Shown: positions 1 through 64,000 of the stretch, piece by piece | How positions within the stretch are numbered: the stretch's first letter is position 1 | Layout of the letters: every line of letters begins with the position of its first letter | The notes under the pieces: generated by a model | What the model was told of the DNA's origin: nothing | What the model saw: the letters and a program-made list of their open reading frames with translations, nothing else | Databases searched by the model: none | Position numbers and translations under genes: made by a program | Assembly (NCBI GenBank): GCA_016840285.1 | Contig: JAEOSR010000043.1 | Location: 1 to 64,000, forward strand | Length of the DNA: 64,000 bases | Direction: 5' to 3' | Origin: Candidatus Hodarchaeota archaeon | GTDB taxonomy: Archaea > Asgardarchaeota > Heimdallarchaeia > Hodarchaeales > Hodarchaeaceae

Positions 1-2
1 CG

Positions 3-941
3 TTAAGGGAGTTGAATCGAAATAGGAATTTAACGATAATTATTATAGAACATAAACCTTATTTATTCAAAGATCTAATTCATAGGTTGATCATTCTCGA
101 ACAGGGGAAAACTGTTCGGGAATTAAGAAAACCTGAAATTAATTTTAACCATTTAAAAATTCCTCGGAACGTTCTTCTGGATATTCAGCAAATTCAACAG
201 AAAAAGAGTACAGAAAGGATTTTAGATATTCATAAGCTCCATGTCAAGATGAAGAACCGTGAAATATTGAAAGGTATAACGTTACAATTAAAGAAGGGGT
301 TAATCTATGCAATTGTTGGACCTAATGGAGCTGGTAAAACCACATTATTACAATCCTTTCTTAATCTTATTCCTAGTTATGGAAATGTTCTATATAATAA
401 GAAGAAAATATCAAAAATCCCCATTTATAAATTAGCTAAAGATGTTGGATTGATTTTTCAAAATCCAAATCATCAAATTTTTGAAAAAAATGTTCTTGAT
501 GAAGTAACCTTCGCTCCCAGAAACTTCAAACAACCTCTTAATGAGGTCATTCTTCAAGCAAAGCAATTACTTAAAGATGCAACCTTAGACTCCTATATGA
601 AGGTCCCCCCATTCAGTTTAAGCTACGGTGAAAAGCGGCGCCTTAACATTTGTTCGATCTTAATTTACAAACCAGAGCTTTTGTTACTCGATGAACCGTT
701 TATTGGGCAGGATCGCGAAAATATTGAATATCTACTCAGTCTTTTGAAAGAAAGAAAGCTCAAAGGAGGCACAACTGTAGTCGTGTCTCATAGGAGAGAA
801 CTCTGTGATTTAGTAGATTATTTTTATGTGCTAAAAAAAGGTAAGCTTGTCACCGAAGGTTCACCAAAAGAAGTGATCCCTTTTCTAAATGAGAATAAGA
901 TTCTCGACTCCTCTATAGATGTGATTTCTAATGCAAAATGA
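3..941 (+). CDS. ECF transporter ATPase, tandem ABC domains (5' end missing)
   Basis: Energising ATPase of an energy-coupling-factor (ECF) importer for a vitamin or metal. The frame is open to the window edge. The first visible residues look like the end of an earlier ABC domain, with the H-loop histidine in IIIEHKP, so the full gene probably encodes two fused ABC domains. The TTG at 12 is then an internal codon, not the start. The second domain starts near 235 and has Walker A GPNGAGKTT, Q-loop FQNPNHQ, signature LSYGEKRR, Walker B LLLLDEP and H-loop VVVSHR. The NPNHQIF stretch is typical of EcfA/CbiO proteins. It overlaps the EcfT gene by 11 bases, so the two are co-translated. The substrate-binding S component is not in the window. 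Confidence 0.9.
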   Translation, partial: LRELNRNRNLTIIIIEHKPYLFKDLIHRLIILEQGKTVRELRKPEINFNHLKIPRNVLLDIQQIQQKKSTERILDIHKLHVKMKNREILKGITLQLKKGLIYAIVGPNGAGKTTLLQSFLNLIPSYGNVLYNKKKISKIPIYKLAKDVGLIFQNPNHQIFEKNVLDEVTFAPRNFKQPLNEVILQAKQLLKDATLDSYMKVPPFSLSYGEKRRLNICSILIYKPELLLLDEPFIGQDRENIEYLLSLLKERKLKGGTTVVVSHRRELCDLVDYFYVLKKGKLVTEGSPKEVIPFLNENKILDSSIDVISNAK

Positions 942-1731
942 TCAGAGCCAAAGTTTACATGAGATTCTTTTAGAAAAGGATCAAACAATTAGCACAAACC
1001 CACTAGTGAAGTTTCTTGCAATCATTGCTGTATCATTGATTCTTTTTGGAACCTCAAATGTACTGAAGATTTATTCTATTGTTATTAGCATCATTTTACT
1101 TTTTATTTTTGGCAAATTACCATTCAAAATCGCTAAACCACGATATAGAATGATGTTTATCTTTTCTTTTACTATTTTCTTGGTTCAAATTCTATTTGTT
1201 CACGGAAAGAATCTGGTTTTTTATCTTGTTCCACTTAAGGTTGGTGATTATGGCCCATTCTTCCCAATCTACGAACAGGGTATTTATCAAGGATTGATTT
1301 TTGTTGGCCGTTTTTGGGGTCTTATTTCTCTTAGTTGGGTTTTTATTAATTCTACTAATCCTTTTGATTTTGCTCAATCTTTGACCAAAATCGGGATTCC
1401 TTATCGTTTCGCGTTTTCGCTATCCCTAGCACTACGTTTTGTACCAGTTTTTAATACAGAAACCAATATTGTACAAAATGCACAACAAGCAAGAGGACTC
1501 AACGTTAATCCTAGCAATCTAAAGGGATTTATGAATCTCCTTCGATATACCTTAATTCCAATGATTGGTTCAACTTTAACTCGGATACGTGATATAACAA
1601 TCAGTATGGATGGTCGTGCATTTGGTGGTTATACTAAAAGGAGCTATATTAGGGAAATCCCTTTCACTTTACTTGATGGTTTTAAGTTGATAGTTCTACT
1701 TTGTTTGTTACTAGTTTTAAGCATCCTTTAA
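931..1731 (+). CDS. ECF transporter transmembrane component EcfT (CbiQ family)
   Basis: Membrane T component that couples the ECF ATPases to a substrate-binding S component. The 266-residue protein has about six hydrophobic segments. It carries the two short arginine motifs of the family that contact the ATPases: QQARGL near residue 187 and DGRAFGG near residue 227. Length is normal for EcfT. The ATG at 931 lies inside the end of the ATPase gene. No S-component gene follows, so the transporter is either of the shared (group II) type or has its S gene upstream of the window. Which substrate is carried cannot be told. Confidence 0.9.
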   Translation: MQNDQSQSLHEILLEKDQTISTNPLVKFLAIIAVSLILFGTSNVLKIYSIVISIILLFIFGKLPFKIAKPRYRMMFIFSFTIFLVQILFVHGKNLVFYLVPLKVGDYGPFFPIYEQGIYQGLIFVGRFWGLISLSWVFINSTNPFDFAQSLTKIGIPYRFAFSLSLALRFVPVFNTETNIVQNAQQARGLNVNPSNLKGFMNLLRYTLIPMIGSTLTRIRDITISMDGRAFGGYTKRSYIREIPFTLLDGFKLIVLLCLLLVLSIL

Positions 1732-1787
1732 GCAACAAATGACAGAAATAAAGATATTTAAAACACAGAAGAATTAGTGATTTAATA

Positions 1788-2525
1788 ATGGCTCAAGATC
1801 GCTTTTATTCTGAAAGACCGTTGGTTCATCAGCATATTGTTCTTATAAATATCGATGAGTTATTTGGTCATGAAGAGATCGTACAAACGCAAGTTGAATG
1901 GTTAAAAGACAACCTGAGAAAACTTGGATATTTTTTCCGTCCAATCTTGGTAGCTAAACGCGAAAAAGTGATTTTAGACGGTCACCATAGAGTGGTTGCG
2001 CTTAAGGAACTAGGTGAAGAAAAGGGGATTAAAACGATAAAGATTCCCTGTGTTGAGATTGAATATGTAGATAATCCTGAAATTAATCTTGGAACTTGGC
2101 ATCCCATATACACTGGAAAAGGAACCTTTAGCTTTCCAGGTGATATCAGTAAAATAGATATAAAATGGGAAAAAGTAGAATCATTCACCCTGGACGTGTT
2201 AAATAATCCAGAATACGGTTTTACACTCAAAACGAAAGATGGAAATTATTTTTGCTTAAAAGGAACGCAACAGGACATCTACAAAAAGTTTCTCTGCCAT
2301 TTCGAACCTAAGGCTTTCGATTATGCAAAAACACTTGAATATGCAATCCAATCTGTCGAAACTGGTCGGGGTTCATTTGCTCTTCTACGAACACGAGTCA
2401 CCAAACAAGACGTCATCAGATCCGCTATAAATAATCAACTCTTTGCACCTAAAACGACGCGGCATATTCTTTCATTTCGATACCAAGATATCAAAGTACC
2501 CCTTGATACGTTATTTCAATCATAA
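1788..2525 (+). CDS. ParB/sulfiredoxin-fold protein, SerK-like (possible ADP-dependent serine kinase)
   Basis: A 245-residue protein with a ParB-like N-terminal half: a β-strand with RPILVAKRE followed by VILDGHHR near residues 62-69. This fold and the DGHHR motif are shared with archaeal SerK, which phosphorylates free serine with ADP as donor and feeds cysteine synthesis in Thermococcus. The C-terminal half (FAPKTTRHIL near the end) also fits archaeal SerK-like proteins rather than partition ParB. No parA neighbour exists, which argues against chromosome partition. The start at 1788 is the first ATG, 56 bases after ecfT. The kinase assignment rests on motif and length only; a nuclease-like or unrelated ParB-fold role remains possible. 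Confidence 0.6.
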   Translation: MAQDRFYSERPLVHQHIVLINIDELFGHEEIVQTQVEWLKDNLRKLGYFFRPILVAKREKVILDGHHRVVALKELGEEKGIKTIKIPCVEIEYVDNPEINLGTWHPIYTGKGTFSFPGDISKIDIKWEKVESFTLDVLNNPEYGFTLKTKDGNYFCLKGTQQDIYKKFLCHFEPKAFDYAKTLEYAIQSVETGRGSFALLRTRVTKQDVIRSAINNQLFAPKTTRHILSFRYQDIKVPLDTLFQS

Positions 2526-2549
2526 ATTTACTTAAAACATGAAATTCAT

Positions 2550-3152
2550 GTGGTGAGCTCAAACTTGAACATTGAATTGATTCAAATAACCCCACTAACA
2601 GGGATCATTGAAGGAATGAAGACTTCTCGACGTAAGGGTCATATTGAAAAAATCCCAGAAAAAATCTTCAAGTGGGGACATTGGTCTGTCTTAGAGCATT
2701 CCTCTATGACAGTACAAATTCGAGAGATCAGTAGGGCTTGTACACACCAGTTAGTTCGACAACGAATCGGTGTAACATTCACACAAGAATCTCAACGTTA
2801 CTTTGATCCTGTAAATGACCCTGATTGGTTTGTTATCCCTCCAAGAATTGAGAAGAATGAAGGGTTAAAGCAGAAATATATTGAAGCTCGGAATCGTGAG
2901 GCAGAAGAGTACCGGTATTATCGTGAGCAAAAGATCCCAAAAGAAGATGCCAGGTTTTGTCTTCCAAATGCCTGTAAAACAAATGTGACATGGACGTTTA
3001 ACATGAATAGCCTTATCTGGTTTTTAGAGCAGCGTTTGAAAAAAGATGCACAATGGGAAATTAGAATGCTCGCTCAAAAGTTATATGATCTAGTGATGAC
3101 TACAGACTGGAAGAAATTCATGTTATATTGGAAACCAGACAGTAGACGGTAG
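2550..3152 (+). CDS. thyX: Flavin-dependent thymidylate synthase ThyX
   Basis: Makes dTMP from dUMP with FAD, methylene-tetrahydrofolate and NADPH. The 200-residue protein has the ThyX core: WSVLEHSSMTVQIREISRA, THQLVRQR and QESQRY. The signature arginine motif reads R70-Q71-R72, with glutamine where most ThyX have histidine, and the serine of the motif is one position later than in the usual RHRX7S spacing. LPNACKTNVTWTFN and the C-terminal AQWEIRMLAQ helix also fit the family. The start is one of two consecutive GTG codons (2550 or 2553). No thyA is in the window. The gene faces the next one and is followed by a hairpin. Confidence 0.9.
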   Translation: MVSSNLNIELIQITPLTGIIEGMKTSRRKGHIEKIPEKIFKWGHWSVLEHSSMTVQIREISRACTHQLVRQRIGVTFTQESQRYFDPVNDPDWFVIPPRIEKNEGLKQKYIEARNREAEEYRYYREQKIPKEDARFCLPNACKTNVTWTFNMNSLIWFLEQRLKKDAQWEIRMLAQKLYDLVMTTDWKKFMLYWKPDSRR

Positions 3153-3171
3153 TAAAAAAATTAAAGAGGGG

Positions 3172-3197
3172 GAGTGAAGAAGATTCTATCTTCTTTT
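3172..3197 (+). terminator. Hairpin terminator between convergent genes
   Basis: An 8-bp perfect stem (AAGAAGAT / ATCTTCTT, 3177-3184 with 3188-3195) around a 3-base loop is followed by a T run on the plus strand, just after thyX. It overlaps the stop codon of the convergent surface-protein gene. On the minus strand a T7 run follows about 30 bases further on, so it may act in both directions. Confidence 0.5.
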
Positions 3198-4121
3198 ATT
3201 CCCTATAAATCTTAGGGCAACAACACTTGAAACGACTGCAAGTATCATAATGGGAAATTCAAAGGCATGAGTCACCCCTGGAATGAGACCACCACCAGGA
3301 GCTCCAATAGAGACAGGTTTGTTTTGTATTAGTGTTTCAGATTCAAATGAAAATTTACCTACATCTTCACCTTTTGTCTTTGCTTTATACTTGGCTAATG
3401 TACCACCTTCTGTGAACTCAATTTCCCAGGTCATTTCATATGTATCATATTCTCTATATTGGTCATCATCCCAATCCCAATAATGCATCTGCCCTTCAAA
3501 TTTTATTTCACCATACCACTTGTGAGTGTCTTCTGTAAATTTATCCAAACCATTACTTAAATCACTTTCACCCATCAGAGAAAAACTATCAGTACTATCT
3601 ATGAAATCATCTATATCAACTGTCTCTTCATCGCCATCGACCCAAAGAGTTGTTTCCCAATCCTCGATATTACTTGCTAGATTATCGTTGATATCGTTCC
3701 AGTCAGGGTCAATAAACAGAAATTGAGGAGGACCACCCATACCGCGTAAGATGATGTCATCATCATCCACTGAATACCAGGGTGAGATTAATGTGATGGA
3801 TTCACTCTGATCACTATCAAAGCTAACATCTTCTATATCTTCCTCGTTACCAAAGGTACTCCATCTTGTATAATCAAGTGTTTTATCACCTGAGTCAATG
3901 TTAGTAATTTCAAGATTCATGTTATTCTGAGAAAGGGTGTAAGTTTCATCTTTTTTACTATCGGTGGTCTCTACTGTTCTTCGACTTATTGTTTGAGCTC
4001 CGAACGTAAGAATATCATCTTCATCGAAATCTCTAGTTTGAGCACCTACTGGTATAGGAACTGTTAAAATTAACAGAAAAGTAACCGAAATTAATAGTCC
4101 GATTTTATTTATCCGTTTCAC
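3186..4121 (-). CDS. Acidic secreted or surface protein with C-terminal anchor
   Basis: 311 residues that I do not recognise. Residues 1-27 form a signal peptide (KR, then a hydrophobic core ending PVGAQ). The body is rich in aspartate and tryptophan and should face outward. A glycine/proline-rich stretch (APGGGLIPG) precedes one C-terminal transmembrane helix near 288-306 and the basic tail GNKRR. That layout is typical of archaeal surface proteins held by a C-terminal helix. It resembles the protein at 16417-17502 in architecture but not clearly in sequence. The gene stands alone; the exporter operon upstream on the same strand ends 200 bases away. Confidence 0.75.
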   Translation of the reverse strand: MKRINKIGLLISVTFLLILTVPIPVGAQTRDFDEDDILTFGAQTISRRTVETTDSKKDETYTLSQNNMNLEITNIDSGDKTLDYTRWSTFGNEEDIEDVSFDSDQSESITLISPWYSVDDDDIILRGMGGPPQFLFIDPDWNDINDNLASNIEDWETTLWVDGDEETVDIDDFIDSTDSFSLMGESDLSNGLDKFTEDTHKWYGEIKFEGQMHYWDWDDDQYREYDTYEMTWEIEFTEGGTLAKYKAKTKGEDVGKFSFESETLIQNKPVSIGAPGGGLIPGVTHAFEFPIMILAVVSSVVALRFIGNKRR

Positions 4122-4328
4122 GTATATTTCACCTTCAATTTATTTTTTAAGCAATTTCGTGTTTTATATTGAATATTACTGTCTACTATAATGTATCGAC
4201 TAAAAGGATATTGCTTTTTTAAAATTTTATGGTAATTGTCTTAAAAAATATACCAAATAAATACTCTAGATCTTAAGAGAAGTTGTCACCAAGCAGAATA
4301 CGGATAGAAGTCAATCCAATTGATAACT

Positions 4329-5636
4329 TTAGTTATTCCTGTATACCCCTTTTATGAATATTAACGCTCCAATAATGAAAAATCCCATTCCCATAAGGAA
4401 AAGTAAGATCAAATCTAAGGAGATTTGACCAATATCCAAATTTAGTATCAAAATCTTTCGATAGACCTCACCAGTTGAAAAAAATGGATTTAAATGCCAT
4501 AATTGAATGTCATTGATTAGATTGATTCTTGGTAATGGAATAAAACCACCTGTTAAGAAAGAGAGAGGAAGTGCAATAAGACCTGGGAGGTAGGTTGCCA
4601 TTTTACCCCCAAGGAACGCAGCAATTCCCAAACTTATACCTAGTAGGGGTAACACTGCTAAAATACTCACAAGAAGCACGAAAAATGCTTGGTGATCTCC
4701 TTGGAATGGAAAACCTAAGAAATAAATAGTGAAGATCACACAAGTCATTGTCAGAAAGGTTGAAATGATTTGAGTAACTGAAAGGCTGAATAAAAAGGAT
4801 GTTGAGGGGAAATCACTTAATTTTAACCTATCAATCGTACCTTGCTCTTGCTCATAACCAACAATACCAGCAACCCCAGTACTACTTGTGATTAAAACAA
4901 AAATAAAAAATGCTGGGATGTAAATATCAAATTCGGTAAAAACAAGAGTAGAAACCGATTTATAATCTATGGTAAATTTTCCTGGTAAATTCAGTCCTTT
5001 AACCCAAAATTGATCTAAAAAAGTGATAAGCATCTCTTCCAGTAGTGTAGTTGCTTCAGCAAAACGAGCAAAGGAATAATCTCCCATTAATTCTATGTTT
5101 ATTCCTGAATAAACAAATTCAGTAGCATCTAATAATAGTTTTCCTTCAGTTACATTGATTCTATGATTTAATCCCGCAAGTAGCGTTTGTGAAAAATTAC
5201 TTGGAATGATAAAGCATAAACTGATAAAACGACTTTGAACTGCTTTACTTGCGTCGTCTAACTCAGAATAGGAGATAACAGAAAATCGTCTCGGATCATT
5301 CTTTAATAATAATTTTTCTGAATCATTCATATTTTTAATAAAGCAGGAACCAAATCCATCATGAAGAGGATCTCCTTCCAAACTGTTTTTCATTAAATAA
5401 TGAGTGAATTGAGATAGAATTGTTGAATTCAAATTCAAACCCTGATCTTGATTAATAACACCAATTTTAAAATTGTCTCCAGTATCTCCAATAATAACGA
5501 ATGAACTATTGTCTCCATAAAGAAATGCTATTCCCACAATAAATAAAACAGGTATTAAAAATATTATACTCATTCTTTCGACATCTCTACCCGTCTGTTT
5601 TAGACATTTTATCGTATAAAGTAATATTTTATACAT
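4329..5636 (-). CDS. ABC-2 type exporter permease (second of pair)
   Basis: 435-residue membrane subunit of a DrrAB-like ABC exporter. One N-terminal transmembrane helix (residues ~22-40) is followed by a large outward domain of about 190 residues with many N-glycan-like NxS/T sites, then five or six helices. EQEQGTIDRLKLSDFP, between the second and third helices, is the conserved coupling segment of ABC-2 permeases. It starts 6 bases after the stop of the preceding permease gene, so the two are probably translated together and form a heterodimer on the shared ATPase. Substrate unknown; lipids, drugs and peptides are all possible. Confidence 0.88.
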   Translation of the reverse strand: MYKILLYTIKCLKQTGRDVERMSIIFLIPVLFIVGIAFLYGDNSSFVIIGDTGDNFKIGVINQDQGLNLNSTILSQFTHYLMKNSLEGDPLHDGFGSCFIKNMNDSEKLLLKNDPRRFSVISYSELDDASKAVQSRFISLCFIIPSNFSQTLLAGLNHRINVTEGKLLLDATEFVYSGINIELMGDYSFARFAEATTLLEEMLITFLDQFWVKGLNLPGKFTIDYKSVSTLVFTEFDIYIPAFFIFVLITSSTGVAGIVGYEQEQGTIDRLKLSDFPSTSFLFSLSVTQIISTFLTMTCVIFTIYFLGFPFQGDHQAFFVLLVSILAVLPLLGISLGIAAFLGGKMATYLPGLIALPLSFLTGGFIPLPRINLINDIQLWHLNPFFSTGEVYRKILILNLDIGQISLDLILLFLMGMGFFIIGALIFIKGVYRNN

Positions 5637-5642
5637 TTCTCA

Positions 5643-7025
5643 TCAGCTCAGCCTTTTAAATCGTAGATAATAAAAGAGGAAAATAGAAAAAATTAGATAA
5701 ATAGACGAAAGAAACAAACTCATGAAGATGTCTGGTAGAACAAGAAGAAACTCAAAATCATATAGCAAGACTTGGCGTAGAGCGTTGATAGAGTGAGTCA
5801 AAGGTAAAAGATCCCATAGGAGAAAATCTCGTGAATACCCGCTTGCAGTTGGAAAAATCTTAGGAATGAGAATTATTTTTGGAACTTCAATGAAAGCACC
5901 ACTCATGAAGGCCATAAACGGTGCACCAAAACCCAGTATATTTCCCACAACATCTTCATTCGATAGAAAAGCACTAGAAATGTACACGAGAAACAATGAG
6001 AAGGGAAATATTGTTAAAGCAATTGTGAATCCTAAAAATAAGTCTCCTACAGGATTAAATCCTAGTATTAAGCTGGATAAGAATAAGATTAACGATTGGC
6101 TTATCATAACTGGAATTTGAATTAAAATTGAACCAATGATATAAGCTCCTCCCGAGGAGGGAGATAAACGAATACGATCAAAAGTTGTGTTATTCTGTTT
6201 AAATTCCATACAAAAAAACATAGCAATTAGAGATGGTTGGACAATTATCCCAAAAGCAATTAGGCCTGGTATTGATAATTCAAATAGTGAGTATTTTGGG
6301 ATATTAATTGCATAGTCTTCATTCATTTTAATCAAAATACTCCCACCAGGGCCTTTAAATGCAGTTGTGAGATCCTGGTACTGATGTATTACAACTGAGA
6401 GTATTGATTTTGCCAATTTAAAGTTTAAATAACTCTCATCTCCTGCCACATGAATTGTGTCGTTAATATTTGTTGGTAAGTCTGGGGAAGACGGAAACTG
6501 TAACTGAATCATTTCATGAAGATACATTCCAAATGTATTATACCAATACCTGTTCAGGATTGAAAGAGTCGTATTAGAAAAATTTGGATTGAGGACAATT
6601 AAAATATCTAGATCTCGTTTAAACAATTTATCATTTGCCTCGGATTCCGTGTCATATTCAGTTATATCAAATATATGCGGAGCATTGGTAATGTTACTAT
6701 ATGTCAAATTTGCAAGAATATCGGTGAAATCACTTCCGAACCCTATATCAAGAACATCAGAACTGTGATATTGAGTTAAAGAAGCATTTTCCATTATTGT
6801 TTCATTTTTAAAAAGGGATTTGATGTCATCAGAAACTCCAGAATCGTGATTGATTACACCCAATAAAAAGGTCTGATTTTCTCCTACGGGGGAGGTTGAA
6901 AATCCAATCCAATATAATCCAATAAAAAACAATGGAAATAATATTAGGTACGGTATAGTCCATTTGCTTCGGACTAATTGTAATCCTATCCGTTGTGTGA
7001 CCCCAAGAATTTGTTGTAGTGCCAT
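5643..7025 (-). CDS. ABC-2 type exporter permease (first of pair)
   Basis: 460-residue paralogue of the following permease with the same layout. It has an N-terminal helix near residues 23-42, an external domain of about 200 residues, then a bundle of helices. KQNNTTFDRIRLSPSSGG is its coupling segment, matching the family E-[RK]-G-T-x-[ED]-R-L pattern loosely. It lies 11 bases downstream of the ATPase gene. Two different permeases with one ATPase imply a heterodimeric exporter. The YhaP/DrrB family is the closest I can name. Confidence 0.88.
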   Translation of the reverse strand: MALQQILGVTQRIGLQLVRSKWTIPYLILFPLFFIGLYWIGFSTSPVGENQTFLLGVINHDSGVSDDIKSLFKNETIMENASLTQYHSSDVLDIGFGSDFTDILANLTYSNITNAPHIFDITEYDTESEANDKLFKRDLDILIVLNPNFSNTTLSILNRYWYNTFGMYLHEMIQLQFPSSPDLPTNINDTIHVAGDESYLNFKLAKSILSVVIHQYQDLTTAFKGPGGSILIKMNEDYAINIPKYSLFELSIPGLIAFGIIVQPSLIAMFFCMEFKQNNTTFDRIRLSPSSGGAYIIGSILIQIPVMISQSLILFLSSLILGFNPVGDLFLGFTIALTIFPFSLFLVYISSAFLSNEDVVGNILGFGAPFMAFMSGAFIEVPKIILIPKIFPTASGYSRDFLLWDLLPLTHSINALRQVLLYDFEFLLVLPDIFMSLFLSSIYLIFSIFLFYYLRFKRLS

Positions 7026-7036
7026 TTAACTACCTC

Positions 7037-7993
7037 TTAATCACGTAGAGCTCGCCCAGTTAAGTTAATGAAAACATCTTCAAGTGATGTACTCCTAATA
7101 GCCATATTTTCAACCTCCAAGTCTTGAGATTCGATGAAATTCAAGATTCGACTTAAACGGGATACTACATCCAATGCTCGAATAACAAGACAACCACTAG
7201 AAATATAGGAGTCTTCAATCCCTTTAAACGTCTTTAATGCTTGAGCTAGGTCATCTAAATTCCCTTTTTCCTTTAATGAGAATTCCACTAAGTCTCCTTC
7301 TCCAATCGAAGATTTCAATTTTTTTGGAGTATCCAAAACTAAGATCTTACCATTGTCTATAATGGCTACACGATCACTCAATCGATCTGCTTCCTCCATA
7401 AAATGAGTGGTTAATATGATAGTCTTACCTTGATTTGGTAGATCCTTAATAACTTCCCAGACTGCAACACGAGATTGAGGATCGAGGCCTGGAGTTGGTT
7501 CGTCGCATAGGATGATTTTTGGATCGTGAACTAAACCTAAAATCAAGTTCAATCTTTTTTGTAAGCCTCCTGATAAATTCCGAACCAGATGCTTACGTTT
7601 TTCATCGAGGCCAACTTTAGAAATTAAAGAGTCTATGCGATCTTTCGCCTCCTCTTTTGGAATATCATATATTTTTGCTAAGAACCACAGATTTTCTTCA
7701 ACAGTTAGATCATCATAAAAAGTTAAGGACTGAGGAATGATTCCAAGCATCCTCTTAAGTTCTTTTCCGTTTTTGTGAGGATCTTGTCCCATAATTGTAA
7801 TATTCCCAGCATCAGGTTTCAAGAGACCAATTATCATACGGAGGCTAGTTGTTTTACCAGCACCATTCGGTCCTAAGAACCCGAAAATCTCATTTTCGCG
7901 AATGTCAAGAGAAATTCCATCAACAGCTTTAACAAGCTTCTCTCCCTTTCCGAAGTATTTCTTTAAGTTTCTTACTTCGATTATATTCGACAT
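7037..7993 (-). CDS. ABC exporter ATP-binding protein (DrrA-like)
   Basis: 318-residue ATPase powering the two downstream permeases. Walker A GPNGAGKTT lies near residues 42-50, followed by Q-loop IPQSLTF, signature LSGGLQKR, Walker B IILCDEPTPGLDP and H-loop LTTHFMEEADR. The C-terminal ~100 residues, ending SLEDVFINLTGRALRD, form the extra domain typical of the drug-exporter (DrrA/CcmA) class. The start codon overlaps the stop of the regulator gene (TAATG), with a GGAGG ribosome-binding site six bases upstream inside the regulator gene. Translation is therefore coupled. Confidence 0.93.
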   Translation of the reverse strand: MSNIIEVRNLKKYFGKGEKLVKAVDGISLDIRENEIFGFLGPNGAGKTTSLRMIIGLLKPDAGNITIMGQDPHKNGKELKRMLGIIPQSLTFYDDLTVEENLWFLAKIYDIPKEEAKDRIDSLISKVGLDEKRKHLVRNLSGGLQKRLNLILGLVHDPKIILCDEPTPGLDPQSRVAVWEVIKDLPNQGKTIILTTHFMEEADRLSDRVAIIDNGKILVLDTPKKLKSSIGEGDLVEFSLKEKGNLDDLAQALKTFKGIEDSYISSGCLVIRALDVVSRLSRILNFIESQDLEVENMAIRSTSLEDVFINLTGRALRD

Positions 7994-8511
7994 TAAATTC
8001 CTCCAGTAGAATATATTTTAGACACCTCTTCTTTAATGAAGATTAACGCTTTTTCAAGCACCTTACCATATAAAATATAACCAAAAATTTGTTCATCAAG
8101 GATTTTCTTCAATAATGGATCCGTATCTTGAGATTTGTTCAGAAGTTGTTTCAATTCATCTATGCAGACATCATTTTTTTCAATGAAACCTTCAAAAATC
8201 TTTATAATCATCTCTATTCCTGATGTTGCAGTATAGGTATATCCAGTCTTGTGTGTACCCTCTTTTACAATAGTACCATACTTTTCATTTATTTTAATTG
8301 CTCTATTTACTGATGATACTGAATATTTTCCGTTTGGGAAAAAATCTGCTAATCTTCTTGATATAGATCTTTGAGTCCATTTACTACCATGTGGATCAAG
8401 GGATTCAAAAAGAAAGAGGGTATCTATCAAACCACTTAGTCTAGGAATGCCATATTCTTCATAGTATTTAGCGAATATATCAAAGAGTTCTTTACGTGAA
8501 GCACTGAGCAT
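7993..8511 (-). CDS. GbsR/MarR-type winged-helix regulator of the ABC operon
   Basis: 172-residue transcription factor. The segment YGIPRLSGLIDTLFLFESLD is the family's dimer/entry helix. It is followed by a winged helix: ISRRLADFFPNGKYSVSSVNRAIK as the helix-turn-helix and THKTGYTYTA as the wing. The long C-terminal helices probably dimerise. As first gene of the regulator-ATPase-permease-permease operon it most likely controls its own operon, perhaps in response to the exported compound. An inverted repeat just upstream of its TATA box supports autoregulation. Confidence 0.8.
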   Translation of the reverse strand: MLSASRKELFDIFAKYYEEYGIPRLSGLIDTLFLFESLDPHGSKWTQRSISRRLADFFPNGKYSVSSVNRAIKINEKYGTIVKEGTHKTGYTYTATSGIEMIIKIFEGFIEKNDVCIDELKQLLNKSQDTDPLLKKILDEQIFGYILYGKVLEKALIFIKEEVSKIYSTGGI

Positions 8512-8542
8512 AGAAATTCCATGAAAAACAATATAGTATTAT

Positions 8543-8580
8543 CTTATAAGGATTTCTATTTTGTGAAATCCAGAATTTCA
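8543..8580 (-). promoter_or_regulatory. Promoter and candidate operator of the ABC exporter operon
   Basis: On the minus strand a TATA-like TCCTTATAAG lies around 8543-8553, about 35 bases upstream of the regulator start. Directly upstream is the inverted repeat TGAAAT-N5-ATTTCA (8564-8580). Its position next to the TATA/BRE elements suits binding by the GbsR-like regulator. The link to that regulator is inferred. Confidence 0.4.
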
Positions 8581-8603
8581 AAAATTTGAGAAACGGATTA
8601 ATC

Positions 8604-9788
8604 TCAGGATATCCAGAAATTTGGATAAATCAGACCAGATCCAGTTCCGAATAGAATGATAGATTCAGAGGGAGATATAAATCCTGAATCGATCAATTTC
8701 TGAAGTCCTGCGTACGTAGCTGCTCCTTCAGGTGATTGCATAATCCCTTCTGTTTTTGCTAATTTCTTCATTGCAGATAATATTTCAGAATCTCTTACCT
8801 CAACTGCTGTACCCTTCGAATCATATAATGCCTCTAGGATTAAATAATCACCGATAGCTGCTGGAACACGTAGTCCTGGGGCAAAAGTTTGAGCATTCTC
8901 CCAAAAAGGAGCTATTTTTTTTCTTTCCCGAAAGGCTTTGACGATAGGAGCACAACCAGAAGACTGAACAGTAACCATACGGGGACGATCAGAACCAATT
9001 AATCCGACAGACTCTAATTCATCAAAAGCTTTCCACATACCGACAATTCCCGTTCCGCCACCTGTTGGATAAATGATAACGTCAGGAACATTCCAATCGA
9101 GCTGTTCGACAACTTCAAATGCCATAGTCTTCTTTCCTTCGACACGGTAGGGCTCCTTAAGTGTTGAAACATCAAACCAGTTATTCGCTTTGCTAGCAAG
9201 CTTACATTTTTCTGCAGCATCCGTGATAAGGCCAGGTACAAGTTCAAGATGCCCTCCCATATTCACAACAGAACTTTGCAATAATTGAGGGGTATCTTCT
9301 GGCATAAATACATGAGCATTTGTTCCTGTACAAGCGGTGTATGCCGAAAGAGCTGCACCAGCATTACCTGCGGTTGGAATTACAAAGTTTTGGATTCCTA
9401 ATTCTATACCTTTAGAAATAGCTGCACATAGGCCGCGGCTCTTGAAGGTTCCTGTTGGATTCTGTCCCTCATCTTTAAGAAACAAGTTTTCTAACCCGAA
9501 ATGTTCCTCAGAATTGAATAAACGGAGAAAAGGGGTTCCTCCTTCTCCCAAGGTGAAATGAAATTTCGAATCATTCACTGGCATGATTTCGTGAAAACGC
9601 CAGATATTGTGTACTCTACGAAGCTGAATTGATTTTTTTGAAAGGGTTTCCTTGGCTTTTTCCAATTCGTATTTTGAAAAAAGGACTTTACCACAAGATT
9701 TACACAGAGTATGCCTTTCTTGAGGATCAAATTCCTTTTTACATTGTGTGCAAACTAATTTTATAATATAACATTGATTATTCTTCAT
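8604..9788 (-). CDS. thrC: Threonine synthase with N-terminal zinc ribbon
   Basis: PLP enzyme converting O-phosphohomoserine to threonine. An N-terminal zinc ribbon uses C13, C16, C29 and C32 (CTQC...CKSC). The catalytic domain begins around LGEGGTPFLRL (80-90). The PLP lysine is K116 in NPTGTFKSRG, and the phosphate-binding loop is PTGGGTGIVG near 241-250. Length (394) is normal for the archaeal/bacterial zinc-ribbon form. The family also includes cysteate synthases and other β-replacing enzymes, so threonine synthase is the likeliest but not the only reading. It forms a single-gene unit. Confidence 0.88.
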   Translation of the reverse strand: MKNNQCYIIKLVCTQCKKEFDPQERHTLCKSCGKVLFSKYELEKAKETLSKKSIQLRRVHNIWRFHEIMPVNDSKFHFTLGEGGTPFLRLFNSEEHFGLENLFLKDEGQNPTGTFKSRGLCAAISKGIELGIQNFVIPTAGNAGAALSAYTACTGTNAHVFMPEDTPQLLQSSVVNMGGHLELVPGLITDAAEKCKLASKANNWFDVSTLKEPYRVEGKKTMAFEVVEQLDWNVPDVIIYPTGGGTGIVGMWKAFDELESVGLIGSDRPRMVTVQSSGCAPIVKAFRERKKIAPFWENAQTFAPGLRVPAAIGDYLILEALYDSKGTAVEVRDSEILSAMKKLAKTEGIMQSPEGAATYAGLQKLIDSGFISPSESIILFGTGSGLIYPNFWIS

Positions 9789-9923
9789 GTACCAACATCT
9801 ACATAAATGAAAGTGAATGAATGAGTCAATTCACTTTGTTATATCTTACTTTAATTCTGTTTATACATGTAGAAATCACTAAAATGATACACCAAAAACG
9901 ATTAATCACTTGAGGTTTCCAAA

Positions 9924-11435
9924 ATGGATTTGCATGAAGCTTATGATACTCTATTAGGAGAATTTGTCCGTGAATATATTGTTCTCTCACAGATTTATTA
10001 TATCCTTGGCTGGGATTTTGAGACCTACATGCCTCCGAAAGGAGTAAAACAGCGTAGTGAAGAATTGGCGATGATGGCTACCCTAGAACATGATCGTCTC
10101 ACTAATCCTAAGATAGGAGAATTACTAAAGACAATTAAAAACGATCCCAAATATTTTTCTCTAGATGAGGAAAAAAAACGCAACATCGAATTAACTGAAC
10201 GGAAGTATAAAAGAGAATCGAAAATTCCCAAAGAGCTAGTTGAAAAACTCGCTAAACATTATCCTATTGCTACTGATGCGTGGAAAAAAGCGAAAAAAGA
10301 ATCAAATTATTCACTTTTTAAACCAGCTTTGGATAAAATGCTTGAGCTGACAAAGGAAAAGGCGCATTACTTAGATCCTAACAAAGAACCTTTTGATGCT
10401 CTTGTTGATAAATATGAACCAGGAATGTCTTCAGCTCAGTATACGAAACTATTTGATGAGCTGAAAGAGGGACTAATTCCAATCATCAAAAAATGTGTTA
10501 ACTCCCCGAATCAACCTAATCTGTCTCTGATAAAACGAAAGGTATCCATTCCAATCCAAAAACAATTATCTGAAGATATTGCAAAATTGGTTCATTATGA
10601 TCTCGAACGAGGAAGGATAGATGAGACTGAACACCCATTCACAACAGGCTACTATGATGACGTAAGGATTACTACCCATTACTATGAAGAAGATTTTTCA
10701 GATTCTTTCTATTCAGTACTTCATGAAGCTGGGCATGGTATATATGAACAAAACCTTGAACATAAATATAAATATCAGCTAGTGGGGGAATCAGCATCAT
10801 ATGGGTTTCATGAGTCTCAATCGAGGTTTATTGAAAATCTTATAGGCCGGAGTCGTGAATTTTGGGAATTCTACTTACCTAGACTTAAAGAAATGACTGG
10901 GAATGTTTTTTCAGATGTTGAATTAGATCCTTTTGTATACGCCATTAATGAAGTGAAACCATCAAAAATCAGGATCGCGGCGGATGAGGTAACCTATTCT
11001 CTACATATAATTATACGATTTGAAATTGAACGCGACTTACTGTCGGGAAAAATCACTACTGAGCAGCTTCCAGAAATCTGGAATGCGAAATATAAAGAAT
11101 ATCTTGGGGTGGATATTGAGAATGACTCTGAGGGGGTTTTGCAGGACTCGCACTGGGCTGGCGGTAGTTTTAGTTATTTTCCATCATATGCTATCGGCAA
11201 TATCTATAACGCTCAGATGCTGGCTAAAATGGTTGAAGACATTCCCTTTAAAGAACTTATTAAGAAAGGAGAACTTAAATCCATTATTGATTGGCTTATC
11301 AAGAATGTCCACTCAGTGTCTAATCTATATGACCCCCCAGAACTTATCAAGAGAATCACCGGTGAAGAAATTTCTCCAAAATATTTCATCAATTATTTAG
11401 AGGAGAAATTTTCGAAAATATATGGTTTCTCCTAA
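9924..11435 (+). CDS. Metallocarboxypeptidase of the Taq/Pfu family (M32)
   Basis: 503-residue zinc carboxypeptidase that trims C-terminal residues from peptides in the cytoplasm. The zinc motif HEAGH is at residues 267-271. FHESQSRFIEN, which supplies the third zinc ligand, follows at about 293, and IRIAADEVTYSLHIIIRFEIE is the conserved substrate-site helix near 350. DSHWAGGSFSYFPSYAIGNI is a very typical M32 ending. The start has GAGG upstream. The 3' end overlaps the convergent aminopeptidase gene by four bases. Two peptidases side by side suggest peptide recycling. Confidence 0.95.
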   Translation: MDLHEAYDTLLGEFVREYIVLSQIYYILGWDFETYMPPKGVKQRSEELAMMATLEHDRLTNPKIGELLKTIKNDPKYFSLDEEKKRNIELTERKYKRESKIPKELVEKLAKHYPIATDAWKKAKKESNYSLFKPALDKMLELTKEKAHYLDPNKEPFDALVDKYEPGMSSAQYTKLFDELKEGLIPIIKKCVNSPNQPNLSLIKRKVSIPIQKQLSEDIAKLVHYDLERGRIDETEHPFTTGYYDDVRITTHYYEEDFSDSFYSVLHEAGHGIYEQNLEHKYKYQLVGESASYGFHESQSRFIENLIGRSREFWEFYLPRLKEMTGNVFSDVELDPFVYAINEVKPSKIRIAADEVTYSLHIIIRFEIERDLLSGKITTEQLPEIWNAKYKEYLGVDIENDSEGVLQDSHWAGGSFSYFPSYAIGNIYNAQMLAKMVEDIPFKELIKKGELKSIIDWLIKNVHSVSNLYDPPELIKRITGEEISPKYFINYLEEKFSKIYGFS

Positions 11436-12499
11436 ATAGGGATGAAAGTGTCTGCTTCAATTACCGATCGTATGAATCCCACAGTCAGAAGCACGATGTT
11501 TTTAACATCATCAAGGCAGATTACTTCCGATGCAGTGTGCATGTAACGATTAGGAATTGATATTAGAGCCGTTGCTGCTCCTGTTAGCTGAATAGCGTTT
11601 GCATCAGTTCCAGTTCCACGATGCCATGCCATCTTTTGATAGGGGATGTTATTATTCTCAGCAGTATCAATCAATCGTTTGTGAAGTACAGGATTGATAT
11701 TGGGCCCTCTGACAATTATTGGTCCTCCACCGAGCTTGGTATCCCCGACAATTTTCTTTTTAATATCTGGTGAATCTGCTGCATGTCCAACATCGAATGC
11801 TATTCCAACATGAGGTTGTATGGCTCTGGCAGCAACAGTGGCACCTCGTAAACCTATCTCTTCCTGAACTGTAGATACGCCATACACTCCAGCGTAAAAA
11901 TCTTTATCTTTAGCTAGCTCTTTCATTGTTTCAGCAACAATGAATGCTCCAATAGCATCATCAAAACCTGTTGCAACAGCGAAATTATGTTCACCGAGTT
12001 TTTGAAAGCCATAATCAAAAATCGCAAAATCTCCGATATCAACCATTTTTTCTGCTTCTTCTTTGGTTGTACAACCAATGTCAATGAATAGTTTTTCCAT
12101 TTCGGGTACTTTTTTTCTTTCCTCTGGTTTCATTAAATGAATAGCCTTCTTTCCGATGACCCCAGGGATGATAATCCCTTTTTTTCCACTGACTTTCACT
12201 CGTTTACCAGGCAATGTGGTGACATCAAAACCACCTAAGGGTTTGAACCACAAATACCCATTTTTATCAATATAACTAATCTGAAAACCAATTTGGTCAA
12301 TATGACCAGCTAGCATGATTTTAAATTTACTATCTGGATTAATTACTGCATAGAGATTCCCAACACGGTCAGCATATATTTCATCAACATCTTTTTTGAC
12401 ATATTCCTTAATTCCTCGCTGTGCTGTTAATTCGTATCCTGTTGCTCTAGGAGTTGTTACTAACTGTTTTAGAAAACTTTCATTCACTTCATAAGACAT
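11432..12499 (-). CDS. M42 family metallo-aminopeptidase
   Basis: 355-residue di-metal aminopeptidase of the TET/FrvX type, which forms large tetrahedral particles and degrades short peptides. AGHIDQIGF (H66, D68) gives the first metal ligand, GFDDAIGAF (near 180) the bridging aspartate, VQEEIGLRGA the catalytic glutamate, FDVGHAADSPD another ligand, and MHTASE the last histidine. TGTDANAIQ is also conserved in the family. All catalytic residues are present. It converges on the carboxypeptidase gene with a four-base overlap. Confidence 0.93.
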   Translation of the reverse strand: MSYEVNESFLKQLVTTPRATGYELTAQRGIKEYVKKDVDEIYADRVGNLYAVINPDSKFKIMLAGHIDQIGFQISYIDKNGYLWFKPLGGFDVTTLPGKRVKVSGKKGIIIPGVIGKKAIHLMKPEERKKVPEMEKLFIDIGCTTKEEAEKMVDIGDFAIFDYGFQKLGEHNFAVATGFDDAIGAFIVAETMKELAKDKDFYAGVYGVSTVQEEIGLRGATVAARAIQPHVGIAFDVGHAADSPDIKKKIVGDTKLGGGPIIVRGPNINPVLHKRLIDTAENNNIPYQKMAWHRGTGTDANAIQLTGAATALISIPNRYMHTASEVICLDDVKNIVLLTVGFIRSVIEADTFIPI

Positions 12500-12781
12500 T
12501 ACTTGATCACCAATTCGAGTTAAATGCCATTTAAAAAAGGGTATATTTAATCTTAGTGTCAGACATCTGGGTTTTAGCTAATAAAATTGTATTTCAATCA
12601 TAAGATCATAGTGTATTTATATACAGATCATCGATTTTCAAGACTATTGTGTAGGTTATTGAGGAATAATGGATTTTCAGTGAAAACTAGATCTTTAAGG
12701 TCTTTTATCAACTTGATGAAGTTATATTTTATGATTTCAGCTTCAAACTGCGAATAGTCCTTTTAACTTGCCTGATCATGC

Positions 12782-12796
12782 TTCTTATATACCTTT
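12782..12796 (+). promoter_or_regulatory. TATA promoter in the 12500-12815 gap
   Basis: CTTATATACC at 12784-12793 is a good archaeal TATA box 24-33 bases before the ATG at 12816. Initiation would fall almost on the start codon, so the transcript may be nearly leaderless. I see no gene or repeat in the remaining 280 bases of the gap. Confidence 0.5.
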
Positions 12797-12815
12797 TTGG
12801 ACCAAGGATATCTAG

Positions 12816-13160
12816 ATGATCTGGGATAATATCTACAGTCTTTATAGGGGTCCGCTTTGGCTCGCGGTTGAAAAACAAAGAGAACTGGAAGATCTTGCCG
12901 ATGAGAATGAATCAGTTGCAAATTGGATAATAATAGGAGTAATTATAACAACAGTTGCCACGATTTTAGCAGCAGCAATGGGTAGTCGTATGGCAGAGAG
13001 GAAATCTGACTATCATTTCTCAGTTGTCCTTGCAGACATGAAAACAGACCCCTCAATGGTTGAGGAAGAATTTGATTTTCTCGCATTCTTGGGATTAGTA
13101 TTAGCTTTCATTCTTTCGCTTTTTGGTTTATGCTTACCTCTTTCGATTCTCTTAACCTAA
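12816..13160 (+). CDS. Small two-helix membrane protein, unknown
   Basis: 114 residues that I do not recognise. Two hydrophobic helices are visible: ANWIIIGVIITTVATILAAA (about 35-54) and a C-terminal one from FLAFLGLVLAF to LLT (about 90-114). Between them is a short polar loop (MGSRMAERKSD...MVEEEFD). The protein is probably a small integral membrane protein with its charged N-terminal third on one side. A clear TATA box sits just upstream, which supports a real gene. Confidence 0.55.
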   Translation: MIWDNIYSLYRGPLWLAVEKQRELEDLADENESVANWIIIGVIITTVATILAAAMGSRMAERKSDYHFSVVLADMKTDPSMVEEEFDFLAFLGLVLAFILSLFGLCLPLSILLT

Positions 13161-13302
13161 GAAATTTCTACTCAAGGGTTAAATTAAAAGACCTGGAACC
13201 ATCAAGAAGACAAATCAATATAACTAGTTTTAAATAAGTGGATTTTCAAATATAAATTAGTCTTCCAATTTATCACCTTAACTAAGACGGGGTAATGAGA
13301 TC

Positions 13303-13863
13303 ATGTGTCCTAATGATAGATCTGATAAAAGAATTTCTTCAGAGCATCTAGAGGAATTGTACCAGGAAGCTGGAAAGGAAAAAATCACTGAGCTGGCTAA
13401 AAAAGTATCCCAACTAAAAAAACATCTGAAAATCCCAAAAGAGCTTGCAAGCGGTATTATTGCACAGTTTGAGCAGTGTTATGAAGCAGCAAAGGATAAC
13501 ATCGCTTTGGTTGGAGGATCCGAAGATGACGTGGCGAAAATGTGGGGTTATAACTTTGGAGGATTGATGTACCATTATCTCGAGAGGAGAGACACGATTG
13601 AAGGGAGACAGGCACTATCATTCATTAAAATGCAGTTAGGACATGAACTGAATACACGAATCGGCGGATCTGAAATGCAATATGCTAGTTTTGTACTCGG
13701 CCTCTCTTTGAGGTTCATACGGGGATTTGAAACACTCAAAAAGAATCTAATTGAGTTCGAAGATGCTCTAAATAAGTTTGAACAACACCAATATGCACAT
13801 CAAAATGAAGTAAAAGCCCAAGATGTCGATCTTTTTGGTAGACAACGTGAAAAATCCGAATAA
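13303..13863 (+). CDS. Hypothetical helical cytoplasmic protein
   Basis: 186 residues, not recognised. The predicted structure is almost entirely helical: an N-terminal charged coiled-coil-like helix (residues 15-45), a middle segment with WGYNFGGLMYHYLERRD (85-101), and a long amphipathic helix pair to the C-terminus. There is no signal peptide or membrane segment. GGGGT precedes the ATG by about nine bases. The gene stands between two unrelated single genes, so context gives no hint of function. Confidence 0.6.
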   Translation: MCPNDRSDKRISSEHLEELYQEAGKEKITELAKKVSQLKKHLKIPKELASGIIAQFEQCYEAAKDNIALVGGSEDDVAKMWGYNFGGLMYHYLERRDTIEGRQALSFIKMQLGHELNTRIGGSEMQYASFVLGLSLRFIRGFETLKKNLIEFEDALNKFEQHQYAHQNEVKAQDVDLFGRQREKSE

Positions 13864-13901
13864 GCTAATTTGTGTTATGTGAACCTTTTCTTGTTCCCCA
13901 A

Positions 13902-14498
13902 CTATTCTGTGCCGGATTCTTTGGTTCTTTTCTCTAGAATGTAATATTTCTCTACAATTGTCGTATCAGGGAAAATCGTGGTAAGGAAATCCCAGTATTC
14001 TCCTAAATTTCTGCTAAAAAGTTCTTTATGTTTCATCAACTTATCAGAATTGGTGAGGGTTTTTAAATACTCATCTATTCGTTCTGTATTAAGAGGTTCA
14101 GTATTAACTCCTTCACGAAAGCTTTGATCGTAAAATACTTTCGCTTCTTTTGGATATCGTGACTCATAAACTATTGATTTCCAGAGACTTTTAACTCCAA
14201 GTTCCTTAATAACTGAAAATAAGTCTAAATACTTAATAGCTCTAACTTCTTTCCCTAAATATCTAAGATGATAAATTAATTTCCAAAAAGCGTGCTCATT
14301 CACTGGATCTATGTATAAACACTTTTCCACTAGTTTGAGTGCTTTCTCTCTCTGATTTAGCATTTCTTTCATTTTTGACAATTGTAGATAATCGTCTTCT
14401 GATAGTTTAATCCAGGGTTCAATTCCTCCAAATAGCTTGTCAAGCCTTTCAGCATACTCATGCACTTGAGCATTGTTTAAAGACGGATTATCCATCAA
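13902..14498 (-). CDS. TPR-like helical repeat protein, hypothetical
   Basis: 198 residues. The stretch MLNQREKALKLVEKCLYIDPVNEHAFWKLIYHLRYLGKEVRAIKYLD (about 49-95) reads like one to two tetratricopeptide-type helix pairs, including the characteristic IDP turn. The rest is helical and charged, and catalytic motifs are absent. TPR-like proteins usually act as scaffolds; the partner is unknown. It converges with the preceding hypothetical gene with 38 bases between stops. Confidence 0.55.
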   Translation of the reverse strand: MMDNPSLNNAQVHEYAERLDKLFGGIEPWIKLSEDDYLQLSKMKEMLNQREKALKLVEKCLYIDPVNEHAFWKLIYHLRYLGKEVRAIKYLDLFSVIKELGVKSLWKSIVYESRYPKEAKVFYDQSFREGVNTEPLNTERIDEYLKTLTNSDKLMKHKELFSRNLGEYWDFLTTIFPDTTIVEKYYILEKRTKESGTE

Positions 14499-14609
14499 TC
14501 GAGTAATTATTAAGACAGTCTCATTATATACTTTTAATTGGTATTTTTTTATTATTTCACGAAGCTAGAGATATATAATCATGAAAATAATGAAAGAAAT
14601 AAGAAAAGT

Positions 14610-14750
14610 TCACCCAAAGATTAGAGTTATCCCATTTGTTATGAGATAGTTGTCTAGTATCGCCAGAATAATGAAGGTAATTATGGAAACTAAGAAGGCT
14701 GCTAAGAGAGGGAAATAGTGTGGAGGTTGTTTCACATCTATCTTAATCAC
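14610..14750 (-). CDS. Small membrane protein, possibly cut short by an in-frame TGA
   Basis: A GTG-started frame of 46 codons encodes PPHYFPLLAAFLVSIITFII, a clear membrane helix, and ends NGITLIFG-TGA. The same frame continues for 14 more codons that are strongly hydrophobic (TFLISFIIFMIIYL) before TAG at 14565. Read through, it would be a neat two-helix protein with TGA where tryptophan would fit. It may be a one-helix protein, a recently broken gene, or a base error. The ribosome-binding site is weak. Confidence 0.35.
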   Translation of the reverse strand: MIKIDVKQPPHYFPLLAAFLVSIITFIILAILDNYLITNGITLIFG

Positions 14751-15060
14751 ACCCGTTCTGACTGTTTATGATAGTTCAAGAATTATAGAATTTTGAGTGT
14801 TTCCATTGATAATTTTACTTGTGATATATAATTTCAGGGAGGATATAAATTCGAATTGTACTGATCTTATAGCCCAGCGGATAGATTCACTAGAAAGAAT
14901 CAAAAAATAAACCTAAAAAATCGTGATTTAGGTAATATTGAACGAATCTCTGTTCTACAATCTTAGCTGTACCCTGAAATAGCGAAGGATGTGAGAATTG
15001 TGGTTCTAAAAAGTCAAACAAATTCCTTTCGCCAAACAAACCGACAAATGGTGAAATCTG
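14751..15060. other. Intergenic stretch, no gene supported
   Basis: About 310 bases. A short tRNA-like string (tagcccagcggatag near 14871) is present without matching arms. The minus-strand open frame at 14890-15078 runs into the next gene's start and shows no protein-like features. Possible TATA-like AT-rich sequence (gatatataa near 14822) may serve the downstream kinase gene, but it is far from the start. Confidence 0.3.
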
Positions 15061-15831
15061 ATGAAAGTTCCCGATCACTTAGAGATAGAGCTCTTTCCTA
15101 TTCAAGAAACAGGATTAGATCTTATATTTCAGAGCTCATTCTCGAAAGAGATACGGGGTTCTAATTTTAAGGATCAGGCATTATTTTTAATTGACAGCAA
15201 ACATCGTCGCTGGTTATGGAAAAAATTACCTCTTGTTCCGTTAATACGCGAGTATCTTGCTGCTACATTAGCAGCGGAGCTTGGGATCCATGTTCCTCGA
15301 TCAATAATTGCCAAAAAAGGTCATTCAATTGGCTTAATTCAAGAATGGGTGGATAGCGCTAAAGATTTAGCTTCCCTTTCTAACGATCAACCAACATTAA
15401 CCACAACTGAATTACTTGACCTTTTTGTATTTGAAGCATGGATAGGAGCATTGGATCGTCACGGAGGGAATTATCTTGCTTCTTCCGAGGGAAAGCTTTG
15501 GGCGATAGATTTTGAAGATAGTTTTTATGAATCTGTTCAAGGTAGTGAGCTGTGCATATATTATCCCTGGATTAAGGATTCAAAGACAGAATTAAAAAAA
15601 GCAGTTGAGAAATTAATCAATCAGATTACTGAAAAGCAACTACTTGAAAAAAGTAAGACATTTCTTAATCTTGGTAATATTTTACAAGACGCACGAGCTA
15701 AAGAGGCTTTAACACATCAGGTTTTGCTAATAGTTGAACTGTTAGAGAAGAACTTCGATCAATTAGAAAAAACAGTGGAACTATTCTTAGAAAGTAGCTG
15801 TTCATTGCCAGAATTTGTATTATATACTTAA
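15061..15831 (+). CDS. PI3/4-kinase/HipA-superfamily kinase
   Basis: 256-residue kinase-like protein. The catalytic loop reads GALDRHGGNYL (D132, R133, H134, N137), followed by the metal-binding LWAIDFEDSF (D150). DRHxxN plus IDF is the pattern of phosphatidylinositol 3/4-kinases and of the short HipA-like kinases of prokaryotes. A lysine pair in WLWKKLP (54-55) could bind ATP. Substrate is unknown; prokaryotic relatives are protein kinases or uncharacterised. The protein is far shorter than eukaryotic lipid kinases and has no extra domains. A YkgJ-type cysteine-cluster gene follows 27 bases later, probably in one operon. Confidence 0.65.
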   Translation: MKVPDHLEIELFPIQETGLDLIFQSSFSKEIRGSNFKDQALFLIDSKHRRWLWKKLPLVPLIREYLAATLAAELGIHVPRSIIAKKGHSIGLIQEWVDSAKDLASLSNDQPTLTTTELLDLFVFEAWIGALDRHGGNYLASSEGKLWAIDFEDSFYESVQGSELCIYYPWIKDSKTELKKAVEKLINQITEKQLLEKSKTFLNLGNILQDARAKEALTHQVLLIVELLEKNFDQLEKTVELFLESSCSLPEFVLYT

Positions 15832-15858
15832 AAAAGAAGTTTTCTCTTCTTAATTGGG

Positions 15859-16272
15859 TTGGATATGGAAAGAGAAATCGTTGACGGAAGTATTTGTCAA
15901 CAGAATAATTGTCATCACTGTTGTTTAGAAACAGAGATGCTATTAACAAAAAAAGATATTCAACGGATACTCACAAAGACCTCAATATCAGCTAAGGAAT
16001 TTGTTACTCTCAATGAAGACGGATTTAAAAAGTTGAAGAATAAACAGATTGATTCCAAACTCCAGTGCTTTTTTCTTGATCGAGAAGGTCAATGTTCTAT
16101 CTATGAAATTAGACCCGAGGGATGCCAATTATACCCATATATATGGGATCTGACAGAACATCGAATCGCTATCGATGATTACTGCACTTACCATAATAAA
16201 TTCACACAGCCGTGGTCTGGTATCTCAAAAAGACTAGAGGATTTTATTTTCAAATTATTTGGAAAATTGTAA
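15859..16272 (+). CDS. YkgJ-family cysteine-cluster protein
   Basis: 137 residues with the CxxxxCxxCC cluster near the N-terminus (CQQNNCHHCC) and further cysteines in QCFFL, GQCSIYEIRPEGCQLYP and DDYCTYH. This is the Fe-S/zinc-binding family Pfam calls CxxCxxCC. Family members are thought to bind a metal or iron-sulphur cluster, some as maturation factors for methylated surface proteins. YEIRPxxCxxYP is the family's best-conserved part. It probably shares an operon with the preceding kinase-like gene. Confidence 0.8.
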   Translation: MDMEREIVDGSICQQNNCHHCCLETEMLLTKKDIQRILTKTSISAKEFVTLNEDGFKKLKNKQIDSKLQCFFLDREGQCSIYEIRPEGCQLYPYIWDLTEHRIAIDDYCTYHNKFTQPWSGISKRLEDFIFKLFGKL

Positions 16273-16416
16273 GTATACATGAAGCTCTATAATCATAGAA
16301 ATATCCACTTCTACGTCGTTAGAAGCTAAATTATTTAATGAGGGGTTTCGTATGATCAATTAGATAAAAATAATAGTTTTATCGAAAAAAACTACAATAG
16401 GAGGTAACAATTAATA

Positions 16417-17502
16417 ATGTTACATCTAAAATTCAGGAATTTGCCCTTAATAATTTCATTAATAGCATTATTTTCCATGGCATTAGTAGCTCCAATTGGA
16501 ACTATTAATGCGGAAATTAGTGAGGATTCATTCGATTCGTTGAAAATAGTCAATGATGATGATGATAGTGACGAAACCGAAGAAGAGGAAACAGAGGAAA
16601 CAGAGGAAGAAACTGATGATCATGAGAAGGATGATGACAAAGTCAAGCTTAAAAAAGATGGCAATAAAGTAGAATTAACCTCAGGTGATTTTCAAATAGA
16701 GGTTAATGCAAAAGGTCAGGTACCATTCTATCACTTCAATACATCAGTAGATGATGTACGATTTTTCTTGAAATTCCAAAGAATGACTCAATTCAAAGAT
16801 GAAAACGACAATTATATATTCGACAAAGGAGAAGAAGTTGGGAATCAGAATTCAGATCTACAATTACCTAGTGTCAAATGGGAACTCGTAATTGTAACGG
16901 ACACAGACACTGATAAGGAATTCATTTTCCGTTCAACTGAGATAAAGGGACAAGAATTCAAAGATACAACAATAGAATTAATCAATCACTTTTCAGCAGC
17001 CTCATCTTATCTTAAATTCGATATTAATATAACCAACTGGCCTTTCGAGGAAGAAGCCACTGGGTTATGTTTAGAATTCGAAATGAATTGGTCAAGAGGG
17101 GACAACGAAGGCGATGGAATGAGTTTGAAAAAGGAAAGTGACGATACTTCAATCTCTCTTCGAAATGATGATGATGTCCTTCTGGCTTATTTTGAATCCG
17201 CTAGTGAGGTCGAAGTTGATGGAACATCGGTAGCTGATGGAGCTCTCCTATATGATACCGCGCCTGAAAATCCTTCTAAAGTAAACATCCTACTCAATTA
17301 TCCGAGTTTCAAAGACACTCTGTTCCATGACCCTGAAATTGGAACATCTGATGACGCAATAATACCTCTGGATCCTTCCACGATAATTCCATGGCTAATA
17401 GAAAGCCTAGAGAGCGTGAAAGATGGATTCTTGGTAGTGACAGTGCTAATGACATTCGTATTAGCTGCTGGTTTGATTATCAATCGTCGTCGTCAAAAAT
17501 AA
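16417..17502 (+). CDS. Very acidic surface protein with C-terminal anchor
   Basis: 361 residues. A signal peptide of about 32 residues is followed by an extremely acidic linker (about 47-75, mostly D, E and T). A folded body of some 230 residues follows (VELTSGDFQIEVNAKGQ..., with VKWELVIVTDTD and IELINHFSAASSYLKFDINI), probably β-rich. One transmembrane helix near 336-354 and a basic tail INRRRQK close it. It should be displayed outside the membrane. A strong AGGAGGT site lies 12 bases upstream of the ATG, and a stem-loop plus T tract follows, so it is probably an abundant single-gene transcript. Function unknown. Confidence 0.8.
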   Translation: MLHLKFRNLPLIISLIALFSMALVAPIGTINAEISEDSFDSLKIVNDDDDSDETEEEETEETEEETDDHEKDDDKVKLKKDGNKVELTSGDFQIEVNAKGQVPFYHFNTSVDDVRFFLKFQRMTQFKDENDNYIFDKGEEVGNQNSDLQLPSVKWELVIVTDTDTDKEFIFRSTEIKGQEFKDTTIELINHFSAASSYLKFDINITNWPFEEEATGLCLEFEMNWSRGDNEGDGMSLKKESDDTSISLRNDDDVLLAYFESASEVEVDGTSVADGALLYDTAPENPSKVNILLNYPSFKDTLFHDPEIGTSDDAIIPLDPSTIIPWLIESLESVKDGFLVVTVLMTFVLAAGLIINRRRQK

Positions 17503-17518
17503 ACATTAATAAATACCC

Positions 17519-17560
17519 TCCTTGAATATAAATCAAGGAAAACTTTTTTCTTTTTTTTTT
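17519..17560 (+). terminator. Stem-loop plus T-tract terminator
   Basis: A 7-bp stem, TCCTTGA (17519-17525) with TCAAGGA (17533-17539), around a 7-base loop, is followed by two long T runs (17544-17560, interrupted by one C). It ends the acidic surface-protein gene. The U tract alone should suffice for archaeal RNA polymerase. Confidence 0.75.
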
Positions 17561-17586
17561 GGTTCGTTTGTAGGAGCAATTAATCA

Positions 17587-18420
17587 GTGAAAAACAGTGA
17601 ACACAATGAAGGATCAAAAATTAACGAACAAGAACTATTCAATATATTATCTCATACAACAAGACGAATGATCCTTAGAGAATTGAGTAAACAATTATAT
17701 CTTTCATACTCCGAATTACAGATCCTAATACCCCAGAGCCCAGGTGTGATTTATCACCATCTAGAGAAACTACAAAAAAAAGGGTTAATTCAACAACGGA
17801 AAAGCAAAGAATATGAATTAGCACCTCTAGGTGTACAAGCTGTCTCCTATCTTGAGAAATTAGATGATGATGATGTATCCTCAGTAGTCACCCCCCGATC
17901 TCCCTTTCATGATATCTTCTTGAAAATCCCGTTATCGAGACTAATTCTAAAAAATCCATTGCGATGGGCAATGGAAATAGCTGCCTTAACCATAGTACTA
18001 TTTATCCTTCAACTAAATTTTCCAGTCTTAATTGTGGGGCCTTTTCTTCTCCCAACCACTCTCGAACTAGAATTTAGAATCTTCCTGGAAATTCTAATTT
18101 TTCTTCTCATGTTTTCAGGATTAATAATACTTGATTTAGTGATATTCAAAAAGAGAGATGTCGTGCCATTAGTCGCTGGTCTTTTAGTTTTACCTTTATT
18201 ATCCTTTGGGGCTTCTGTACTACTCTACTCGCTTTCAATTACCCTCATTACAGTTCCTTCGTTACTCTTTTGGATATTGACCTTTATTCTCCAATTAAGC
18301 TATGCCTACGTTCTTATTCATCTCCTGAATAAACTCGCAAGGCTATCTTTCGACCAATCAGTTATTGTTACACTATTGGTAGGTTATTTCTTTCTTCTCT
18401 GTGTATTTATTTTCAGTTGA
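17587..18420 (+). CDS. Membrane-anchored ArsR-like winged-helix regulator
   Basis: 277 residues. The N-terminal 90 residues form an ArsR-type winged helix: LFNILSHTTRRMILREL, YSELQILIPQSPGVIYHHLEKL as recognition region, and LIQQRKSKEYELAPLG as wing. The C-terminal half contains about five transmembrane helices (residues 128-277). This design, a DNA-binding domain tethered to the membrane, is common in archaea and fits sensing of membrane or surface conditions. It follows the acidic surface-protein gene by 84 bases and has its own GGAG site before a GTG start. Its target is unknown. Confidence 0.78.
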   Translation: MKNSEHNEGSKINEQELFNILSHTTRRMILRELSKQLYLSYSELQILIPQSPGVIYHHLEKLQKKGLIQQRKSKEYELAPLGVQAVSYLEKLDDDDVSSVVTPRSPFHDIFLKIPLSRLILKNPLRWAMEIAALTIVLFILQLNFPVLIVGPFLLPTTLELEFRIFLEILIFLLMFSGLIILDLVIFKKRDVVPLVAGLLVLPLLSFGASVLLYSLSITLITVPSLLFWILTFILQLSYAYVLIHLLNKLARLSFDQSVIVTLLVGYFFLLCVFIFS

Positions 18421-18432
18421 TATCATAGCGAA

Positions 18433-18466
18433 AACTATATATAACTAAGTAAAACATCTGTTTTAC
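18433..18466 (+). promoter_or_regulatory. Promoter with operator-like inverted repeat
   Basis: A TATA box (ACTATATATAAC, 18434-18445) is followed by GTAAAAC-N4-GTTTTAC (18449-18466). Transcription should start about 25 bases past the TATA box, so the repeat covers the expected start site, a standard repressor position. A second, shorter palindrome ATCAC-T-GTGAT lies at 18482-18492. Both precede the small gene at 18498 and the polyproline protein gene. Confidence 0.5.
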
Positions 18467-18497
18467 ATGATACAACTGATGATCACTGTGATTAACT

Positions 18498-18653
18498 ATG
18501 TATAAATGTCAGCTAAAACAAGTCAAAGACGACTTATTTGATCTTTATTACTTTGATTTGGCTTCATATATTTCCATGGCTAGAAAAATCATCGAAGAGC
18601 ACGAGAATTCCAATCAATTAAGCACAGACAAATCATCAAACAAGAATGAATGA
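18498..18653 (+). CDS. Small hypothetical protein coupled to the polyproline gene
   Basis: 51 residues, starting MYKCQLKQVKDD and ending SSNKNE; mostly an amphipathic helix with aromatic residues (LFDLYYFDLASYISMARK). It overlaps the next gene by eight bases, which suggests translational coupling. It sits immediately behind the promoter and operator-like repeats. The ribosome-binding site is weak. It is accepted mainly because of position and coupling. Confidence 0.4.
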   Translation: MYKCQLKQVKDDLFDLYYFDLASYISMARKIIEEHENSNQLSTDKSSNKNE

Positions 18654-19527
18654 AGTTGGTCTTATGATACCACCTAGAAACGATTATTCCAATCCTGATG
18701 ATGATATTGATGAGGATGAGGATGAAATTGACGATGATGATATAACCTCCCACACCCAACGACATCAAATATCTTCTCCTCCTCGTCCACCTCGCCCTCC
18801 TCGTGTACCTCCTCTTCCTCCCTTACCTCCTTTACCCCCCGTACCTCATGATATAGAATTTTTGAAATCAGATAAAGTTATCGGGATTCGGGGATTAGAC
18901 GCTCGATTGTATAAAGACATTAGTCGTATTGCTAAGAAGAATGGTGTTAGTATTGCGGAATTGATTAATCGTATCTTCGCTAAGTATCGGTATACCTCTC
19001 TAAGCGAAAATGGTAATACCATTAGTAATATCGATTCTCTCGAACTTTTCGAGGAAGACCTAGCTCATCTAGATGAGGGTGAGACCATTAGCATCATTGG
19101 AATTAAGAACCTCCTATTAGGACCTGATATCACACATGAATCTTTCAAGAAAATTCTAACCATCGACCATATTGAACGCATTTGGGTTCCCTCTCGTCTT
19201 TTCTTACCTATGGTTAAAAAAGCTAAAAATTGCCCCAAAATTGAAAGGTACAAAGGAGATAAAATTCCCCAAATCATTCAAAATAGTTTTGACTCCGATG
19301 TCCATCTTACTAGCTCTTTTTTTGAATATTTCCTTGAAACTGAGCAAATGGTAGATCTAACTGTATATGGGGAGCTTAGAATAGATAAAGACGTTAGTCT
19401 CGATGATTTTAAAAGCGTCATCTATAGTCTTAGGGTGGACAGTGATATTCAAGCTCCACGTCATCTTATTGGCTTTTTATATGCGAAATCCAAATGTTAT
19501 GGTGAGATTGAAGAGATCGAAGATTAA
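18646..19527 (+). CDS. Acidic, polyproline and ribbon-helix-helix-like protein
   Basis: 293 residues, not a family I recognise. Residues 18-33 are almost all D and E. Residues 45-67 form a proline-rich run of PPRP and PPLP units. Residues 81-115 (IRGLDARLYKDISRIAKKNG, then VSIAELINRIF) look like a ribbon-helix-helix-like unit. The rest contains two similar units of about 60 residues, near 140-200 and 230-290, each with a strand-rich start (ISIIGIKNLLLGPDIT; LTVYGELRIDKDVS), a helix and a P-x-x-L segment. The polyproline run could bind a profilin- or SH3-type partner. A profilin-like gene exists 22 kb away, but no link is shown. Confidence 0.65.
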   Translation: MNEVGLMIPPRNDYSNPDDDIDEDEDEIDDDDITSHTQRHQISSPPRPPRPPRVPPLPPLPPLPPVPHDIEFLKSDKVIGIRGLDARLYKDISRIAKKNGVSIAELINRIFAKYRYTSLSENGNTISNIDSLELFEEDLAHLDEGETISIIGIKNLLLGPDITHESFKKILTIDHIERIWVPSRLFLPMVKKAKNCPKIERYKGDKIPQIIQNSFDSDVHLTSSFFEYFLETEQMVDLTVYGELRIDKDVSLDDFKSVIYSLRVDSDIQAPRHLIGFLYAKSKCYGEIEEIED

Positions 19528-19657
19528 TCACTCTAAGATACTATTTCCACGCTTTTTTGTTTCTCCCATAACCAATCCTTTAAATATGATTATCTTTAGT
19601 TTTAATTATAGATTTTCGTTTAATGACATTTTATTGTAACATCTGGAAGTAATTCCC

Positions 19658-19792
19658 TTGATTGATGGTGGTATCGTCGTAGCATCAGGAATCAACACCA
19701 TCATTGCTTTTATATCAGCCTTTATCTTGATTAGACATTATTATCATTTTAAAAAAGCTAATTGTTGCTTAAATTTGGTATTGACCTACTGA
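19658..19792 (+). CDS. Small single-helix membrane protein
   Basis: A TTG-started frame of 44 codons: a glycine-rich start, the hydrophobic helix NTIIAFISAFILI, then a basic-aromatic tail RHYYHFKK. GGAAG lies eight bases upstream of the TTG, and a TATA-like CCTTTAAATATG at 19575 precedes it. The 3' end overlaps the convergent MFS gene by 24 bases. Size and start codon make it uncertain. Confidence 0.35.
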   Translation: MIDGGIVVASGINTIIAFISAFILIRHYYHFKKANCCLNLVLTY

Positions 19793-20971
19793 TTCAGGGT
19801 CAGATGTTATTTGGATATTGAAATAACCAATTAAAGCTCCTACAAAAGCGGTACTTGAAAACACTAGTCCAATTACTGAATACCCATAATTAATCCAGAT
19901 CAATCCGCTCAATCCTGAACCAAGTGCTGATGCACTAGCGTTTAGAGCCTGATTTATAGATAGAACAGTTCCTTTTGAGTCAGATGCCACCTGAGTGAGT
20001 AAGACGGGTACTTCAGACATCGCAAAATCAAATGCGGTTCCTAATAACATCAACCAAAAGATCACATAAAAATGATTAAAAGAAAAATGAGACAAAAAAA
20101 TCATACAACCTGCAGCAACCACTAAGCCTGATATAGTACACCGTTTTGGTCCAATTCTGTCCCCCACCCAAGTTGCGAGGAGAGTCCCAAACAGCGTTCC
20201 TACTCCCATAAAAGCTAAAATGACACTTATTGATGTTTCCTTGATTTGAAATTTTGTTTCCATCCAAATGGGGAAGAATGCAAAGATCCCTTGAATAGCT
20301 CCAACTGCAAAGAACATTAATAGTAATCCTGAAAGTGCACTCTTATTTGATACTACCCTTTTAAATAACTTTAAACTCTGTTCGATTATAGGTCCTTGAT
20401 TGGGAGATTCATTTTTGGTAGAGGCCATTAAATTGATTAATACACTTGAACATAATGCAAGAAGTCCTAATACTATAAATGGAAATCGCCAACTCAAATG
20501 TTCAATCGAATAACCTACTAGAGGTACTCCAAATATGAAAGTGATTGGCCACGACAAGCGGACGAACCCCATTGCACGTGACCTCTCTTCATAGGTATAT
20601 TGATCAGCTAATTCTGCTAACAAAGCAGGTAAAAAAATGGCTTTTCCCAGCCCAGCTAAGGCTCGTGCAATCAAGATAAGTGACCAGTCTTGAGCTATGG
20701 TCATAAGGCCTGAACTTAATGCAAATACAATTAATCCAAAGGTTAAAAATTTTCTCCTTCCATATTGATCAGATAAACTACCGAATACTGGACTAAAAAG
20801 AATAAATATTGAATATACCGAGACAAGAAATCCCATAAGCCATATCTGGACATTAAAGGATTCACTGAGGGTACTAAAATATAACGTAATGCTCTGGAAA
20901 TCGAGGTCAAGAGCAATCCGAGCCAATAATAAGATTGCCAATTGAGCTGAAGAAGATCTCACGCGTCTCAT
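19769..20971 (-). CDS. Major facilitator superfamily transporter
   Basis: 400-residue secondary carrier with 12 predicted helices. The loop after helix 2 contains GSLSDQYGRRKF, the MFS signature motif A, and a half-copy WVGDRIGPKR occurs in the second half (around 275). Helix 4-5 with LGKAIFLPALLAELADQY also fits. The likeliest class is drug/H+ antiporters (DHA1-like) by size and motif, but the substrate is unknown. A thioredoxin-like gene precedes it by nine bases on the same strand, so they form an operon. Confidence 0.88.
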   Translation of the reverse strand: MRRVRSSSAQLAILLLARIALDLDFQSITLYFSTLSESFNVQIWLMGFLVSVYSIFILFSPVFGSLSDQYGRRKFLTFGLIVFALSSGLMTIAQDWSLILIARALAGLGKAIFLPALLAELADQYTYEERSRAMGFVRLSWPITFIFGVPLVGYSIEHLSWRFPFIVLGLLALCSSVLINLMASTKNESPNQGPIIEQSLKLFKRVVSNKSALSGLLLMFFAVGAIQGIFAFFPIWMETKFQIKETSISVILAFMGVGTLFGTLLATWVGDRIGPKRCTISGLVVAAGCMIFLSHFSFNHFYVIFWLMLLGTAFDFAMSEVPVLLTQVASDSKGTVLSINQALNASASALGSGLSGLIWINYGYSVIGLVFSSTAFVGALIGYFNIQITSDPESVGQYQI

Positions 20972-20980
20972 CTGATCACA

Positions 20981-21226
20981 CTAGTCTAATCTTATTTCAT
21001 TCAATATTCGTTCTTCAGTGATTTCTTTACCGTAAAGAATGGTTTTATGAATCTTAATTGCTGGGAGAGTTCGTAATTCTCCTTTTAGGAATTTTGTTAC
21101 TGACCCAACTCTTATAATATTAACATTAGGATAATTCTTTTCAATCTTATTCAATATTTTCCGAGCACGGATACATCGTGGGCAAATTATAGAGTGAAAA
21201 AAGACTATTTGGTGATTCATTGGCAA
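20981..21226 (-). CDS. Small thioredoxin/glutaredoxin-like protein
   Basis: 81 residues with one thioredoxin fold. The strand IVFFHSIICPRCIRARKIL carries the redox pair CPRC (about 14-17). A helix, the strand NIIRV, and TLPAIKIH with the cis-proline follow. Length is typical of archaeal mini-thioredoxins. It probably reduces disulphides in the cytoplasm. It lies directly upstream of the MFS gene in the same direction. Confidence 0.75.
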   Translation of the reverse strand: MPMNHQIVFFHSIICPRCIRARKILNKIEKNYPNVNIIRVGSVTKFLKGELRTLPAIKIHKTILYGKEITEERILNEIRLD

Positions 21227-21360
21227 TCTTCTGAGTTAACTTATCCTACGAATTTACTATTATTATTTTTTCACATAAGAGTCTTTATTCATTAGAGAAA
21301 TTATAAAAATATTAAGAAAAGGAAAAAAATTATAGAAGCAACAAGAAAAGACTACATAGT

Positions 21361-21936
21361 TTGAGAGAAAAGGGAATACTATTGTCAACAAAAGACAATT
21401 TATCACAGTTATCTGAGGAAGAGTTAGAAAAGCTTTATCAGGATAAGAAATCTGAATATGATCAAAAATTGGCCAAGAATCGTCGAATCAGGGGAATTCT
21501 ATCAAGGAAAATCAATGAAAAACGACAAACTGTAAACAATCTCACAAAAGAGATTGATGATTTTCTTGCTTCCCATCCTGAGCTCTCTGTCGCCAAACAA
21601 GACTTTGACGACACAGATTATGATCCAGAGGAATTGAAGCTATTAATTCAAGAAAAGCAAAAGATCCTTTCACAACTTCATTCGAAGAAATTGCAAATCG
21701 AAAAAAGTATTCCTGAAATAACCAACCACATTAGGCACCAAAAGTTGTTGGAGGATCAATATCAAAAAGAAATCAACGTACTTATTTCCCAAACCGAAAC
21801 TCTTTCTGATTCTGAGAATTCTGAATTATTAGAGTTAGAGCAACTTTCACAGGAGAATAAATCTGCTCAAGATGAACTTGAGGCGCTCATTATCGAGATA
21901 GATGAGCTTCGTAAAGGAATTCATCAGCAAGGATAA
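21361..21936 (+). CDS. Coiled-coil protein (first of pair)
   Basis: 191 residues, almost wholly charged heptad-like helix. Start is TTG (21361 or the in-frame TTG at 21382). Segments such as SEEELEKLYQDKKSEYDQKL and LIQEKQKILSQLHSKKLQ are typical of long coiled coils; a short break with DFDDTDYDPEELK (residues 81-93) may be a hinge. There is no ATPase motif, so it is not an SMC by itself. Its stop is seven bases before the next coiled-coil gene, and the two probably form a complex. Confidence 0.65.
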   Translation: MREKGILLSTKDNLSQLSEEELEKLYQDKKSEYDQKLAKNRRIRGILSRKINEKRQTVNNLTKEIDDFLASHPELSVAKQDFDDTDYDPEELKLLIQEKQKILSQLHSKKLQIEKSIPEITNHIRHQKLLEDQYQKEINVLISQTETLSDSENSELLELEQLSQENKSAQDELEALIIEIDELRKGIHQQG

Positions 21937-21943
21937 GGTGTTT

Positions 21944-22912
21944 ATGTCTACACGGATCGATGATATTCTTAATCTCGAAAAGGAATTAAAAAAAGAGGCT
22001 GAATCCCATCTTCAATTGAAAGCAGATCTTTCAAACAAATTAACTGAATTATCTACTAAAGTATCATCCTTTTCAGATCACTTAACCAATCTTAAAGAAA
22101 AGCCTCCACTTCGAGAAAACACAATTTCAATTGATATTACACCACTTGTTCAAACTAATAACCAGCTGGAGGAGGAAATAAATCAATTACAAGAAGAAAT
22201 TGCCCCATTTGAGCAACAGTTAGCGCAGTTAAATTCTGAACGGAGTATTATCGACTCTAAAATCGAAGTCTTATTGCAAGAAAAAAGAGAACAGGAAGAA
22301 AAAGCCTTAGAATTGGAAAAAAAGCAGACAAAAAAACGATCAAGTAATAAGGTTCAAAATGAACGAGATAAACTCAAGAAAATAAGAGATCGAATTGCAG
22401 AACAGAACAATATCAAAGAGAATCTTGTGGAATTTTTGAGTACCTTGGATACTATCCAGAGGGTTATTAGTACTTATTCTCCTCTTGCAGAATCTAATAT
22501 TACCTTACCGTCTGAAGTAACAAAAGAAATCAAGGTGTTAATAATAAATTCAAAGAAATCTTTCGATGAGGCACAAACAAATTTTGATCCGAACAATTTA
22601 GTTCCTTTCTTGGTTGATGCAGACGAGTCGTACCGAAACATTATTTCAGCATTCATCAAACTATGTGATAACATTCCAAATTCCTTATTAGAATCTGAAT
22701 TTGATGAACAGATTCATACTCTTGTTAATAATGGGTTGATGCTAAACACCCGTCATTTAAATGCAGTCCAGTCAATGCTTATGAAACTAGAGAAAGGGGT
22801 TGAGATTGCCCCCCTAGCGTCATTTTCAAACGAGATCAAGAAATATTTTGTAGATAATCTCACATATCTTCGAATAACTGGTTGGGTAATATTAGAACCT
22901 CCATCTTCATAG
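21944..22912 (+). CDS. Coiled-coil protein (second of pair)
   Basis: 322 residues from the ATG at 21944, chosen over the in-frame ATG at 21902 because the latter lies inside the previous gene and GGTG precedes 21944. Residues up to about 150 form a long coiled coil. The C-terminal ~170 residues look like a helical globular domain (RVISTYSPLAESNI ... EIKKYFVDNLTYLRITGWV). No nucleotide-binding motif is present. With the preceding gene it may be a structural, scaffold or division-related pair; no specific role can be assigned. Confidence 0.65.
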   Translation: MSTRIDDILNLEKELKKEAESHLQLKADLSNKLTELSTKVSSFSDHLTNLKEKPPLRENTISIDITPLVQTNNQLEEEINQLQEEIAPFEQQLAQLNSERSIIDSKIEVLLQEKREQEEKALELEKKQTKKRSSNKVQNERDKLKKIRDRIAEQNNIKENLVEFLSTLDTIQRVISTYSPLAESNITLPSEVTKEIKVLIINSKKSFDEAQTNFDPNNLVPFLVDADESYRNIISAFIKLCDNIPNSLLESEFDEQIHTLVNNGLMLNTRHLNAVQSMLMKLEKGVEIAPLASFSNEIKKYFVDNLTYLRITGWVILEPPSS

Positions 22913-22920
22913 AAAAACAA

Positions 22921-23340
22921 TCATTTAGTTACGTCGATTATTTGTTTTGCGAAAGTAACTGCTGAAGTTACAGCCTCAGTACATTTTTCTCGTCTCCCTG
23001 GCATGTCAAAATCGATTTCTCCTTCAGCGCCACCAAATTCATCCATTAAGTCAAAACAATTTAGTGATTCTAATCTTTCTTTAAAATTAGTCTTCCATAT
23101 CGTTGTCTTTTCCTTTATTTCTTCATCAGTCAATCCTTTTTCAACAAGAATTAAACTTATCGCAGCTAAAGAACCTGTAACAGCTCCACAAATTGATCCT
23201 TCACCAAAACCACCACCCATTGGAAGCATGGCTTTATGGAACGGATCACATAACGATTCATAACCATAATGAGATAAAAGAGCGCATACTGTTGTTCTTG
23301 CGCAATTATTTTCTTCCCAAAGTTCTAATGTTTTTTCCAT
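22921..23340 (-). CDS. C_GCAxxG_C_C family redox-active protein
   Basis: 139 residues from the ATG at 23340. The longer in-frame start at 23418 adds 26 residues, basic at first, that do not look like the family. MGGGFGEGSICGAVTGSL contains the diagnostic GGGF-x4-CGAxxG segment. Further cysteines are in NNCARTTVCAL, ESLCDPF, LNCFDL and EKCTEAV. The family binds a cofactor or redox-active disulphide and is frequent in anaerobes. Its role is not established. It converges on the second coiled-coil gene with eight bases between stops. Confidence 0.78.
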   Translation of the reverse strand: MEKTLELWEENNCARTTVCALLSHYGYESLCDPFHKAMLPMGGGFGEGSICGAVTGSLAAISLILVEKGLTDEEIKEKTTIWKTNFKERLESLNCFDLMDEFGGAEGEIDFDMPGRREKCTEAVTSAVTFAKQIIDVTK

Positions 23341-23572
23341 AAGACTAAGTTTTTTTCCCAAAAAAAAGACTCTCCTTTTTTGCTTTGCACATATGAATCT
23401 ATTAATCATTCTATACATCTGTTGAAAATGAAATATGGAATCATTGTTTTTTGTATTATGTATAGAACGAGTTTATTGCTTTTTTTTAAGATTTCATCTC
23501 GCAGGTAAGTAATAGATCAATAAAATGAAGCGACCAGGATATTACATATGCGTGAAGAAATTTAGATAATAA

Positions 23573-24616
23573 TCATGATAGAAGTGGTTTTTGAGCTCGA
23601 AAGATAAGAGTACCATCTTCCAATGTTTCTTCTATAACTGGATGAAAACCTGTTTCAGTTAAACGATTAATACTTTCTGTGATAGTCATATGTGATAATT
23701 TAGGAACTCCTAGGGATGATTGGAAGAATTTAAGAAGCATAGAAAATGATAATTGCTGTCTTGGATATGTTTCTAACCAACCACTATCTATTTCAATATT
23801 CGATACAATTATTAGCTGACCACCATCATTTAAAGCTTTGAAAAGTTTATGTAAAAGCTCACGATTAAAACCTCCGGCGTCACAATTCATGATCATATCA
23901 AATCCTGTGGGTAAATCGTCTTGGTCGTAGTCAGCGACCTGATATTCAATTCGATCCGCAACTGAGGTTTCATCTGCGATCTCTCTTCCAATAACACAAA
24001 CATTAGGGATATCTATAACAACAGCAGTTAGATCAGGGTGTTGCTTCAATAAGGCTAATGAAATCACCCCTGATCCTCCCCCTAGATCCATCAATCTCTT
24101 CACACTAGTTAGATCTAATTTCTCTGCCAATTTTTCTCCTACTGAGTAGTGTACCTCATACAACGTATATGTAAATCGTCGTGCATATTCAGGATCTTCT
24201 TTCATCTGTTTAAACCAATCAGATGGCCTCTTTCCCTGCGATGTCCAAACTGATTTTGGATGAGTAATATGGGAAGCTAAATTGTTTCCAGAGGGGTATT
24301 GAGCTTGAGACTCTTGAGCTATAAATGACCACGATTCTGGGCTATAGGTATCGATAATTGTCGATTGTGTTAAAGAAGATGGTGTATAAGTATTATTTTT
24401 CCGCTCTAGAAGTCCTAATTCAAGTAAAAGCTCAAGCCAATAGTGACAACGATCTAGAGGGATCCCTAATTTTTGAGATACTGTGTTGGCATTCAACGGT
24501 TCCTCATCCAAACGCCAAAAAAGGTGCAACTCTAAAGCTGCTGCTACAGCTGCAGGAATAACATGCATCTTCAGAATAGTTCTTACATCCTCAGTCGTTT
24601 TTAGTTCTATATTCAC
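23573..24616 (-). CDS. SAM-dependent O-methyltransferase with winged-helix domain
   Basis: 347 residues of the acetylserotonin O-methyltransferase-like family. The N-terminal 90 residues form the winged-helix dimerisation domain (VSQKLGIPLDRCHYWLELLLELGLLERKN). The Rossmann fold follows, with SAM motif I LMDLGGGSGVISLALL near 190, acidic VVIDIPNV, and the post-motif LNDGGQLIIVSN. Substrate is unknown; members methylate phenols, quinones and secondary metabolites. It lies 28 bases after the aminotransferase gene on the same strand, and the two probably share a transcript. Confidence 0.82.
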   Translation of the reverse strand: MNIELKTTEDVRTILKMHVIPAAVAAALELHLFWRLDEEPLNANTVSQKLGIPLDRCHYWLELLLELGLLERKNNTYTPSSLTQSTIIDTYSPESWSFIAQESQAQYPSGNNLASHITHPKSVWTSQGKRPSDWFKQMKEDPEYARRFTYTLYEVHYSVGEKLAEKLDLTSVKRLMDLGGGSGVISLALLKQHPDLTAVVIDIPNVCVIGREIADETSVADRIEYQVADYDQDDLPTGFDMIMNCDAGGFNRELLHKLFKALNDGGQLIIVSNIEIDSGWLETYPRQQLSFSMLLKFFQSSLGVPKLSHMTITESINRLTETGFHPVIEETLEDGTLIFRAQKPLLS

Positions 24617-24644
24617 TATTCAATCCTCCTCATGGAGAGATTTA

Positions 24645-25802
24645 TTAGCCTAAGTACTTTCTAATACGTTTAAAGGCTTCTCTTATCTCTTGAACCGAGC
24701 GTGAGAAAGCTACTCGTAAGTATCCCTCAGCTGAATCCCCAAAAGCAGAACCAGGAACTAAGGACACATTGGCATTCATTAGAATGTCAATTGCAACCTC
24801 TTCAGAAGATTTTTCACTAAAATCATACTTGACAAAACCATAGAAAGCTCCATCTATTGATTTAAGGGACAAACCATCTGTTTTTTGGACTTCTTCCATC
24901 AGAACACTTCTTCGCTCTGGGAACAGTTCATTTATCAGTTTTCTTGCTTGAGCTCTTTCCTTCAAAGCTGTAACACCGCCCCATTGACAGAAATTCGTGG
25001 GACATGTTGTAGTGGCTTGAATTATTTTGAGAATACCGTCTGCGATTTCCGAATTACTGATTGTCCAACCAAGACGATAACCAGTCATGCTATATGTTTT
25101 GGCAAAGCCATTAATTACGATAATATTTTGACGCCAATCATCGAATTCCGTTAAAAGTGTCCCTATTGTAGTATTAATGTAAATATAGTCACTATAGATT
25201 TCATCGCTGACAATGAAGATATTATAATCCTCCACAAGATCTTTAAGAAATTTTACCTCTTCAGAAGAAAGAACATGAGACGAAGGATTATTCGGAGAAT
25301 TAATTAAAATAGCCTTTGTCTTCTTAGAGATATTATTCAAGATTTCACTCTTATTTAAAGAAAAATCTGTAGTCATTGGAATCTTAACAGTGGTAGCTCC
25401 TGCTAACTGTGCCATATCGGGATAACTTACCCAAAATGGCTCAGGAATGATTATTTGATCCCCACGGTTTAAAATTGTATAAAATGCTGCAAAAACTCCC
25501 AGCTTTCCTCCTGAAGTTATTTTTACTTCATCATTCGGATCTATAGATAATCCAAAATCTTCTTGATAGAGCTGACTTACACTTTGACGTAATTCAGGAA
25601 TTCCTGAGCTAACAGTATAACTGGTTTTACCTTCATCAATTGCTTTCTTTGTTGTCTCAATTATTGATGAAAGGGGCTGGAAATCCGGTTGACCTATTGA
25701 AAGATGAATAATTTGGTGACCTTCTCTCTCCCTTTTTTTTGCCATGGAGAGAAAATTCATGGTTGGTGAACCTTTTAAAATTCCTACTTGATCTGATATC
25801 AT
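24645..25802 (-). CDS. Class I PLP aminotransferase (aspartate aminotransferase-like)
   Basis: 385-residue fold-type I aminotransferase. Landmarks are SIGQPDF near 35, SGGKLGVF near 93 (PLP phosphate), NSPNNPSSHV near 168 with the PLP-ring asparagine, SDEIYSDYIY near 198, and the Schiff-base lysine in GFAKTYSMTGYRLGW near 233. The arginine in LRVAFSRS near the C-terminus binds the substrate carboxylate. The exact amino acid pair cannot be told within this broad family. A methyltransferase gene follows. Confidence 0.92.
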   Translation of the reverse strand: MISDQVGILKGSPTMNFLSMAKKREREGHQIIHLSIGQPDFQPLSSIIETTKKAIDEGKTSYTVSSGIPELRQSVSQLYQEDFGLSIDPNDEVKITSGGKLGVFAAFYTILNRGDQIIIPEPFWVSYPDMAQLAGATTVKIPMTTDFSLNKSEILNNISKKTKAILINSPNNPSSHVLSSEEVKFLKDLVEDYNIFIVSDEIYSDYIYINTTIGTLLTEFDDWRQNIIVINGFAKTYSMTGYRLGWTISNSEIADGILKIIQATTTCPTNFCQWGGVTALKERAQARKLINELFPERRSVLMEEVQKTDGLSLKSIDGAFYGFVKYDFSEKSSEEVAIDILMNANVSLVPGSAFGDSAEGYLRVAFSRSVQEIREAFKRIRKYLG

Positions 25803-25960
25803 GATAATTACTCCTACTTGGTCTTTCTTATTGAAAATTGAATGTGATTATTAGTTAATCCATAAATTAAATATAGTACTGAAACCTCTATAAAGAAAGA
25901 CTAAAAAAGTTACTATATACGATTAGAGGAAATGAATTATCCAGATTATAGAGGATTCAT

Positions 25961-27010
25961 ATGCGAGTAGATCCAAACTGGGCTTTGTTTGTTGAAGGTA
26001 AGAGTGTTAAATGGTCATTTGGGAATCCAGATGATGAATTTCTCACTTTTGTTACCAATTTTCTTACAGCACTTGCCCAAATCGGTGAAGAATTATTTGG
26101 TCAGCACGGTATTGCTCAAATTAATTTTGATGTGAAAAGTCGTGCCGGTTTTCGTTCATCTGAAGTATTTGTTGTTTCGCTAGAGAATAAATTCTTCTTA
26201 ATTATGAGTGATCCTAGTACAACTATGAAGTTAATTGATGCGCATGGTGGGATTGCTCATGAAGTCCAAGAGATTATGAGTGCTGTGTTAGTTGGCCAAG
26301 CTGCCATGCTATATGCTCAATGTATCACAGAAATCGAAGATGATGAGACCCGAGAGTATCTTGAATCAATTTGGCAAAACATCATCCTAGATATCTCTGA
26401 AGAGTATAGCGAAAAAGTTGGCAAGATTGTTGGGAAGAGTGGCAGTAACTTCTCTATGCTTTCTTTTGCTGATCTATTATTTCTGCATTACTATCTTCGA
26501 AAACAACCTGAACTTACTCGTCCTCTCTCCCCTAAAGGATGGGGGCTTGTTTCTCATATGTCTGGGGGAGAGATTCCTCTCGATTTTCACGTAGAGAAAG
26601 ATCCTGTTGTTTTAGCTGGTTATTTAGCAATAATTATCTCCTTTTTAATGACTCTGTTTGATTCAAAACCAAAGAGCTTAGTTTTCGGGACTAATTTTAT
26701 TCAGAGTTTGTCTTTTGTCCATGGTGAGGATTACTTTCTATCAATAGATGCACCTTTTATTGAGTTAGCAATGAATTCGGATTTCTATGACGGTTTTTTT
26801 AACATGAAAGATACAGTACTTCAAGATTTAGGAGAGTCTCTTAAAAAGAGGATTACTGAAGAAATATTAATTTCACAAACTCACGAATTGGAATCCCTGG
26901 ATACTAAAACCTTGTTAAACAACTATGTTCTAAGATCAAAAACCATACTAATTCCTAAAGAGGGAATCCCAAAGCGAAAATTTCTTGCGCGAATTCTTGG
27001 ACGAATCTAG
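25961..27010 (+). CDS. Protein with two tandem longin/roadblock-like units (copy 1)
   Basis: 349 residues, not a named family to me. Two halves show the same order of elements. The first is a strand (NWALFVEG), long helix (DDEFLTFVTNFLTALAQIGE), strand (GIAQINFDV) and strand pair (SEVFVVSLENKFFLIMSD). The second is GWGLVSHMSGGEIPL, a helix (VVLAGYLAIIISFLMTLFD), KSLVFGTNFIQSLSF and EDYFLSID. This β-α-β layout resembles longin/roadblock folds that regulate small GTPases in Asgard archaea and eukaryotes. The assignment is by eye only. A paralogue follows 47 bases later. GAGG lies five bases before the ATG. Confidence 0.6.
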   Translation: MRVDPNWALFVEGKSVKWSFGNPDDEFLTFVTNFLTALAQIGEELFGQHGIAQINFDVKSRAGFRSSEVFVVSLENKFFLIMSDPSTTMKLIDAHGGIAHEVQEIMSAVLVGQAAMLYAQCITEIEDDETREYLESIWQNIILDISEEYSEKVGKIVGKSGSNFSMLSFADLLFLHYYLRKQPELTRPLSPKGWGLVSHMSGGEIPLDFHVEKDPVVLAGYLAIIISFLMTLFDSKPKSLVFGTNFIQSLSFVHGEDYFLSIDAPFIELAMNSDFYDGFFNMKDTVLQDLGESLKKRITEEILISQTHELESLDTKTLLNNYVLRSKTILIPKEGIPKRKFLARILGRI

Positions 27011-27057
27011 CTTCCAATCAGGATCACCTGTACTCATTAAACCAAGGAAGACTAGTA

Positions 27058-28092
27058 ATGAGAGTGGATGAAAATTGGGCAATGTTTGTAAATCTGGATT
27101 CGGAAGTCGAATGGGCATGGGGTAATCCTGATGAAGAGTTTTTGCAATTCACTGTTAATTTCCTACAAGGCCTTGGTAATATAGGGTCAGAAATTTTTGG
27201 AGAGAACTCTGTCGCGTCCATTGAATTTGAGCATAGATGATTTAAGGTTTCAGAAGTATTTATTGTTTCTTTACAGAATAAATTCTTCTTTATCTGTTCT
27301 GATCCTGCAATCACACTGAAGCTAATCTCCGCAACGGAAGGGTTACCTAAAGCAATGGAAGAACATATTGCTGCCGTTTTGGTGGGACAAGCTTCTATTT
27401 TATTTGCTGATAGTATTTCTAATACTAAAAATGAGCAGGAGATGGAGATTATTGAAAAAAGTTATCAAGCAATCATCTTAAGTATCAATCCCGCTCTTCG
27501 CGAGAACATTTCCACAATTTGTAGCAAAGCGAGTTCTAATTTTTCAATGCTCTCATTTAATGAGTTAATATCCTTTCATTATTATATTCGTAGACATGAA
27601 ACTCTTACAGATCAACCTACAGGTTTAGCTTTGATTTCACATCTCTCAGGTGGAGACTTACCGTTCTCTTGGAATGTAGAAAGAGATGTCGTCCTTGCTG
27701 GTTATCTTGCAGTAATTTTTAATTTCATTAAGACTTTATTTGGAGGTTCCGCCCGACGATTAATCTTTGGTGCTCTGGAACTGCGGAAATTAGATTTCAT
27801 TTACGGAGAGGAATACTTTTTGGCGACAGATTCTTCATTTGCTTTTCTCTGTAAAGATCCCAGTTTTTTACCATCTTTCCTATCAGTGCCCTTCGAAGTT
27901 CTGAGAGATTTAGGAGCCAATCTAAAGCGATATATTATCAGTGAAACGTTAGAACATGCAACAACTATGTTAGAGGAATTGAGTCTTAGATCAATCCTTG
28001 AAGCATACCAAAGTCTCTCAACAGATCCTTATTTATCATTTAATGATCAGATACGTAAAATCCTTCAAGAAATTAGCACTGATAATCAATAA
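27058..28092 (+). pseudogene. Longin/roadblock-like paralogue (copy 2) with in-frame TGA
   Basis: Tandem copy of the preceding gene, about half identical by eye (start MRVDENWAMFVN against MRVDPNWALFVE). Residue 61 is a TGA stop at 27238-27240, exactly where copy 1 has glycine in AGFRSSEVF. The frame then continues without another stop for 284 codons (FKVSEVFIVSLQNKFFF...) and keeps the whole second domain. A single GGA to TGA change explains it. Other genes here end in TGA, so TGA is a stop in this genome. Either the gene broke recently, or a base error is present, or the part from ATG 27355 is still translated. Confidence 0.7.
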
Positions 28093-28330
28093 GTTTTGTT
28101 AACTTCTATTTTGGTGTTAATCTTCAGTTTTTATCTTTTATCATTAGAATAAATAGAAAGAAAGAGAGTTTCAAAGTTTTACAATTAAGAAAATAATCTC
28201 TTGAAAGCAATTAATATTTGTATTTTGAATTTCAGTTTACCAAAAAAAATTGCCTAGTTCTATTTGTTTTTATAGGTAGTTAGAACATGGGCTGTATGAT
28301 GTTGGATTCACATAAATAAATCATAATAGG

Positions 28331-29368
28331 ATGATTCATGTGCAATCAAAGGTTTATTTAGGAAAACAAATTAAAAAAATACCTAAGCTAATTGAAGCTT
28401 TAGGAATTTATGTGTTATGTGCTGCAATTAGTTATTTAATTCTCATTTTTTTGTTAGGCCACTTTAGCATTCCTGTTTTCATAGATGATTTTAATCGATC
28501 AATCATGTTCCTGACAGCTATTCTAGCAGTAATTTATTATAAAGAAGACCTCAAAGAGGTTCTGATGATCTGTTTTGCAGGCCCCTTCGGTACGTATATA
28601 TTAGCTATTATTCCAGCTCTCTTTATTTGGTCAAGAAGTCCATCTGAGCAAGTATGGACCGAGGTTATGACATTTTTCACCTTTTCTAGTTTTTATATTG
28701 TCTATGCAGGATTCGTTGGTGTTTCAATTTACATGATAGCAGTATGGATATCAGGATTCTTATCCTCTCATTCTCCTACTCATTCTTCGAATTCAAAGAA
28801 AAGTGTGTTTTCTGTTATCGATAAAAGGGCAGAGATTAACGATATCATAAGTAAAAAAGAAGATTCTAACACTAAACCGCACACGAAAAATCAAGTCATT
28901 GGATTTCTTATTTCTGTGATAATTCTTCTGAATTTGACAATTTTACTTTTTATTCTTCCATTCTATAATTACTCATTTGACTTACACTTAACAATTTGGG
29001 ATCTGGGTTTAATTCCTGTACTCCTTGTTGGTTTTGTGATAATCGATCTTATATCCATTATACTAGTTATTGCTATTTGGCATTTTAATCCCCCCCTTAT
29101 GCAAAAATATCCTTCTTCGATGATTGGTATACAATCAAAACTTGCAGCAATCAGTATCTTCTTTGCGTCAATATTTTTTCCGAACCCATCAAGTATTCGA
29201 GTGGGAACATTTGTTGTTGAAAATAGTATTGGAATCGAAATATTAACTTATGCGATTCTCTTAATAATTATTTTTACTCCAGCTATATGTGAATATCTAC
29301 AACCACTAAAGACTTTAAGTTACAAACCAAAAGTAAACACTTCAAGTAATCTCAATAGTGGTTTTTAA
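28331..29368 (+). CDS. Polytopic membrane protein, unknown
   Basis: 345 residues with about eight transmembrane helices, four before and four after a polar cytoplasm-sized loop (about 155-190, SSHSPTHSSNSKK ... TKNQ). No transporter signature, ATPase motif or enzymatic residues are apparent. The C-terminus is polar. The gene is preceded by 238 bases without features. It does not seem to share a transcript with its neighbours: upstream is the broken longin-like copy, and downstream is a convergent hydrolase remnant. Confidence 0.6.
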   Translation: MIHVQSKVYLGKQIKKIPKLIEALGIYVLCAAISYLILIFLLGHFSIPVFIDDFNRSIMFLTAILAVIYYKEDLKEVLMICFAGPFGTYILAIIPALFIWSRSPSEQVWTEVMTFFTFSSFYIVYAGFVGVSIYMIAVWISGFLSSHSPTHSSNSKKSVFSVIDKRAEINDIISKKEDSNTKPHTKNQVIGFLISVIILLNLTILLFILPFYNYSFDLHLTIWDLGLIPVLLVGFVIIDLISIILVIAIWHFNPPLMQKYPSSMIGIQSKLAAISIFFASIFFPNPSSIRVGTFVVENSIGIEILTYAILLIIIFTPAICEYLQPLKTLSYKPKVNTSSNLNSGF

Positions 29369-29403
29369 TAATATCCCAATCTTTGTTCTCCTCGATTAAA
29401 TTA

Positions 29404-30129
29404 TTACATTTGATAAAGATCAATGCAGCTCCAAAAAAAGTTCGACGATTCACGGAATATGATATGCCTTGCTACATCAACGGACATTAATGGGCTTCCC
29501 TTCTCAATAAACATGAGTTTTTTCTTTTTGGAAGAAACATTCTTGAAGAGAAAATGAGCATTTTCAACGTTTAAGTTTTTTCTTGCACTCGAATGAAAAA
29601 TATAGATTGGTTGTTTCACTTTATTGAGGAGTTTTTTTGTATGTTGAATCAAACTAAAAGTCTCATTCAGAGCTGTTTGAGGAACCTTATTGTATAGTTT
29701 GATTTTTTTTCCAATTGAATGATTGTTAAAAGGTAAAAGTTTCGATGATGGATCTCCCCAGCTCGCCATACGAGATTTAGATCTGAAAAAAGTACCAAAA
29801 AGGGGGTATAACTTCGGTAAACGAATAATACCAGATAGAGTAACAATACCTAAAAGCTCAGGATGGGTAGCTGCTAATACTAGGGCAAGCGGAGCTCCTG
29901 TGATTTTTCCAACAAGAAAAGTCACTTGACAATTTAATTCTATTAGTGCTTGCTCACTAGCTTGAATCCAATCCTTATATGTGTGTTTTTTAAGGTCGTT
30001 TGGAGAAGTACCGTGTTCTGGGAGAAGAGGTGCTTTAGTTCGGAACCCCTGTTCTCGTAAGTGCTCTCCGAACTCTTAAAATTCCAAATTAGTTGATCCA
30101 AAAGAATGTAGAAATAGTACTCCAAACAT
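29404..30129 (-). pseudogene. Decayed alpha/beta hydrolase (carboxylesterase-like)
   Basis: Reading from 30129 gives FGVLFLHSFGSTNLEF, then TAA (30076-30078), and in the same frame EFGEHLREQGFRTKAPLLPE with HGTSPNDL, DWIQASEQAL and VTFLVGKITGAPLALVLAA. This is the backbone of an Est30-type carboxylesterase. The catalytic residues are gone. The nucleophile motif GxSxG reads GKITG, the acid strand reads IFHSSARKNLNV without the usual aspartate, and the final SGH region reads KGSPLM. An in-frame stop plus loss of the whole triad means a pseudogene. A truncated non-catalytic protein from 29925 is a weaker alternative. Confidence 0.75.
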
Positions 30130-30274
30130 TGAGAACACTCGATTGAGATTAGTACAAAGCTTTTATTTTCTTGATATTTATTTTTAAAGGGTGGTTCCAT
30201 AGTCTTAAATTTTTAGATATGACGAGATCATTGTGAGTAATCCTAGTGATAGTTTTTTGATAGAAATGGTGATT

Positions 30275-30311
30275 CACTTAAATTAAGTGTACACCAAAAG
30301 CTTTATGAATA
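30275..30311 (+). promoter_or_regulatory. Promoter with upstream inverted repeat
   Basis: CACTTAA-A-TTAAGTG (30275-30289) is a perfect 7-bp inverted repeat. It ends four bases before an archaeal BRE/TATA-like region CCAAAAGCTTTATGAAT (30293-30309). Transcription would begin near 30330, giving a short leader with AAGGAGG ahead of the ATG at 30371. A repeat upstream of TATA suits an activator. Confidence 0.5.
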
Positions 30312-30370
30312 TCTTTTTTGTATTAAACAGTATGTAAGATAAGGAGAAAAAAATAAGGAGGACGTATAAT

Positions 30371-30619
30371 ATGTCAGAGAAAATTGGAAACATCGAGAAT
30401 TTCTATTCCAAAATAAGTGTTGCTGTCGTTGATATTACTTCTGGATCTATGACTAAGGGTGATAAGATAGCAATTAAAGGTTCTACCACCGATCTTGAGA
30501 TGACTATAGAATCCATGCAAATTGATCGCGCAGATATAGATTCAGCTGATGCTGGCCAGAAAGTCGGTCTTAAAGTTCCGGAACGAGTAAGGCCAGGAGA
30601 CGAAGTCTTCAAAATTTAG
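30371..30619 (+). CDS. Stand-alone EF-Tu/IF2 domain-II-like protein
   Basis: 82 residues that match the β-barrel domain II of translational GTPases: KISVAVVDITSGSMTKGDKI, then IAIKG, MTIESMQIDR and ADAGQKVGLKVPERVRPGDEVFK. The GTPase domain is absent, and the strong GGAGG plus complete barrel show it is a whole small gene, not a fragment. Such mini-proteins are found in many archaea as elongation-factor-like proteins without a settled function; RNA or ribosome binding is the natural guess. The strong promoter suggests high expression. Confidence 0.85.
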   Translation: MSEKIGNIENFYSKISVAVVDITSGSMTKGDKIAIKGSTTDLEMTIESMQIDRADIDSADAGQKVGLKVPERVRPGDEVFKI

Positions 30620-30642
30620 AGTTTAAATCCGTATGGACCCTA

Positions 30643-32133
30643 TTAAGCGAAGTTAATAATTTTTGCACAAAAACCTGTTATTTCTCTTTTTATCTTATTG
30701 GATATTCCGTACAAATCGAAAATTATCTCATCAATTCTTTCAGCTTCAGGGATAAATTCATATTTCGGATTATTCATAAGTGATTTCACTATATTCTTCA
30801 CAATATCTATAACTTCTTTCTTTTGGTCTATAGAAGGCATAATGAAGGGAATCTCTTTGAGAAAGCTTGTAGCAATTATATTTGAGCGATGGATTACTTT
30901 TCTAGCTAGATATTGAACCAATTTACTGTTTAAAAATCCTAAAAAATAATACAAATCCTCTTCGTCGTCAAAAAAAAAGTTCGCATTTACTCCAAATAAG
31001 TTACCTGGAGGCATATAGGCAGCTGAAAACTTTCTGCCAACACTGCTACAGGTGATTCCCTCTTTAAAATAGAATTGTTCGTTCCTAACAAGAAAATTCT
31101 TAGGATCAGCCTTAGCATTTTTTTGATAGTTTTTTTCTATGAAATAAGGCGTTCTATAGTAATAAGGAGTGCGGTGACCAGATTTATAAAATCCAACCCA
31201 GGAATCAGTATCAGATTCTACTTCCAGAGCGGGACGTAAATATTTTTCATCATTCCCTGTCGAAATACCAGTACCACCCTTAGCAATATCTCCGAATCTT
31301 GCAGGTGGATTCTGAATCATTCGAATAATTGATAATGGAACTCCTACAAAGAATTTCATATCTGGCATTTTACGATATTCGATTTGTGGGACATAATAAA
31401 CGTTATTTGGGTTTTCATATTCTTCCTCACTAGCTAAACGGTCAATAAGGCGCATTAAGTGTTTTTTATCTTCATTGTTTCCCAGAACCTCTGTTTGTAT
31501 CTTTTTTTTCAGCAAAATAATAGTTGTCCGAACATCAGCGTGACTTCCATGAAACAACCGCCATGGGGCTAGTTTAATTTCTAAGATATAGGAATTATTT
31601 AAAATGAACTCTCGAAATCGCTGATAGTATCGATTTGTGAAAAAGGCGTCTTCAACAATGAAACAAAGAATTCCTCCGCTTATTAAATGTTGAATAGCGT
31701 TTACAACAAAAAGAGAATAAAGATTGTACAATCCAACAAAAGAATATCTTCTCTCTAGTTCTTTACGGTGACTTTGTATATAGATGCTTTTTCGACGACT
31801 TTTATAAGGTGGATTCCCAATGATAATATCTTTTAGCGGATAATCTTCAAGAAGCGTATCGGTACATTTACATTGAATACCTAATTCCAATAAACTCTGA
31901 ACTTTTTCATTATTAATATCGTGAGCAGTAATTTGAGAGGTATTAACCTGTCGATCAATAAGTGCTTGAATAAATATACCATCCCCAGCACTAGGGTCAA
32001 GAATTTTTGATTTAGCTGTTATAAAAGGGAGTACCAAGTCCACCATATGAAGTGCTGTATTATATGGAGTCTTATAGACTCCTTTTTGTCTTTCTATAGA
32101 TAAGATCTTACTTTCTTTAGGTATTTTTTGCAC
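30643..32133 (-). CDS. Adenine-specific DNA methyltransferase, TaqI-like
   Basis: 496-residue N6-adenine methyltransferase. VYKTPYNTALHMVDLVLPF is the family start. Motif I is LDPSAGDGIF (46-52), and the catalytic motif IV is IIIGNPPY (107-110). The target-recognition region begins near GDIAKGGTGISTGNDEKYLRP, a hallmark of the TaqI-type C-terminal domain. It lies ten bases after a larger methyltransferase on the same strand, so the pair forms one operon. No separate endonuclease gene is recognisable; it could be a solitary modification enzyme, one of two methylases for an asymmetric site, or part of a split system. Confidence 0.88.
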   Translation of the reverse strand: MQKIPKESKILSIERQKGVYKTPYNTALHMVDLVLPFITAKSKILDPSAGDGIFIQALIDRQVNTSQITAHDINNEKVQSLLELGIQCKCTDTLLEDYPLKDIIIGNPPYKSRRKSIYIQSHRKELERRYSFVGLYNLYSLFVVNAIQHLISGGILCFIVEDAFFTNRYYQRFREFILNNSYILEIKLAPWRLFHGSHADVRTTIILLKKKIQTEVLGNNEDKKHLMRLIDRLASEEEYENPNNVYYVPQIEYRKMPDMKFFVGVPLSIIRMIQNPPARFGDIAKGGTGISTGNDEKYLRPALEVESDTDSWVGFYKSGHRTPYYYRTPYFIEKNYQKNAKADPKNFLVRNEQFYFKEGITCSSVGRKFSAAYMPPGNLFGVNANFFFDDEEDLYYFLGFLNSKLVQYLARKVIHRSNIIATSFLKEIPFIMPSIDQKKEVIDIVKNIVKSLMNNPKYEFIPEAERIDEIIFDLYGISNKIKREITGFCAKIINFA

Positions 32134-32143
32134 TTCCCATCTA

Positions 32144-34666
32144 TCATATCGAAGGATTAATTATTTCAGTCCTAAGAGTTTCTATCTTGGTTTCCATACC
32201 ATATAATCGATAAACTAACATGTCAAGTGTTTTTATCAGTCGTCGTAATTCATGAGTTCCATTATTAATTTTACATAACCCCTTTTTGCCGTATTTTAAT
32301 AGTATTTGATGATTTTTTGGAGTAAGCTTCAGGGAATCTAATATATCGCAGATGCTCTTTGTCGTCTCCGTAATTTCCTCATACAGAAGAATTTCTTCCA
32401 TAGTTTGAGGTATTTTTAGAGGAATCTCAGAAATAGTTTTGGGATAAAGTTCTATTTTTTGAGCATCTAACTTTTTTGCTACAACATAAAGGTAAAATTC
32501 AATTAGTTCTGAGTTTAAAACTCCTAGAATGAAGTAAATGTTTGGAAACTTTGATTCTTTAGGGATGAGTGAAGTACAATCGATTGAACTATATCGTTGA
32601 TTTCTATCAATGGCAAATCTGGGAACACGAGATCGATAGGGACAAATAATTTTAATTTTTGCATTAAAAATTCGGGAATTGCGAACTTGAGCAATTTCAT
32701 ACCATTTTGCCAGGTTTTTTTTAACTTCATATCGTCTTTTAAGAATTTCTTTGTATTTTTCTAAGTATTGTTTTGTAAATGGAAAATTATTAATCTTGAT
32801 GCCCCGTTTTGTAAATATAACATATTTTTTATTCCAGGTAGTCATAAAGGGTAAAATATTAGAGGTTTTTACAATTGATTTAATTATCTCTTTTTCTAGA
32901 GGATAGCGAGTGAGAGTATCCTGTTCTAAAATTTCAGCAAAATATCCTGTATTTTCTTCAATTATGTTTGGAGAAAAAATTCTGTCCTTACCTGAATGAT
33001 ACCCAGTTCCAATATCGCAAACTTGGTCTAAAGGAACGCCTTGATTTTCAATTAAATTCAATAGATCTTTTAAAGTTCTTGAAACTAGTATAAACCGATC
33101 ACCCTTCGTTTCGGCTTGAATTAACGAAAAATTCTGTAAAACCTGACTTTTTGTATGAGCCAAAGTTTCAAAACTAGTTTTTAGCTCATGTAAAACTGCG
33201 TGTGTTGATATTTTGTGATTTCTAAGGATGAAAACTGGGACTTTTTTAGTAGATTTGTGATTTTTAGTCATAAAAAGAATTACAGAATTAATTCCCTTAG
33301 GGAATATCTTAAATTCACGAAAATCTATGATAGTGTCAATGCATTTAGATTCAAAGAGTTGGGATCTTAATTTACGGGCGTACCTTGCTTCTAAGAAATA
33401 TCTAGCTACTATTAAGACACAGCTACCGTTTGGAGCTAGAAGTTGATTCGCCCTCAAGATAAAGTAGTAATAGTAATCATTCAATCCTGTATAGATCCTA
33501 GGATAGAGATGCTTCAAAATACGTTTTGTTTTTTCACTTATGAATCGATACCCGATATAGGGAGGATTTCCGATAACTAAATCAAAACCAGGGATTTCAG
33601 GGTTCCTGAATACTTTTGGAAATTCAATAAACCAGTGAAAAATCTTTTGATTCTCATGAAATGTTTGTGTATTAATTATTTCATCTTTAATACCGTGAAA
33701 TAATAATTGATTGAAGTCATTATTACCAATAATTTTACTATTTCTTGGATTTGTGGTAAATCCTACCAGAGTATTCCCAGTTTTTAAGTTAATATTGGTA
33801 ATTATTTCGAGTATATCATTAATTTGTATAGAGGGATTTTCTCTGAGTATTCGTAAAATTAAGCGAATTTTACACACAACAAGAGCGTTCCCATCAATAT
33901 CTACACCATAAAGGTTATCATTCAAAATTTTTTTCAAATATGAGGTTGAATTTTCTTCAAATGGAAAAAGGTAATGATGTAACTCCATTAAGAAATCAAA
34001 AGCGGCTAGGTAAAAAGTACCACTTCCAACAGAGATATCTAAAACTTGAATCTGTGAAATGTATTTTTTTAGTTGTTCTATTTTAATGTCTTCAACGGAT
34101 GAGAGATTTTTGAGCGAAAAGTTTGTAATATTGATTATTTGAGCTAGATGGCGTTGGAAACATGATTGAACCATCCAATAGGCAAAAAAATATGGTGTAT
34201 AAACAACACCTGGATTATTTAGGTTTTCTGAATAAAAAATTAATTCAAAAATATCTGGTGCAACTGTATTATTGTCTGTTTGCGATTTCAGATTAAGGTC
34301 CCATGAAAAAGCTTTTATAAAATTTTGTAGCCTATTATTCATGCAATTTCTTTTCTTATTTTCTAAAGAATCAATTATCTTAAGATCTAATGGAAAGAAA
34401 ATATCAGCAATTTCACTAAAATGTGATAATTTCCAAATATCAGATATTATATCCGTTTGAGTAATATGTCGCTCTCTTGAACCTGAGAGGGATTTATATT
34501 CTAAATTTCTAAGATAAAAAGCCAAAAAGATCGTTCTTTTCATCAAATCTCTACAGAAAAGATTTATTAGGTCCTTATTTTCATTTTGGCCTGAAAAAAG
34601 GCTCTGCAAATCTAGTAAAGTTGTTTTGTAAAGATCCATGAAAGAATTCAAATACAAATTCCTCAT
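32144..34666 (-). CDS. Large Eco57I-like adenine methyltransferase (possible type IIG)
   Basis: 840 residues. An N-terminal helical region of about 150 residues precedes GVVYTPYFFAYWMV. Motif I is VLDISVGSGTFYLAA (about 208-222), YGVDIDGNAL is the next motif, and the catalytic motif is LVIGNPPYIGYRF (NPPY 367-370). KIFPKGINSVILFM follows, and the specificity region starts at VCDIGTGYHSGKDRI. Length and layout fit type IIG enzymes that combine methylase and nuclease, but I cannot see a PD-(D/E)xK nuclease motif in the N-terminus. First gene of a two-methylase operon. Confidence 0.85.
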   Translation of the reverse strand: MRNLYLNSFMDLYKTTLLDLQSLFSGQNENKDLINLFCRDLMKRTIFLAFYLRNLEYKSLSGSRERHITQTDIISDIWKLSHFSEIADIFFPLDLKIIDSLENKKRNCMNNRLQNFIKAFSWDLNLKSQTDNNTVAPDIFELIFYSENLNNPGVVYTPYFFAYWMVQSCFQRHLAQIINITNFSLKNLSSVEDIKIEQLKKYISQIQVLDISVGSGTFYLAAFDFLMELHHYLFPFEENSTSYLKKILNDNLYGVDIDGNALVVCKIRLILRILRENPSIQINDILEIITNINLKTGNTLVGFTTNPRNSKIIGNNDFNQLLFHGIKDEIINTQTFHENQKIFHWFIEFPKVFRNPEIPGFDLVIGNPPYIGYRFISEKTKRILKHLYPRIYTGLNDYYYYFILRANQLLAPNGSCVLIVARYFLEARYARKLRSQLFESKCIDTIIDFREFKIFPKGINSVILFMTKNHKSTKKVPVFILRNHKISTHAVLHELKTSFETLAHTKSQVLQNFSLIQAETKGDRFILVSRTLKDLLNLIENQGVPLDQVCDIGTGYHSGKDRIFSPNIIEENTGYFAEILEQDTLTRYPLEKEIIKSIVKTSNILPFMTTWNKKYVIFTKRGIKINNFPFTKQYLEKYKEILKRRYEVKKNLAKWYEIAQVRNSRIFNAKIKIICPYRSRVPRFAIDRNQRYSSIDCTSLIPKESKFPNIYFILGVLNSELIEFYLYVVAKKLDAQKIELYPKTISEIPLKIPQTMEEILLYEEITETTKSICDILDSLKLTPKNHQILLKYGKKGLCKINNGTHELRRLIKTLDMLVYRLYGMETKIETLRTEIINPSI

Positions 34667-35001
34667 CGTATTAGATTTTATTTCATCAATAGGCTGGGAT
34701 TTTTGGAGAAAAGAGTACCCTATTTTTTCATTTTACAAATTAAATTTAAAATACCTTTATTAGTGATATGGATAGATTTTTATTCGGAATTATCTTTACT
34801 GAATCTGAAAAGTAGTCTGATAAAAGTCTTGTTAATACTTTGAATTATAAAATAACGAGTAAAAATGGTACAAAACCTTTATCTTAAGAGAAATTTTTTA
34901 CGTGCATCTTCGAACTTAACTTAACATCATTTATGATCTATAATAATGGAAAAACCGAAGACTGAATTCATAAAAAGACAACTAAATGATGGTAATAACA
35001 C
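34667..35001. other. Divergent intergenic region, methylase operon and receiver-PAS gene
   Basis: 335 bases, very AT-rich. On the plus strand, ACCTTTATCTTAAG around 34877-34890 may be the TATA region of the receiver-PAS gene, giving a leader of about 90 bases. A short open frame from ATG 34946 overlaps the next gene start and does not look like a protein. No repeat is seen. Confidence 0.35.
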
Positions 35002-37368
35002 ATGGCAACTCTACCTCATGTTAAAAAAGCCTTAAAGGATGCCAAAATACTTGCTATTGATGACGATGAGTGGTTTATTCGCCTTTTAGTTAAAAAGTTC
35101 CAGGATGTAGATCCAGGATTTAAAATCACTCCAGCATTGTCCGCAAATGAGGCTATCGAAAAACTACAAACTGATACGTTTGATTGTATTCTCTGTGATC
35201 ATCGTCTTCCTGGTACAATCCAAGTACAAGGTAAGATTTTTCCTTCTGATGGTATCCATCTAATGCGGAAATTTACAGCTATGAATATAGATTCCCCTGT
35301 TATTTTTGTGACTGGACAGGGATCCGAGGAGATCGCATCTGAAGCATTACAACTGGGTGCGAGCGGATATTTCATCAAAAGAGTACAACCTGGATATTTC
35401 AGCCTTATGGCGACATCCATTAGACAAACAATAGATAGATATTGGCTCCAAAAGGAATTACAGAAGTCTGAATCACGGTATAGGGATTTATTTGAAAATT
35501 CAGCAGGATTAATTTTTATTCTTGACTCAGAAGGAAAATTACAGGAAACCAATATAAATTTCTTAACAATTTATGGCTATACTTTTGAAGAGAGTCAAGA
35601 ACTTACCATTAAAGAATTAGCTTATCCAGAAGATTTTGACAAATGGCAAGAGATGCTTATTTCTATCTGTAAAGGCAATACAGAAAGTCGTATGCTTCGT
35701 TCTCGTACAAAACATGAACAAATCTTACATTTAGATATTACAGCAAGACCGATTTATGGAAAAAAAACTCAAACCGTAACTGGTATCCAAGCAATTGTCC
35801 GAGACATAACGCAGCAGGTGAAAACTCAACAAGCTCTTATTGATTCTGAAGAAAAACATCGTAAAATAGTTGAGGGGTCAATAGAAGGTATCATTATAAT
35901 GGATCAAGAGGGAAATATCTTAGACTGGAATCCTGCTGCTTCAACAATCACTGGATTTTCCGCAGAAGATACCTTAGGTCATTCAATATGGAATATTATT
36001 GAACAGCTAGAACCAACAGAGATAGATGATTCCTCAGCAAAGATAATAGATGAAATTAAGGATTTTATGGCCCCTCATAAAATTCCTAAATCTCCGAAAT
36101 TTCTTGAATATTGCATCAAAAATGCTGAAGATGGATCTAACCGTATTCTTGAGGTTGCATTATTTATCATCGAACACTCTAAAGGTTATCGAATTGCTAA
36201 AGTGATGCGTGATGTTACAGCAAAAAAGATAGCCGAGGAAGAGACCAGATCTTATGCACAACGTTTTCAAACTCTTATTGAGCAAGCCGCGATCGGTGTT
36301 TGGATAACTGATATTCAAGATGAAAGTACAATTTATGTGAATGATAGTGTGGCACAATTATTAGGTTATAGTCCTCATGAAATGATTGGAGTATCAGTAT
36401 TGGACTTTGTTGAACCTAAAAGCGCTGAACTGTTAAAAGAAAAGACTAAACAACGTCTTCAGGGAGAAAATATAGAGGACAATTATGAATTAGAATTTTA
36501 CAATCGTTCTGGGAAGAAAGTTTATGCTCGTGTGACTGCAGCTGCTATTAAAGACGAAAATGACCATGTTATAGAAACATATGGTTTCATCCGGGATATT
36601 ACTCAAGATAGACTACGAGAAAAAGAGCTTAGAACTACTAAAGAGTTTTTAGAATCAATTATTGATTCAATGATTGATGGATTGTACACTTACGATCGAA
36701 ATTTCAAAATAACTTCCGCTAATCCAAGATTGAAGGAGATGCTAGGGTATAAGAAGCACACTCTCATTGGAAAAAGTATCTTTGATATCTTCCCATCCTA
36801 TGAACACGCCCGAGTCCAAGAAATCACTAAAGAACGGATGACTGGCAAAAAAAGTGGGGGTCATCTTTTACTAACTTATATGACTGCTCAAGGAGAAGAA
36901 GTAAAAGCCTCGGTCTCATCAGTCCCTCTTATAGCAGATGATAAGGTTGTAGGAGCCGTTGTTACGGCCTCAGACATCACAGAGCAAAGACGAATTGAAA
37001 AGTACCTTCGACAAGTGACTAAAGAATATGAAACTCTGGTAGCAAATTTACCTTTAGGATGGTTAAAAATTGATAACATGGGTCGAGTAATCGCTTACAA
37101 TAAAAGTGCCCAAGAATTACTTGATTTTACTGAAGCGGTAGATTTAAAAACAATAAATATCCTAAATTTTCATCCTTTTCAAGAGGCAGGTTTAGCAACT
37201 CAATTTCGAGATTTAATTTATCAAAAAGTTCAGGATGAAAAAGTTTTTGATTCAGTTTTTGAAGATTCCCAGGGTATGGAACATCATCTGAAATTCTATC
37301 CTTTCCCAATTTACCATGAACTCGAACCGAGGATTTCAGCTTGGTTTTTGATTGTTGAGAAAATATGA
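35002..37368 (+). CDS. Response-regulator receiver with five PAS domains, no kinase
   Basis: 788 residues. Residues 14-140 form a receiver domain: acidic pair at 20-22, phosphoacceptor D66 in CDHRLPG, T104 and K126 all present. About five PAS/PAC units follow (roughly 155-275, 285-405, 415-535, 545-655, 665-785), with PAC endings such as AIVRDITQ, KVMRDVTA, GFIRDITQ and VVTASDITEQ. There is no histidine-kinase, HTH, GGDEF or chemotaxis output. It must therefore signal through partners elsewhere, perhaps by binding a kinase. A gene of this kind often sits in archaeal phosphorelays. No partner gene is adjacent. Confidence 0.88.
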   Translation: MATLPHVKKALKDAKILAIDDDEWFIRLLVKKFQDVDPGFKITPALSANEAIEKLQTDTFDCILCDHRLPGTIQVQGKIFPSDGIHLMRKFTAMNIDSPVIFVTGQGSEEIASEALQLGASGYFIKRVQPGYFSLMATSIRQTIDRYWLQKELQKSESRYRDLFENSAGLIFILDSEGKLQETNINFLTIYGYTFEESQELTIKELAYPEDFDKWQEMLISICKGNTESRMLRSRTKHEQILHLDITARPIYGKKTQTVTGIQAIVRDITQQVKTQQALIDSEEKHRKIVEGSIEGIIIMDQEGNILDWNPAASTITGFSAEDTLGHSIWNIIEQLEPTEIDDSSAKIIDEIKDFMAPHKIPKSPKFLEYCIKNAEDGSNRILEVALFIIEHSKGYRIAKVMRDVTAKKIAEEETRSYAQRFQTLIEQAAIGVWITDIQDESTIYVNDSVAQLLGYSPHEMIGVSVLDFVEPKSAELLKEKTKQRLQGENIEDNYELEFYNRSGKKVYARVTAAAIKDENDHVIETYGFIRDITQDRLREKELRTTKEFLESIIDSMIDGLYTYDRNFKITSANPRLKEMLGYKKHTLIGKSIFDIFPSYEHARVQEITKERMTGKKSGGHLLLTYMTAQGEEVKASVSSVPLIADDKVVGAVVTASDITEQRRIEKYLRQVTKEYETLVANLPLGWLKIDNMGRVIAYNKSAQELLDFTEAVDLKTINILNFHPFQEAGLATQFRDLIYQKVQDEKVFDSVFEDSQGMEHHLKFYPFPIYHELEPRISAWFLIVEKI

Positions 37369-37381
37369 ATTCTTTTCTGAA

Positions 37382-38392
37382 TTAGATTTGTAGATGAATT
37401 ACACTTTCCTTTTCAATACTCTTTCGTGCTGCTTCGACAATCCTCAAAACATTTATCCCATCTTCAATAGAAACGAGAGGATTCGCTTTTCCCCGAATAC
37501 AGTCCACAAAATTCCATATTTCATGAAGTAAGGGCTCACCATAAACTTTTATCTGCTCTCCATTCGAAAAAGGTATACTTATTGCGGAAACATCTTTATC
37601 TCCTCTTGCAATCTCTAAACTACGCATTTCTAGGATCTGAGTTAATAAATTTGCACAGAGAGTGGCGTGTGTTCCTTCAATATCAATGGTTCGAAGCTTT
37701 CCAGCGTACTCACGACTCATTAAGAAAGTAGCATAGAATTCTTTTTCTTCGGATGAAATAACAATAATACTCGAATTAGCTAGACCATTTAGCTTAACTG
37801 CAGTTGAAAAAAGCTGTAGATTTCCCTTAACAAACAATCTTATTGCAATATCAAAATCGTGAACACCAATATCCTCATAAACGTCACCAATTGATTCAAT
37901 TCTATTTTCTGCTACAGCTCCACGACGTTGGAAGATAGCTGAACGAAGTTTTCCTAATAAATCTTCTCTACTAAGAATTTCACTTATTCGAGTGACTACA
38001 GGATTAAAAACCTCGATATGACCAACAATGACTTTCGTATCAGATTTTGCTAGTTTTGATCTTAGATCAATAGCTTGACTCACAGAAGGTGCAATAGGCT
38101 TTTCTATCAGTAAAGCTTTTAGTTCTGGAATATATGAAATTATTTCAGAGGCTACATTAGGGTGTGTCTCGGTAGGAGCAGCTATAATTACACCATTAGG
38201 ATTTTGTTCCTCTGCCATTGCGTCTATGCTTGAGAACCAAGGTTTTTCAAACTGTCTTCCAACATCTTCAGCAATCTGGGAATTTGAATCAACAACGGAG
38301 TCTAAATAACCCAGACGTGAGAGTAAACGAGCATGATAGTATCCCATTCTACCAGTACCGACGACAGATATTCTTATTGGTTCTTCAGGCAT
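37382..38392 (-). CDS. Gfo/Idh/MocA family NAD(P)-dependent oxidoreductase
   Basis: 336-residue two-domain sugar-type dehydrogenase. The Rossmann fold begins ISVVGTGRMGYYHARLL (8-24), with the EKP motif in LLIEKPIAPS near 110. The α/β C-terminal domain includes DIGVHDFDIAIRL, with the conserved aspartate-histidine pair of the family. Members oxidise or reduce sugars, inositol, sugar acids or bile pigments; the substrate here cannot be told. It has a short leader with GAGGTA. Convergent to the receiver-PAS gene with 13 bases between stops. Confidence 0.88.
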   Translation of the reverse strand: MPEEPIRISVVGTGRMGYYHARLLSRLGYLDSVVDSNSQIAEDVGRQFEKPWFSSIDAMAEEQNPNGVIIAAPTETHPNVASEIISYIPELKALLIEKPIAPSVSQAIDLRSKLAKSDTKVIVGHIEVFNPVVTRISEILSREDLLGKLRSAIFQRRGAVAENRIESIGDVYEDIGVHDFDIAIRLFVKGNLQLFSTAVKLNGLANSSIIVISSEEKEFYATFLMSREYAGKLRTIDIEGTHATLCANLLTQILEMRSLEIARGDKDVSAISIPFSNGEQIKVYGEPLLHEIWNFVDCIRGKANPLVSIEDGINVLRIVEAARKSIEKESVIHLQI

Positions 38393-38497
38393 GAATTAAA
38401 TACCTCTGGATATTGTAAAAGCCGTAGTGAATAATATTTAAGTTGAATAAAAAATAGTTGCAGTTCAAAATAAACACCTTTAGTATCAAATAAACTA

Positions 38498-39853
38498 CTA
38501 AGCACGATAAACATTCTGAGTTAATAATCCCATTAGGTTAAAGGAATGTGTCAATAGAAGTAAGCCAATGGCAAGTAGAATAAGATATCCAAATTGATTC
38601 CAGCGTTTTATGACCTTATCAAAGTAATCTCCAAATGGCAAAAGAAGAATTAATGAAATCCAGGTGGCACCAAAATAACTCGTCAGCAAATGACTTTTCA
38701 TAGGATGATTTTGAAAGAGCAATCCAGCAAACATACCTGGAATTCCTAAAGTTAGAAGGTTTAGAAGAGCTAAAATTAAAGTACCGCTGATGGTTAGAAT
38801 TGAACCCCACACGATACCTCGTATAAATGACTTGTTTACAATGACATGTTCCTGGGGATCTTTGAAATCACCTAGTTGTAAAATAATGGGCCCAAAGAAA
38901 GGAAAAACTATCCAGAGAAGATTAAAGATTATTGTTATAAAAACTCGAGAGGAATCTAACCTATAATTCATCCTATATCCAGTATTTCGATATAACATGA
39001 AAGTAGACAACCAGATAGGAGCTATCAACAACAAAGGTAAAATGACACCTCCGAAAATAAATATTATAATTCCATCTGTAATAGGATCGATTCTTTCTAC
39101 AAGATCTGCGTAACGGCCAGTGTACCAAAAAACATAGATTAAAAGTATTAGAATAAAGGTTCCTAAATAGTGAAGTAAGTTGTTTCCGTCAAATCCCCCA
39201 AAATTTCGGAATAAGAGTGAAGCTTTTCGCGATCTAGTGACACCAAAATATTTAGAATGAGATATTGTGCTTTTTAATGGGAAATCTTTGGATGCAGTGA
39301 GGCTCTGCCTCAAAGTTGAAAGAGGAAAAGATACAGGTTGAAAAAAGTGCGAGAGATCGAGTTGGAATCCTTCAAAAGGCTCCTCAAGGATTTTGGATTG
39401 TCTTAGTTGACGATTCAATCCACAGTGAATACAAAATTCTGTTTCAGGAGGGTTGGGTTTCCAACACCTAGTACAAAACACATCTTGATCAAATTCACCT
39501 TGTTTCTTTTTTAACCTACCCCCACAAAGATGACAGAAATTATGGGCTATAGGCACCTCTTGACGACATAGAGGACATTTCATGTTTTCAGGGGGAACTG
39601 GTTCTTCCTGCTGAGAAACTAAACTAATTTCTTTTCCACATAAAATGCAGTAGGTTGTTTTGGGAACTTCCTTGTGACAATGGGGACACATTATCAATGT
39701 TTGAATATCTTTGTTTCCAACAGCACTATTATCAAGCTTGAATCCACAAAAAGTGCAAAATTGAGTTATAGGAACCATTTTCTGGCAATGAGAACATTTG
39801 ATGGATTCTGCTTCGTTTTTATTTGATTTCATTGAGTCAGTTAATCCTGTCAA
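38498..39853 (-). CDS. Zinc-ribbon membrane protein
   Basis: 451 residues. The N-terminal 155 contain four zinc ribbons of the CxxC-x10-12-CxxC kind (CSHC...CTFC; CPHC...CILC; CPLC...CHLC; CTRC...CIHC). After a linker there are six or seven transmembrane helices (about 230-451). The ribbon array should face the cytoplasm and may bind nucleic acid or protein. I know of no established function for such archaeal proteins. The gene has its own unit, 106 bases from the oxidoreductase gene. Confidence 0.72.
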   Translation of the reverse strand: MTGLTDSMKSNKNEAESIKCSHCQKMVPITQFCTFCGFKLDNSAVGNKDIQTLIMCPHCHKEVPKTTYCILCGKEISLVSQQEEPVPPENMKCPLCRQEVPIAHNFCHLCGGRLKKKQGEFDQDVFCTRCWKPNPPETEFCIHCGLNRQLRQSKILEEPFEGFQLDLSHFFQPVSFPLSTLRQSLTASKDFPLKSTISHSKYFGVTRSRKASLLFRNFGGFDGNNLLHYLGTFILILLIYVFWYTGRYADLVERIDPITDGIIIFIFGGVILPLLLIAPIWLSTFMLYRNTGYRMNYRLDSSRVFITIIFNLLWIVFPFFGPIILQLGDFKDPQEHVIVNKSFIRGIVWGSILTISGTLILALLNLLTLGIPGMFAGLLFQNHPMKSHLLTSYFGATWISLILLLPFGDYFDKVIKRWNQFGYLILLAIGLLLLTHSFNLMGLLTQNVYRA

Positions 39854-39938
39854 GACTGTTATGATTCGAGAATATTTTCTCTAAACGGATAAAAAATGAT
39901 TCACATCATTAATCTTTCTCTTTTGAAATCAAAAAATT

Positions 39939-40412
39939 TCATAGAAATGAAGTAATAATCCATAAAAATAAAACAAAAAGCTCTAGAACAAGTATTCGCT
40001 TTTCTTGATAATATTTCTTAAGAAGATTTGCACTCCCCTTTGTAGCCATCTTCTCGTAATCCAAACCTAAAATTGTAAAAGGTTTCTTGGAAAAGGGAGC
40101 AAATAAGTAAATCTCCCAATCAATGACATCTACGATAGTATGACCTAGTGCTCCTAAGAAAAACCAACAAAGTGGTAAACCTAAAATTCCCAGAAGTAAG
40201 GCTCCTGAGAGATAAATTACAGGAAAATGTGTAAGTAACTGTCTATGACTATTTTTCTCTATTATTAGGTTAAATATAAAATCAATATCAGGAAGGACGG
40301 ATCCAAGAATGAACCATATTGAATTAGAATGATCATCGCCCCCAAACACAAGTATATTAGCACAAATTAATCCAACTAAGAGATGAACATGAGGCATCAT
40401 GATTTCTATCAC
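39939..40412 (-). CDS. YdjM/DUF457-type membrane-bound metal-dependent hydrolase-like protein
   Basis: 157 residues. The family landmarks are visible: MPHVHLLVG at the start, GSVLPDIDF (aspartates), HRQLLTHFP (histidines) and LGALGHTIVDVID. Together they make a histidine/aspartate metal site within four membrane helices. YdjM family proteins are described as membrane-bound metal-dependent hydrolases, but their substrates are unsettled. The start could be the first ATG (40412) or the ATG pair at 40400/40397, which begins nearest the family motif. Divergent from profilin with 46 bases between starts. Confidence 0.72.
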   Translation of the reverse strand: MIEIMMPHVHLLVGLICANILVFGGDDHSNSIWFILGSVLPDIDFIFNLIIEKNSHRQLLTHFPVIYLSGALLLGILGLPLCWFFLGALGHTIVDVIDWEIYLFAPFSKKPFTILGLDYEKMATKGSANLLKKYYQEKRILVLELFVLFLWIITSFL

Positions 40413-40458
40413 GACATTTAAAATCCTTTGCTAATAATAAAAGTTCAGAGTTGAAGTT

Positions 40459-40833
40459 ATGCCATATCGCACAATTCTTAAGAGACTCATGGATGAGCAC
40501 ATTATTACTGGCTTCATTATTCTTGATCCCTACGGAAACATATACTATCATACAGGTGCCTTTCCCCAAGCTGGTGAGAAGAGTTTTATTGATGGATATT
40601 ACTTTTTATCAGAATGGGTTACATTTCCTACTTCAATTAAAGTTGCTGGAGTTAGATATAACTCTGTACTTAATGCCCATCCAAATTTTTGGTGTTTAAC
40701 TAATCCTAAGGGGTATGGATCACTTGTTATACAGCTCTGTAAAAATAAGTATTATTTTCTCTGTTATTTAAAGGATGATGATCCAATGGAAGTTCAAAGA
40801 GAGATAACTAAAATGGGAGAGCTCTTTACTTAA
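40459..40833 (+). CDS. Profilin-like protein
   Basis: 124 residues that follow eukaryotic profilin end to end. The helix LMDEHI leads into GFIILDPYGNIYYHTGAFPQ (18-37), matching profilin's AAIIGQDGSVWAQ-like strand pair. VAGVRYNSVLNAHPNFWCLT (62-81) corresponds to the TKYMV strand and loop. LVIQLCKNKYYFLCYLKDD (89-107) corresponds to the paired strands before the final helix EVQREITKMGELF. Profilins bind actin and, in eukaryotes, polyproline. The usual N-terminal tryptophan of the polyproline site is missing (it begins MPYRTIL). Profilins are Asgard markers among archaea. A phosphohexomutase gene follows 29 bases later. Confidence 0.8.
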   Translation: MPYRTILKRLMDEHIITGFIILDPYGNIYYHTGAFPQAGEKSFIDGYYFLSEWVTFPTSIKVAGVRYNSVLNAHPNFWCLTNPKGYGSLVIQLCKNKYYFLCYLKDDDPMEVQREITKMGELFT

Positions 40834-40862
40834 CGAAATAGAAAAAGGTGTGTGTATAGTTA

Positions 40863-42272
40863 ATGGATTACAGCAATTTTAAGCATATATTCCGAGCTTA
40901 TGATATTAGGGGGATTTTTAATGAGGAAATCACCCCACAAAATAATTTTCGGATTGGTTTAGCATTTGGTACTTTTTTGAAACTTGAACAGGGATTAAGA
41001 GATGAAATCGTATTTATCGCCTATGATATTCGACAAACGAGTTCTTTATTAGCACAAGCATTTGCTGCAGGAGTTATGGTTACAGGTATCAATATCGAAT
41101 TTTCAGGAGAACCACTTCAATTTGGCGCGTGCATGTTCACAGCTTGGAAAAGCAATGCATTGGCTACAGCTTTTATCACTGCTTCTCATTTACCCCCAGA
41201 ATGGAATGGAGTGAAGTTTTATTACGGTACTGGCGTAGGATTCTCTGAACAAGATAATATGAGAATTCGTGATATATTTATCAAAGGGAAGTTCTTGACC
41301 CCAGAGTGGGATAGAGTAGGACAAATGACAGTCACCAATCTGAAAGAAGAATATACCAAATTTTTAATATCTAAGTTCTCCTTAAAGCGAAAATTAAAAG
41401 TTGTTCTTGATTGTGGTAATGGAGCTTCATGTCTCTCAGCACCCGCGATTCTCCGTGGTATTGGACTAGAAGTTACTCCTATATTCTGTAATGTAGATCC
41501 CACTTTCCCAAATCGGAGTTCGGAACCAAATGAAAAATCACTGAGAATTCTTGCTAAGAAGGTGAAATCTGAGAGTGCTAATTTTGGAGTCGGTTTTGAT
41601 GGAGATGGTGATCGTGCTGTTATTGTTGATGATAAAGGACGAGTTCTCTTGGCAGATATTACTGGATTGATCTTAGCTAAGTTTATGATTAAAGAAACAC
41701 CTAATTTAAACCGTGTACTTGCTAATGTTGAATGCTCACTAGCTTTAGAAAAAGTACTGTCACCACCCGCCATTATTGATCGTATTAAGGTTGGACATAC
41801 ATTTCTAACTGCTGATGCACAAAAAAAGACTGATACTCTAATAGGAATTGAATCAAGCGGTCATATGGTGTTTCCAAAAATTTTCCTTTTTGATGATGCA
41901 ATGATAATTCCTCTGAAACTTGCAGAAATTCTTTCAAACCAGAATCTAACTTTATCAACGCTCGTCGATGAACTTCCCACTTTACATAAACGAAGAATTG
42001 CTGTTTCATGTCCCGACAGAGTAAAGTTCATAGTCATCTCAGAATTATTAAGTGGTCTCCAATCAAGTTACGATAATATCAATCCTATTGATGGTATTGG
42101 TATTCCAATTGGGAAAGAATCTTGGGTGTTAATTCGTGCTAGTAATACGGGCCCCAAAATACGTATCACAGTCGAAGCTGAAACAGAAACACACGCAAAT
42201 GATCTTTTATCAGAATTTCAAGGTCATATAAAAGCCAAGATAGCCGAAATGAAAGATTTGAATATCGATTAG
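40863..42272 (+). CDS. Phosphomannomutase/phosphoglucomutase
   Basis: 469-residue α-D-phosphohexomutase. YDIRGIFNEEITPQN opens domain 1. The phosphoserine loop is FITASHLPPEWNGVKF (S108), with leucine where TASHNP is usual. The metal loop is GFDGDGDRAVIV (near 243-254). IESSGHMVF is the sugar-binding loop, and RASNTGPKIRITVEAE holds the phosphate loop near 435-450. All four domains are present. The TASHLP variant is worth noting but keeps the serine. It supplies mannose-1-P or glucose-1-P for glycan or lipid synthesis, and may be co-transcribed with profilin. Confidence 0.9.
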   Translation: MDYSNFKHIFRAYDIRGIFNEEITPQNNFRIGLAFGTFLKLEQGLRDEIVFIAYDIRQTSSLLAQAFAAGVMVTGINIEFSGEPLQFGACMFTAWKSNALATAFITASHLPPEWNGVKFYYGTGVGFSEQDNMRIRDIFIKGKFLTPEWDRVGQMTVTNLKEEYTKFLISKFSLKRKLKVVLDCGNGASCLSAPAILRGIGLEVTPIFCNVDPTFPNRSSEPNEKSLRILAKKVKSESANFGVGFDGDGDRAVIVDDKGRVLLADITGLILAKFMIKETPNLNRVLANVECSLALEKVLSPPAIIDRIKVGHTFLTADAQKKTDTLIGIESSGHMVFPKIFLFDDAMIIPLKLAEILSNQNLTLSTLVDELPTLHKRRIAVSCPDRVKFIVISELLSGLQSSYDNINPIDGIGIPIGKESWVLIRASNTGPKIRITVEAETETHANDLLSEFQGHIKAKIAEMKDLNID

Positions 42273-42374
42273 AGATTGTAAGTTTTAATAATATCTTTAA
42301 TGAAATTGTCTATCTGTAGAAACACTCTCTCTATTGTGATCAATATTACATTAATCAATCAGGAAAGTCATATT

Positions 42375-43073
42375 ATGGCAAAAATAATTGGAATGATCGG
42401 CGGAACAGGCCCACAAGGCCAGGGTTTGGCATTAAGATGGGGACTGGCTGGAGAATCGGTAATCATGGGATCACGGCAACAAGAAAAAGCTGACAGAATT
42501 TCAGCAGAAGTAAATGAAAAATTAGGAAAAGATTTAGTTATTCCACGAACAAATGAAGCTTGTGTTAAAGAATCAGATATTATTTTATGTACAACACCTT
42601 TTGATTATATCGTTAAAACAATAACTCCTTTTCTTCAACATTTTACTTCTGATCACATTATTGTTGATGTAACGGTGCCCCTGAAATCCTTTGAGAAAGG
42701 AAAAATGGTAGACGTTTTACCAGAATTAGAACAAGGAGCAAAAAGCGCTACAGAGTTGTTACGTAAAGTGATCCCAAAGGACGTGCCTCTAGTTGGAGCT
42801 TTTAAAACCCTATCAAATGCAACCCTTCAAGATATTGACCGCTTACCAGTTCTTAACCAGGATGTATTCATTTTTGGCCGTGATAAACAAGCAAAACACG
42901 TGATAAAGGAAAAATCGGCTTTAATAAAAAATCTGAGACCCATAGACTCTGGTGGAACTTTGTCCGCTAGACACGTTGAACGTTTCACTGCTTTCTTAAT
43001 TGGCCTTAATCGTCGGTATAAAACTCATGATTGTGGATTTAATGTAACAGGTCTTACAGAACGAGACTGGTAA
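42375..43073 (+). CDS. NADPH-dependent F420 reductase
   Basis: 232 residues from the ATG at 42375, preferred over 42300 because AGGAAAG lies just upstream and family proteins begin at MAKIIGMIGG. NADP binding uses GGTGPQGQGLALRWG near 8-22. DIILCTTPFDYI is the second Rossmann strand. LVGAFKTLSNATLQDI and VFIFGRD are well conserved in F420H2:NADP oxidoreductases. It exchanges electrons between coenzyme F420 and NADPH, so this organism makes or uses F420. The gene follows the phosphohexomutase by about 100 bases. Confidence 0.85.
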   Translation: MAKIIGMIGGTGPQGQGLALRWGLAGESVIMGSRQQEKADRISAEVNEKLGKDLVIPRTNEACVKESDIILCTTPFDYIVKTITPFLQHFTSDHIIVDVTVPLKSFEKGKMVDVLPELEQGAKSATELLRKVIPKDVPLVGAFKTLSNATLQDIDRLPVLNQDVFIFGRDKQAKHVIKEKSALIKNLRPIDSGGTLSARHVERFTAFLIGLNRRYKTHDCGFNVTGLTERDW

Positions 43074-43253
43074 TTGTCTCCTTTTTTCTTTCTTCTATTT
43101 ACAAAGAGAAAGTCCTTCTTATTTTGATAATCAAGGATCTAACTTAGAGGAAACTTAATGCTGCTTGTACAGTTTTATGAATTCCTTCGTTCGATGATCC
43201 ATAGTCAATCACTTGGACCGTTTTTGAGTTTAGGTATAGACAAATCTGATACC

Positions 43254-44906
43254 TTAATTGAACGAATTATGGATAATTTCTTGTTCTTGCGTATCTATGT
43301 CATATATTTTAAAGATCTCTAGGTTTATATCATTGAGTCGTTTTAATTGGGCGGAACTCGCTTCTTGGATGCTCCAAGGTAGACTATGAAGATTTTGTAT
43401 GTTATTATGCATTTTTATTAGATTTGAAGGCATTTTAATTGGCAGATCTTTTAAAAATCTGATTGGAATCTTTGGAAAGATTGTTTTTACTGAAGTAAAT
43501 CGCTGCATCAGGTAAAAAGACATTAATCTTGAATTCAATAATGCTTCAAGATAAATTAATTCAGAAATAGGCCTATTGGGTTTTAGAATGATCATGTAAA
43601 CATCACAAACACAAAAATGTTGATTAGGGTCATATACAGCAATTAACTCATGACCTATTCGTCGAAGCATAAGTTTTGGCTGTAAATAGTTGTTGAAATC
43701 TTTAAAAATAGACTTGTTATATTTATCGAATCTAATATAGCGAATACTTTGATCTAAACGGTATTTTCTAATAGATCGGCCAGCTATTAAGGGTACAAAT
43801 TCAGAATTAAGCTTATTATCTCTTGTTGAAGTTGATGTAAATCCGAGCTCAATACCTCGTGAGATTTGAACAATTTCTCTCAAAGGAATAGAATTTCTTT
43901 GGATTTTTTCTAAAATCATTTTTATTCTGGTACCAGGTGTTGGTAATAATAATTCATATGGATTATTCCAAATCTTTCTTTGAATGAGAGTTTGCTTCGT
44001 AAGGGGTAGATAGGGGGGATCTAAGGTATTCCCAACCCTTTCAAACTGAATTTTATGATTGTCACGTTCTTTTTGACACATATTCCTCTGTAGAAATATA
44101 ATGCAGGATTCTACATGAATTCCAGGAAAAATTTGATTATCAAAATTAATTATCTTAAGTATTTTAACATTTTGCAATAAGAATTGCCTGATATTTTGGT
44201 AATGATAATTGCTTAATAAATTACTAGGGATAATCATCCCTAACAAGCCCTTATCACGTAATAGCTGAATCGATCGTTCAATGAAAAGAATATAACTTTC
44301 GATCTCAGGATCAAACGCTTGATATAACTTCCTAAAGAGAATTTTTTCATCATGCGAGAAACTAATCCCATAGGGGGGATTTCCAAGAATAATATCGAAA
44401 CCACCTTTCGAAATTACTTCTGGCCACTCTAAAAACCAATGGAAAAGATATTTAACTCTTTGAGAATCTATTTCCTTAAGATTATGGTTTGAAATAAAGG
44501 ATCTATAAAGTTTTTGTGTTGACCAGGAATTATTCCATCCAATTGGTGTTGAAATACATCCTAATAAGGTATTACCTACTTTAAGAGATATATTAGTAAG
44601 TTTGTGATCCATTTTTTGATAATTGCTGTAAGCTAAGTGAACTGATTCAGGATTAATATCTAGTCCAAAACAATGTAGGGCTTCTTCCTTTCCTATTGTA
44701 TATGTCCGTTTTTGGAATTTCTTTGTAAATTCAATTAAAAATCGTCCATCTCCAACAGCTGGATCTAAGATTCTCAGCTTTTCATCTTTTTGTGCTGGTT
44801 CTCGGAATTCTTCCCAATATTCGAGGAGTACATTGACGATATATTTAATAATTGGATGTGGTGTGGGAACCGCTCCAAACTTACTCACTGAATCTGTGGT
44901 TACCAT
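43254..44906 (-). CDS. Adenine-specific DNA methyltransferase
   Basis: 550 residues. GAVPTPHPIIKYIVNVLLEYW starts the domain. Motif I is ILDPAVGDGRFLIEF (47-61), CFGLDINPESV follows, and the catalytic motif is DIILGNPPYG (NPPY 176-179). The specificity half begins at VQISRGIELGF (about 340). YLEALLNSRLMSFYLMQRFTSV and FLKDLPIKMP are typical of the Eco57I/TaqI class. No endonuclease gene is next to it: a class III aminotransferase is divergent on one side, and a 114-base open stretch (43144-43257) reads on from its end. Probably a solitary methyltransferase. Confidence 0.86.
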   Translation of the reverse strand: MVTTDSVSKFGAVPTPHPIIKYIVNVLLEYWEEFREPAQKDEKLRILDPAVGDGRFLIEFTKKFQKRTYTIGKEEALHCFGLDINPESVHLAYSNYQKMDHKLTNISLKVGNTLLGCISTPIGWNNSWSTQKLYRSFISNHNLKEIDSQRVKYLFHWFLEWPEVISKGGFDIILGNPPYGISFSHDEKILFRKLYQAFDPEIESYILFIERSIQLLRDKGLLGMIIPSNLLSNYHYQNIRQFLLQNVKILKIINFDNQIFPGIHVESCIIFLQRNMCQKERDNHKIQFERVGNTLDPPYLPLTKQTLIQRKIWNNPYELLLPTPGTRIKMILEKIQRNSIPLREIVQISRGIELGFTSTSTRDNKLNSEFVPLIAGRSIRKYRLDQSIRYIRFDKYNKSIFKDFNNYLQPKLMLRRIGHELIAVYDPNQHFCVCDVYMIILKPNRPISELIYLEALLNSRLMSFYLMQRFTSVKTIFPKIPIRFLKDLPIKMPSNLIKMHNNIQNLHSLPWSIQEASSAQLKRLNDINLEIFKIYDIDTQEQEIIHNSFN

Positions 44907-45108
44907 GATTTTTCTCCATGGAATTAGTAATGACTCTTGTGGAAGTGTTTCGTATATTGAAAACCAAGTTATTCCAGAATCACTTCAAAGGTCAACTTAT
45001 AAAATTTATAAATCTCCTCATAGATTCTCGTTTCTCTCAGTAATAAACCATAAAAAAAACAACAAAAATTGTCCATAAATAAAAGTCAGACATATTTAAG
45101 GAATTAAA

Positions 45109-46491
45109 GTGAGCAAAATGAAATTTGAGGAGTTTAGTTTTGCTGAAGCACCAAAAATTAGAGGTGATCTTCCAGGTATTCGGTCAAAAAAAATCCTACA
45201 ACGACAAAGGGAGATAGAGGGGAGCGCTCTCTCTTATCCACTTGGGTTACCAATTGTTATGGAGGAGGGAAGAGGTGCAACAGTTAAAGATATTGATGGT
45301 AATGTATTTATTGATTTTTTTGCTGGAGCTGGAGTATTAGCGCTCGGTCATTGCAATCCTATCATCTTAAAAGCAGTAAAAAAGCAGCAAAACAAAATCA
45401 CACATACATTAGATTTTCCAACTGAAATACGACTTGAATTGATTGAAAGAATAAGAAAAATTATGCCAGGTAGCCTGAAAGACAATGTAAAAGTTCAATT
45501 TGGGGGGCCTACTGGATCAGATGCAGTGGAAAGCGCCATCAAACTAGCTAAATATAATACAGATCGTCACTCCTTGATTGCGTTTGAGGGTAGTTATCAT
45601 GGAATGACTGCTACTGCATGTTCTTTAACTTCTGGAAAATTTTGGAAGGAAAAATATATTCCTATGATACCTGAAGTTCATTTTATTCCATATGCTTATT
45701 GCTATCGTTGTACTCTTAATAAAACACGAGATAATTGTAAATTAGATTGTGCAGCATTTTATGAGCATATTCTCGAGGATCCTCATTCTGGTGTCGTTCA
45801 ACCAGCAGCATCTATCATTGAACCTATTCAAGGGGAAGGGGGATCCATTGTACCTCCAAATGAATACATCAAAAAAATTGAAAAAATAAGCAGATCTTAT
45901 AATGTCCCCATAATTTTTGACGAAATTCAGGCTGGATTTTGTAGAACTGGCGAATTTTTTTCTTTTCAACATTCAGGAGCTTCTCCAGATATTATAACGA
46001 TGTCTAAAGCTTTGGGTGGAGGATTTCCTCTCTCTGCTATAGCTTATAGAGAAGATCTTGATGTATGGAAAAAAGCAGCGCATATAGGGACATTTAGGGG
46101 AAATGTGACCGCAATGGCGGCTGGTGTGGCCTCTATAGACTTTTTTACAGAAAATTCAGTCAATAGTCATGTTAATGAAATTGGAGCTTTCATTCTTAAC
46201 AAATTAAAAACATTGGAGATTAACTCCAATATTGTTGGAGAAGTAAGAGGTAAGGGGCTCATGCTTGGTGTGGAGTTTGTTGAAAATAAAGAAACTAAAA
46301 AACCTGCACCAGAGTTTACAGCTAAAGTGAGAGAAGAAAGCTTCATTCGGGGATTACTCATTGAACTTGGTGGCCATTACAATAACGTTGCTAGATTCTT
46401 ACCCCCCCTCATCATAACAAAGGAATTAGCGGGAATAGGTGTGGAAATATTTGAAGAGGCTGTAAACAAAGTAGAGAAAAGCGTCTTTTAA
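45109..46491 (+). CDS. Class III aminotransferase (4-aminobutyrate/acetylornithine type)
   Basis: 460-residue fold-type I PLP enzyme. GNVFIDFFAGAGVLALGHCNP is near 64-84. SYHGMTATACSLTSG is near 162. FDEIQAGFCRTGEFF supplies the PLP-binding aspartate near 268. The Schiff-base lysine lies in TMSKALGGGFPLSA near 297. GTFRGNVTAMAAGVAS is near 325. The internal CTLNKTRDNCKLDC cluster (about 204-217) is extra to many members and may bind metal. Start is GTG 45109. It is likely a GABA, diaminobutyrate or ornithine transaminase. The peptidase gene converges on it, with a four-base overlap. Confidence 0.9.
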   Translation: MSKMKFEEFSFAEAPKIRGDLPGIRSKKILQRQREIEGSALSYPLGLPIVMEEGRGATVKDIDGNVFIDFFAGAGVLALGHCNPIILKAVKKQQNKITHTLDFPTEIRLELIERIRKIMPGSLKDNVKVQFGGPTGSDAVESAIKLAKYNTDRHSLIAFEGSYHGMTATACSLTSGKFWKEKYIPMIPEVHFIPYAYCYRCTLNKTRDNCKLDCAAFYEHILEDPHSGVVQPAASIIEPIQGEGGSIVPPNEYIKKIEKISRSYNVPIIFDEIQAGFCRTGEFFSFQHSGASPDIITMSKALGGGFPLSAIAYREDLDVWKKAAHIGTFRGNVTAMAAGVASIDFFTENSVNSHVNEIGAFILNKLKTLEINSNIVGEVRGKGLMLGVEFVENKETKKPAPEFTAKVREESFIRGLLIELGGHYNNVARFLPPLIITKELAGIGVEIFEEAVNKVEKSVF

Positions 46492-47678
46492 TACTCCCCC
46501 CAAAGTTTAACAAATCGTGTGTAGAATTCCATGGCTTTTACAAGGTGATCAATAGGAACTTGATCCTCTGTTGTGTGAGCAAATTTATCATTTCCAGGCC
46601 CAAAACCTATTGTTGGAATATCAAAAATTCCTTTCGTAGCTGCACCATTCGTTGAAAATCGCCAGTAATAAAGCATCGGGTCTTTATCAAATTGAGTTTC
46701 ATAAGCTTTAATAGCAGTTTGAACTAAGGGATGTGATTCTTCCATATACCAGGAAGGATAATAGGCTTTTACAGGGTAGATAACCCCATTCTTACTTTGA
46801 TATTTGTGTTCTGGAACATAAACTTCTGCTTTAGCCCGTTTTACCGAATCTAGAGATTTAAATTCATTGAGAACACTCTCTTCTGAATCTTCTGAGGTTA
46901 ATCTTCTATCTATATGGATTGTCGTGCTATCTGAAGTAGCATTAATGGAAGGGGAGGTTGAGCGAATATCAGTAACAGACACATTTCCTTTGCCAAATAT
47001 GGGATCAACTTTGAGTTTGGAGTCCATTCTCTCAATATCTAAGATTATGGGGGCCATTTTATAAATAGCATTCTCTCCATATTCTGGGGCTGCGCCATGG
47101 CTTGAAATACCAGTTGTATGGACTTTTACGTCAATTCTACCCCGATGGCCAATAGCAATATTTAAATTGGAAGGTTCACTAAGAACAACAGCCTCTGGAA
47201 TCACACTGTCTTCTTTGATAATATATTGCCAGTTTAATCCTTCATAAATTTCCTCTTGAACAGAAGCAACAATATAGAGTGTAATGTTCTCCGGGATCCC
47301 AATTTCTTTCAAAATATTTCCAACGTAGATGATCGAAGCAAGCCCCCCTTTTTGATCACAAGCCCCTCGTCCAAAAATAATTCCATTTTCGAGTTTTCCT
47401 TCGAAAGGGTCATATTCCCAGCTTTCTGGATCCCCAACTTCGACTGTATCCACATGTCCATCAATAGCAAGAATTTTTTCACCAGTTCCGATTTTTCCCA
47501 ATAAATTACCCATGCTATCGATCTGAATATTATAACCAATTAGTTCCATTTCTTCTTTTATTCGTTCAATAACTTGAACTTCATTTCCAGTTGTAGAAGG
47601 AATGGCTATTAATTCCCTAGTAAAGTCTGTTACTGTTTGTTTAAGAGACTTAGCAGTATTTTTTATCTTAGTGTTCAT
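46488..47678 (-). CDS. M20 family metallopeptidase/deacylase (ArgE/DapE/YgeY-like)
   Basis: 396-residue di-zinc hydrolase. AIDGHVDTVEVGD (H74, D76) is the first metal site. IFGRGACDQKGGLAS near 106-120 gives the bridging aspartate, and ASVQEEIYEGL the catalytic glutamate. Other landmarks are VLSEPSNL with a metal ligand, FSTNGAATKGI and IGFGPGNDKFAHTTEDQV with the final histidine. The pattern matches the YgeY branch, found with purine or selenium-associated catabolism. Substrate is unknown. Next to the aminotransferase, it suggests amino-acid or peptide degradation. Confidence 0.88.
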   Translation of the reverse strand: MNTKIKNTAKSLKQTVTDFTRELIAIPSTTGNEVQVIERIKEEMELIGYNIQIDSMGNLLGKIGTGEKILAIDGHVDTVEVGDPESWEYDPFEGKLENGIIFGRGACDQKGGLASIIYVGNILKEIGIPENITLYIVASVQEEIYEGLNWQYIIKEDSVIPEAVVLSEPSNLNIAIGHRGRIDVKVHTTGISSHGAAPEYGENAIYKMAPIILDIERMDSKLKVDPIFGKGNVSVTDIRSTSPSINATSDSTTIHIDRRLTSEDSEESVLNEFKSLDSVKRAKAEVYVPEHKYQSKNGVIYPVKAYYPSWYMEESHPLVQTAIKAYETQFDKDPMLYYWRFSTNGAATKGIFDIPTIGFGPGNDKFAHTTEDQVPIDHLVKAMEFYTRFVKLWGEY

Positions 47679-47965
47679 AGTTATTACCTAGGTAACCTTT
47701 TCTTTGATAGCTTATACTCATATCATAAATATTGAGGAATATTTTGTGTTAGTATTGGCTAATTTGATAATTTCTCCTTGCTTCTTTAAAAACATTGAGC
47801 CAATTTTTCTTCTATTGATGAGGAACAGTGCTAGTGACTAAAGATCTACTCATTGAATCCAATAACTATTTATAGCTGATAGAGGTAAAAAAACCTAGCT
47901 TAGCTTAACGCTAAAAACTAAGGTAAGAAAGGTATAACCACATAAGAAAAAGAGTATGAAGACTT

Positions 47966-48127
47966 GTGAATATAAAGATTGGTTATTATTCCTATGGAAA
48001 ATTTCCTTTTAATGAAGAAATACATTTAGAACATATTAAAAAAGGAATTTTCATACGATATTCAACGACTCAGCCCATCTGTATGGGATTTAATGAAATG
48101 AGGTTCATAAATTGCAGAATGATGTAA
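47966..48127 (+). CDS. Possible small protein upstream of the longin-like gene
   Basis: GTG-started 53-codon frame (IKIGYYSYGKFPFNEEIHLE ... FNEMRFINCRMM). The composition is protein-like, with no long hydrophobic run. It overlaps the TTG start of the next gene by 16 bases. No good ribosome-binding site is visible. The 287 bases before it (47679-47965) contain nothing I can support as a gene; there is an imperfect AT-rich hairpin and no terminator. Confidence 0.3.
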   Translation: MNIKIGYYSYGKFPFNEEIHLEHIKKGIFIRYSTTQPICMGFNEMRFINCRMM

Positions 48128-49218
48128 TTTTCTCGGTATTTGACCGCAAAAAAGGCCCTGTTATATTATATTCTTCACTAGATTCCCCAGACAGCGCGAA
48201 AAAGGTCGCAGTCAGATCATTTATTGCCATTGGTGCAATGGAGGAGCAAACAGATCTGAGCGGTAAACATGCTGTAGTACCTCTACCAGGTCTTAATAAA
48301 ATAGCCTTCTATTACATGTTTAAAGTAGAAAGAAAAGAAACAAGTGATGAACCACCCTTATGGGCCACAATCGGATACATGAATGAAAGTACTGAATCGA
48401 TTGATTTTTATCGTACTTTACCTATTATTCAAGAACATATCCAAAAAATCGTTGAATTGATTCAGAAAAACTTTTCTTATTCAGATCATGATAATACGTT
48501 GAATACTGTAATCATTGAATCCATTTCATCTCTCCAGACACTCCAGGAGGAGTCAGTAAAACCCACTCCTGGCCCTATGCCTGAACCAACTATAATTCCG
48601 CAAGAGGTTACTACTCCAGAAGTCAGTTATGAGGATTTCAAGATTGGTGATCTTTCCTTTTTATTTGAGTATTTTCCCGAAGATCTTGACAAAGTGATTT
48701 ATGCACTTATGCTCGAAGAACCAGTTTTAATCATTGGTAATATTAAGGACATTGTACAAAAAGTTGTTGCTTCACTTGAATTTCTTGTTCCTCATAGACT
48801 TCTAACAAAGAAATATCTAACTACTTACATTGATCCTAAAGGTAACGACATCTTAATCTGTTCTTCTCATGTCAATTTCTTGAAGAAATACAAGACTTTC
48901 GTTAATGTTAATGTCGATAAACGTAAAATAGATTCAAAAATAAAGGGAGTCCCATCGATTAGCAATTTAATTAATACTCTTCAAATTGCTCCTAAAAATA
49001 CGCAGAGAACGGTTATCAAAACTTATGTTGATAAACTCCTTGCAAAAGCTGCTAAACTCATGGAATTATGTGAGAAAGAACAGATAGGTCGTGGGGAAAT
49101 TTACAATTTTCGTGGCGATTTAAAAGGGGATGAACTCAATGTCGTTATTGCTTTGGTTCGAAAATATGCACCGCAGTTCGAAGGAAAATTATTCCATTTT
49201 GCACGATCACTGGTATAA
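48112..49218 (+). CDS. Longin-like protein with possible DENN-like domain
   Basis: 368 residues. Start is TTG 48112: an in-frame TGA at 48094 excludes anything earlier, and GAGG lies eight bases upstream. Residues 1-125 look like a longin domain: IFSVFDRKKGPVILYSSL, then VVPLPGLNKIAFYYMFKVER and a helix (IIQEHIQKIVELIQ). A proline-rich linker (150-170) follows. Residues 183-275 resemble the core of DENN modules: VIYALMLEEPVLIIGNIKDI, FLVPHRLLTKKYLTTYI, ILICSSHVNFLKKY and FVNVNVDKRKI. Longin-DENN proteins are exchange factors or scaffolds for Rab/Rag GTPases in eukaryotes. The longin call is moderate and the DENN call is a hypothesis. Confidence 0.6.
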   Translation: MQNDVIFSVFDRKKGPVILYSSLDSPDSAKKVAVRSFIAIGAMEEQTDLSGKHAVVPLPGLNKIAFYYMFKVERKETSDEPPLWATIGYMNESTESIDFYRTLPIIQEHIQKIVELIQKNFSYSDHDNTLNTVIIESISSLQTLQEESVKPTPGPMPEPTIIPQEVTTPEVSYEDFKIGDLSFLFEYFPEDLDKVIYALMLEEPVLIIGNIKDIVQKVVASLEFLVPHRLLTKKYLTTYIDPKGNDILICSSHVNFLKKYKTFVNVNVDKRKIDSKIKGVPSISNLINTLQIAPKNTQRTVIKTYVDKLLAKAAKLMELCEKEQIGRGEIYNFRGDLKGDELNVVIALVRKYAPQFEGKLFHFARSLV

Positions 49219-49654
49219 TCTCCACCATTCCTAACATCAAAGCATCTAAAAACGTAGAACAGCACAGAATGAATCAAACACCTCAAATGCTTTAAATAGA
49301 GTGAGAACACCAATAAATGAAAATTTGACAAGACTCGGGGACAGTTTAGGGTGTTTCTGTAGCTTATCGAATCCATTTCTTAAAACATTGAATAATGGCT
49401 CCATTTATTATGGTTTATATTAGCCTTAATTCTTCAAAAGAAGAAGAAACAAATGACGGAAAAAGCACGCCTCTGTTACAAGGATGTGATAATTTTGTAT
49501 TTTATCACTCATCACAGTATTAATTGATCTTACTGAATTGAGTCTTGTATTTACCTGAATATTACAAACTTTCAACAAAAATAAGAACAATATTAAAATA
49601 AAAAAAATTGATTCTTTATAACTCCTTTTACTCATTTTAACAAGTTGATTTAAG
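49219..49654. other. Intergenic region, possibly a small antisense-strand gene
   Basis: 436 bases. A minus-strand frame (49426-49635, ATG at 49635) would encode 69 residues with a signal-anchor-like start (SIFFILILFLFLLKVC). It has no ribosome-binding site and I do not accept it. The rest has no reading frame, repeat or strong promoter. Confidence 0.3.
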
Positions 49655-50512
49655 TTGCCAACATTGATAGATGCTGCGCTGGAAGCATTAGTTAAGCTAT
49701 TAACTTTTATTGTAATATATTTCTTCGAGTTATTACCAGGTATAGTAATGGGCTCCCTAACAGTAATAATTGGCATTATAGTATATTTCGTTGGGAAAAA
49801 GAAAAATCTGCAATTGATGGATCATGCGTTTAAATTAGTCAATCACACGGGGGGAGACAAGATAGTTAATTTTGATTTAGTAGAAGAGAGCACAATAGGA
49901 AGAACTTATCTTGGAGAAGTTAAACCAGAGCTTTCATTGACTAATTTTCGCGTCCATTTTGCAATGGTACAACGACATCTCCTTCTAAGCAAAATAGCAT
50001 CTATACTAAAAAAACGCTGCGATTATATTCTTCTAGAAGCTGAACCAAGTGACAGAGTTGTCAAACGTTATCAACTTGAAATTCTACCAAAACGTGAAGA
50101 AAAAAGGATCAAGGCCTTGGTAGAAATGCTTGGAAAATTAGAAACCATGGAAATTGGAAACCCTAAGCTTGAGGAAATATTCATATTCCGGGTAAATGAT
50201 GCTGAATTTTTTCATAAAGCGTTTCATGTGGGCAAGCGACTCATTAAGAATCTTTACTCTCAAAGAAATCACCTTATTAGGCTTTCATATTATCCACTAG
50301 AAACACCCTCCATCCGTTTAGTCGCGGAATTGAACGAGAGATTCAACCCTAAAATATTAATCGAAATATTATTCGATTTAACAACTAATATAACAAAACT
50401 TGGCAATAAAGGATATTATGCAAAACAACGTCACTTACGTGTATTTAAAGATAAAAATGTTGAAAAAGATAAACAACGCCGTTATAAAGATAGACGACGC
50501 CGTTTTGAATAA
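49655..50512 (+). CDS. Single-anchor membrane protein, unknown
   Basis: 285 residues, TTG start. One long or two close helices near the N-terminus (LVKLLTFIVIYFFELLPGIV, then VMGSLTVIIGIIVYFVG; about 13-47) are followed by a soluble, mixed α/β body. The C-terminus is very basic (KDKQRRYKDRRRRFE), so it may contact nucleic acid or lipid head groups. I do not recognise the family. It follows the longin-like gene on the same strand by 436 bases. Confidence 0.6.
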   Translation: MPTLIDAALEALVKLLTFIVIYFFELLPGIVMGSLTVIIGIIVYFVGKKKNLQLMDHAFKLVNHTGGDKIVNFDLVEESTIGRTYLGEVKPELSLTNFRVHFAMVQRHLLLSKIASILKKRCDYILLEAEPSDRVVKRYQLEILPKREEKRIKALVEMLGKLETMEIGNPKLEEIFIFRVNDAEFFHKAFHVGKRLIKNLYSQRNHLIRLSYYPLETPSIRLVAELNERFNPKILIEILFDLTTNITKLGNKGYYAKQRHLRVFKDKNVEKDKQRRYKDRRRRFE

Positions 50513-50780
50513 ATGATGAAAGTAAGGATTTATTGAGAAAGGTATTAGCTTTTCTCACAAATTTCTTCGATATTAATCTTTTCTCTTTTAAGCATGAGCA
50601 ATTTGAATTTTTTCGTCGCTCTATCTTCGAATCCTAAATACATTTACAGATTTAGGGGCTACAGGCGAACGTGCAATTACAGTTAAAACGTTGAAAAAAA
50701 AGATAAATAGTGTTGTGTGAAGTAAATATGTAGCAGAAAACACCAGAATAAATTTTTTATTAGGATTTTTGATGAGATTT

Positions 50781-51371
50781 CTAATTTTCTTGTTGAGCTT
50801 GAATAGATCGAATTTTATTACTGATTTTTTTTCGTAGATCAAACACATCTATTAATTCCCCAGAACTATCGAAAATTGTTAAGGGATCAGAAAAGATTAC
50901 TTTTTGTGGTCGTTTGGGAAAACGATAGATTGGTAATTCTACGTATTCTCCTTCCAAGTCGTCTGCATATATGCGGATGCTGAAACCTTTGATTCCAATA
51001 GCTGAAGTAGCTATTGATAGAGCTACTAGTGAGAATTCACTCCATTTGTATTCAAATAAACGTTTACCCACCTTTAATGAGAAATTATTTTTCCCTAGGA
51101 TTATCTCCCTCCTGACATAACGAGTATAGTAGAGGTAAGTGAGCGTAAGGCCTCCGATAAATAGAACAATAACCGAACCCAGATCAATTGCAATTAATAT
51201 CTCTCCCAGAACCTGTGCTATTGACAATCGAATTAATACAAAACCTATCGTTTCGATAGCTATAGTTGTTAAGAAAATAATAAATATTGTTAAGCCTGCT
51301 TTAGTTTTTATCATTATTGGAAATGGGTCTTGTTTTGTAGAGGTTGTATTTTGAGTTTCTGCTTTGGCCAT
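50781..51371 (-). CDS. Membrane protein with possible PH-like soluble domain
   Basis: 196 residues. Two N-terminal transmembrane helices (about 25-80) end in LTYLYYTRYVRREIILGKNN. A strand-rich segment of ~100 residues follows: FSLKVGKRLFEYKWSEFSLVALS..., YADDLEGEYVELPIYRF. It is reminiscent of bacterial PH-like (YcxB/bPH) domains. Function unknown. It lies 11 bases after the preceding gene (51383-51940) on the same strand, so they are one operon. The last ~75 bases also lie in an overlapping frame not accepted as a gene. Confidence 0.55.
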   Translation of the reverse strand: MAKAETQNTTSTKQDPFPIMIKTKAGLTIFIIFLTTIAIETIGFVLIRLSIAQVLGEILIAIDLGSVIVLFIGGLTLTYLYYTRYVRREIILGKNNFSLKVGKRLFEYKWSEFSLVALSIATSAIGIKGFSIRIYADDLEGEYVELPIYRFPKRPQKVIFSDPLTIFDSSGELIDVFDLRKKISNKIRSIQAQQEN

Positions 51372-51382
51372 TCATATACCTC

Positions 51383-51940
51383 TTACTCTTTTCCTTTTTT
51401 CAGATTTTTCGGGTGAAAGATTTTCGCACCACGCCGAGCAATAAAACTGTCTGAATTGTATATTGCTATATTTTTGAGATCAGCATACACTAAACCTAGC
51501 TCACGGGATGTATGACGATTAATGTTATGGATGACTTTGGAAGGAAGCTTACCTTCGCCAAAAAATAATAACCAATACCATTCAAATTCCATTATTTCCC
51601 TGACACTGCCAGATTCACGCATATAACTAACTAATGTTGACCATCTTGCGTTTGTAGCATTTTCAAGGTGTATTGCTGCACATCCAACCCTATAAGTAGG
51701 AGAAGCCATAAATGAAAAAGCTCTAGATAAGACGAAACCTCTGTCTCTCACTCCTCCATAAATCAAGGAGTCAATGTCATGTTTTTGGTGATCTTCTTTC
51801 CTTTTTTTACGCATACTAGCAATATTAAAATCTCTAATAGCAACATTAAAAGTCGCAATCCAACGTCCCCCTTTCATCATTAGTTCTTTTTCTACGTAAC
51901 GGAGATATTCTTCCTTCTTAGTCAATTTTTGAGAAGACAC
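51383..51940 (-). CDS. Hypothetical basic protein
   Basis: 185 residues, not recognised. The N-terminus is charged (KLTKKEEYLRYVEKELMMKG). A middle part with IYGGVRDRGFVLSRAFSFMA and RVGCAAIHLENATNARWSTL looks like a compact enzyme-like or nucleic-acid-related fold, and the C-terminus is basic. There is no membrane segment. No known motif is clear. The operon partner is the PH-like membrane protein. Confidence 0.5.
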   Translation of the reverse strand: MSSQKLTKKEEYLRYVEKELMMKGGRWIATFNVAIRDFNIASMRKKRKEDHQKHDIDSLIYGGVRDRGFVLSRAFSFMASPTYRVGCAAIHLENATNARWSTLVSYMRESGSVREIMEFEWYWLLFFGEGKLPSKVIHNINRHTSRELGLVYADLKNIAIYNSDSFIARRGAKIFHPKNLKKGKE

Positions 51941-52025
51941 AGTTTTTCGTTTTCGCTTAGCTTTTTAAGATCTTCCATAATAACCAAAAAATAAAGAAGA
52001 TAAAAACATTACAAAAAAATTTTTT

Positions 52026-52062
52026 CACAATCAAAATTATCTAGGATTAGAAAAAAAAGGGG
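52026..52062 (-). terminator. U-tract terminator after the APC permease
   Basis: Reading the minus strand beyond the permease stop, a pyrimidine run ends in T8 (52051-52058), and a further T7 run is centred near 52020. Archaeal RNA polymerase stops at such U tracts without needing a hairpin. No inverted repeat is present. Confidence 0.5.
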
Positions 52063-52078
52063 GAGAGGGGAAAGAATT

Positions 52079-53872
52079 CTACTCTGGTGGGATTGAAGCA
52101 TAGATTGTTGAAAAGTCCACGCCTTTTTTGGTGTAGTAGCTTTTCATATACAGATAAATTACTATACCAATAATAACGAGAACCAAGACTGTATAGAATC
52201 CCCAGTTGAAAGTGTCGATAATAGTATCTAAATCGGTGAAGTCAGGAATAAGCCCAGTTCCTTTGTCCGCGTCATATGCGAGAAGAGGCACTATCGGCAT
52301 GGCTCCAAGCAGTGGTAGAGCCTCTAAACCTTCGAGAGGGATTAGAATACCGAATTCTCCGAGGATCACCAGATCCAGGTAGATGTTACATATTAATGCA
52401 ATTATTCCTATAAGAACGACTGCTTCCATGCCTATTATCTTGGGACGCCAAGCAGCTCTTTCGTACACGTCTTTAAGTTTTCCCGGAAGGACTATTGCTG
52501 CAACGCAAGCCATTGTGAAAAATATTCCGTCTAGTAGATCTGTTGCTGTTATCCCGTTTCCAAGGATTTCAGCAAGGATGGGGATGTGTAGCTTTCCTTC
52601 ACCTAGACCAAATAGTCCACTCTCAGCAAACGCACCAAAAACTGCAACTATTGCACAAAAGAGGATTGCAACTGTTGGGGAGTGCCAACGTTCGTCTACG
52701 CGTGCAAAAGCCTCAGGTAGAGCACGATCAAAGGACATTGCAAAAAGTATTCGTGATGAAGTGGTTATGAACGGTGGAAGGTCGTTAGCTAACCAGAGAA
52801 CAGCAGCAGTTGCGAATAATATCGCTAAGAAGCCAAATCCGAGTCCATCAGCGGCCATTACTGCAACAAAGGGCATCCAACCATAACCAGTTAGTGTTGG
52901 GTCAGAAGTAGTAGTTCCATAATTATTGAATCCCAAAGCTTGGAAGAACGTCCATCCACTGGCATGAGTTCCAACGGAAGCTGCCATACTTAGTAAGGTA
53001 CTGATTGACATGTAGACACCTAAGATTATGAACCCTGCTGCAAGATGAGAAATTGGCAATGACCTATTTGCTTCTTTAACTTCTCCAGCAGCGAAAGAAA
53101 TAGCTGCATACCCAATCCATGACCAGTAGGCTCCTAAAATTGCTGTATTCACTGCTGTAAAGTAATCAGGTGCCGCTTCAGCGTCGATTCCCGAAGCTAC
53201 TGCGTCTGCAATCCATTCATTAGCTGTACTTCCAGTAACATTTTCAATTCCTTTTAACATGGCACCAGAGTCTAAAGCACCCAAAAGAAGGGATAAATAT
53301 ATTCCTATAGTAATCACTGCAGGAATCCAAAACATTAGGTGCAGGAATTTACCAGTCATTGAAGTTCCAAAGAAAGCTATTGCTGCGAAAGCAAAAATGA
53401 ATATTATTCCTATTACAGTGTACATCAAAGCATTGTCTAGGAAATCGACATTAACATCTGCAACTGGCAAGAACAACACAGCGAATTCAACGACAGCGAC
53501 CGCAATCAATCCGTAGGAGATTGCAATCCCTAGGAATTCAGCCCATGCTGAAACAAAGCCAATACCAGGACTGATTGTTCTTGAGATATAGACATATCCA
53601 CCACCAGCTCGTGGCATAGCAGTAGCCATAACTGCGAAAACGAATACAGTGGCAATAGCAGCGATACCAGTTATAAGGAACGCGATAACTAATGGATCAA
53701 CTGGAAGAATCATGTCATCTGGATGGAGGGGGGCCCAACCTGTGGTTTGGAAAACTCTTTTCTGCCAACCACCACCGATAACGTTGCTAAGAATAAAGAT
53801 TGTGGCTGTAACAACCCCGATTTCCCGGACTAATCCGGTAGCATCACGAACATAGGTTTTTGATTCACTCAT
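52079..53872 (-). CDS. APC-family amino acid/polyamine permease
   Basis: 597 residues, about 12-14 transmembrane helices. The first helix has VVTATIFILSNVIGGGWQ, the unwound glycine-rich segment that binds the substrate backbone. PRAGGGYVYISRTISPGIGFVSAWAE near 85-110 is the family's strongest signature. Helix 6 has FAAGEVKEANRSLPISHL. The length exceeds typical APC members (450-500) because of long loops and an extended C-terminus. It is noticeably richer in G+C than its neighbours. GGTGA precedes the ATG. Substrate unknown. The gene is divergent from the metallophosphoesterase gene. Confidence 0.88.
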   Translation of the reverse strand: MSESKTYVRDATGLVREIGVVTATIFILSNVIGGGWQKRVFQTTGWAPLHPDDMILPVDPLVIAFLITGIAAIATVFVFAVMATAMPRAGGGYVYISRTISPGIGFVSAWAEFLGIAISYGLIAVAVVEFAVLFLPVADVNVDFLDNALMYTVIGIIFIFAFAAIAFFGTSMTGKFLHLMFWIPAVITIGIYLSLLLGALDSGAMLKGIENVTGSTANEWIADAVASGIDAEAAPDYFTAVNTAILGAYWSWIGYAAISFAAGEVKEANRSLPISHLAAGFIILGVYMSISTLLSMAASVGTHASGWTFFQALGFNNYGTTTSDPTLTGYGWMPFVAVMAADGLGFGFLAILFATAAVLWLANDLPPFITTSSRILFAMSFDRALPEAFARVDERWHSPTVAILFCAIVAVFGAFAESGLFGLGEGKLHIPILAEILGNGITATDLLDGIFFTMACVAAIVLPGKLKDVYERAAWRPKIIGMEAVVLIGIIALICNIYLDLVILGEFGILIPLEGLEALPLLGAMPIVPLLAYDADKGTGLIPDFTDLDTIIDTFNWGFYTVLVLVIIGIVIYLYMKSYYTKKGVDFSTIYASIPPE

Positions 53873-54476
53873 TTAAGTCACCTTTTAAGTCCATAAAAGA
53901 CTTTTTTTAAATTTTAATCTAATGGTTACCGTTGATTCTTTGTAAATATCTCTGAGAAAGAACATTTACGTTTTTCTACTGCGATCAACATAGTTTCTTT
54001 GAGTGTAATGCTTGTGTTGGTTCGAGTTCATCAAACCATTTAAGCATTCAGCACAAAAATTCACACGGTTATGTTCCGATTATAAAACTTTCGAATAAAT
54101 GATAGTCAATTTATTTTGATTTTTCTTTTGCATAGGCGAGTTAATTGATTTTATTCTAAACTTAATTCTTCTAAAGGTAAGAGATTCCTAAACCCTTCCT
54201 AAGAACAATTCTTTCCTAGTTAAAATATATATGGACACTTACAAAATAGATAAAGGCAAAAATTATATGGTAATAATATTAGAATTAAGTCCTTATTAGA
54301 TCAAAGGGAAAATTTTACCAGAAAACATCGTAAATGGTGAAATTCAAAAAAAATCCCAATTACCTATAAATACTCGATGATAAATTTTCGAAAAATTAAT
54401 AATAAGATATCTTATAGAGGAGTGTGCAACCCAATAAAACAAAAAGATGCTTAAATAATAAACAAACTCAATTGAA
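53873..54476. other. Long divergent promoter region
   Basis: 604 bases, AT-rich, no gene seen. CCTATAAATACTC (54363-54375) is a good TATA box for the metallophosphoesterase gene, giving a leader of roughly 80 bases. TAAAATATATATGG near 54220-54233 is a second TATA-like element. The length is unusual for this window; I found no repeat or stable stem that would explain it. Confidence 0.4.
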
Positions 54477-55502
54477 ATGCTGGTGAAAAAACTGGTAAGA
54501 TTTTTCTTTTGCACTGATATACATGGTTCTGAAGCAGTTTGGAGGAAATTCCTTAATACAGCAAAATATCTTCAAGCTGACGTTTTGATCATGGGAGGTG
54601 ACATCACAGGAAAGCGTATAGTACCTATAATTCAACAATCAGATGGAACATGGAAAGGTAGTATTTATGGTGTAGCTGAACAAAATGTCATTATGAAAAC
54701 CGATGAGGAAATCATAGATTTTGAAAAACGAGCAAGGTTCGCTGGTTGCTATCCGCATCGCTTAACAGCTGAAGAAAATGAAAAACTTGCTGCCTCTGAC
54801 TCTCTAACTGATGATGGTAAAATGATCAAAGGGGGTGCTCTTGATAAACTATTTGACCAAGTGGAAGCCAAAGGATTACAGATTTGGATTGATATGATTG
54901 ATGATATAATGGAAGATGGAACTAAACGTGTACCAGAAGGAACTAGAATAATAATTTGTCCTGGGAATGATGATAAATTTGCGATTGATGATATTATAAT
55001 TAAAGATCCTAGGGTTATCTTTGGAGAGGGAAAAAAGGTTGATCTTGATGATCATCACGAAATGATAAGCTATGGGTGGACGAACCCCACTCCGTGGCAT
55101 ACTTACAGAGAGACAGACGAGGAAACCATTAAACAGAAGATCGAGGAATTGATTCCACTTATCAACAATATGGAAAACTCAGTCTTTTGTTTTCACTGTC
55201 CTCCATATGATTGTATTATCGATGAGGCACCACTCCTAAAACCAGACCTATCATATGTTGGGTACCGAGGTGGAGAACCTATTAGAGGGCCCGTTGGATG
55301 CAAAGCAGTTAGAGAAGCAATCGAAAAACATCAACCAATAATTGGTCTCCACGGGCATATTCATGAATCAGCTGGTTATACGAAGATTGGTCGAACGTAT
55401 GTCATCAATCCTGGTAGTGAATATACTGAAGCTATCTTAAAAGGATTCCTTATAGAACTCAAAAAAGGTAAAATGACAAAAATGCGGAGAGTAGAAGCCT
55501 AA
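54477..55502 (+). CDS. Calcineurin-like metallophosphoesterase
   Basis: 341 residues. All five metal blocks are present: CTDIHG (13-18), MGGDITG (near 38-44), PGNDDKF (near 162), the lone histidine in FCFHCPPYD (near 240), and GLHGHIHESAGY (near 295), followed by NPGSEY. It is a di-metal phosphoesterase. The insert GVAEQNVIMKTDEEI...RFAGCYPHRLTAEEN (about 60-105) is longer than in small family members. Substrate is unknown. It leads the accessory region of nucleic-acid-type enzymes, though as a separate gene. Confidence 0.88.
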   Translation: MLVKKLVRFFFCTDIHGSEAVWRKFLNTAKYLQADVLIMGGDITGKRIVPIIQQSDGTWKGSIYGVAEQNVIMKTDEEIIDFEKRARFAGCYPHRLTAEENEKLAASDSLTDDGKMIKGGALDKLFDQVEAKGLQIWIDMIDDIMEDGTKRVPEGTRIIICPGNDDKFAIDDIIIKDPRVIFGEGKKVDLDDHHEMISYGWTNPTPWHTYRETDEETIKQKIEELIPLINNMENSVFCFHCPPYDCIIDEAPLLKPDLSYVGYRGGEPIRGPVGCKAVREAIEKHQPIIGLHGHIHESAGYTKIGRTYVINPGSEYTEAILKGFLIELKKGKMTKMRRVEA

Positions 55503-55663
55503 TTCTGTTTATATCTTGTTATTTTAAATTAAAAAAAATAAGATATTCAATCTGCTTGTCAAATATATATAATTATCCTCTAACACCCTTAGATTAGATA
55601 AAAAAGGATTTAAATATTCCGCTAAAGGCTGATTATATATTAAAAAAAATTGAAGGTTAAAGA

Positions 55664-56524
55664 ATGGATACTTCAGCAAAGGCCCATAATGATGAACTTA
55701 TGAAAGCAGGGTATCAACTCTTGAAACGTTGTGACGATGAGGGAATTTCTTGTTTTCTATGGGGTGGTGGGGCAATATACCACATGCTTGGAGGAAGACT
55801 TAATTATAGAAAAATGAGTGATCTGGAATTTTTTCTGCCAAAAAAGTATGATCACCGTGTTCAGAATCTCCTAGAAGATTTCGGGTTTATTCCCTATACT
55901 ACTTTCAATAACATGCAAAACATGTCTAGAACACCTAGAAGAGAATTTTACCGTCCTAATCGTGAACTATCTGACCTTGAAATCGAAGAAGTAGAACATG
56001 GGAGGAAAAGTAACATTGATGATGTCAAATTTCAAAAAATTGAACTATTTGTGGATGGCATTAAAATGTGTTGGACATTCAATTTCAAGGAATTGCCTTC
56101 AGATTATAAGAAAAGTCTTATATCCCCTCCAGGGTTTCAATTGGCTCTCAAAGCAAACGCTATCCATTCTGATGACTTTGATCTCAAGGATGTTCAAGAC
56201 ATTTCAAGTGTAGTTAGTTCAAGTTGTTGTGAAGAAGTTACAACAGAAGACACTATATTTAAAGAGCCAAATTTGGATGGGGATATTAGTTACTCTATTG
56301 GTACCAGAATTTTCAGACTTTTATCTCAAAAGAAGTATGAATTTCCCAGTACAGTAATTAAGAATTTCAATGAATGTCTTAAATATCCAAAATTATCTGA
56401 AAATGGCAAAAAAATACTATTACAATTAATAGAATTCTTAAAACCTTTTGAGGAACAAGATTTAGGTGCAGGATTGATAGCTAAAGCCAAGAAGGAAAAA
56501 CCTCGTCGTGTTGACGCAAGATAG
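55664..56524 (+). CDS. Nucleotidyltransferase-fold protein (first of convergent pair)
   Basis: 286 residues. FLWGGGAIYHMLGGRLNYRK then MSDLEFFLPKKYD (about 31-63) is the GG...[ST]-D-x-[DE] pattern of the nucleotidyltransferase superfamily, with D53 and E55 as candidate metal ligands. A following strand with FQKIELFVDGIKMCWTFNFK fits the β-sheet. The C-terminal 100 residues are helical. It resembles AbiEii/MNT-type proteins in arrangement. Whether it is catalytic is unknown. It faces a second, distinct nucleotidyltransferase-like gene; their stops are 102 bases apart. Confidence 0.65.
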   Translation: MDTSAKAHNDELMKAGYQLLKRCDDEGISCFLWGGGAIYHMLGGRLNYRKMSDLEFFLPKKYDHRVQNLLEDFGFIPYTTFNNMQNMSRTPRREFYRPNRELSDLEIEEVEHGRKSNIDDVKFQKIELFVDGIKMCWTFNFKELPSDYKKSLISPPGFQLALKANAIHSDDFDLKDVQDISSVVSSSCCEEVTTEDTIFKEPNLDGDISYSIGTRIFRLLSQKKYEFPSTVIKNFNECLKYPKLSENGKKILLQLIEFLKPFEEQDLGAGLIAKAKKEKPRRVDAR

Positions 56525-56626
56525 AAACTGATTTGGATTATTGTCTAAACTACCTCTATAAGATAGTTATCCCCCATCGGGACAATATTATTTTCACTTA
56601 AGCATGTATTAAATAATTAATTGGCA

Positions 56627-57553
56627 CTATATTTTAGGATTCATATCTTTATCCTCTGGTTTTTCAAGTAAGTGTTTCCCACTAAAGATCCTGAATTCAC
56701 CAACAGTCTTAGTTGTTTCAACAGGTCTGTACCACCTCTTAGATGCACCTACTTTTGCTCTAGCGCGCCAGCTACGGTTTTTGGGAATTTCTGCGAAGTA
56801 ATTAAGCATTTTATCAATCTTTTCACTAATATTGTTACGTTGTTCTTCAGAAAGCTCTTGAAATTCTGGTAAAACATTTTTAATATTGGTTAGGTTTGTA
56901 GTTACGGTATGGTAGAATCCCCAAGCATATCCTCCTTTTTGTAAATACTTTTCGCCAATATATTTGATATTTATAATCTCTGGTAAGTCATCAAATCCTA
57001 TATCGTGAGCTAACAATAACATCACGGTATCAGCAACATCCTTATAGTTCATAAAAACAATTTGAGTTTTACCAAGGAACAACTCGGCTAAAGGAAGAGA
57101 AGGAGAATCTAATTGCAGTCTTTTATGGTCCAGTTCAATATCATGATTAAATTTCATTTTACCGTAGAATACATCACAGAACCACCAATTTTTTGGATGG
57201 ATGTATATTCTACGCTGACTTGCTGCTGTTGATAATGTTGGCTTTCGTTTTAAATAACCTAACTTTTTCATAAATTTGTCCATTTTTTTCATATGTTTGT
57301 AGGAAATTGCTCCATCTATATCTGTGATTTCTATCTTGTCTCCAAGTCTTTTCATTTTTTTGTATAATTCTTCTAGCCCATGGGATTGAGTATGCAGTCG
57401 TATGGCTAATCCCCCTACTAATCGAAAATGGACACCGAATTCTTCAGCTTGAGTAACTAATTTCATTGCTTCTTCAATAAAAACGTTTAGAGGAACGACT
57501 CCATCCCATTCTTTGGGCATATCAACTGATACACCCTCTTTTTCTTGTAACAT
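56627..57553 (-). CDS. Nucleotidyltransferase-fold protein (second of convergent pair)
   Basis: 308 residues. VHFRLVGGLAIRLHTQS (41-57, the GG pair at 47-48) and IEITDIDGAIS (D78, D80) form the nucleotidyltransferase signature. A later KMKFNHDIELDHKRLQLDSPSLPLAELFLGKTQI (about 151-183) matches the AbiEii-like continuation, where a conserved LP.AELFLGK-type segment is common. It may be an active transferase or a toxin/antitoxin-type protein. AGGAGG lies 11 bases upstream of the ATG at 57553. The neighbouring methyltransferase gene lies upstream on the same strand. Confidence 0.68.
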   Translation of the reverse strand: MLQEKEGVSVDMPKEWDGVVPLNVFIEEAMKLVTQAEEFGVHFRLVGGLAIRLHTQSHGLEELYKKMKRLGDKIEITDIDGAISYKHMKKMDKFMKKLGYLKRKPTLSTAASQRRIYIHPKNWWFCDVFYGKMKFNHDIELDHKRLQLDSPSLPLAELFLGKTQIVFMNYKDVADTVMLLLAHDIGFDDLPEIINIKYIGEKYLQKGGYAWGFYHTVTTNLTNIKNVLPEFQELSEEQRNNISEKIDKMLNYFAEIPKNRSWRARAKVGASKRWYRPVETTKTVGEFRIFSGKHLLEKPEDKDMNPKI

Positions 57554-57639
57554 GGCAGATATTCCTCCTTTTATATTTATTATTAGAATAAATTTGGATT
57601 TTCACTTAATAAATGCTTCGAGAAAATTAAGATATTTCT

Positions 57640-59373
57640 TCATATCCTAGATGCAAAATTACTCTCAATAATTTTCCTTTCAATCGGTGTTATATTGTAG
57701 ATCAAAAATACTAAATCATCCATGAAGGTATGGAGTACTTTGAGTTCATTAAATTTGGCCATTAATTCCATGTATTGATCATTCTGCAGAGAAGTTGCTT
57801 TAGAATTCTGAAATTCAAGAGTCAAATTTTGATAAAGCTTCTTAAAATTTTGGAAATCAGTTCTTTTCTGATTAAATTGAAAGAATTCGTCTTCCTCAAT
57901 TATTAGATTTAAGAGATCTTTAAATTTTGCCCCAACACATTGATATTTGGAATATGTTTCCCCTAAAGTATGAAATATTTCAATAACCGGCCGAAATCTT
58001 AGCTGTTTTACGATTTCTTCAAAATTTTTAGTTTCAAGAAGCCTTGCTAGTTTTTTACGGAGATTAGGAGTCTTTGAACCATTAATTCGTGGAATTCTTA
58101 TTGAATTAACATAAGCCTTATCAAAATCTTTGCTTGTTACAAACTCTTTTGAATACACAGCGTGCTGGAGCCACCAAGCAGTCAGTGAAGATTCTAGTAA
58201 ACCCGCAACAGCGAATAGGGATAAAATATCTTGTGAATAATTCGAAATGATATTGATTACAGTCTCATGAGTTAACATAACACCTTCCTGATCCACCCAT
58301 GTTTTTATATTCAAATTAAATTTAGGTTTTGTTTGATAGGAAATTATCCGCTGAGCAATAATCTTAGGGATTTGTTGTCGGTTTAGCTTTTCAATTGGAG
58401 TTCTTTCATGCAAAAAACTACGTGCTGGAAATAAGAACCCAGTTGATATCGTTGCTTTTTCTATTAGTGGTATAGTGCCTTTTTTTGTGCGGAATTTACT
58501 GCTCATTCCTCGAAAAACCGCCAGATCCAAAAATTGATACTCATCACTGTAGAGACGACGAATAATCTCTAATTCTGGGGTACTAACTCCCACCAGTAAG
58601 TTATCTACCATTAAGGCGTCAAAAGATGATACAATACTTATTTGATCAAAATCATTTCCGGTTGAATTCCATATTCCAGTTTGATATTCTTGAGGTCTAA
58701 TATCTGAGTTCTCTTTTTTTGCAATTATTGCGCATTGTTCTTGTAATTGTCCAGTGAATTGATTACCAAGATCAAGAACTTCAACTAAGTAAAAATCAGT
58801 TAAAAGGATTTTTCTGAACTCAGTCCATCTTTTGGAATAAATTATAGGTTTAGGTAATAGAAAACAGAGGATACCACCTGGTTTTAGAAGAGAAAGTGAA
58901 TGCAAAGTAAAAAAAATAGAACTTTCAGAATAAATTAGAGAATTTTGACCAAATTGGCATTTTTTTCGAATTTGTGTCCATTCGAGTTGTGAATAAAGAG
59001 CGTTATGAGGGGGATTGCCAATAATTATATCAAATTTGGTAGGTAAAACTGAGGGGAAATTTAGAAAAAAGTCACCTTGTTTTAGCTTAACTTCATAAGA
59101 AGTACTTTTAGCTAACTGAATTAATTCCTTTTTAGCAATTTTAAGCAGAGAAGGATCAATGTCAATTCCGAAAAGCTTTACATCAGAGACAAATGAGGAA
59201 ATCATTGGAATCAACGAAATAAAGAAAATACCTTTACCAATTGCTGGATCTAATACCGTTATTGGTCTTGATTGATAATCATAGGGAAACTGATCTATAA
59301 CACGCTTCAAAATTGCTTGTACTAGTGGTTTAGGGGTAAAAAACTGTCCCTTGGCCTTTTTTTTCAGTCCCAT
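57640..59373 (-). CDS. Adenine-specific DNA methyltransferase
   Basis: 577 residues. GQFFTPKPLVQAILKRVID starts the domain. Motif I is LDPAIGKGIFFISL (41-54), with lysine inside the usual GxG loop. FGIDIDPSL follows, and the catalytic motif is IIIGNPPHN (NPPH 120-123), with histidine replacing tyrosine. The specificity half starts near VFRGMSSKFRTKKGTIPLIE. N-terminal motif spacing matches TaqI-like enzymes. NPPH occurs rarely but can work. It lies 35 bases downstream of the tRNA nucleotidyltransferase fusion gene on the same strand; a shared transcript is possible. Confidence 0.82.
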   Translation of the reverse strand: MGLKKKAKGQFFTPKPLVQAILKRVIDQFPYDYQSRPITVLDPAIGKGIFFISLIPMISSFVSDVKLFGIDIDPSLLKIAKKELIQLAKSTSYEVKLKQGDFFLNFPSVLPTKFDIIIGNPPHNALYSQLEWTQIRKKCQFGQNSLIYSESSIFFTLHSLSLLKPGGILCFLLPKPIIYSKRWTEFRKILLTDFYLVEVLDLGNQFTGQLQEQCAIIAKKENSDIRPQEYQTGIWNSTGNDFDQISIVSSFDALMVDNLLVGVSTPELEIIRRLYSDEYQFLDLAVFRGMSSKFRTKKGTIPLIEKATISTGFLFPARSFLHERTPIEKLNRQQIPKIIAQRIISYQTKPKFNLNIKTWVDQEGVMLTHETVINIISNYSQDILSLFAVAGLLESSLTAWWLQHAVYSKEFVTSKDFDKAYVNSIRIPRINGSKTPNLRKKLARLLETKNFEEIVKQLRFRPVIEIFHTLGETYSKYQCVGAKFKDLLNLIIEEDEFFQFNQKRTDFQNFKKLYQNLTLEFQNSKATSLQNDQYMELMAKFNELKVLHTFMDDLVFLIYNITPIERKIIESNFASRI

Positions 59374-59408
59374 ATCTATTTCTCGGATTCTTGTCCCAAC
59401 CTCTAAAT

Positions 59409-61364
59409 CTATAGGACTTCCAACTGTTTCTGAAGAACATAAGCTGTATAAGTTTTACCAGTAAGTACATTCCCGCTCATTACAATGAAACGATGATTAT
59501 TTTGTTGTATTAAATTTAAAATATCATGAATTTTTGTCTTGAAATTCGGATTACGTGTTGATATTTGAATTAGTGCATATTCTTTAGGTGTAGATAGAGC
59601 TTTTGGATATCTTTGAAGTAACTCCTGATAACGCCGAAAAATGGAAAAATCAGCATCACTCTTTTTAATAGATGATTTCTCCAGGTCACGAGTATGTGAA
59701 TTAAGTTTAACCTCGTTCTCTGTAGCACTAGTGTTAATGTATAATGGTTTATATTTCCTAAACTTTCTGCCTAATGACTCTCTGTGATCTTGATGAGCAG
59801 GCATGTTAAAATTTGTACCATCAAAAATGACGATGAAATTAGGATTTTTACGAAGAAGACAGAGAGCCAGCCATTTAGCTAAAACGTACGTGTGTTCATT
59901 TTCCCATCGTAAATATTCAGGAGAACCATTACGATATAATTTTCTGATGAAATCAGTTGAAACCACACGTACTCGTCGTGTAATGCGTGTTGTGCATTGA
60001 GATAAAATTCTATTGAGGTTATCAAGAATAGGAAGGAGATGACGTTTTTGATTGATTTGAGGATCAGTTTCTACTCTTTCACGGATAATTTCTAAACATA
60101 ATCCAATTAACTCTCTTTGAGAAGCATGCTTCTTATTTAATTGTAGATATTGAATGATATCATCGCCATTTACAACAAGAGTGTTTAACTCGATGGGTGG
60201 GTGAGTCTCAGCTCTATTTAGAATATCTGCTTTAAGCTCCTCTGTTAATCGTTTTCCTTCTTGTAATCCCCTCTCCTTAGCATCATAAAACATTAGATAA
60301 TCGTGAAAATATTCGGGTCTAATAGTGTGTTGAAATTTTCTTATCGAATAATTTCTCTCCTCGGTTTTTTCCGTCATAGAATAAGGAAGAGGAAGTAAAT
60401 GAACTGATAAGATATGAGTTACGTCTGCTATCTGTTTATTAGAACACTTCATTCGTTTCATAAATTCTCGAATATTGTTCTCTCGGAATGGAGGGAAAAG
60501 CTTCTTAGACATCTTTTCTATTGGTAATTGATGAATTAATGTAGCGAAACGTAATCTTGGTGAGGAATCCTTTGGGAGATGTGAGATGATTCTCAATGTT
60601 AGTTCTATTCTATTTATTTCAAGTTCTGGAATAATTTTGTGGAATTCATCATAACTGAATTCAGGTATTAGTTGATATAATAACCGACTTTTTTCAAGTA
60701 ATAAAATAGCTTTTTGAAAAAATGCTCCTCGTAACAATTTTTGGAATTCTGTGTGTATTCGCTCCTTTGCTACTTTTACAAATACACTAAAATGGTGAGG
60801 AACTGCACTAAGAGTCTTGGATTCTATATCGAATCCTAATTGAGAAACAAATCTAAAAACTCGAATTAAGCGGAGTCCATCTTCTTGTAACCGTTCATGC
60901 GGATCACCGACCATTCTGATGATTTGAGCTTTGATGTCATCAATTCCATTGAATGGATCTGAGAGTTCATCGTTAATAGGATCGTATGCAATAGCATTTA
61001 TTGTGAGATCACGTCGGGATAAGTCTTCACTGATATTTTCCACAAAATGAACCTCTGCAGGTCTTCGTGCATCTATATATTCTCCTTCCTTTCGAAAAGT
61101 CGTTATTTCTATTACTATATCATTGTATATAATTGTAACTGTTCCATGTTTAATTCCTGTTGGTATTACACGGAATTTTTGATTAAAAATTTTAATTACT
61201 TCAGAAGGTTTAGCATCTGTTGCTATATCCCAATCTTGGGGAGAAAAAGCTCCCTGAATAATGTCGCGAATGGATCCCCCAACAATATATGCTTGAAATC
61301 CATGGTTAATTAGTAGTTGGCAAATATTGATTATTTCAATTGGTATTCTATCCTTTGCCAACAT
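59409..61364 (-). CDS. CCA-adding/poly(A) polymerase-like enzyme fused to a permuted kinase domain
   Basis: 651 residues. Residues 1-400 are a class II tRNA nucleotidyltransferase: IVGGSIRDII (28-37), the catalytic DWDIATDA (44-51), SRRDLTINAIAYDP (116-129) and RLIRVFRFVSQLGF (165-178). After the helical body, residues 460-625 match most of a polynucleotide-kinase-like P-loop fold: VVSTDFIRKL (467-476, D471 and R474), FIVIFDGTNFN (510-520) and a lid with LNSHTRDL. The Walker A motif is missing from its usual place. It appears at the very end: FIVMSGNVLTGKTYTAYVL (626-644). The domain is therefore circularly permuted. The role is probably tRNA 3'-end maturation or repair combined with 5'-phosphorylation. 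Confidence 0.8.
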   Translation of the reverse strand: MLAKDRIPIEIINICQLLINHGFQAYIVGGSIRDIIQGAFSPQDWDIATDAKPSEVIKIFNQKFRVIPTGIKHGTVTIIYNDIVIEITTFRKEGEYIDARRPAEVHFVENISEDLSRRDLTINAIAYDPINDELSDPFNGIDDIKAQIIRMVGDPHERLQEDGLRLIRVFRFVSQLGFDIESKTLSAVPHHFSVFVKVAKERIHTEFQKLLRGAFFQKAILLLEKSRLLYQLIPEFSYDEFHKIIPELEINRIELTLRIISHLPKDSSPRLRFATLIHQLPIEKMSKKLFPPFRENNIREFMKRMKCSNKQIADVTHILSVHLLPLPYSMTEKTEERNYSIRKFQHTIRPEYFHDYLMFYDAKERGLQEGKRLTEELKADILNRAETHPPIELNTLVVNGDDIIQYLQLNKKHASQRELIGLCLEIIRERVETDPQINQKRHLLPILDNLNRILSQCTTRITRRVRVVSTDFIRKLYRNGSPEYLRWENEHTYVLAKWLALCLLRKNPNFIVIFDGTNFNMPAHQDHRESLGRKFRKYKPLYINTSATENEVKLNSHTRDLEKSSIKKSDADFSIFRRYQELLQRYPKALSTPKEYALIQISTRNPNFKTKIHDILNLIQQNNHRFIVMSGNVLTGKTYTAYVLQKQLEVL

Positions 61365-61434
61365 TTTTAGAAACCTACCAGGATTTTTTTTAGTAAAAGG
61401 TCTTTTTAGATATTCTAAGTATATAAGTTTTTAA

Positions 61435-61498
61435 TAATTAGTAAGAAGAACTAATTATCTACAGATTATATAATTAACATAAATTCATCTATAGATGA
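61435..61498 (+). promoter_or_regulatory. Inverted repeats between divergent genes
   Basis: Two repeats lie in the 153-base gap between the nucleotidyltransferase fusion and the next methyltransferase gene. One is TAATTAGT-N7-ACTAATTA (61435-61457). The other is a perfect 14-base palindrome TCATCTATAGATGA (61485-61498), 19 bases ahead of the ATG at 61518. They could be operators for a local regulator; no controller protein gene is in view. Confidence 0.4.
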
Positions 61499-61517
61499 TT
61501 AACTTGAGTCTTCAGAT

Positions 61518-64000
61518 ATGATCCAGTTATATTCTAGTTTGAAGCCCTTTTATGAGAAATTTCTTATCAGGGGTCAATCTTATGGACTATCCCCGCATAA
61601 AATTCATGAAATGGCCTTAAACCTTTTTATTAAATTTCTTAGTGTTGTTATTCTTGTAACATCTAGCGGGAGTATTAGGGAACGGGAGAAATCATTAATG
61701 GATTCTCAAAAGATTCGTAAGGCAATTCATGAAATCTTATTTCAGAAAGGTTTACTGACTCCACAACTATTCCCCAATGGTGTACCTCCTATTTTGTATG
61801 AATTACTTGAATTATCTCATCAAGAGATACAATTTAAGGATTCTTTACCCCCTGAAGAATGGGATATACTCATTGAGCTACTTCTAGCACAACAATGGAC
61901 TTTGACTGAAGATTTTAACGATGTTCATAAAGAAAAAACTCTGCTCTCTCCAGAATTTTTATCTTTTTTTTATGAGAATGTTCTAAATGATTTTGAGAAT
62001 TTTTTTCGTTTAACTCCTAAAGTTTCCAAAAGAAAACATAAAGGGATCTTTTATACTCCGTGGCGCATTATTCGTGAAATCACAGACAGGTGTTTTGACC
62101 ACCATATTAATATTAACTCTCATTCGATAATAGATCGAAAATTGAATATAAAAATCCTTGATCCGAGCTGTGGAACTGGTTCTTTTCTTGTTTATACTGC
62201 AGAAAGCATTTTTCAACGTTATAAAAGTAATTATGAGTCTGAAAATATAATCCCCCAGAAAATTATCGAAGAATGTATTTATGGTATAGATCTGTCTCAA
62301 AGCAGTTTAACTGTAGCTAAATTCAGACTATTATTTTGGATTCTTAATTTCGATCCTAATACAATTGATTCACTTCCCAATTGGTTATTTAGAAATATTT
62401 GTGTTGGAAACAGTTTATTTGGGCTTTATAACGAAAGAATTCAATATCCTCTGGATTATTCAACAGTTTTGTCACGAATAACTAGACAATTAAATTTTGA
62501 AAAACAGCAGCAATCATTTTCTAAGGCTGAGGAAAACTGGCTTGAGACTAGTTTTCACGTAAAAGACGCAAAAAAAGGATTTCTCCTAAAGAGTTCTCAC
62601 CAAAAAGCAATTCAAAGAGCAGAAGAAGACCTCCTGTCTCTTATCGATACATTCTACCAAAATTGGCTAAAAAAACGCTTAAGTACCTATCCACGTCCAG
62701 CACCCATCAAAAGGAATGATTTGGGAATAATTACACCTTTCCATTGGGGTATTGCCTTTCCTGAAGTGATCCTTAAAGGTGGTTTTGATGTAGTATTAGG
62801 AAATCCTCCCTATGGAAGGTCAATCCTCTCCAAAAATGAAAAATCAACGTTGAAATTGATATATAAATCATGCTCAGGCAAGAATCCAAAAAAATATAGC
62901 CTGAATGCCGCTAGTGCTTTCATTGAAAGGTCAATTATTGTTCTAAAACATAACGGAACATTAGGTCTAATTGTGCCTTTTTCAATTCTGAGAGTTGAGG
63001 AATTTGAAACTCTGCGGGAATATATGTTAGAAAGAACCATGATATGGAAAATTAATGATGAATCAGCAGCTTTTGCTGATGTTACCTTGGAAATGTGTTC
63101 CATTTTCTTGACTAAAAAAGTTGAATCGGACTATGAAGTTTCCATAAGTCCTCGTCCAAGCATTAACGCAGAGTTGACGGTTCCAATTAATATTTTTAAA
63201 AAATACAACCGCTTCATGATTTATTACAACGAGCTTTGGGATAAAACAGCTAGTCAGGGATTAGTACTGGATGGAGTGGTGAGTGGCGATTATGGAATTG
63301 ACCATCGGATCCTTAAAAAGGATTTGAGTTCAAAAAGTTCGAAAAAGTACCCAATTTGCTATTTACACTCAGGACGAAGTGTCGCAAAATATGCACTAAA
63401 TCCGAAATACTTTCAATGGTCAAAACCTCATCCTACAAATGAGCGATTTTCTACTTATTTTCGAGAGTCTAGGCTTGTGAATACAGCCATTGGTAATCGA
63501 TTTAGAGTAGCATATAAACCAGAAAAAATTGTGCCTGGTACTAATGTATCTATTCTAGAAATTGACCACTCTTACCATTTTTTTCCAATGTTAATTCTAT
63601 TAAACTCTGATCTCATTAATTATCTTTTAAAGAGATATATTCTCAATTTTAGTCATTTAACAGTCTATCTTCATAAATACTATACTAGACTAATTCCTAT
63701 TAAGTACCCACATGAATTCGAACAGGAATTTACAAACCTAGCAAGTTATCTCCTTTTCCTCAACCAAGCATATCTCTGTGGAAAAATAACTTATGATAAG
63801 CGAACTGATTACTTACTTAACCTAGCGAACTATTTAGTCTATGATCTATATTTCCCAGAAATTTTAGGAATATCATCCAACCTAGCAGTTAGTGTGGGAA
63901 AGTACTTGAAATCTATTGATATTGAATCCTTTCTCGATCTAATCCTTTTTCAGGAATCTGAAACTGATAGAGAACGGTTATCGTTAGTGATCTATTCGAA
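61518..64000 (+). CDS. Large Eco57I-like adenine methyltransferase (3' end missing)
   Basis: At least 827 codons, open to the window edge. The start at 61518 is preferred to the ATG at 61698 because the first segment (HEMALNLFIKFLSVVIL) matches the N-terminal helical region of the 840-residue methyltransferase. GIFYTPWRIIREI opens the catalytic part. Motif I is ILDPSCGTGSFLVY (215-221 core), followed by CIYGIDLSQSSL, and the catalytic motif is VVLGNPPYGRS (NPPY 429-432). A helical insert of about 100 residues separates them. The specificity part begins at VVSGDYGID. It may be a type IIG restriction-modification protein; no nuclease motif is recognised in what can be read. Confidence 0.85.
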   Translation, partial: MIQLYSSLKPFYEKFLIRGQSYGLSPHKIHEMALNLFIKFLSVVILVTSSGSIREREKSLMDSQKIRKAIHEILFQKGLLTPQLFPNGVPPILYELLELSHQEIQFKDSLPPEEWDILIELLLAQQWTLTEDFNDVHKEKTLLSPEFLSFFYENVLNDFENFFRLTPKVSKRKHKGIFYTPWRIIREITDRCFDHHININSHSIIDRKLNIKILDPSCGTGSFLVYTAESIFQRYKSNYESENIIPQKIIEECIYGIDLSQSSLTVAKFRLLFWILNFDPNTIDSLPNWLFRNICVGNSLFGLYNERIQYPLDYSTVLSRITRQLNFEKQQQSFSKAEENWLETSFHVKDAKKGFLLKSSHQKAIQRAEEDLLSLIDTFYQNWLKKRLSTYPRPAPIKRNDLGIITPFHWGIAFPEVILKGGFDVVLGNPPYGRSILSKNEKSTLKLIYKSCSGKNPKKYSLNAASAFIERSIIVLKHNGTLGLIVPFSILRVEEFETLREYMLERTMIWKINDESAAFADVTLEMCSIFLTKKVESDYEVSISPRPSINAELTVPINIFKKYNRFMIYYNELWDKTASQGLVLDGVVSGDYGIDHRILKKDLSSKSSKKYPICYLHSGRSVAKYALNPKYFQWSKPHPTNERFSTYFRESRLVNTAIGNRFRVAYKPEKIVPGTNVSILEIDHSYHFFPMLILLNSDLINYLLKRYILNFSHLTVYLHKYYTRLIPIKYPHEFEQEFTNLASYLLFLNQAYLCGKITYDKRTDYLLNLANYLVYDLYFPEILGISSNLAVSVGKYLKSIDIESFLDLILFQESETDRERLSLVIYS

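Follow-up and report, generated by a model that had tools for sequence, protein, structure and literature searches.

The gene at positions 59409..61364 of the window (the whole stretch of DNA analysed, 64,000 nucleotides of a Hodarchaeota contig) raises two questions: whether the P-loop kinase domain at the end of a tRNA nucleotidyltransferase is a genuine circular permutant, and on what such a kinase would act. The sequence-only reading had claimed that the last ~190 residues carry the kinase landmarks in rotated order, that the Walker A motif closes the protein 13 residues before the stop and that the domain is joined to a CCA-type enzyme. As far as sequence comparison can tell, the fusion of a class II tRNA nucleotidyltransferase with a circularly permuted P-loop kinase is real, and it is conserved. 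The fusion is a new variant; the nucleotidyltransferase and P-loop kinase types themselves are already known. The gene has the following features.

59409..61364, minus strand: whole gene, class II tRNA nucleotidyltransferase plus circularly permuted P-loop kinase, 651 aa (open reading frame list, protein families, 26-row and 34-row alignments)
60915..61292, minus strand: nucleotidyltransferase head, residues 25-150 (PF01743), with VGGSIRD, DWD and RRD motifs (127.9 bits, cut-off 23)
61059..61085, minus strand: flexible-loop motif GEYIDARRP, residues 94-102, CCA-/A-adding type (alignment; consensus from an excerpt of PMC7014341)
60654..60836, minus strand: RNA-binding neck, residues 177-237 (PF12627; 45.6 bits, cut-off 22)
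59412..59984, minus strand: circularly permuted P-loop kinase domain as judged from profile matches, rotation tests and structure models, residues 461-651
59943..59954, minus strand: D-x-x-R (D471, R474) after strand beta2, invariant in the 34-row alignment
59811..59822, minus strand: DGTN (515-518) after strand beta3; D515, T517 and N518 invariant in the 34-row alignment
59649..59690, minus strand: lid region with R559 and SDAD (569-572); R559, S569 and A571 invariant in the 34-row alignment
59451..59474, minus strand: Walker A GNVLTGKT (631-638), C-terminal here and the N-terminal segment in ordinary P-loop kinases (34-row alignment, continuity after rotation)

Domain architecture and segment order

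The protein is a class II tRNA nucleotidyltransferase up to about residue 450, followed by the P-loop kinase domain at about 461-651. The class II motif set GG..RD, DxD, RRD and EDxxR is present as VGGSIRD, DWD, RRD and EDGLR, and the nucleotidyltransferase part belongs to the class II CCA-enzyme fold. For the CCA-/A-adding type, the loop consensus given in the excerpt is DGRbAxV (PMC7014341). The A-addition loop Y.D.R[RH]P was present in all ten fusion members aligned, which were taken from the 34 proteins described below. Against the NCBIfam CCA equivalog model NF009814 the window protein scored 277.9 bits and missed the threshold of 290 bits. Assignment of the N-terminal part to the CCA-type class II nucleotidyltransferases is supported by motifs and families, and addition activity is predicted. 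The fusion partner named at the outset, a CCA-type enzyme, was borne out.

The kinase alignment comprised 34 distinct proteins from a search with residues 440-651 (26, the window's own included) and a search with the more distant homologue P0026 (18); three rows (P0017, P0018 and P0024) have a shortened N-terminus. The kinase segments run in the order beta2-D..R-beta3(DGTN)-lid-beta5-beta1-Walker A-alpha1. VVSTDFIR, FDGTN and the SDAD region of the window protein all precede GNVLTGKT, the protein's single G....GK[ST] match, which is followed by the stop 13 residues further on, as first described. In all 34 aligned sequences, those of the window protein and its 33 homologues, the sole Walker A comes after D-x-x-R, with 12-23 residues trailing the motif, and this agreement argues that the C-terminal Walker A is not due to chance. 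An intact Walker A ahead of VVSTD in homologues would contradict a permutation; it was sought in the same alignment, and the canonical order, Walker A first, was seen in none of the 34. The residues D471, R474, D515, T517, N518, R559, G631, G636 and K637 are invariant, and the set typical of the PNK/AAA_33 clade (Walker A, D-x-x-R, D-x-T-N and lid arginine) is present and conserved. These elements have known roles in T4 PNK.

A Pfam scan of the window protein matched no kinase family, and PF13671 (AAA_33) was matched neither by the full protein nor by the domain in either order. P0026 matched AAA_33 with 31.1 bits (cut-off 27) over profile positions 21-135 of 143, an alignment that leaves out the first 20 positions. 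In all five pairs computed, dN was well below dS in both the nucleotidyltransferase part and the kinase core (0.116/0.649 and 0.102/0.51, respectively, for the window against locus L001); the P-loop piece, with 28 codons, is too short for its values to carry weight, and its dS was not computable in one pair.

Rotation tests and structure models

Rotation was tested by hhalign and Pfam with ten of the 34 members. Aligned to a seven-row alignment of canonical kinases, the ten rotated sequences scored 140.0 (E 3.5e-22) over 138 columns that include Walker A, as compared with 107.0 (E 1.2e-16) over 115 columns without Walker A in natural order. The alignment to canonical kinases reaches through Walker A only once the domain is rotated. 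In Pfam, rotated versus natural order gave nine versus two members matching KTI12 and seven versus five matching AAA_33, while Zeta_toxin was matched by eight rotated members and was not listed for the natural order. When 34 rotation points were scanned against seven kinases (L087 was left out of this set), the mean score peaked at 31.5 bits with a start at residue 605, versus 26.0 bits in natural order. PDB sequence searches with the kinase domain in either order gave no significant match.

AlphaFold2 modelled the full-length protein with a pLDDT of 89.2 and a pTM of 0.81 and the kinase domain with a pLDDT of 87.7 and a pTM of 0.86. The domain has five strands, the last of which (626-631) directly precedes Walker A and is placed in a sheet in these confident models. 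The top row of VIA-align, 2bdt, pairs model residues 23-185 with chain residues 26-174; the chain start and the last 27 residues of the model fall outside this alignment, the pattern that a permutation would give. Foldseek with the domain model found no significant relative; its best 50 hits included some P-loop GTPases (FtsY, Ffh) and no kinase. Poor performance is to be expected when a permutant is searched sequentially, but this outcome is no proof of permutation. Taking these comparisons together, we hold the circular permutation of the kinase domain to be very probably real.

Distribution and genomic setting

A search of archaeal genomes for the same order had been suggested at the outset. 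Full-length fusions were found in 8 of 227 phylum genomes, with at most five candidates scored per genome. All eight (G001, G003, G005, G006, G008, G009, G010 and G012) belong to one family, that of G001, which comprises 12 genomes. Profile matches of any kind occurred in 40 of the 227 genomes, mostly to the nucleotidyltransferase part only, and G008 has an extra, partial fusion copy beside its full-length one. The homologues are recorded under the source names Heimdallarchaeota, Hodarchaeota, Hodarchaeales and Promethearchaeota, and once as Thorarchaeota. When nine further class II enzymes from the phylum (L056-L064) were inspected by eye, none showed such a kinase extension. A viral or phage origin was rejected: nothing among 50,697 phage records matched the kinase domain at E 0.01, and none of 27 pattern matches in viral contigs encodes a relative.

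The fusion gene is flanked in the window by two genes.

57640..59373, minus strand: downstream neighbour, N6-adenine methyltransferase-like protein, 577 aa, same strand as the fusion, 35 bp gap
61518..63998, plus strand: upstream neighbour, Eco57I/TaqI_C-type methyltransferase, 827 aa, divergent, runs off the window

Methyltransferase genes lie on both sides of the fusion at 9/9 loci (the window and eight others). A relative of the window's N6-methyltransferase (~530-610 aa) follows on the same strand and a relative of the Eco57I-type gene (~800-870 aa) is divergent, each at all nine; a third downstream gene of ~540 aa is present in five loci and is a methyltransferase in the one scanned (L084). 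The methyltransferase-type genes noted include 57640-59373 and 61518-63998 of the window and those of L080-L084. Where the flanking methyltransferases match type II, IIG and PglX models, they do so over partial lengths only. Membership of a known defence system was rejected, the fusion protein having no PADLOC match. Two window genes look like nucleotidyltransferases, one at 56627-57553 (VGG motif, without a Pfam match) and one at 55664-56524 (NTP_transf_5 match below cut-off), and relatives of both occur near the fusion in L001, L078 and L079.

The class I CCA enzyme family PF09249 was matched in none of the eight fusion genomes, whose completeness is not stated, and in two of six other genomes of the order; the positive control matched in four named archaea. 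We take COG1746 to be the class I CCA enzyme. It is listed among 38 single-copy genes for genome completeness in an excerpt of one study (PMC9258230), and an excerpt of another gives class I as the archaeal class of CCA-adding enzyme (PMC7014341). Every one of the eight fusion genomes holds a second, plain class II protein. The nine plain paralogues that were read, from these genomes and G007 (L018, L026 and L029-L035; open frames of 373-410 aa), have intact catalytic motifs and lack the D-x-R-R/H-P loop motif. Retention of this motif in the fusion and its absence from the plain paralogue suggest a CC/A division of labour between the two, with the plain paralogues as possible CC-adding enzymes. 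Against such a division, one published study (PMC7432833) reportedly describes two bona fide CCA-adding enzymes in one organism. Only 2 of 13 distinct plus-strand tRNA genes with printed ends, from four genomes, end in CCA, so that most tRNAs read need CCA addition. ARAGORN returned many matches of ~100-130 nt for the tRNA genes of G001, G005, G010 and G002, and reported introns in some of these. RtcB joins 5'-OH ends; of the order's 14 genomes, 12 have a match to it (11 above cut-off), including all eight fusion genomes. Its presence makes a splicing role for the fusion less obvious and a role in repair or quality control more so. Thg1 was discarded as a partner, since PF04446 was matched in none of the 14 genomes of the order (the control matched in 1 of 14 named genomes).

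Candidate substrates and relation to known systems

A search of 5.8 billion proteins with the rotated alignment returned 13 proteins. Ten of these (P0035-P0044) are, by eye, apparent pieces of the same fusion protein at contig ends or in shortened gene calls, and three (P0045-P0047; 195 aa, E 4.0e-7 to 1.9e-4) are kinases of ordinary order; a standalone permuted kinase was accordingly rejected. A joint profile was made from these three and four canonical-order kinases of phylum genomes, three of which are fusion genomes. Among the best 60 of its 122 matches, the best solved match was L-seryl-tRNA(Sec) kinase (PSTK, 1.6e-17), followed further down by adenylate kinase 9 (1.7e-11, with no single passing stretch), Clostridium thermocellum Pnkp (CthPnkp, 2.3e-10; the structure entry is labelled Metallophosphoesterase and is presumably this protein) and T4 PNK (1ly1, 5.3e-5), the last below several adenylate kinases and 6-phosphofructo-2-kinases. 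P0045 by itself matches CthPnkp. RNA-acting kinases appear to be among those nearest to the canonical relatives of the permuted domain. The domain had been called T4-PNK-like; its identity as a P-loop kinase stands and its canonical relatives matched T4 PNK, but the label is too narrow, as they matched PSTK and CthPnkp better. The domain also gave a weak match to RtcR, an RNA-repair regulator, which at 14.5 bits (cut-off 650) was dismissed as a chance hit.

Judged by these matches, the permuted domain is likely an RNA hydroxyl kinase, with the 5'-OH as a first guess for the hydroxyl phosphorylated. It would likely act on tRNA ends, possibly in the 5'-kinase role in RNA repair first proposed for it. 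Starting from the observed architecture, rotated order, conservation and genomic setting, we tentatively favour, at somewhat less than even chances, a bifunctional tRNA-end enzyme carried by Asgard archaea recorded as Heimdallarchaeota, Hodarchaeota or Promethearchaeota. Its class II nucleotidyltransferase would complete or mend the tRNA 3' end, most likely by adding either the terminal A alone or all of CCA. The C-terminal domain would be a P-loop kinase of the PNK/PSTK/AAA_33 clade with its chain cut between alpha1 and beta2; the old C-terminus would pass through a short turn into beta1, and the Walker A strand, loop and helix would come last, completing the nucleotide site in cis. Phosphate would be transferred from ATP to a hydroxyl group on a bound tRNA or a fragment of one, perhaps the 5'-OH, and both tRNA ends would be put right by a single protein. 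A fuller scenario, in which a permuted PNK became fixed in one Asgard lineage as a coupled 5'-phosphate/3'-CCA enzyme and a class II pair replaced class I with the fusion as A-adding partner, seems unlikely to hold in its entirety.

A possible, though less probable, alternative is that the permuted kinase is active on another hydroxyl, as a tRNA-dependent kinase or ATPase like PSTK or KTI12 that works on the charged 3' end or in tRNA handling. The rank of PSTK among the solved matches and the KTI12 matches of nine of ten rotated members speak for it, and a 3'-end substrate would fit a 3'-end partner domain; however, the canonical relatives match CthPnkp and T4 PNK significantly as well, and no result of the analysis pointed to an aminoacyl substrate. 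The adenylate kinases and 6-phosphofructo-2-kinases among the significant matches would suit a small-molecule kinase, or a module tuning the nucleotidyltransferase through ATP sensing or RNA binding, but the full-length members are all fused to a tRNA enzyme and their catalytic-type residues are invariant, which makes this reading improbable. A domain swap, in which the C-terminal Walker A segment of one subunit would complete the kinase of a second, is very improbable, as is separate folding of this segment from residues 461-622: a monomer model is blind to the difference between swap and cis completion, yet the pLDDT is high throughout the segment, the isolated chain reaches its pTM of 0.86 and the turn between the last helix and beta1 is short. 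A truncated gene, frameshift or assembly error is hardly credible, since the one TAA inside a profile match (G010) is absent from the protein search at that place and is probably the gene's own stop, and the idea is contradicted by the common C-terminal end of 34/34 members and by full-length open frames in eight genomes, two of which lie on contigs 4.9 and 3.2 Mb long, with the next gene beginning 35 bp past the stop.

If the bifunctional tRNA-end enzyme is correct, it would unite a kinase with tRNA 3'-end synthesis in a single protein and provide a naturally rotated P-loop kinase whose last element is the ATP loop, a test of how well the fold tolerates new termini. The setting bears on how CCA ends are made in an Asgard lineage without a detectable class I enzyme. 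Among the titles and abstract starts covered, a part of the matching open-licence PMC literature, no account of the fusion or the permutant was found.

Natural rotation of a P-loop NTPase is known from the circularly permuted TRAFAC GTPases of the YlqF/RsgA type. In these it is GTPase motifs that are rotated, whereas here a kinase of the PNK/AAA_33 clade is concerned, with Walker A at the very C-terminus. The kinase domains of CthPnkp and T4 PNK are fused to phosphatase or ligase domains. They resemble the permuted domain in Walker A, D-x-x-R, D-x-T-N and lid arginine and differ from it in having Walker A first rather than last and in their partners, the partner here being a nucleotidyltransferase. 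PSTK and KTI12 are kin by match, PSTK through the canonical relatives and KTI12 through the rotated members, but have a different segment order. Class II CCA-adding enzymes of bacterial and eukaryotic type, such as that of Bacillus stearothermophilus (1miv), differ from the present protein in its archaeal host and its C-terminal kinase domain. A nucleotide-adding enzyme and a polynucleotide kinase acting on tRNA ends have been proposed together for Thg1 and its PNK neighbours, according to an excerpt of that work (PMC2904730). There, the two are separate genes and polymerisation runs 3'-5' at the 5' end, whereas here nucleotidyltransferase and kinase are joined in a single fused protein.
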